28,675 bases of DNA from positions 1 through 28,675 of the IMG/VR virus record IMGVR_UViG_3300013102_000059; one strand, written 5' to 3'. The stretch is from a virus. Both the position numbers and the translations under genes were made by a program. Below are positions 1 through 28,675 of the stretch, in pieces. Every line of letters begins with the position of its first letter. The stretch's first letter is position 1. Below the pieces are notes generated by a model, which saw nothing but the letters and a program-made list of their open reading frames with translations, was not told where the DNA came from and searched no databases.

Positions 1-3000
1 AAGATAATCCTGCTGTCTCTAATCTTGCTTGTAGACCACTAAAATCAGTAGAACCTGCTTCGATATGAGTACTAACATTTATTATCTCTTTTAATCCGTT
101 TTCAATTTGCTTCATAGAGTTTACTGAATCAGTAGGATCTATTTTAAAGAAATCTTTAGGTATAGATTCTGAAACCATTCCTAGTTCATCTCTAATTTCG
201 GCAATTAAATCTGGTTGACCTTCTAGCCCTGCTGTCATTATTTCAAATGAATCAGAGAATACAGTTCCTACGTTCTTGCCTATTTCGTATAATGTTTCAT
301 AGGCTTTTGTTACTTCTCCTTGGTTTTTTGCACTTCTCAACATATTTTCATTGTAAGATATGAAATCTTCAATAACTTTCATTTGAGATTCGCCTAGACC
401 TTCGAGCTTGCCATTGGCTTCAAAATATGATAAAGCTTGTTCTTGAACTGCTTTGATAGTACCTTGAATAGCTTCTGTTTTTTGTGATTCAGCCATCATA
501 ATCTCAATTGCGTTCTCTTGGATTGCCTTAGTGTTGTCTTTTATTTTAGGCTCTTTTGAAAGACCGCCTCTATCTGCCGTCCATACACTAACTTCTTCCT
601 TGCCATTTTGTTCAATCAACTTTTCTTTTTTCGCAGTCAGTTTATCAACATTTTTGATAATTTCTAGATAGCTCTTAGATTCTTTCTTCATGTTTTCTTC
701 AAAGTTCATTTCTTTAAGAATAGCTTGCTGTTTAGATAGTTCTGCAACAGCTTTTATCTCTTGTTTTATTGCATCGGATGTTTTTAAGTGAGCCTCACCA
801 TTTGCATCGACATACTCAACCGTAGTAGGTAATTGTTCTGCGAATTGCTTAGTTAATAAATTAAGCTCTTCTTGCTCTTTAGTAGTAGTTTTTGTTTTTT
901 CGCTTAGCTCAGTATACCTAGAAATCATACTCTGCATACCATCACTACTAGCTCTATATGATATTACCATTTTGTCATTAAGTTTTTGCAATTCTTCTTG
1001 CTTAACTCTTGAGTCTTCCATTGCACTTACTATTTTCTCAAGAACAAAACCTAATGCTACAAATGCTATTCCTATACCAGTAGATGCTAGTGCAACTTTA
1101 AATCCTGTGCTAAACGTTTTAACCGCCATCAACATACCATTGAAGGATGCTTTAACAGTGGTAGCCGTAGCAACAGCTCCTGCTCTCAACCCTGCGAAAC
1201 CTGCTCCTGCTACAGCCGTAGAACGTGCCATAGTAGTGCCAAATACAGTTGCTCTTGCAGAGGTAGCAGTAAAGCTAGCTTGCATAGCTGTCAATCCAGA
1301 AACAATAGAAGCTGTTAATTTACCGAATACTCCGAACTTTAATAGTGCTACAGATACAAGTCCGAACACAACTGGTAATGCTCCAAATTTATCTACAACT
1401 GTAACCGCTACTTCTGCTAATTTAGTAAGGGTGTTTATAGTAGCACTTAAGCCACTAGATAAAAATGCATCCCCCATAGCAGATGATAGTTCTGTGAATC
1501 CATTTTTCAACTGATTAATACGTGCTTCATACGACTTCATGTATTCAGCGTTCTCTCGAATTGCTGAACCTTCCGATGTTAAAGCTGTAGCCGTAGCTTC
1601 TGTAGCCATTTCATAGTTGTTCATTAATGCTAAGAAACGTGATAATTGGTAACGACCTGCTACTTTAACAGCAATGTTCTGTCTTTCTGAATCAGAAAGT
1701 GTATCCCATTTTCCTGCTAAATCTCCAAGAATATCAGACACATCTCGAACTTCACCTGTAGCCATATCACTAATTGCAACACCTACGTCATTTAGAGCCT
1801 CTTCTGCTCCTGCCATAGTTGTAATTCTAGAGTAAATAGTCTTTAAACTGTTACCAATGATATTACCGCTTTCCATAGTTACCGCACCAATAGCCGTAAT
1901 ATGACCAACGTTTTCTTCTAGTGTTACGCCAAACGTTTTAGAAGTTGATGCTGATTTCGCTAAACCTGTTGCTAATTGCTTAGTCGAGATAGCGTAGTTA
2001 TTATCTACTTCATTCAGAGCATCGACAATACGAATAGAGTCTTCTGCTGTTATGTTGAAAGCGTTCATTGTACCGATTAAGTTTTCAGTAGCTTCTTGTG
2101 CTGTCAAATCAGATACGTTTGACATAAGTGTAGAAGTTTTTGCAATTGCTAATAACTGTCTTTCGTTAAAGTGTCCGAAAGTACGTGCTAAGTCATTGAC
2201 AGAAGCCATAACATCGTGTATATTATTACCAAGTTCTTTAGATAAATCTATAGCACCTTCGAACACATGTGCTATATTGATTTGAGCATCTGCAACTCTT
2301 CGTAATTCAGTCATAGCCTTATCTAATCTAAGTATCTCATCTGTCATCGCACGAATAGAATTGATAGTTCCATAGAATGCCGTCATAGCTACCATCCACA
2401 CTGGCACACGAGCCATCGCAATCTTTAATTGCTCCATAACTCCTAAGTTACGATTCGCATTGAAAACTTGTGCTTCTCCAACTTGACGTAGCTTTTTATC
2501 GACTTTATCAATCTCATAAACTACTTCTCTTGCGGTTTTCTTTGTACTTTCAAATTGAGCAGTAATTCTGGTTACGCCTTTATCGTTAGTGCTTAGCTTC
2601 ATCATCGCTACGTTTGCATTATTAAGTTCTGAAACGTATCTCTTAAGTGCGTCACTATCTTTAGAAGTAACAAGTTCGCTTACTACTTTATGGTCTGCCT
2701 CACCTACTACAGAGTCTCTCTTTTGGTCTAGAGACTGTGTTGCATTAAACTTATTTAACATTCTCTCATATTTTTTAACTTCGCTAGTAGCTAATTCTAG
2801 ATTATTTCTTACCGCATGGGATACCCCTGCAAATCTATCCTCAATAGCTTCTTGACTTCTTCCTGTAGCGGTAGCATATGAGAACATTGCCGTTTTAAGT
2901 TTATCTAACTGAGTAGCAATATCCTTGTCTATTTTTATAGATTTGCTCTCTCTATTCGTAGCATCCATACGCTTTCTTACGATTACATAGTGTTCCATTG

Positions 3001-4225
3001 TCTCTATAGTTTTAGCTAATTTCTTAGTGTCTTCTACATATTTGTGAGACATAGCTCCTTTTCCAGATGATAATACTTGACTTTTTTCTAGCCTTTCAAT
3101 TTCAGCTAGCATGTCTGCTCTCTTCTTAGTTGCATTTACAAGATCTTTTTCTTTAGAAATTTGATCGTCATAGTTGTCTTTTATAGCTTTAAATGAGCTT
3201 TTTATGTCTGAGATTTGATTCTTAGCCATTGAATCATTAAGGTCTACTCCGCCAAGCTTGCCTTTCAAATCTCCCAACTCGCCACTTGATTTAGTGTTTT
3301 TTATCTTTTTCTGTTCACGATTAATTTGAGCTAACAATTCTCTTTGTTCTCTAATTAGAGTATTCTCTCTCTTTATACCGCTTTCAAGTGCTTGCTCATC
3401 TTTGATTCTTCTTCTAAGACTATCAACCGCTTCTTGAGTTAGCTTTCCAGTACCACTATCATTATAAAGAGATTGAGATTCTTTCCAGTATTTATCTTGA
3501 CTTTTGCCCAATGTAGCAATTTCTCTATCTAATGACCTCAAAGAGTTTAAAGCTCTTGATACTGATTTTTCTGTTTCTGTTAGAGTTTGTTGGCTAATAG
3601 GAGTAAACATAGATTGATTAGCATCCCACTCATAGCGAATCTTTTGGACTACGCCATTAGCTTTAGTTAAGCTAGTAGTAAAACCTAAAAGTTCACCGTT
3701 AGCATTTTTCATCTCTTGAGATGTAAATAAACCCTTCCCAAAAGTGCTCTTCATATATCTTTCTGCATCTTTCAAGCTATTCATATATGAATCAACATCA
3801 ATCATATTGCCAACAGAAGCTCCACCGACAGAACCTTTAGCAACAATATTTCCTGCTTGATTAGTTTTGGCTTGCATTTGTGCTATTTGTTTACCATATT
3901 TTTTATTGAACTCTTCAACAGTTTTATAAACTTCTTTAAGCTGTTTTTGTATTGCCGTTGCCGAACCTTTAACGTCTAATTGAACGGCTAGCTTTATCGG
4001 AGTCTTAGCAGTCTTACTTGTATTCATTTTAGTATGAAGAGCATTAAGTTGTTGGTTTAAATCTTTTACTGTTAAGTCTAATTTAACCTTTAATTTCACA
4101 GGTTTGTTTTTAAGTTTTTCGGAAATTCCGTCTACTTGAGCAGGTAATGCACTACCTTTATAGTCAAGCTCTACTTTAAGCTTTACAACTTTAGCTTTTA
4201 ACAGCATATTTAATTCATTGTTCAT
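1..4225 (-). CDS. phage tail tape measure protein, C-terminus beyond window
   Basis: The reading frame stays open from the ATG at 4223-4225 to the left window edge (about 1408 codons), so the C-terminus is missing. The start follows AAAGGGG and reads MNNELNMLLKAK. The N-terminal 450 or so residues are lysine- and glutamine-rich and look like long coiled coils, including short repeats of the type KLKVELD/KLKVKLD. The middle (about 2350-1500) reads like the TP901-type tape measure core domain, for example GLAKSASTSKTFGVTLEENV. A hydrophobic, Ala/Gly-rich segment follows near 1400-1050, containing STGIGIAFVALGFVL, which is typical of membrane-inserting tape measure helices. The protein should set tail length and help DNA entry. 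Its place at the end of the tail genes supports this. No lysozyme or peptidase domain is seen in the part present. Confidence 0.9.
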   Translation of the reverse strand, partial: MNNELNMLLKAKVVKLKVELDYKGSALPAQVDGISEKLKNKPVKLKVKLDLTVKDLNQQLNALHTKMNTSKTAKTPIKLAVQLDVKGSATAIQKQLKEVYKTVEEFNKKYGKQIAQMQAKTNQAGNIVAKGSVGGASVGNMIDVDSYMNSLKDAERYMKSTFGKGLFTSQEMKNANGELLGFTTSLTKANGVVQKIRYEWDANQSMFTPISQQTLTETEKSVSRALNSLRSLDREIATLGKSQDKYWKESQSLYNDSGTGKLTQEAVDSLRRRIKDEQALESGIKRENTLIREQRELLAQINREQKKIKNTKSSGELGDLKGKLGGVDLNDSMAKNQISDIKSSFKAIKDNYDDQISKEKDLVNATKKRADMLAEIERLEKSQVLSSGKGAMSHKYVEDTKKLAKTIETMEHYVIVRKRMDATNRESKSIKIDKDIATQLDKLKTAMFSYATATGRSQEAIEDRFAGVSHAVRNNLELATSEVKKYERMLNKFNATQSLDQKRDSVVGEADHKVVSELVTSKDSDALKRYVSELNNANVAMMKLSTNDKGVTRITAQFESTKKTAREVVYEIDKVDKKLRQVGEAQVFNANRNLGVMEQLKIAMARVPVWMVAMTAFYGTINSIRAMTDEILRLDKAMTELRRVADAQINIAHVFEGAIDLSKELGNNIHDVMASVNDLARTFGHFNERQLLAIAKTSTLMSNVSDLTAQEATENLIGTMNAFNITAEDSIRIVDALNEVDNNYAISTKQLATGLAKSASTSKTFGVTLEENVGHITAIGAVTMESGNIIGNSLKTIYSRITTMAGAEEALNDVGVAISDMATGEVRDVSDILGDLAGKWDTLSDSERQNIAVKVAGRYQLSRFLALMNNYEMATEATATALTSEGSAIRENAEYMKSYEARINQLKNGFTELSSAMGDAFLSSGLSATINTLTKLAEVAVTVVDKFGALPVVFGLVSVALLKFGVFGKLTASIVSGLTAMQASFTATSARATVFGTTMARSTAVAGAGFAGLRAGAVATATTVKASFNGMLMAVKTFSTGFKVALASTGIGIAFVALGFVLEKIVSAMEDSRVKQEELQKLNDKMVISYRASSDGMQSMISRYTELSEKTKTTTKEQEELNLLTKQFAEQLPTTVEYVDANGEAHLKTSDAIKQEIKAVAELSKQQAILKEMNFEENMKKESKSYLEIIKNVDKLTAKKEKLIEQNGKEEVSVWTADRGGLSKEPKIKDNTKAIQENAIEIMMAESQKTEAIQGTIKAVQEQALSYFEANGKLEGLGESQMKVIEDFISYNENMLRSAKNQGEVTKAYETLYEIGKNVGTVFSDSFEIMTAGLEGQPDLIAEIRDELGMVSESIPKDFFKIDPTDSVNSMKQIENGLKEIINVSTHIEAGSTDFSGLQARLETAGLS

Positions 4226-4264
4226 TCGTCATTACACCCCTTTAATCATTTGTGAGGGTGTGAA

Positions 4265-4297
4265 TATCACCCTAATCGATTAAAGACTAGAGTGATA
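4265..4297 (-). terminator. 10-bp inverted repeat between recombinase and tape measure genes
   Basis: TATCACYCTA pairs with TAGGGTGATA (one G-U pair) around a 13-base centre. In RNA this is a strong hairpin just after the recombinase stop, but no U-run follows, so termination would be weak. It could instead stabilise mRNA. As DNA, paired arms of this size beside a tyrosine recombinase gene could also be a binding site. Confidence 0.4.
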
Positions 4298-4307
4298 CTT
4301 CTAATCA

Positions 4308-5309
4308 TTAATCGAATAATTCATCGTCATCGTCCGTCTCATCTCTTACAACATATATCTCTGTCGTTTGAGAAGAGTTATGACCTAAAAGTTTTTGAAC
4401 AGATTTAATATCTAGTCCATCTTCTACAACTGCATTAGTAGCTCTACTACTTCTAAATAAATGGGGATGAACTGGTCTTCCGCCTAATATCTTGCTAAAC
4501 TCATCACACCATAAATTGAATGTGTTAGCCGAAACCTGTTGATATCCGTCTTTCTTTTTGCTAGCAAAAACGTAAGAACAATTATCATCTTCTACTTGAG
4601 TCTTTCTATATTCAATCCATTCTTTTATAGCTTGCATTGATTTTTCATCGAACTTAAACTTTCTAGGCTTTCCTTCTTTACCCTTGCCTTTGGCTCTGAT
4701 AGAGTGAGTTACATAGTACTTCTTTTCTTTGCCTTCTTTGTCTGTCGATTTTTCATATGTAGTAACTTCTTTTAGTAGCTGTCTAGATTCTTCTCTTCTG
4801 CATCCAGTGTTATATGTAAATAGTATGTAAGCTATCTTTTGTAATTCATTACGACTTCTAAGCTCTTTTATCAGCGTGTCTATTTCTTTTACGGATAGAG
4901 GTTGCTTTTCTTTTATATTAGATTTAGATACCGTAGGAATAGCCTTAGAATAGATATTTCTAAACAGTGGATATTCTTTATCATAATAAATCTCAATGAA
5001 GCCACATAGACTAGATACTGACGAACGCTTGAACTTAATAGCACTAGGGCTTAAGCCGATCTCAATAAGCCAATCTTGATACTTTCTTGCATCTCTAGGT
5101 CTTAAATCAGTTACCAACGCTTCGCCTTTAGGTCTAACATTTTCATGAATCCATTTTGCAAATATTTTTAATGCAGAAGTGTACTGTTTAATAGTCTCTT
5201 TTGACAAGTGTTTTTGCGAAAGGAAATCTTCGATTAATTCTCTATTAACCTCATTGACTTCATTGTCCCAAAAAGCATCGGACACTTCTTCTATTTTCTT
5301 TTGTGCCAT
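4308..5309 (-). CDS. tyrosine recombinase / integrase family protein
   Basis: A 333-residue protein with a SAM-like core-binding domain (about residues 20-115) and a C-terminal catalytic domain. All six catalytic positions can be seen: Arg171 in TGCRREE, a Lys in AKGKGKEGK (about 207-214), His283 and Arg286 in HPHLFRSSRAT, His310 in LLGH and Tyr319 in TTEIYVV. It should therefore be able to cut and rejoin DNA, unlike repressor-type relatives that lost these residues. The start is supported by AAGGGGTGAT. It is placed oddly: co-directional and tightly packed between tail assembly genes and the tape measure gene, rather than beside an immunity region. SPbeta, as I recall it, carries a recombinase (YomM) at a comparable place. 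Role unknown: integration helper, excision, or a late-stage recombination function. Confidence 0.9.
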   Translation of the reverse strand: MAQKKIEEVSDAFWDNEVNEVNRELIEDFLSQKHLSKETIKQYTSALKIFAKWIHENVRPKGEALVTDLRPRDARKYQDWLIEIGLSPSAIKFKRSSVSSLCGFIEIYYDKEYPLFRNIYSKAIPTVSKSNIKEKQPLSVKEIDTLIKELRSRNELQKIAYILFTYNTGCRREESRQLLKEVTTYEKSTDKEGKEKKYYVTHSIRAKGKGKEGKPRKFKFDEKSMQAIKEWIEYRKTQVEDDNCSYVFASKKKDGYQQVSANTFNLWCDEFSKILGGRPVHPHLFRSSRATNAVVEDGLDIKSVQKLLGHNSSQTTEIYVVRDETDDDDELFD

Positions 5310-5324
5310 TTAATATCACCCCTT

Positions 5325-5798
5325 TTATTTCGTAACCCTGTTACTATTCCAGTCGGTATCTATTACAATACCTTTATGCTTATATTTCTCGTACTCTTTG
5401 TATACCTTATAAAGATATCCAGTACCTTCGAAATATGTGAATCTATCTATTCTTCTACCTAGTTTTTCTTCTGCCTTTTTTGAGTGCCAACCATCACTTA
5501 TTAACATTATTGAGTGACCTTTAGGTTGACCGCTACCCATTACAGAATCATGATAAACTAAGCCATTTTCGAATGTTAGTTCAATTCCATATGTATTTTC
5601 ATCTAGCTTTTTTACTTTCCCTAGCTTTATAGCTCTTTGAGATTTTCTTGTTCTTACATATTGTTTAGGCTTATATTCCGACAAGTATTTTCTCCAAAGC
5701 TTTAAAGCAATATACTTAAGTTTTCTACCATCTGACTCCAGAGCTTTTATAGCATCTTGCTCGGAGTCAAATGTAAATGTAGTGAAATTATTCGCCAT
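5325..5798 (-). CDS. hypothetical protein in tail assembly region
   Basis: A 157-residue basic protein that I do not recognise. It starts at an ATG inside the last codons of the preceding gene (11-base overlap, +1 relative frame) with no clear ribosome binding site, so it is probably translationally coupled or reached by frameshifting. The sequence is a mix of helices (KLKYIALKLWRKYLSEYK) and strands (YGIELTFENGLVYHDSVMG), with no signal peptide or membrane segment. Its place right after the likely tail assembly chaperone and before the recombinase and tape measure genes suggests a tail assembly role. A product made by frameshift from the preceding gene, as in many tail chaperone pairs, is possible. 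Confidence 0.75.
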   Translation of the reverse strand: MANNFTTFTFDSEQDAIKALESDGRKLKYIALKLWRKYLSEYKPKQYVRTRKSQRAIKLGKVKKLDENTYGIELTFENGLVYHDSVMGSGQPKGHSIMLISDGWHSKKAEEKLGRRIDRFTYFEGTGYLYKVYKEYEKYKHKGIVIDTDWNSNRVTK

Positions 5799-6282
5799 TA
5801 GTAATCATATCTTTAACTTCTTTATTTTCAACTTTATCGACAAGTCTACTAGATTCTCTTTCTGCTTCTTCAATATTAGCATTCATATTGTTTACAGTTT
5901 TAGTTAATAGTTCGTAGATTTTTGTCACTTCATCTTCTGGAAGTTCATTAACGATTTTGTCTAAAATTTCTAGGTCTACTAATACATCTAGTAAATCCAA
6001 TGCCTCACCGATATTGTCAGATACTTCAAGTGAAGTGAAATGTTTCAAAATCAATAATGTACTATAAACGGTAGCTAGCTCTAAGATTTCTGGACGACTT
6101 GCACCTTCTGTGAAAAACGCAATAACATCTTCTAGTAGTCTACTCTGCTTTGTTTTACGGAATGTAACATCATGAGTCAATTTGTATTCTTGCTCTGCTA
6201 TTGCAACCGAAAATTCTCTTTGTAAATCTAATACCTTGTTCTGTTTTTTCAATTCTGCAACTGTTAATTTTTTAACTGTCAT
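5788..6282 (-). CDS. putative tail assembly chaperone
   Basis: A 164-residue acidic, almost all-helical protein with an N-terminal MTVKKLTVAELKKQNK and no membrane segment. The start follows AAAGGGGAATTTACA. It lies between the major tail protein and the tape measure gene. That slot in siphophages is held by the small helical chaperones that coat the tape measure during tail building, often made in short and frameshifted long forms. The next gene overlaps its end by 11 bases in the +1 frame. The function is inferred from position and fold type, not from a recognised motif. Confidence 0.6.
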   Translation of the reverse strand: MTVKKLTVAELKKQNKVLDLQREFSVAIAEQEYKLTHDVTFRKTKQSRLLEDVIAFFTEGASRPEILELATVYSTLLILKHFTSLEVSDNIGEALDLLDVLVDLEILDKIVNELPEDEVTKIYELLTKTVNNMNANIEEAERESSRLVDKVENKEVKDMITNGE

Positions 6283-6346
6283 TGTAAATTCCCCTTTAAT
6301 TCGTATTATTTTATGGATAAAACTAACATTTTATCAAGTTTATGAG

Positions 6347-6386
6347 TCAAAAAAATAAGGGTAGAGAATTTATGTTCTCTACCCTT
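6347..6386 (-). terminator. strong intrinsic terminator after major tail protein gene
   Basis: A perfect 12-bp stem (AAGGGTAGAGAA with TTCTCTACCCTT, loop CATAAA) at 6357-6386 is followed on the minus strand by ATTTTTTT. It sits 19 bases past the major tail protein stop and before the chaperone gene, so it should lower expression of the downstream tail genes relative to the tube protein. Confidence 0.9.
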
Positions 6387-6404
6387 ATATCATTATTTTT
6401 TGTT

Positions 6405-7157
6405 TTAGTTTACACGAATGATATCGTATAAAGTATTTGTTCCTGCATCCACTAGAATATCAAGTGTGAAATCGAATGTAGATACGTTTTCAGCTTCCAT
6501 TGTTAAAGAGAAGTTAGATTGTAACTTAGCTTTAGGTATGATGAACTGCATCTTACGGTCAACTCCATCTTCGCCACGAACAATCGTGTCTCCTACAACT
6601 TTGTAAGTAGCAGGGAACGAAGCTCCAGAGAATGTTACTTGCGTAGCATCGGCATTTGTAACTAAGTATTCGTAGAATACCATTACTTTATCTCCTTCTA
6701 CTGTTGGAGCAGTGAAAGTGATTTCTTTCTCTTTGCCTGCTGTTCCGAATGTAAAGCCTGTAAGCTCACTCGTCATAACACCGTTTACAACTTTATAAGC
6801 TGTAACTTTTACAGGGTTGATTGGTAGATCTTTAAGGCTTGCCTTAAGTCCATTAGGAATAGTTAATACTTCACGACCAATTGCATTGATACCAGTTGTT
6901 TTAATTGCATTACCTGCAAGTAAAGAAAGACTTGTATCAGATAATAGTGCATCTTGCATAGTAAGTGTAGCAGTACGTCCGAAATCCCAAGACATAAGCT
7001 TGCTGTTACCTTGACCTCCACGAGCCTCTGCACTTTCAGAAGTGTTTTCAATTGTTGATACTTTTAATGTATCAAAAAAGATAACTGGCTTTCCTGTTGC
7101 AACATCAAAAAATATAACGTTAGCAACCTCTTTTAAACCATAACGTAAATTTGCCAT
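6405..7157 (-). CDS. putative major tail (tube) protein
   Basis: A 250-residue beta-rich protein starting MANLRYGLKEVANVIFFDVATGKPV after a GGAGGAATTACATA ribosome binding site. The early KVSTIENTSESAEARGGQGNSKLMSWD and late FTLDILVDAGTNTLYDI stretches resemble tube proteins of Firmicutes tailed phages, and the length suits the family. It is followed at once by the strongest terminator of the virion operon, as expected for a protein made in high copy, and then by chaperone-like and tape measure genes. A short central segment (FTAPTVEGDKVMVFYEYLV) may be an added beta-sandwich domain. The call rests on position, fold and genome order. Confidence 0.75.
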   Translation of the reverse strand: MANLRYGLKEVANVIFFDVATGKPVIFFDTLKVSTIENTSESAEARGGQGNSKLMSWDFGRTATLTMQDALLSDTSLSLLAGNAIKTTGINAIGREVLTIPNGLKASLKDLPINPVKVTAYKVVNGVMTSELTGFTFGTAGKEKEITFTAPTVEGDKVMVFYEYLVTNADATQVTFSGASFPATYKVVGDTIVRGEDGVDRKMQFIIPKAKLQSNFSLTMEAENVSTFDFTLDILVDAGTNTLYDIIRVN

Positions 7158-7205
7158 TATGTAATTCCTCCATTTTTATTAAATAATTTTTTATATCAAG
7201 CAGTA

Positions 7206-8063
7206 TTATAGCTTACTAGACCAATGAGTTAGGTCTATGTCTTTAGCTCCTGCCATGATAGCTCTTATACTGAAATCATAACTATCTATTAATTCTAATC
7301 TAGTGTATTCATCATAAACTTGATACAATGTTAGATCCCAAATATTCAACTTATTGATAGAGTTGCTTTTAGAACTAACGGCACTTATAATATCTGAAAT
7401 ATCGCCTTGATTATTTCCATCTGATTCGCTTTGTGCCTTTTTCTTAGATTCAACTCTTTTTCTATTTCTCTCCATGTCTTCGATTAACCTTTTAGTTTCA
7501 TCGTCAGCAGGATTTGCTACTTCGTCTTTTTCGACAGGTTTGGCAAGAAAATTATGAAGCTTGATTACTTCGATAATGTCATCGAAATTATCTCTATTTA
7601 TTATTGTTAAATCTTTATCATCGCATAGATTTAAAGAATCATTATCTACTACCATGTCTTTATTTTCGTCTTCGTATAAAATTCCCATTTTTACAAAATT
7701 TATAGCTATGACTTTTCTTTTATAATCTAATATTCTGACATCATCTGTTCTGAATATCATCTTTAAAGCTTTAATCAATGTGTTTAGCAGTTCTTGACCG
7801 CCCAACTTTACATAGAAATCAAAAGTCTTAAGAGTGTCTTTTTGCTCTTCTAATATTTTTCTTCTATCTTCATCTTTAGTAGATTCGATAAAGTCATCCA
7901 TACTAGCAGATATCCATCTTAAATTATCTATATATTCAGAATATCCATAGTCTTTGATTTCATCTAATTTATATGGTATAATTTTTATATTACCAACGCT
8001 AATTGGACTTCCACTAAGTAGTTGTAATTTTAAATCAACATCTTTTATATTTGTAAAATCCAT
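7206..8063 (-). CDS. hypothetical tail-region protein, possibly assembly chaperone-like
   Basis: A 285-residue acidic protein. The first 180 residues are helical with IPYKLDEIKDYGYSEYIDNL. Residues 185-235 form a charged, low-complexity linker (KRLIEDMERNRKRVESKKKAQSESDGNNQGD). The C-terminus NIWDLTLYQVYDEYTRLEL...DIDLTHWSSKL resembles the conserved end of helical tail assembly proteins in Firmicutes phages. That likeness is from general recall. The start lacks a strong ribosome binding site and is 6 bases from the stop of the preceding gene, suggesting coupled translation. It lies between the tail terminator-like gene and the tube gene. Confidence 0.6.
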   Translation of the reverse strand: MDFTNIKDVDLKLQLLSGSPISVGNIKIIPYKLDEIKDYGYSEYIDNLRWISASMDDFIESTKDEDRRKILEEQKDTLKTFDFYVKLGGQELLNTLIKALKMIFRTDDVRILDYKRKVIAINFVKMGILYEDENKDMVVDNDSLNLCDDKDLTIINRDNFDDIIEVIKLHNFLAKPVEKDEVANPADDETKRLIEDMERNRKRVESKKKAQSESDGNNQGDISDIISAVSSKSNSINKLNIWDLTLYQVYDEYTRLELIDSYDFSIRAIMAGAKDIDLTHWSSKL

Positions 8064-8069
8064 AATGAA

Positions 8070-8573
8070 TTATGTCTCTACGCTCATATAGCTAGCATAT
8101 AATCGTATTGCATCAAATTTTTGATTAATATATAAATGTTGATATCCTTCGAACTTCAATTTAATAGTGGAATTTAAACTTCTTTTGCCGATCTTGTCTA
8201 TAATTCTTCCCATAATTTCATATGGTCGAATGGTAGAACGAGTTCCATCATTAATGAGCCATAAGGTCTTCGCACATATAATATCTATATGTATTTGCGA
8301 TTCTGCAATAACTTCATTCTCATTAAAGTCTCCATCATTATAATAAACTCTTATAAAAGAACCGTCTGTAACTGTAGCTTCTGTGTCAAACGGATAAGGA
8401 AATATCTTGGTTTTTTCTGAATTTGGTTTAATCATATTCATCTTGTCGCTATCACTTACAGGCTTATCAAATGGCTTGGATTCATTATTTATTAACAACA
8501 TCGCTAAACCGTCATTTTTAGTAAGCTCGAACATAATATCTACTATGTTCTTCGGCATAGATTCCATTTTCAT
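8070..8573 (-). CDS. putative tail completion/terminator protein
   Basis: A 167-residue protein. I take the ATG at 8571-8573, which overlaps the preceding stop codon as TAATG and has GGGGTGAT upstream, rather than an earlier TTG. The protein is mixed alpha/beta. Its position after the head-tail stopper candidate and before the tube gene fits the tail-terminator family (lambda gpU/SPP1 gp17-like), and so does its size. It carries IHIDIICAKTLWLINDGTRSTIRPYEIMGRIID, close in character to that family's core of two helices and a sheet. Assigned from position and size only. Confidence 0.55.
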   Translation of the reverse strand: MKMESMPKNIVDIMFELTKNDGLAMLLINNESKPFDKPVSDSDKMNMIKPNSEKTKIFPYPFDTEATVTDGSFIRVYYNDGDFNENEVIAESQIHIDIICAKTLWLINDGTRSTIRPYEIMGRIIDKIGKRSLNSTIKLKFEGYQHLYINQKFDAIRLYASYMSVET

Positions 8574-9385
8574 TACCAAATCACCCCTTCATCTCCGACT
8601 GGCGGAAGTACTACATCAGTAGATTCCTCGTACTCATTATAAGCAATGCCATTTTCAAAATCATCTAATTCTTGCTTTGTAGTTACTTTAGTAGTGAACT
8701 GCATAATACCAAATCCATTTTCATCAACCATAGTCGTATCATCTACTCCTACTACTTGATAAGCATTTCCACCAAATATAAATCTTTGATTTAATTTGAT
8801 ATTTTTAGTAATACTATTTCTCTCAACAAAAACATATAGCTGACCCATTGGTAGCATGACATCATATTTATTCCATTCAATTTCTAGCTTACCTTGATTC
8901 GATTTAGATCCTAATGGGGATTGAGAAGCAACACACATAACTTCCAATATCTTACTATCGTCTATTACTGTATTGTTATTTCCATCCAACATAGTCCATT
9001 GGTCATCTATAGCCCATCTTAATTTGCGGTTACATTTCTGCATTAAGGCTTTCTGCCTAGCATTTTTGCTTCCCCAAATATCGGTTAATAACCATGTGTA
9101 TCCATCAAATAATATGTAAGCACCTACGTTTAACCCTTCGTATGGTCTAAATAAAACCTCTCTAAGAGCACCCATTCTCTCTATTTGTAAAACTCTCGAA
9201 TCTATACTTTTTATATCTGGAAACTCTGTACTATTAACTCCTAACACTTGAAATGTTGGAGATATGTGAAAGTTATCATTGATAAAGATGTTAGTTCCGT
9301 TGGTTAAAATTTCTCCAACGTCTTTACCACCTCTGCCAAGTCTTCGTCTCGCTTTATCGATATAATCCGTCATGGTATTCACCAT
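8573..9385 (-). CDS. putative head-tail connector/stopper protein
   Basis: A 270-residue protein with a basic N-terminus (MTDYIDKARRRLGRGGKDVGE) followed by a beta-rich body. Two in-frame ATGs compete, 9385 (used here) and 9373; the second has a GGTG a few bases upstream and may be the real one. It overlaps the preceding gene by 32 bases and is TAATG-coupled to the following one. The order adaptor, small protein, stopper, terminator, tube is the usual siphophage head-tail joining series. The central part YILFDGYTWLLTDIWGSKNARQKALMQKCN is typical of neck proteins that read out tube geometry, but I recognise no exact family. Confidence 0.55.
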   Translation of the reverse strand: MVNTMTDYIDKARRRLGRGGKDVGEILTNGTNIFINDNFHISPTFQVLGVNSTEFPDIKSIDSRVLQIERMGALREVLFRPYEGLNVGAYILFDGYTWLLTDIWGSKNARQKALMQKCNRKLRWAIDDQWTMLDGNNNTVIDDSKILEVMCVASQSPLGSKSNQGKLEIEWNKYDVMLPMGQLYVFVERNSITKNIKLNQRFIFGGNAYQVVGVDDTTMVDENGFGIMQFTTKVTTKQELDDFENGIAYNEYEESTDVVLPPVGDEGVIW

Positions 9386-9692
9386 CTTCTAGCTTTTTTA
9401 TGATATTCTTGATAATATCAATACACTTAAATGTCTCTCTTTTTATAACTGCATGACTGCTTGATTCGCTACCAACTTCTTTTTCAATAGATGAAAGTAT
9501 GTTCATTATAGATTCATATTCAGCTATAATATCTACATTGACTCTTCTGCTCATGCCATTTAGTTCAAATATCAAAGAACCTACATGCACTTTTATGCCA
9601 ACATTATTTTCTTCGTATAACGGCAATATTTTAAATACAGAATTTACTATAAAACCTAGGTATATTTCTAATCTCTGATTATCTTTAATCAT
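9354..9692 (-). CDS. small hypothetical protein in head-tail connector group
   Basis: A 112-residue protein starting MIKDNQRLEIYLGFIVNSVFKILPLYEENNVGIKV. Its ATG overlaps the stop of the preceding gene as TAATG, and its own end overlaps the next gene by 32 bases, so it is translationally locked into the connector cluster. It has an amphipathic helical C-terminus (SHAVIKRETFKCIDIIKNIIKKLEDGEYHDG). No motif is recognised. A neck or tail-joining role is inferred from the tight packing. Confidence 0.65.
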   Translation of the reverse strand: MIKDNQRLEIYLGFIVNSVFKILPLYEENNVGIKVHVGSLIFELNGMSRRVNVDIIAEYESIMNILSSIEKEVGSESSSHAVIKRETFKCIDIIKNIIKKLEDGEYHDGLYR

Positions 9693-10123
9693 TATTTATC
9701 AACCCCTAAATCCATGTAAGTATACTCTGTAATCATTTTGCCTGCTTCTTTTTTGAGCATTCTATATAGTAGGGTTAGCTCTTTTAATTGGTTAGCTTGA
9801 GATGTAACCTTAAAATCTTTATCGCTAAGTTTCTGTTGTAATACTTCACTAGATAATACTACTGGCTTTAAGTATTCTACCAACATTAGAGTTGTTAGAA
9901 TCTCAATTCCGTATGGATGTACTTCTTCTTCGAATGTTTTTTCACCAACAGCATCTACTATAATTTTTAGACTACTTTTACATTTATAAAATTTAGTTAT
10001 TGCAGTTTTTAAGTATCCATCCAGATCTTCTAATATTTCTTCGTCTGTCAAATTGCCCATCAACAAATTATAGTCTGATATTTTTGACAGGAAATTATCG
10101 TATACTTCGCTAACGTTTGTCAT
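9692..10123 (-). CDS. putative head-tail adaptor
   Basis: A 143-residue, nearly all-helical acidic protein (MTNVSEVYDNFLSKISDYNLLMGNLTDEEILEDLDGYLKTAITKF). Helical proteins of this size placed two genes after the capsid gene are usually the adaptor that docks under the portal (SPP1 gp15/HK97 gp6 type). A ribosome binding site AAGGTGTGAT precedes the start. The gene ends in a TAATG overlap with the next connector gene. The call is from fold character and position. Confidence 0.6.
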   Translation of the reverse strand: MTNVSEVYDNFLSKISDYNLLMGNLTDEEILEDLDGYLKTAITKFYKCKSSLKIIVDAVGEKTFEEEVHPYGIEILTTLMLVEYLKPVVLSSEVLQQKLSDKDFKVTSQANQLKELTLLYRMLKKEAGKMITEYTYMDLGVDK

Positions 10124-10136
10124 AATATATCACACC

Positions 10137-10838
10137 TTAAATCTTGTCTACAATGATTATGTTGGCTAAGCCAACCTTTTCACTTGATAGTATAGTGTCT
10201 TCAATTGGAGCATTGTCTTCGAATCTAAATTTGAATTTTTCTTGGATGAAATTAGATACTTGAATACTATCTAAAGTTCCATTAGCGACTTTTTCTTGTG
10301 CTAAATTAACGAATGAAAGTTTCTGACCTTCTGGTAAAGCATCGATAAATAAGTCTAAAGATTCGATATCTAATGAGAATATTTTATCTACATTATCTGG
10401 AGTTAAAATATTTTCATATTTTTCAGTAAGTTTTAATTCTTCTTGTACAGCTCTATCTAGAATTATAAACCATCCTTCTTCGATAAATCTAGGATGTCTA
10501 TAGTTCATAGTTTTTAATTCGCCATACTCCATAGAATCTCTATCTCCAAATTTATTCAACTGCCAACTTCTACCTGTTTTTTCGGAATGATAAATAACGG
10601 TATCAGAACGACCATTCATGAAGACAATCAAATCGGAATCCTTAATCTTTGTAGCAGGAGCTAGAACTCTTGTTACTTCTTTTTCGGCTTCTTTTGCATC
10701 TGACTCTTCCGCTTTAATCATTCCTTGAAGCTTAGCATTTGTATAAGGCTTACCATCGGAATCCTTTAAATCATTTTTTTCATATCCGTATGTCTCTACT
10801 AAAATTTTAATTAAATCGTTTTTTGTAACCTGTTTCAT
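10137..10838 (-). CDS. capsid-region protein with N-terminal LEM/SAP-like segment
   Basis: A 233-residue protein. Residues 1-40 (KNDLIKILVETYGYEKNDLKDSDGKPYTNAKLQGMIKAEE) look like the short HeH/LEM/SAP helical modules often attached to phage head proteins. Residues 65-130 hold DLIVFMNGRSDTVIYHSEKTGRSWQLNKFGDRDSMEYGEL, a beta-rich segment. The remainder is helical. It directly follows the capsid gene and precedes the adaptor, so a minor capsid or head-joining role is likely. The start follows AAAGGGGATTAATTAAAA. Confidence 0.6.
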   Translation of the reverse strand: MKQVTKNDLIKILVETYGYEKNDLKDSDGKPYTNAKLQGMIKAEESDAKEAEKEVTRVLAPATKIKDSDLIVFMNGRSDTVIYHSEKTGRSWQLNKFGDRDSMEYGELKTMNYRHPRFIEEGWFIILDRAVQEELKLTEKYENILTPDNVDKIFSLDIESLDLFIDALPEGQKLSFVNLAQEKVANGTLDSIQVSNFIQEKFKFRFEDNAPIEDTILSSEKVGLANIIIVDKI

Positions 10839-10880
10839 TTTTAATTAATCCCCTTTGTCTCGTTTTTATTTAATATAAAG

Positions 10881-10915
10881 AACTATATGACTAATTTAAA
10901 ATTAGCCATATAGTT
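10881..10915 (-). terminator. long hairpin after major capsid protein gene
   Basis: A 16-bp stem with one G-U pair (AACTATATGG with its partner CATATAGTT at the base) encloses a very small loop, 9 bases past the capsid stop. The sequence after it is UUCUUUAUAUU, a poor U-run, so it may be a partial terminator or an mRNA-stabilising 3' hairpin for the abundant capsid message. Confidence 0.6.
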
Positions 10916-10923
10916 ATAGTTTA

Positions 10924-11958
10924 TTAAGCTAAGTTGATGAAACCGAATACTTTAGTAGTAATTACAGATACACCAAATTTGTTACAGATGAAGTATTCTT
11001 GCATCATATCTGCAGATTGACCACCTGCTAAATCTTGGATGATTGAATCTCCCTCATTGACAACTTTTACCATTTTATCAGAATTTTGTGGAAGTACCAA
11101 AATCATATTGTTGTCAATAGCAAATTCGTCAGTACCATATTTGTGAGACTGTTCGATTTCACGTAGTTCGATACCTGCGATTTCACCGAAGAAACCAATT
11201 TTGTTACGTTGGTTTTTCATATCTTCTGTGATGTAAGAAAGTGGAGCAGATGTGAAAGTAGTTCCGCCACTTGGAACTAATTTTCTAAGAGCTAATTTAG
11301 TACCGTAAACAGCAACTTTTTCACCTGTACGAGCTTCGATGTGCATTGACAACTCGATTAGTTGGTCTTCTGTAAGAGTACCAGTACGGTGGTAAGTACT
11401 GTTGTATTTACCGTAAGAAGCTAGAACTCCTTTGTAGATACGTTGAGTCAAGTCACGCTTGAATGATTCAGCGATTGCCGTAATGAACTCGCTCCAGTCA
11501 ACACGACCTGCTAGGAAACGGTGGAAGTCTTCTCCAACCTTGATACCATAAGTGTCTAGACCGATTGAGAACTCTTGCCCATCACGTAAACGTTGTCTAC
11601 GAATATTACCGTTACCATCAGAGATCAAAGCAACACGGAAGATGTTGTTTGCAGGCGTAACGAATTTATTTTCGTCTCCCCATGCTAAGTTACGATACTC
11701 AGCGAATCCGTCAAATTGAGATTTTAAACCTTCTTGAAGAGTTTCATTGATGATTACTTCTAAGATTTCAAAGATATCAGTTTTGTGTCTACGGAAAGTT
11801 TTACGGTCAATTACACCGTTAGTTCCTTCGATTGAAAATTCCATTAAATCTGCAAAAGCTTTACGTAAAAGATCGTTAGACTCGCTCTTTGAATAAGTAG
11901 AGACATTAACACCTTTAGCTAAGCTTACAGCTAATTTTACAATATTGTTTCTTGCCAT
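10924..11958 (-). CDS. major capsid protein, HK97-fold type
   Basis: 344 residues from the ATG at 11956-11958, reading MARNNIVKLAVSLAKG. This start is chosen over one ten codons upstream because TAGGAGGAAAAATAT precedes it. The size, the E-loop-like early segment (KFVTPANNIFRVALISDGNGNIRRQRLRDGQEFSIGLDTYGIKV) and the C-terminal nucleocapsid-like end (MMQEYFICNKFGVSVITTKVFGFINLA) fit an HK97-fold capsid protein. The upstream neighbours are portal, protease/scaffold and a small beta protein; downstream is the connector cluster. A strong ribosome binding site and a downstream hairpin agree with high expression. Codon and base usage is slightly less AT-rich than in its neighbours, as is common for abundant proteins. 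Confidence 0.82.
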   Translation of the reverse strand: MARNNIVKLAVSLAKGVNVSTYSKSESNDLLRKAFADLMEFSIEGTNGVIDRKTFRRHKTDIFEILEVIINETLQEGLKSQFDGFAEYRNLAWGDENKFVTPANNIFRVALISDGNGNIRRQRLRDGQEFSIGLDTYGIKVGEDFHRFLAGRVDWSEFITAIAESFKRDLTQRIYKGVLASYGKYNSTYHRTGTLTEDQLIELSMHIEARTGEKVAVYGTKLALRKLVPSGGTTFTSAPLSYITEDMKNQRNKIGFFGEIAGIELREIEQSHKYGTDEFAIDNNMILVLPQNSDKMVKVVNEGDSIIQDLAGGQSADMMQEYFICNKFGVSVITTKVFGFINLA

Positions 11959-12006
11959 TATATTTTTCCTCCTATTTAGGTATATCATTATTTTTTGTAT
12001 TTGTTA

Positions 12007-12513
12007 TTAGTTGCGTGAAACTTTTACTGCGAATGCACCCATCGTTGGATGTAATTCATTGCCAGAATCTTCGATTACTTCGAAAACAACTTTAGCAGTA
12101 GTTAATGCTGTTGCATCTTTACCAAGTAAACCTTCTGTGTGAACAACTAATTTTTCACCAACAGCAGGTGTTCCTACGAATAAGTCAGTAGTTAAAGTGA
12201 TGATATCACCATCGTACAAACGGTATCCACGAGCAACTTTGTCTTTTGCGATTTTGAAATCTTCTAATTTGTCAAGTCTTTCGTCATACATTACTTCTGG
12301 ATTATGAATGAAAATTACGTCTAAATCTGCATCAGCAGTTCCTGCAAGACGACCTTTTTGAACTTCTCTTTCACCTACTAATAATCCTTCTAATGCTACA
12401 AATACACCGTTAGTAACTTCTACTTTGTTCGTACCTGCGTTGTCATAAATTTTTACTGATTCAAGATTACCATTGTAACCTGCTAACATTTTATCTTTGC
12501 GAACGATAGCCAT
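12007..12513 (-). CDS. putative capsid decoration/stabilisation protein
   Basis: A 168-residue beta-rich protein (MAIVRKDKMLAGYNGNLESVKIYDNAGTNKVEVTNG...) with a good AGGAGGAAACAAATA ribosome binding site. Its small size, glycine-rich strands (VGTPAVGEKLVVHTEGLLG) and location between the protease/scaffold gene and the capsid gene are those of head decoration or cement proteins (the lambda gpD position). No specific family motif is recognised. A minor head protein is the main alternative. Confidence 0.6.
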   Translation of the reverse strand: MAIVRKDKMLAGYNGNLESVKIYDNAGTNKVEVTNGVFVALEGLLVGEREVQKGRLAGTADADLDVIFIHNPEVMYDERLDKLEDFKIAKDKVARGYRLYDGDIITLTTDLFVGTPAVGEKLVVHTEGLLGKDATALTTAKVVFEVIEDSGNELHPTMGAFAVKVSRN

Positions 12514-12542
12514 TATTTGTTTCCTCCTGTTAAAATAAATTA

Positions 12543-13793
12543 TTATTTTTTATTTAGATTTGCTAACCATTCTTCATAAGAAGAACCGTCATTTGAATTA
12601 TCATTGTCGCCTAGTACATTGATTGGAAGGCGAACGTTTCCATCTTCTTTATCTTTTGAGAATTGTTTTTTAGCAACTAGCTTGCGACCTACGATTGAGA
12701 AGCACTTATCTTCGATTTCTTCAACAGAAAACTCATGAATTTCAATATCTTTCACATCTTCTTCTGTTAGTTGGAAATCTTTAAATAGTTTCTCAACTTT
12801 AGATTGATGCTCTGCTTTTTCGATGTCTAACTTAAATTGGCGTAGAGATTCTAATTCTTCTAATTGCCCTTCTAATTCTGCGACACGGTTTTTCATTGCT
12901 TCAAACTCTTCGTTAATTTCTGGCTCATCGGCTTTTGGCTCTTCTTTAGGCTCATCGGCTTTTGGCTCTGGATCAACTAAATCATCTTCTTTTGGTTCGT
13001 CTTTAGGCTCGTCTTCTGGCTCACCTTTATCGATTTCAAAAGCTTCTACAATTTTAGACTCTAATTCATCTTCTGAAATTGAACTTAAGTCAATTCCTTT
13101 AGCTGTTAAATCTTCCATTGTAATAGAGTATTTCTCTAGTAATTGTTTTAACATTGTTTCGTCCTCCTTCTCTTGCGATAGAGATGTTTTTAAATCTACT
13201 AACATTTCAGTAAATTCTCTTTTGAAAGAGTCTTTATCTAATGAGTAAGTAGTTATATTTGCTTCTTCGAAAGCAGGCTCTACATCGTCACCTAGTATAC
13301 ATAGTGCAGAGAATATGAAGTTATCAATTTGATATGCTTCTTCTTCTTCGACCCATCTACCGTTAGTAACTTCTATTTCCATAGATTGCCCTTTTCCTTT
13401 TTCGACAACGCTATACGCTTCTTCATATCTGCCTGTCCAAAGATAACAACCATGAATAGTTAAATATTCACGACCACCAACTGTTTCCCATTCGTATGTA
13501 GCCGACTCTGGCACTACGCCATAAGGCTTAGTAGTATGTACGAAGTCATATGAATCCAAATCAATAGCTCCGCCATGACCTTTATAATCTTTTGTGTCAA
13601 TAGAAAACTCGCCTACTATTGGGATATTTTGCAATGTTGGAAGTGCTTTTTCTACCGCATCTTTGGTAATAATAGACATATTACGATTCTTGCCAGTATA
13701 CAAAACACGCACTTTACAGGTTGAGAAAAGAGGATTAACTTGTTTAACATCACTTATGCTTGCTTGAAAATCTAAAACTTTATTTACTCCCAT
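12543..13793 (-). CDS. prohead protease fused to scaffold domain
   Basis: A 416-residue protein in two parts. Residues 1-180 resemble HK97-family prohead serine proteases: His73 in YKGHGGAIDL and Ser137 in GKGQSMEIEV fit the catalytic His and Ser, followed by DNFIFSALCILGDDVEPAFEEA. Residues 190-416 are highly acidic and helical with a low-complexity block of EPK/DEPKEEPKADEP repeats (about 245-300), then a coiled coil (MKNRVAELEGQLEELESLRQF). That is a typical scaffold which the protease would remove during head maturation. AAGGAGGTGAG precedes the start. The position after the portal gene supports the call. Confidence 0.75.
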   Translation of the reverse strand: MGVNKVLDFQASISDVKQVNPLFSTCKVRVLYTGKNRNMSIITKDAVEKALPTLQNIPIVGEFSIDTKDYKGHGGAIDLDSYDFVHTTKPYGVVPESATYEWETVGGREYLTIHGCYLWTGRYEEAYSVVEKGKGQSMEIEVTNGRWVEEEEAYQIDNFIFSALCILGDDVEPAFEEANITTYSLDKDSFKREFTEMLVDLKTSLSQEKEDETMLKQLLEKYSITMEDLTAKGIDLSSISEDELESKIVEAFEIDKGEPEDEPKDEPKEDDLVDPEPKADEPKEEPKADEPEINEEFEAMKNRVAELEGQLEELESLRQFKLDIEKAEHQSKVEKLFKDFQLTEEDVKDIEIHEFSVEEIEDKCFSIVGRKLVAKKQFSKDKEDGNVRLPINVLGDNDNSNDGSSYEEWLANLNKK

Positions 13794-13833
13794 TATTCTT
13801 TTCTCACCTCCTTAAAAGTTGTATTTATATTAT

Positions 13834-15345
13834 TTAAGACTTGTCTCGACCTCTAGTTGTTTCATCAGATATTTCTGACTCTTTTTTCTTAGGTCTTCCG
13901 TCTTCTCCACTGTTTCCACCTATTGCTTCATCTCCCATAGTATGAGAGCTTTGAAGAGGTATCCATTCTTCGTGTAGTTTTAATATGTCATTTTCTAAAT
14001 AAGCCATATTCATAGTTTCCATAGGATCTAAACCAAGAACTGCACTAATACGATTTTTAACTGGCACACCAAATTGTCCTGCCGTCATCAACATGTCAAA
14101 GGTTTCTTGTTTGTTATATCTAGTAACTGGAAGTATATCTACATTAAATATCATGTCTTTAAACATGTATCTAAGGTATCTGTTTAGCCATACATTGATT
14201 TGAGATAATACAGCGAATACAATTTCTTCGTCTGATTTAACTGACATTGCCAATCCTGCAGAGCTATTGTTTGAAGAAGAGAATAATAGTTGTGAAGTAC
14301 CGCTACCTTCCCAAAAGTCTCTAGTTGCCTTACCAACACCGTCATTATCAACTCTATCTCTATCAAATTTAAGTGCTTCCATTTTCATAGGAGATGTTAT
14401 TACTCCTACGTTCTCTGGAACACTAGAAACTGCCGAATTATGGAAGAACTCCATTGTACCTCTATCAATCATAAAGTCATTATTATCTTCGCTATCTTTT
14501 CTCATAGGTAGCTCTTGAGTAATAACCATATAATTTCCAAGTTCCTCTTTATCCTTACGTAACTGTTTGAATCCTTCAATATCGAATATCGCATCGAAAG
14601 AACCTGCGAATGGAGGGAATGCCTCTAAGAACTCTTCATTAATTTTAATACATATAGTATTTCTAGCATCTAGCTCAACAAAGTCTCCAATTTTAGGATT
14701 CTTAGCTTTAATAGCTTTCCACTCTCTATACTTTAATTGTATCTCTGTAGCCCATGAAGATAGCTTAGATTCGTCTTTAGCAAAGAAAGACATATCAATA
14801 CCCCAATTATAAACACCGTCATCTACGGACATTATTTTAGCTATTGAAGAATCTACCTTTTGAATATAAAAAGAATTTTTATCTTTATGTATATATCCAA
14901 AGAATATATCCTCTAGAAATGCAGTTCTAAGAACCTTTTGCATCTCATGTTTGAGAGACATACTTCTAACCATTTCTCCCATTTCTTCGTATTGCTTTAA
15001 TACTTTCCCTTGATGAAGCTTACGGATATTTTTAACTGGTGTTAAAATATAATGAAATAAAGCCATATCTGAAAAGTGTCTAACTAGTCTTTGATATTGA
15101 GGACTCTTTGCAAACAACAATTGAGAGATTTCACGAAGTTTGATTTGATTTCTTTCAAGTTTATAATTCTCTATAATATCTCTAATTTCACTCTGTTTAT
15201 ATCTCTTTAGCAAACTTCTTCCATCTTTATTACTAGACAAGTCGCTAATCACTAACCTTGCGAAAGTCGATCTATCGAAAGTCATAACGCTCTTTCTTTC
15301 TACTTGAACCTCTTCTTGAACTTCATTTTTTTCTTCGTTAATCAT
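13834..15345 (-). CDS. portal protein
   Basis: A 503-residue protein starting 15 bases after the large terminase gene, with a TGGAGGTG ribosome binding site that overlaps the terminase stop region. The sequence has the typical portal order: a helical N-terminus with SPQYQRLVRHFSDMALFHYILTP (about residues 80-102), a wing region, the central GKATRDFWEGSGTSQLLFSSSNNSSAGLAMSVKSDEEIVFAVLSQINVWLNRYLRY stretch that resembles the stem/clip area, and a polar, low-complexity C-terminus ending DETTRGRDKS. It forms the dodecameric DNA gate at one capsid vertex and docks the terminase. Size and gene order are as expected. Confidence 0.88.
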   Translation of the reverse strand: MINEEKNEVQEEVQVERKSVMTFDRSTFARLVISDLSSNKDGRSLLKRYKQSEIRDIIENYKLERNQIKLREISQLLFAKSPQYQRLVRHFSDMALFHYILTPVKNIRKLHQGKVLKQYEEMGEMVRSMSLKHEMQKVLRTAFLEDIFFGYIHKDKNSFYIQKVDSSIAKIMSVDDGVYNWGIDMSFFAKDESKLSSWATEIQLKYREWKAIKAKNPKIGDFVELDARNTICIKINEEFLEAFPPFAGSFDAIFDIEGFKQLRKDKEELGNYMVITQELPMRKDSEDNNDFMIDRGTMEFFHNSAVSSVPENVGVITSPMKMEALKFDRDRVDNDGVGKATRDFWEGSGTSQLLFSSSNNSSAGLAMSVKSDEEIVFAVLSQINVWLNRYLRYMFKDMIFNVDILPVTRYNKQETFDMLMTAGQFGVPVKNRISAVLGLDPMETMNMAYLENDILKLHEEWIPLQSSHTMGDEAIGGNSGEDGRPKKKESEISDETTRGRDKS

Positions 15346-15360
15346 TGTGTTTCACCTCCA

Positions 15361-17100
15361 TCATGACCAAATTTTATTTTTCGCTTTTTTAATAGCTATA
15401 AATCCAGTAGCATCGAAAACTTCTCGTTTTCTTTGCTGATTTTTCTTTTCTTCTAAATATATATAATATAATCCATAAGATACGGCAGAATATCTATCCT
15501 TATCCATACTCTTAGAGACTTGTTTAATAGATGTATTATTTCCTTTAGCTTCATATATAAGATTCATTACTTCATCAACAAATAACCCTGTCTCAACATG
15601 TGGCATAAGTTTCTCTGCTAATTTCTCGTAATCTTTTTCTCTTGATTTTTCTTTTATGATAGCATCGGAAACTAATAATTTTAAATCATGGTTAGCTATT
15701 ACTGCCATGAAGTTATTGTGAATATTAGATGCTTTAGTTTCTTTAGTATTCGACATAACGTTAAATATTAAAGGAAGTGAATTAGGAACTTTATATTTCT
15801 CATAAGTGCCGTCATCATTTGTTACTGAGTACGAAGGATATTTATCTTCTTTAACTAAGTAGTCCAATAGACCACGACCTAAGCCGTTACCATCCACCAC
15901 GACCATTGAAGCACTATATTTATCTACTAATTCTTTAATATAGACTGATTGACTCTCAAAGTGCATATCGCCTTTGTATGTATGTATATTAACTAACTGT
16001 TTCCAATAAGTTCCGTTACCTCTAGGGATTATTTTGAATACGGCTATAGCGGTTGTTGCGGATGCTTTTCTATCCGAACGTGCTACATCGACAGATATAA
16101 TATATTTATGGTCTGTCTTGCCTTTGATATATTCAAATTCGGCACTAGTTAATACTCTGCATTTTTCTAAGTCTTTAAGTTGAACTAAGCTGTTTTCACT
16201 AGAACCTGTCCAAACCGACATATACTCACGAGCGAATTGCAATGGAGACATTGACGGATCGTTTTTAACTTCGTCAACGTAATCTGGATCTAATTGCTCA
16301 AACATTACAGGAAGATGAAAATCGTTACCTATAACGTATGCTGACTTCTTATTATCTAACTCATCTTTATTCTCCACCATCAAAGCCATATCAATCATAA
16401 CGGAACGTAACTGCTCCCATGCATATGATTGTCTAGACGATGCTGTCGTAACATACATTAATTGTTTATGTATCTCATGAGGTGAAACCTTACCATCTGC
16501 ACCTTTACGATTGTTAGCTAGTAGTGGTAATAATACCTCACCGATTACCTCTCTATGTCTTTCCATTTGTACAATTTCCTCAAATGATAAACCATGTCTA
16601 CGAAGACCACGAGAACCTTGACTTGCTACAACAATATCTAGTACACTATTATTATGAAACTTAACTCTCGTAAAATCTTTTGCGAAAGTTTTTGATTTCA
16701 TTTCACCTTGCAATGCAGGGATGAAATTCCAAATAGCTTCAATATTTTGTTGAGCAATTTGCGATGCTTGGTCTTTTTGTGGTGCTACTAGTGATAGTTT
16801 AATATTTGGGAAAAATATACATTTTAAATACATTGATAATATATTTAAGAATGATTTTGAAGTACCACGAGTTGCTGTAATATATACTTTTTTATATCTT
16901 GCCATTACTCTTAGATAAACTCTTTGGAACGGATACAGACTAAAAGTGCTATCACTTGGTAGCAAGTAGTCTATAAACATATCTGGATATGTTTGGAAGT
17001 AAGCTAACATGTCTGCAAACTCTGGCAACATCTCATGGATGTTTTTTTGATTAGTTCCTTGTATATTTTCTAAGTCACCGAAACTTTTCCATTTAGCCAT
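15361..17100 (-). CDS. terL: terminase large subunit
   Basis: A 579-residue packaging motor. The N-terminal ATPase shows a Walker A-like ATRGTSKS (residues 76-83) with KLSLVAPQKDQASQIAQQN downstream, and a likely Walker B/catalytic acid in GLSFEEIVQME (Glu173/Glu174). The C-terminal RNase H-like nuclease has KYIISVDVARSD (Asp337) and MVVVDGNGLGRGLLDYL (Asp402), plus a late acidic segment FVDEVMNLIYEAKG. The start is 1 base from the stop of the preceding gene, with GAGGAAGAATAAT as the binding site inside that gene's end. The gene stops at TGA, so UGA acts as a stop codon here. Confidence 0.93.
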   Translation of the reverse strand: MAKWKSFGDLENIQGTNQKNIHEMLPEFADMLAYFQTYPDMFIDYLLPSDSTFSLYPFQRVYLRVMARYKKVYITATRGTSKSFLNILSMYLKCIFFPNIKLSLVAPQKDQASQIAQQNIEAIWNFIPALQGEMKSKTFAKDFTRVKFHNNSVLDIVVASQGSRGLRRHGLSFEEIVQMERHREVIGEVLLPLLANNRKGADGKVSPHEIHKQLMYVTTASSRQSYAWEQLRSVMIDMALMVENKDELDNKKSAYVIGNDFHLPVMFEQLDPDYVDEVKNDPSMSPLQFAREYMSVWTGSSENSLVQLKDLEKCRVLTSAEFEYIKGKTDHKYIISVDVARSDRKASATTAIAVFKIIPRGNGTYWKQLVNIHTYKGDMHFESQSVYIKELVDKYSASMVVVDGNGLGRGLLDYLVKEDKYPSYSVTNDDGTYEKYKVPNSLPLIFNVMSNTKETKASNIHNNFMAVIANHDLKLLVSDAIIKEKSREKDYEKLAEKLMPHVETGLFVDEVMNLIYEAKGNNTSIKQVSKSMDKDRYSAVSYGLYYIYLEEKKNQQRKREVFDATGFIAIKKAKNKIWS

Positions 17101-17101
17101 A

Positions 17102-18085
17102 TTATTCTTCCTCTACTTCTTTTTCTAAACTGAAATCCATATCCTCATACTCTTCATCATTCAATTCTACTGGAGTTTCATCTACTTCATAAAAAGCATC
17201 TAACTCTTGTCTAATGTCTTCTGGAACGTCTGAAAGTATTTGCATACCTACTATTCTATGGTAATAGTTAGCCAATGAGATAACTATTCCGTCAATTATA
17301 TCTTCGTCAAATTCTAACCTAGGTGGCTTTCTAAAGCCTCTCTTTTCTACTTCTTCATAAATCTGAGAGAAAGATCGAATACCTGTAGCATCATCGATAC
17401 CTTGTCTGTCGGCAGGTCTAAACCCTGCTGATTTTTCCATTTCATCGATTGTTTTTGCTAACTTAGTGTAGTTAGTCCAATCGTCTGCTTGTAACAATCT
17501 ATCTAACTTTACAGTCAATCGTGAAAGACTCATCAATTTATTAACGTGAACAGGAGTATGTATTTCATGAGTTAATCTCATATCTTGATAAAATTTTTCC
17601 ATCTTTAAATACTCTTCTTTTTTGTATCCGATTCCCCACGTATTTACTAAGTCATCAGAATACTCTATGATTTCGCCTTTAACATTTTCTACAGTGTCAG
17701 ATATTTTAGTAGAAGATAGATCAACTTTTCCAACTCCATTGATACCATCGCTGTCGTCAAAAGTTTTACCTTCATATTGTTGTAGTGAGTTAATTTTTCC
17801 TAAATAAGTTCCAATAGGATGATTTACACCTTTTAATGATGTATCCCATATCTTTTGATAAAAAGGTTTATCAATCTGTCTTAAAAATCCTATTACTTGT
17901 TCTGTATCTTCAACGTCTACTTGTTCACGAACACAGTCACGACATATATTAGACATTCCATCTGGAAACATCGGAGAATCTACCTTGTAGAAGAACGTAT
18001 GCGTTTTCTCTTTGCCACACTTGCCTTGACATTTCTTTTTTGGTTTTACTTCTCTTTTAACGTTTCTACCTCTTTGCACGCTCAT
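17102..18085 (-). CDS. putative terminase small subunit with zinc-binding motif
   Basis: A 327-residue protein. The basic N-terminus carries a CxxxC...CxxC pattern (Cys19, Cys23, Cys48, Cys51) typical of a zinc ribbon that could bind DNA. The middle and C-terminus are helical and increasingly acidic (ELNDEEYEDMDFSLEKEVEEE). It ends 1 base before the large terminase start. Position, DNA-binding head and acidic tail suggest the small terminase subunit that selects the packaging site, although it is longer than most small terminases (often under 200 residues). AATAGGAGGTGCTTGT gives a strong ribosome binding site. It opens the virion operon. Confidence 0.65.
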   Translation of the reverse strand: MSVQRGRNVKREVKPKKKCQGKCGKEKTHTFFYKVDSPMFPDGMSNICRDCVREQVDVEDTEQVIGFLRQIDKPFYQKIWDTSLKGVNHPIGTYLGKINSLQQYEGKTFDDSDGINGVGKVDLSSTKISDTVENVKGEIIEYSDDLVNTWGIGYKKEEYLKMEKFYQDMRLTHEIHTPVHVNKLMSLSRLTVKLDRLLQADDWTNYTKLAKTIDEMEKSAGFRPADRQGIDDATGIRSFSQIYEEVEKRGFRKPPRLEFDEDIIDGIVISLANYYHRIVGMQILSDVPEDIRQELDAFYEVDETPVELNDEEYEDMDFSLEKEVEEE

Positions 18086-18117
18086 ACAAGCACCTCCTAT
18101 TTTCTTTGTTTTAAATT

Positions 18118-18148
18118 AAAAAAGCTCATACATATTAAATGTATAAGC
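18118..18148 (-). terminator. intrinsic terminator upstream of virion operon
   Basis: A 10-bp hairpin (GCTTATACAT/ATGTATGAGC, loop TTAAT) followed on the minus strand by six T's, then the ribosome binding site and ATG of the small terminase candidate about 33 bases further on. It ends transcription from the metallophosphoesterase side or acts as an attenuator for the virion operon. Confidence 0.85.
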
Positions 18149-18268
18149 CTTAGTAATTTGTTGTTATTTTATGTAGTTATATAGTAATAATTTACCTTCT
18201 CAAGTATTAGTGCTTAACTAAGGTGTTTTGTGTCACTTACTTGATAAAATGTAGTTTTTATACTGTTT
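18149..18268 (-). promoter_or_regulatory. structured leader between early and virion genes, possible promoter
   Basis: Between the metallophosphoesterase stop and the terminator lies an AT-rich untranslated stretch. A hairpin at 18200-18244 has TCAAGTA paired with TACTTGA, extended by AGTG/CACT. A promoter-like TTGAGA-16-TATAAC overlaps its 3' arm. It would start a short leader ending at the terminator, but it is far weaker than the promoters in the tRNA region. I see no other promoter before the small terminase gene. Confidence 0.35.
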
Positions 18269-19510
18269 TTAATTAAAAGTGACCCATTTAATCTCTATTT
18301 CTTTATTCTTGTCTATTATGTAGTAACTTTGAGATGGAGCGGATACTTTTCTTATTTTATTTAAAGAATAGTCATCAGCACCTTTGATACTTCCACTAAC
18401 GCTTATGTATTTTCCTAATCCTACTTCTGTGATATCTACAGTATGGTAATGTCCCATGATAGCTAGATCATAATTCACTCCATCTATATTAGAGTGTCTA
18501 GACAATAGGTGTAAGTCATTCTTGCTATCCAAGTCTCCATGAAGAGCTAAGATATTTACTCCATTTAATTGAAGATAATGCTTATAATCTTTTGCTTGTA
18601 CGTATTTAACATTTTCTTGATTAGAGTATTTTACGAATATCTCAATCGCATGATTGATAGCTTTAACTGCATGGTCGCCATCGATGTTCTTATCTTTATC
18701 AGTTATTCTATCGTGATTCCCTGCTATGCCTGCATATGTAACGATGAATTTCTCATTAGCTAACATGGTAATGAATTTAATTATTAAATCAGAAGCTTTA
18801 GTGATTTGCTCAGAGAATGCAAACTCAGTGCTAAATCCTTGTCCATAACGCATTGTAGAGTGTTCTACGACATCCCCAAGGTTTACTATGTAAAGTTCAT
18901 TTATATCTCTCTTACGAGCTTCTGTGATGATTTTAGAAGCATACTGACTCAATCTATCAACAGCGATTTCAAAGTTATATTTATTTACATCTGTATCAAC
19001 CAGTGCTCCTATATGCATGTCGGAAAGTGCAACAATCATTTTAGAATCTTTTTCTTCTGTAGGTTCATATGGTTGTAAATTATATTGACTAAAATCAAAA
19101 CTTCTGAAAGAATTTCCAATCTCTTCAAGTACTAGAGAAAAGTCGATTAGTTGATTTGTTCCTTTATTAATTTGTCGTAGCACATGTTGATTATCTCTTT
19201 TTTCATGTCTGATATCTCCGACTAGTTCTTTTATTGATTGCAACTTTGAGTCGGCTACCATATCCGCATATTTCTCTACTTGTGGCAATTCTCCTACGTT
19301 CTTCTGATAATCTTTGATTAAACAACGATAAGATTCATTAGTGTCTGAATTATAGAAACCTTCTATTTCCATCATATTCTTATGCATACGCCAGTTGCAC
19401 TTCCTAGAAGGGCTAGCCTTCTGTAATTCCTTCTTAAGCTTTACGGCTATGTTTAAATGGTTCTCATCCACCGTAACTAGTTCACCCTGTTGATTAGTAT
19501 ATTTTCTCAT
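18269..19510 (-). CDS. calcineurin-like metallophosphoesterase
   Basis: 413 residues from the ATG at 19508-19510, which follows AAGGGGATTAAC; an upstream in-frame start lacks a binding site. The N-terminal 150 residues are helical and unassigned. The C-terminal domain shows the full metal-binding set: Asp164/His166 in SDMHIG, Asp213 in LGDVVEHS, Asn265/His266 in GNHD, His324 in LHGD and His354/His356 in GHYH. It should hydrolyse phosphomonoesters or diesters with two bound metals. The substrate (nucleic acid end, nucleotide or protein) cannot be told from sequence. The preceding 64-residue gene is separated by a terminator, and a structured leader follows. Confidence 0.88.
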   Translation of the reverse strand: MRKYTNQQGELVTVDENHLNIAVKLKKELQKASPSRKCNWRMHKNMMEIEGFYNSDTNESYRCLIKDYQKNVGELPQVEKYADMVADSKLQSIKELVGDIRHEKRDNQHVLRQINKGTNQLIDFSLVLEEIGNSFRSFDFSQYNLQPYEPTEEKDSKMIVALSDMHIGALVDTDVNKYNFEIAVDRLSQYASKIITEARKRDINELYIVNLGDVVEHSTMRYGQGFSTEFAFSEQITKASDLIIKFITMLANEKFIVTYAGIAGNHDRITDKDKNIDGDHAVKAINHAIEIFVKYSNQENVKYVQAKDYKHYLQLNGVNILALHGDLDSKNDLHLLSRHSNIDGVNYDLAIMGHYHTVDITEVGLGKYISVSGSIKGADDYSLNKIRKVSAPSQSYYIIDKNKEIEIKWVTFN

Positions 19511-19535
19511 TGTTAATCCCCTTGTAATCTTATTG

Positions 19536-19577
19536 GTAAAAGCAGAATAAGCCAAAGGCTTTAGCCCTTGACTTATT
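19536..19577 (-). terminator. intrinsic terminator after 64-residue gene
   Basis: A long stem at 19546-19577 (AATAAG...CTTATT with inner GGGCT/AGCC pairs) is followed on the minus strand by CTGCTTTT. It lies about 40 bases after the stop of the small gene and 26 bases before the ribosome binding site of the metallophosphoesterase gene, so that gene depends on read-through or an unseen promoter. Confidence 0.75.
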
Positions 19578-19616
19578 TTCTGTCTTCCCGACCACTTGCC
19601 ATATGCAAGAAATATT

Positions 19617-19811
19617 CTATTTAGATGTCTCTGATAATTCTTTTAATGCTTTTTCTTTTAAAAACTTATCTTTAGCTTCTTCTCGCTCTTTCTTAAGTTC
19701 TAATACTTCTTTATCGTATTCTGCTTTAGTAATCACTCGACCTTTATTGTATTGCGGTTCGAATGACTTACCATTTTTTCTAGCTTCTTGTCTTCGTTCT
19801 TGTCTAGTCAT
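19617..19811 (-). CDS. small basic/coiled-coil hypothetical protein
   Basis: 64 residues, MTRQERRQEARKNGKSFEPQYNKGRVITKAEYDK followed by a highly charged helix rich in Lys and Glu that should form a coiled coil. The ribosome binding site AAAGGGGGC is seven bases before the ATG. It follows the Ro60-like gene by 38 bases and is closed by its own terminator, so the two are probably one transcription unit. No function is recognised. Confidence 0.75.
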   Translation of the reverse strand: MTRQERRQEARKNGKSFEPQYNKGRVITKAEYDKEVLELKKEREEAKDKFLKEKALKELSETSK

Positions 19812-19844
19812 ATGTAAAGCCCCCTTTTAGTCTAATCAGAAGAA

Positions 19845-19858
19845 ACAGCTTACGCTGT
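19845..19858 (-). terminator. small GNRA hairpin at the end of the Ro60-like gene
   Basis: ACAGC-GUAA-GCUGU followed by UUUCUUCU; the hairpin overlaps the stop codon. It may be a weak terminator. The arm repeats the ACAGC pentamer found in the Y-like RNAs, which may be chance given its length. Confidence 0.4.
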
Positions 19859-21313
19859 AACTTCTGCATATCTTTCTGAATCTACAACCTCTAACATAAA
19901 GTCATAAGGCGTTTTTCCATCGTTGTTCAATAGCTGAGTCAAGATGCTTGGCGAGAATCCGCTTACAAGTTGTACTCCTTGTGCATTTTTTGTGACTGGC
20001 GAGTTGCCATAAGCGTTTACATTCCAAAATACAATGTTAGGGAAATCGTAACCTTTTGAGTTAAATTTCTTTTCCATTTCTTTAAAGATATGTACGCTTG
20101 TACCATTGATGTTATAGCTGTCAAACTGCATATCAGAGATAATGTAGATTTTCTTAACAACTTCATCGTTTGACAAGCTGTATGCATCTGCTACATCTAA
20201 TACAGTTTGTAACGCTTTTTGAATATTAGTGCTATAACCTTTACGAGCTTGGATATTATGCACTTTATCAACAATGTTACTTCCTGTGATTTTGACCATA
20301 GATGGCTCATCTGTAAATGTCATAAAGTGATCCTTGTAGATACCTTTATTACGTTCTGCAATGTACATCGCAAGAGCGATAGATACATTCATTGGTGTAC
20401 CATTCATAGACTCACTTACGTCAGCCATTACTAATGAATCCTCAGTTTTGTCACCAATGAAGTCAGTTAGATTTTGCCATTGACCTTCAAACAGCTTAAT
20501 ATCTTGTTCAGATACTTCTCGTCTGCCACGCCCACCACTAGCACCTAAAATCTTGCCAACGATGTCGTTTGGATATAGAGTTCCTGCATTTACTTTGACT
20601 TCACCTTTTTCAAGAGAGTCTAAGAATGACTTGTAACGCACTTCATCATTGCGGAAGAATGCACCACGATATTGCATACCTGCTTTTGATGGCAACTTAG
20701 AATAATCGATATCACCGTAATTCTTCTCTGTAAGCTTAGTCTCAACTAGGTTGATTTTAGCTCTAAGACTAGATAATGCTTTTCGATATTTCTTTGGTGT
20801 AGTACCAAAAGCTTCACGTAAAATTTTTGCATACTTCTTAGTTTGTTGACTAGAAGTGTTTTCAGATGGCATCCACTTAGCAAGTAAGCTAGGATTATCA
20901 GACATCATATCTGTTGCTAGTTGACTAACAACTAATGATGCTACATCGCCTTTTAAGCTAGTATCTAATAAGACCCATAGGTCATCCCATCGACCAAACT
21001 CTGGTACTAGGTGTAGATTTTTCTTTAAAGAATCTTTATTGTGTAATGCTAGATGCTTTAAAGATAATTTGAAGAATTTTCTTTCTCCTTGACCTTGCTT
21101 GATGTCACGCAAGTAGAATAACGTCTTCATTGCTAACGTTGGGTTTTCAGCGTATGCGGTTGAGAATAATCTTACGATATCACTATCGCTACGTTGTCTC
21201 ATTGCTCCACCTTGAGAAAATAAATCTAAAACTGCTGATGTTGTTGAGTTATAAGCTTTAGCTCCATTAGCAGTTGTTGTTTCGTTAAAATGATTGTTTA
21301 AATGATTAATCAT
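19850..21313 (-). CDS. Ro60-like TROVE/DUF2828-type protein with vWA domain
   Basis: 487 residues. I choose the ATG at 21311-21313; a GTG three codons earlier sits only two bases from the AGGAG site. Residues 15-280 form a helical repeat region with TROVE/DUF2828 hallmarks: FYLRDIKQGQGER (66-78) and PEFGRWDDL (104-112). Residues 290-487 form a von Willebrand A domain with an intact metal site: DVSES (Asp298, Ser300, Ser302), Thr362 and Asp394 in SDMQFD. The closing segment PNIVFWNVNAYG...LVSGFSPSILTQLL is characteristic of DUF2828. Ro60 proteins hold Y RNAs on the outside of a helical ring and misfolded RNA ends in its hole. Three Y-like RNAs lie immediately upstream under promoter 21845-21873, and others in the tRNA array. 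Y RNA binding is inferred. Confidence 0.85.
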   Translation of the reverse strand: MINHLNNHFNETTTANGAKAYNSTTSAVLDLFSQGGAMRQRSDSDIVRLFSTAYAENPTLAMKTLFYLRDIKQGQGERKFFKLSLKHLALHNKDSLKKNLHLVPEFGRWDDLWVLLDTSLKGDVASLVVSQLATDMMSDNPSLLAKWMPSENTSSQQTKKYAKILREAFGTTPKKYRKALSSLRAKINLVETKLTEKNYGDIDYSKLPSKAGMQYRGAFFRNDEVRYKSFLDSLEKGEVKVNAGTLYPNDIVGKILGASGGRGRREVSEQDIKLFEGQWQNLTDFIGDKTEDSLVMADVSESMNGTPMNVSIALAMYIAERNKGIYKDHFMTFTDEPSMVKITGSNIVDKVHNIQARKGYSTNIQKALQTVLDVADAYSLSNDEVVKKIYIISDMQFDSYNINGTSVHIFKEMEKKFNSKGYDFPNIVFWNVNAYGNSPVTKNAQGVQLVSGFSPSILTQLLNNDGKTPYDFMLEVVDSERYAEVTA

Positions 21314-21409
21314 AATTATCACTACTCCTTTTAATTTTTTATATTTTTTATTTTTAAATACATTCTCAAATTCTATAAATAAAATACAAGAATCTATTTA
21401 AAAATTATT

Positions 21410-21475
21410 CAAGACACAAGTAAGACAAAATAATATTTCTACATTATGTATTTGTTATTAGCTGTATGTGTCTTT
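21410..21475 (-). ncRNA. Y-like RNA 1
   Basis: Minus strand: AAGACACA at the 5' side pairs perfectly with UGUGUCUU at the 3' side (21467-21474 with 21411-21418), followed by G. Inside the 5' arm, GACAC is followed by AU and then ACAGC, the family signature. The interior is about 40 bases, AU-rich, with a small UACA/UGUA hairpin. It ends about 97 bases before the Ro60-like start codon, in the 5' untranslated part of that gene's transcript. Confidence 0.7.
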
Positions 21476-21488
21476 TATAATAATTTAA

Positions 21489-21608
21489 CAAGGCTCTACT
21501 TGTCGTATTTCTATGGTTATTTCTATGGTCTTGCTAGTATGATTCTTTTCATTACTATTCTTTTATATGATTGTAGGTTTTGTTTGTAGATTGCTGTAAT
21601 GAGCCTTT
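21489..21608 (-). ncRNA. Y-like RNA 3, covaried stem
   Basis: The terminal stem is AAGGCUC/GAGCCUU (21601-21607 with 21490-21496) instead of AAGACAC/GUGUCUU: two base pairs have changed on both sides while pairing is kept. AUU and then ACAGC follow the 5' arm, and the 3' arm is followed by G. The interior holds an AGUAAUGA...UCAUACU hairpin and a tandem 12-base direct repeat (ACCATAGAAATA, about 21502-21530). It lies between Y-like RNA 1 and a structured RNA, upstream of the Ro60-like gene. Confidence 0.65.
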
Positions 21609-21630
21609 AATTTTTCAAGAGTAGGACTGT

Positions 21631-21751
21631 AGTTTCCACGCTACTTAGTTGATACCAAATAGCCTTTGCGGAATGGTCTGGTATTTTATTGTGCATTACT
21701 GACTCAACCTCTAGTTTCGCAACTATATCGTTGAGCTTTCATGCTGAAACT
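21631..21751 (-). ncRNA. structured RNA with three-way-junction shape
   Basis: Minus strand: AGUUUC (21751-21746) pairs with GAAACU (21636-21631). Inside are a long hairpin CUCAAC...GUUGAG (21735-21703) capped by UAGUU-GCGA-AACUA, a GNRA loop, and a second hairpin AUACCA...UGGUAU (21684-21652). The ACAGC signature is reduced to AGC after the closing stem. It may be a divergent Y-like RNA or another folded leader element between promoter 21845-21873 and the Ro60-like gene. An alternative pairing GUAG/CUAC competes with the closing stem. Confidence 0.45.
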
Positions 21752-21753
21752 TA

Positions 21754-21829
21754 TTAACTAGACACACAAAATATAATTCTTCTCAAATGAAATTTTATAG
21801 GGTTTGTGATTGCTGTAGGTGTCTATTAA
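21754..21829 (-). ncRNA. Y-like RNA 2, promoter-proximal
   Basis: The terminal stem UAGACAC/GUGUCUA (21825-21819 with 21758-21764) is extended by UUAA/UUAA with one bulged G. CU and then ACAGC follow the 5' arm. The interior contains CACAAA, which can pair with UUUGUG next to the 3' arm. The -10 box of promoter 21845-21873 ends about 16 bases upstream, so this RNA should be at the very 5' end of the transcript that runs through Y-like RNAs 3 and 1 into the Ro60-like gene. Confidence 0.75.
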
Positions 21830-21844
21830 CTAACTTATATACTT

Positions 21845-21873
21845 ATTATATCATTATTTATTACATCTGTCAA
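21845..21873 (-). promoter_or_regulatory. sigma-A promoter, drives Y-like RNAs and Ro60-like gene
   Basis: TTGACA (21873-21868), spacer of 17, TATAAT (21850-21845), with an extended -10 (ATGATATAAT). The spacer half AATAATGATATAAT is shared with the other four promoters of the window. Predicted start near 21838. It lies 15 bases past the stop of the 73-residue gene. Confidence 0.88.
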
Positions 21874-21887
21874 CTACTTATAACACG

Positions 21888-22109
21888 TTATTTATTAAAT
21901 AATTTCTGTACTTCTTTTGCTTCAATTAATCCTTCTTCTGTTACAGGGAAGATTGCAAGTGCGATTTCTTTGTCTCGTTTGTATTCTACTGAATACTCTT
22001 TAGTAGTAACAACTTTTTCTCCTTTGAGATTCTTCGTCTCAGAAGTAAATGGTTCAACTACCGCATAACGCATTCCGTAAATTGTCTTAATCTTTTTAAT
22101 ATGAGCCAT
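21888..22109 (-). CDS. small hypothetical protein
   Basis: 73 residues, MAHIKKIKTIYGMRYAVVEPFTSETKNLKGEKVVTTKEYSVEYKRDKEIALAIFPVTEEGLIEAKEVQKLFNK. The start is the ATG at 22107-22109, after GGGAGAGATTTTAAA. A longer in-frame version would begin inside Y-like RNA 4 and has no binding site. It is probably a small beta-strand protein followed by a helix. No family is recognised. It is bracketed by Y-like RNA 4 upstream and the Ro60 promoter downstream. Confidence 0.75.
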   Translation of the reverse strand: MAHIKKIKTIYGMRYAVVEPFTSETKNLKGEKVVTTKEYSVEYKRDKEIALAIFPVTEEGLIEAKEVQKLFNK

Positions 22110-22143
22110 TTTAAAATCTCTCCCTTTATAGTTAATTTTAAAA

Positions 22144-22197
22144 CAAGACACAGTATACTATCCGATTAGTGGTTGGTGTAGTTGCTGTTTGTGTCTT
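22144..22197 (-). ncRNA. Y-like RNA 4
   Basis: Terminal stem AAGACACA/UGUGUCUU (22197-22190 with 22145-22152), G after the 3' arm, AA and then ACAGC after GACAC. The interior of about 38 bases includes ACUA that can pair with UAGU, around an ACCAACCACUAAUCGGA loop. It lies between the nuclease gene and the 73-residue gene, 34 bases before the latter's start codon. It is the shortest member. Confidence 0.7.
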
Positions 22198-22217
22198 AAG
22201 TCGTGTATGTGGCTTAT

Positions 22218-22634
22218 TTATATATTTGATAATACATTTTCAAAAAGATAATCTTCTGCCATTCTTATACCTTTTGCTTGATTATTTTTTGGTTTTTCAA
22301 TTCTTAGATTTACTGCTCTTAACGGATCGCCATCATTCTTAAGTAAGTAGCAACTGTTATTCTCTATACAATGTAAAGCGAAATAATCAACTTCATCAGA
22401 AGTATATTTGTAATCTACATCATAACGTCTACTAGTTAATCCGAAAGTCATTACTCCATCTGTAATATGTTGAATAGTTTTTATCTGTATTCTCTGCAAA
22501 CTTCCATCGAGAAATACTACTAAGTCAGATTGCTCATTGTCGCCAAAAGGTATATACACAGGTATTCCATAAGAAACAAACTCTGCTAATACTTTAGCTT
22601 CTCCAATGTTGCCAATCGATTTTGTATTTATCAT
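22218..22634 (-). CDS. PD-(D/E)XK nuclease-like protein
   Basis: 138 residues. The core nuclease pattern is visible: Glu12 in GNIGEAKVLAEFVSYGIPVYIPFG, Asp37 in QSDLVVFLDG and Gln50-Ile-Lys52 in RIQIKT. This order (GxxGE, D, QxK) is that of the small PD-(D/E)XK endonucleases associated with group I introns and of related resolvase-like enzymes. The start follows AAGGAGAATTAGTTT, 18 bases past the end of tRNA-Ile, so it is probably co-transcribed with the tRNA array. It could be a free-standing homing endonuclease targeting tRNA genes, or a nuclease acting on phage or host DNA. I found no intron around it. Confidence 0.75.
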   Translation of the reverse strand: MINTKSIGNIGEAKVLAEFVSYGIPVYIPFGDNEQSDLVVFLDGSLQRIQIKTIQHITDGVMTFGLTSRRYDVDYKYTSDEVDYFALHCIENNSCYLLKNDGDPLRAVNLRIEKPKNNQAKGIRMAEDYLFENVLSNI

Positions 22635-22652
22635 AAACTAATTCTCCTTATT

Positions 22653-22727
22653 TGGTACTAAGGGCAGGATTTGAACCTGCGACCTACGAATTATCGGTTC
22701 GTTGCTCTACCTCTGAGCTACCCTAGT
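22653..22727 (-). tRNA. tRNA-Ile (anticodon GAU)
   Basis: Acceptor ACUAGGG/CCUUAGU, D-arm AGCUCAGAGGUAGAGC, anticodon stem ACGAA/UUCGU with loop CCGAUAA, T-arm GCAGG-UUCAAAU-CCUGC, encoded CCA. Position 33 is C rather than the usual U. It is the last tRNA of the array, 18 bases before the nuclease gene. Confidence 0.88.
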
Positions 22728-22734
22728 ATATCGG

Positions 22735-22810
22735 CACTGTAGGTTGGAATCGAACCAACGACCTTTTCCTCGGAATAAACGAATGCTCTGCCAAACTGAG
22801 CTACTACAGT
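22735..22810 (-). tRNA. tRNA with irregular anticodon arm, identity unclear
   Basis: Acceptor ACUGUAG/CUACAGU, D-arm GCUC/GAGC and T-arm GUUGG-UUCGAUU-CCAAC are sound. The stretch between the D- and T-arms is 25 bases, two or three more than normal, and no 5-bp stem with a 7-base loop fits. The best partial pairing (AUUCG/CGAGG) would display UAU (Ile, AUA). CCA is not encoded (CCG). It may be a decaying gene. Confidence 0.7.
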
Positions 22811-22814
22811 ATTA

Positions 22815-22889
22815 TGGTGGCTTCGGTTGGTAACGCTCCAACGTCTACGGATTTTCAGTCCGTCACTAATCTACCTCAGTTACGAAGCC
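22815..22889 (-). tRNA. tRNA-Phe (anticodon GAA)
   Basis: Acceptor GGCUUCG/CGAAGCC, anticodon stem ACGGA/UCCGU with loop CUGAAAA, encoded CCA. The T-loop region is GGAGCGUUACCAACC, a departure from the UUCRA consensus, so the T-arm is unusual. Adjoins the irregular tRNA downstream. Confidence 0.85.
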
Positions 22890-22895
22890 ATTTGA

Positions 22896-22964
22896 TTGCG
22901 GAGAAGGGAATCGAACCCTTTCATCGAGCTTATGAAGCTCAAGTCAAAACCGATTTGCTCCGCA
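22896..22964 (-). tRNA. tRNA-Met or Ile2 (anticodon CAU)
   Basis: Acceptor UGCGGAG/CUCCGCA, T-arm AAGGG-UUCGAUU-CCCUU, anticodon stem UGAGC/GCUCG with loop UUCAUAA. The D-arm is short and weakly paired. CCA is not encoded. CAU may be elongator Met, or Ile if modified to read AUA. There is no run of three G-C pairs in the anticodon stem, so it is not an initiator. Confidence 0.8.
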
Positions 22965-23405
22965 ATGATAATAAATTAAACCTTGTCGCTCATCCTTTTT
23001 CTACTCTTGCGACTTTGACAACGCTAATTGTCTACCATGTGATTTACAAGATTCCGCAAAGAATAGCGTACTCATAAACTCCACGCATGGATATGAAGGT
23101 TTAAAGAACTTGGTGACGACCTAGCTAGCTTAGCCTAGTATCACAAGTGTACCTATCTCACTTGTTTCTGTGTCCTTATTTCTACACTCTTTCGAGTGCT
23201 ACCACAGCGTAGCCCCTAGTCACCGTAGGAGGTAGGTAAATCAACACAGGAAGGACGGTTAATCCTTCATTTCTCTATAGCTAACGGTCAACCTTTCCGT
23301 TGTCTGTGCTGATATCTATATCGGACACATTGATGGAGTGCAACCCAATCACTTTTCTAAGCCGTTTTGGAAGACGTATGAAAAATAATAAAACAGTAGT
23401 CTTAA
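22965..23405 (-). other. 441-base gene-free stretch with many hairpins
   Basis: No credible protein or tRNA gene. On the minus strand there are several clean hairpins: CAACGG-type AACGG/CCGUU (23283-23301), AAGGA/UCCUU (23251-23267), CACUC-GAAA-GAGUG with a GNRA loop (23185-23198), CAAGUG/CACUUG (23144-23164), GACAA/UUGUC (23017-23032) and GUCGC/GCGAC (22985-23013). The density suggests a folded RNA of about 300-400 bases, transcribed with the tRNAs. I do not recognise it as RNase P RNA, tmRNA or a group I or II intron. Confidence 0.5.
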
Positions 23406-23478
23406 TCAGCATGGAGGAACTCGAATCCTCTTAACTCGCTTCACAGGCGAGTGCCTTAACCAGTTAGGCTACACACTG
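23406..23478 (-). tRNA. tRNA-His (anticodon GUG)
   Basis: Acceptor CAGUGUG/CAUGCUG, D-arm GCC/GGC, anticodon stem CUCGC/GCGAG with loop CUGUGAA, T-arm GAGGA-UUCGAGU-UCCUC. The discriminator is A and the base before position 1 is A, so the usual G-1:C73 pair of bacterial tRNA-His is absent. CCA is not encoded. Confidence 0.88.
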
Positions 23479-23482
23479 TAAG

Positions 23483-23585
23483 CTAGATTCGATGCGACAA
23501 AGTTACGCTGACCTTGTAGTTGGTTTTACGTCTATCACTTGGGATAATTCCCAGATAGACACCAACCTGCTCTTTTCGAATCTAC
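23483..23585 (-). ncRNA. divergent Y-like RNA candidate (Y10)
   Basis: A perfect 9-bp closing stem UAGAUUCGA/UCGAAUCUA (23584-23576 with 23492-23484), then G after the 3' arm as in the family. AA and then AGAGC replace the NN-ACAGC signature. Inside is a long compound hairpin: GUUGGU/ACCAAC, GUCUAUC/GAUAGAC and UGGGA/UCCCA (23519-23566). Its 3' end is 4 bases from the 5' end of tRNA-His, the same arrangement as Y-like RNAs 5, 6 and 7. Confidence 0.5.
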
Positions 23586-23817
23586 TTTACAAAGTGTAGA
23601 CAAATCTATCAATGTCTTATGGCTAAAGTGAAACTTTGTCACTGCTTTTTTGAGAGATTAGTCATTTGATAAAACTATCTTTTTATACATATAATTGCAC
23701 ACATACTCCATTCTGACATTAGTAATTTATTAGACTACCGTAGTGATGTGTTTTACAGCATTGAAATTAATTCGCAATTACATAATATAAGTGAGCAAAA
23801 CCTTTATAAATCTCACT
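23586..23817 (-). other. AT-rich spacer between two Y-like RNAs
   Basis: No gene, promoter or ACAGC signature. Small hairpins only: GUGA-CAAAGUU-UCAC (about 23627-23641) and GAUA/UAUC. Probably transcribed spacer. Confidence 0.5.
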
Positions 23818-23897
23818 CCCAACTCTACCTAGAAGATACGAGGTAGCATTCCTCAGTATAATTCCTTACACGTTGATCTTCGAGCTGTTAAGTTGGT
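23818..23897 (-). ncRNA. Y-like RNA 9, different stem sequence
   Basis: Terminal stem CCAACUU/GAGUUGG (23896-23890 with 23825-23819), followed by ACAGC after one to three unpaired bases and by G after the 3' arm. The interior is an ordered junction: GAAGAU/AUCUUC encloses GUGUAA-GGAA-UUAUAC (GNRA loop) and GAGG-AAUGCUA-CCUC, a 4-bp stem with a 7-base loop. The stem sequence shares nothing with GACAC/GUGUC, yet architecture and signature are kept. It lies 48 bases downstream of tRNA-Trp. Confidence 0.6.
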
Positions 23898-23945
23898 TTA
23901 TTAACTCCGTTTCCGTACCTATGCTAACAGGTGGAGCGGTAATAA

Positions 23946-24026
23946 CAGGGGTAGAAGGAATCGAACCTCTTGGAAATGGATTTGGAGTCCATCGGCTTAC
24001 CTCTCGCCTTTAATCCTCTTACCCCC
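23946..24026 (-). tRNA. tRNA-Trp (anticodon CCA), with extra bases before D-arm
   Basis: Acceptor GGGGGUA/UACCCCU, anticodon stem AUGGA/UCCAU with loop CUCCAAA, T-loop UUCGAUU. Eleven bases instead of two lie between the acceptor and the D-stem GGC/GCC, making the gene about nine bases too long, and the T-stem has a mismatch. CCA is not encoded. It may still fold, but its function is uncertain. Confidence 0.75.
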
Positions 24027-24035
24027 AAAATGTAG

Positions 24036-24109
24036 ATATAATAGGAGCTTAGTTGCTTGGGTTCTATCTATTACAACAGTATCTATGCTTAAACTGTAAC
24101 CTATTATAT
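24036..24109 (-). ncRNA. divergent Y-like RNA candidate (Y11)
   Basis: A 10-bp stem AUAUAAUAGG/CCUAUUAUAU (24109-24100 with 24045-24036). UU and then ACAGU follow the 5' arm, one base off the ACAGC signature. Its 3' end is 9 bases from the 5' end of tRNA-Trp. A competing hairpin, UUACAGU with ACUGU-UGUAA, would sequester the signature. The rest of the gap (24110-24185) holds hairpins CAGCCU/AGGCUG and AGUCU-GUGG-AGACU and no gene. Confidence 0.4.
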
Positions 24110-24185
24110 AATAGTCTTCGTCTTTTCTTTTCAGCCTAGAACACCAGTAAGGCTGTGTGGGTTTTGGAAGTCTCCACAGACTTTA

Positions 24186-28675: not shown

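Follow-up and report, generated by a model that had tools for sequence, protein, structure and literature searches.

The window, a stretch of 28,675 nucleotides of viral DNA, carries a DUF2828-type gene whose product is predicted to be a Ro60-type ring protein, and eight small Y-like RNAs with a common end structure are encoded on the same strand. With a probability of roughly three in four, the two make up a phage Ro-Y RNA particle, in which the ring protein is combined with phage-encoded Y-like RNAs and tRNA mimics serve as adaptors or decoys. The RNA class and its steady link to the DUF2828-type family are real, and the link was found both from the protein to the RNA and from the RNA to the protein. 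The contig is a virus record related to the Bacillus phages vB_BcoS-136, FADO and PJN02, and the minus strand of the window carries the main genes and all tRNA genes. The positions of the features are given in Table 1.

Table 1. Features of the window, in positions of the 28,675-nucleotide stretch; protein residues are numbered from the GTG start.
Feature	Position	Strand	Evidence or remark
Ro-like protein gene, DUF2828/DUF7788 branch, 487 aa	19850..21313	-	Frame from GTG runs to 21322
vWA domain, residues 295-470, MIDAS D301/S303/S305/T365/D397	19913..20440	-	Pfam, homolog alignment, AlphaFold2
Predicted helical HEAT-type ring part, about residues 30-290	20453..21235	-	AlphaFold2 helices, aligned to Ro60
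Y-like RNA 8, 64 nt, closest to Ro-like gene	21411..21474	-	R1 34.7 bits
Y-like RNA 7, 118 nt, closing helix AAGGCUC/GAGCCUU	21490..21607	-	Element pattern; absent from R1 list
Y-like RNA 6, 67 nt	21759..21825	-	R1 31.9 bits
Perfect TTGACA-N17-TATAAT, directly ahead of Y-like RNA 6	21845..21873	-	
Y-like RNA 5, 55 nt	22144..22198	-	R1 35.8 bits
tRNA gene cluster, Y-like RNAs 1-4 interspersed	22653..26560	-	19 by ARAGORN, two by Rfam
Y-like RNA 4, 64 nt, CUUUUAA-loop hairpin like tRNA-Lys(UUU) anticodon arm	24702..24765	-	R1 41.1 bits
Perfect TTGACA-N17-TATAAT, directly ahead of Y-like RNA 4	24780..24808	-	
Y-like RNA 3, 90 nt, closing helix encloses T-arm-like hairpin	25631..25720	-	R1 27.8 bits
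Y-like RNA 2, 125 nt, permuted tRNA-like	25854..25978	-	R1 80.3 bits; R1 training member
Perfect TTGACA-N17-TATAAT, ahead of tRNA-Leu and Y-like RNA 2	26114..26142	-	
Y-like RNA 1, 120 nt, permuted tRNA-like (T-arm, closed acceptor-like hairpin, D-arm)	26284..26403	-	R1 95.2 bits, E 3e-20; R1 training member
Perfect TTGACA-N17-TATAAT, ahead of tRNA-Cys/Glu and Y-like RNA 1	26581..26609	-	

A preliminary description of the window had placed the gene in the DUF2828-type branch on the basis of the peptides FYLRDIKQGQGER, FGRWDDL, SDMQFD, IVFWN and LVSGFSP, all of which are present in frame 19850-21322 of the minus strand. The program-made reading frame starts at GTG 21322 and the preliminary description started the gene at ATG 21313; the ATG is the likelier start because an AAAGGAG motif precedes it at a suitable distance of about 11 nt and homologs begin at the same point. 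The proposed comparison with TROVE and DUF2828 profiles confirmed the assignment, as DUF2828 (PF11443; residues 129-291, E 5e-37, 128.1 bits against a cut-off of 29) and DUF7788 (PF25043; residues 296-470, E 5e-41, 140.8 bits against a cut-off of 27.1) were both matched far over cut-off, whereas TROVE (PF05731) had no listed match at E≤1 in the Pfam search and a direct PF05731 search of the window was also empty. The PHROG_850 'RNA-binding protein' profile was matched over the full length (residues 4-486, E 6e-147). Homologs were found in at least 677 of 50,697 sequenced phage records, including phages of Listeria, Staphylococcus, E. coli, Salmonella, Campylobacter and Mycobacterium, under annotations that range over Ro-like RNA binding protein, RNA-binding protein, DUF2828, vWFA and hypothetical protein; TROVE-type Ro genes were present in 342 phage records. 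With one protein of an enterobacterial phage as the query, a search of cellular genomes returned no relatives. In the PDB, a search by sequence returned no convincing relative, and only the comparison of folds did.

Sequence alone does not join the DUF2828/DUF7788 family to the TROVE family, but the predicted structure does. An AlphaFold2 model made from 71 viral homologs (pLDDT 93.0, pTM 0.92) contains the HEAT-repeat ring that had been anticipated, together with a vWA domain, and a Foldseek search with it returned five matches below E 1e-3, every one of them Ro60, Rsr or TROVE. Structural alignment to Xenopus Ro60 (1yvr) extended over 417 residues with a Z of 20.6 at 4.0 A, followed by the Ro-RNA complex (Z 20.1), the Ro60 of Thermus phage phiLo (14.3) and D. 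radiodurans Rsr (12.4), with isolated vWA domains ranking next at a Z of about 10. The length of this alignment and the Foldseek matches therefore predict the whole Ro60 architecture, ring and vWA domain, and by predicted fold the gene product is a Ro60-type ring protein. The vWA metal site had been read as intact from DxSxS, Thr362 and Asp394, and this holds: the latter two are Thr365 and Asp397 when numbered from the GTG, and no variation occurs at D301, S303, S305, T365 or D397 among 17 phage homologs or among the 71 viral homologs.

The RNA element was defined on the minus strand, read from 26760 to 21323, as a 5' helix strand, 1-3 nt, ACAGC(A/U)A, an interior of about 30-105 nt and a complementary 3' strand. 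All eight copies in the window lie on the gene strand, each with a closing helix of 7-9 bp followed by ACAGC(A/U)A. The sequence GACACNNACAGC occurs 7 times in the window, each time on the gene strand, against 0.01 expected occurrences, and the eighth copy, Y-like RNA 7, carries a compensated helix; the same helix change recurs in loci L001, L002, L004 and L018. These are small RNAs with paired 5' and 3' ends beside a Ro gene, as is characteristic of the Y RNA class, and the label 'Y-like' is supported by the genetic linkage, the paired ends and a permuted tRNA-like module that is common to YrlA. Rfam scans of the window and 15 related loci found no family for them. Four consensus-perfect TTGACA-N17-TATAAT promoters were found on the gene strand, and two of these directly precede Y-like RNAs.

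The proposed association of the protein family with such RNAs in other genomes was found in both directions of testing. The element is also near the gene in close relatives of the window phage and adjoins DUF2828 genes in phages from nine further host genera (Listeria, Enterococcus, Staphylococcus, Mycobacterium, Aeromonas, Vibrio, Sinorhizobium, Campylobacter and enterobacteria/E. coli, the last represented by Felixounavirus). In 80 IMG/VR loci picked by protein profile, helix and core together occurred 109 times on the gene strand, in 45 loci, and 6 times on the other strand, whereas 60 permuted cores gave a mean of 4.55 occurrences (sd 2.4, max 9) in the same loci. When 107 loci were pooled, 182 unique RNAs were obtained, of which 146 lie upstream of the gene, 36 lie downstream and 105 are within 500 bp of it; the strict pattern was absent in 34 of the 107. 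In the 35 IMG/VR loci (of the 80) that lack the strict motif, CAGCAA was the top enriched 6-mer after the helix (45 against 4.6), with some clades among them showing no enrichment; other enriched 6-mers there, AGCUCA and similar, are tRNA D-arm sequence and were set aside. For the reverse direction, the whole collection was scanned with one helix version of the motif, and 84 contig stretches were found with the full motif against 2 with a permuted core and the same helix. A DUF2828-type protein is encoded in 41 of 50 virus records picked by the RNA motif alone, compared with one partial match of 15.9 bits and zero full genes in 38 records picked by a permuted core without the 3' helix, a contrast that is partly an effect of size because the control contigs are smaller on average, but that is still very large. 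The other 9 records, which may be fragments, contain neither a DUF2828-type nor a TROVE gene. At five TROVE-type phage loci, the search for the ACAGCAA element gave nothing beyond chance matches within coding sequence.

The structure of the longer RNAs was examined in an alignment of 20 RNAs of about 110-130 nt, which were selected by the outer helix alone. RNAalifold folded these into an 8 bp outer helix, a T-arm, a closed acceptor-like hairpin of 7 bp and a D-arm, i.e., the class of about 120 nt (about 20 RNAs) is a circularly permuted tRNA without an anticodon arm. Changes on both sides were seen in 20 of 23 pairs, 94.7% of the alignment cells were paired, as opposed to 67.0% after shuffling and 36-50% with slid partners, and the covariation score was 0.689 versus 0.182. 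Because only the outer helix guided selection, the three inner helices constitute independent support. A covariance model built from the 20 RNAs (R1) reached E≤0.01 at 142 sites, which are spread over 66 loci, lie without exception on the gene strand and include the 20 used for building; in 80 random viral control loci it had 0 matches. R1 also gave five matches at TROVE-type phage loci, overlapping or adjoining weak Rfam matches to YrlA. An 18.3-bit alignment pairs window positions 25876-25941, in Y-like RNA 2, with YrlA (RF02553) model positions 23-85, the permuted order being the same in both; the gathering score of 69 is reached neither there nor by the best YrlA match in the window (24.7 bits), which lies over tRNA genes, and YrlA matches that overlap genuine tRNAs were dropped. 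This alignment and its low score therefore indicate that the class of about 120 nt has its display module in common with YrlA and a different handle. The YrlA module of T-arm, closed acceptor-like hairpin and D-arm was found in the copies of about 120 nt only.

Mimicry of tRNA extends beyond the permuted class. Anticodon-type 7-nt loops occur in the interiors of 32 RNAs against 4.6 in shuffles, among which CUUUUAA (Lys) accounts for six and CUGUUAA (Asn) for five; T-loops occur in 35 RNAs (0.27 in shuffles) and D-loop-like UUGG loops in 16 (1.9 in shuffles). The shorter Y-like RNAs display single anticodon or D-like arms. In addition, tRNA models matched stretches of 117-124 nt in loci L025 (5530-5646), L008 (10621-10744) and L020 (1570-1690), where the 3' strand of the anticodon-region hairpin is followed by ACAGCAA; these are the same handle in a complementary permutation. 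Separately, L018 9943-10066, L031 924-1047 and L032 2899-3021 hold tRNA-like inserts in normal order (D, anticodon and T arms), with a Y-type closing helix in place of the acceptor stem.

Genuine tRNA genes are also concentrated in these regions, at 0.48 per kb near the Ro-like gene compared with 0.005 in random viral loci (about 90-fold), with 307 on the same strand as the gene and 4 on the opposite strand. In the window cluster, a tRNA-SeC(tca) called by ARAGORN at 25535-25623 (minus strand) is likelier to be tRNA-Leu(CAA), with the loop shifted by one base, and two tRNAs missed by ARAGORN, at 23946-24017 and 26170-26251 (minus strand), are suggested by sequence to be Trp (CCA) and Tyr (GTA). 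The cluster contains two ORF-free gaps of about 450 nt on the minus strand, 22966-23405 and 23479-23945. Skipping-rope RNA (RF02924) is matched just under threshold at 23242-23311 (minus strand), with 36.0 bits where the gathering score is 36.7, and a further conserved ncRNA is likely in the first gap because about 22980-23100 is 78.5% identical to L001 5719-5836. A PD-(D/E)XK endonuclease-like gene (PF11645, E 2e-26) is located at 22218-22634 (minus strand), between the tRNA cluster and the Ro-like gene.

We infer that the Y-like RNAs are expressed in the window phage and bound by the ring protein. In the proposed particle, the Ro60-type protein would work with co-directional Y-like RNAs produced from strong sigma-A-like promoters around its gene. 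The common handle, the 7-9 bp helix that joins the ends plus single-stranded ACAGC(A/U)A, would probably be the Ro-binding element, and the remainder of each RNA would be a variable display module, often mimicking a tRNA or one of its arms. The protein most likely would hold the RNAs on its outer surface, as Ro60 does with Y RNAs. From the tRNA mimicry, the clustering with tRNA genes and the parallel with YrlA, we hypothesize that the modules serve as adaptors to, or decoys of, tRNA-directed proteins (nucleases, enzymes of repair or modification, a host exoribonuclease), and the phage's own tRNAs and other RNAs might thereby be protected or processed in infection. A more specific and rather doubtful version is that the RNAs form a Ro-bound decoy library directed at host enzymes of tRNA cleavage or modification, making the RNP an anti-defence particle; besides permuted tRNAs, such a library would possibly hold full tRNAs in which the Ro handle stands in for the anticodon loop, D-like arms, and anticodon arms on their own (Lys UUU, Asn GUU, Ile GAU, Met CAU and others).

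A strong alternative to the adaptor or decoy role, with chances somewhat short of even, is that a 3' exoribonuclease, either host PNPase or a phage nuclease, is tethered to the Ro ring through the RNAs, so that the assembly would degrade RNA, and that the tRNA likeness is a stable docking fold instead of a decoy. The Rsr-Y RNA-PNPase mechanism of D. radiodurans is a known precedent (PMC7790460, PMC12282133), and the permuted module is common to YrlA-type RNAs. Furthermore, the next large gene downstream of the Ro-like gene in the window encodes a metallophosphoesterase/exonuclease-type protein (phrog_284), and 6 of 131 neighbour proteins match Metallophos_2. However, one nuclease partner does not obviously need single-arm RNAs with many anticodon-type loops.

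It is improbable that the RNP acts in or on the virion, with the Ro-like protein and the RNAs packaged or injected. The homolog CKA15_055 was detected in purified particles of a Listeria phage with 20 peptides and 57% coverage (PMC12282133), and in Sinorhizobium phage Phosso a TROVE-type Ro-like gene (L340, 290301-291965) lies between the tail sheath and tail tube genes; yet the former is one proteomics study in which carry-over of an abundant protein is possible, and the window gene sits with early-type promoters and tRNAs, outside any virion operon. The same authors saw this Rsr-like gene near very abundant ncRNAs and proposed that these are Y RNAs (PMC12282133). CKA15 contains three motif RNAs at 25553-25289, unannotated in the record. 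CKA15_059-061, the most abundant transcripts of that phage (L216 3889-4199, i.e., OR088597 26388-26698), form an ncRNA locus apart, which has a sigma-A-like promoter of its own and no ACAGCAA element, and their position, 0.8-1.2 kb upstream of the three, rules them out as motif RNAs.

It is quite improbable that another phage or host factor, such as an RNA-processing enzyme, recognises the helix and ACAGCAA and that the Ro-like protein is merely co-inherited. YrlA, which is the most familiar family of bacterial Y RNAs, does not show the core, and binding of the element by the protein is putative; against this stands a search for a conserved protein partner among 258 flanking proteins, in which no common family recurred. 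RtcB, NADAR and Thg1 are single-case neighbours of DUF2828-type genes, the RtcB-type RNA ligase being encoded close downstream of the gene in Listeria phage LP-039 (L022 10858-12069). Lastly, the strong tRNA clustering near the gene and the nearly complete tRNAs in some copies would fit ordinary products of tRNA clusters (pseudogenes, processing spacers or terminators) lying near the gene through common tRNA-rich early regions, but this is very unlikely, as the element flanks the gene even with few or no annotated tRNAs (L009, L021, L024), ACAGCAA and the helix are conserved with covariation in the helix, 41 of 50 records picked by the RNA alone encode the protein, and TROVE-type loci with dense tRNA clusters are without the element.

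The preferred reading, a Ro-Y RNA particle, provides candidate partner RNAs and a testable function for a protein family without a known function, and brings the number of phage records that have Ro-type proteins to roughly three times the 342 of the TROVE type. For structural studies it also offers a large set of natural small Y-like RNAs that have their handle in common, and the anticodon-type loops raise the question of whether Ro-Y RNA particles are active in tRNA-targeting conflict between phage and host. Altogether, the two-way linkage and the fold point to a widespread viral RNA-protein machine. The Ro-like role first suggested for the family is thus supported by fold and RNA linkage, but the suggestion is not in itself novel, as Ro-likeness is already present in many phage annotations and Ro-like proteins in phages have been mentioned in passing (PMC7824862, PMC7765460, PMC12282133). 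The apparent novelty lies in the RNA class and in how consistently it accompanies the DUF2828-type family; the class has no description in Rfam or in the open literature searched.

Among known systems, the phage proteins annotated as 'Ro-like RNA binding protein' are either of the same family (PHROG_850, full length, 677 records) or of the same fold (the 342 of TROVE type, including actinophage genes), but in those annotations only the protein is named, and partner RNAs are unannotated in the records inspected. The ncRNAs reported for CKA15 are likewise abundant RNAs near an Rsr-like gene that were proposed as Y RNAs, but they lie at a different position from the motif RNAs of that phage. Similar to Ro60 and Rsr (TROVE, PF05731), the window protein has a predicted HEAT ring and vWA domain over nearly its full length and its gene is linked to small RNAs with paired ends; dissimilar from these, its sequence matches DUF2828/DUF7788 and not TROVE, and ACAGCAA is another handle than that of their Y RNAs. 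YrlA differs in that its outer helix does not align with that of the window RNA and in that most Y-like copies here are short and without the full module. The window RNAs of about 120 nt nonetheless have the permuted tRNA-like module of YrlA in the same order, and the model built on this class also detects YrlA-like RNAs adjoining TROVE phage genes.
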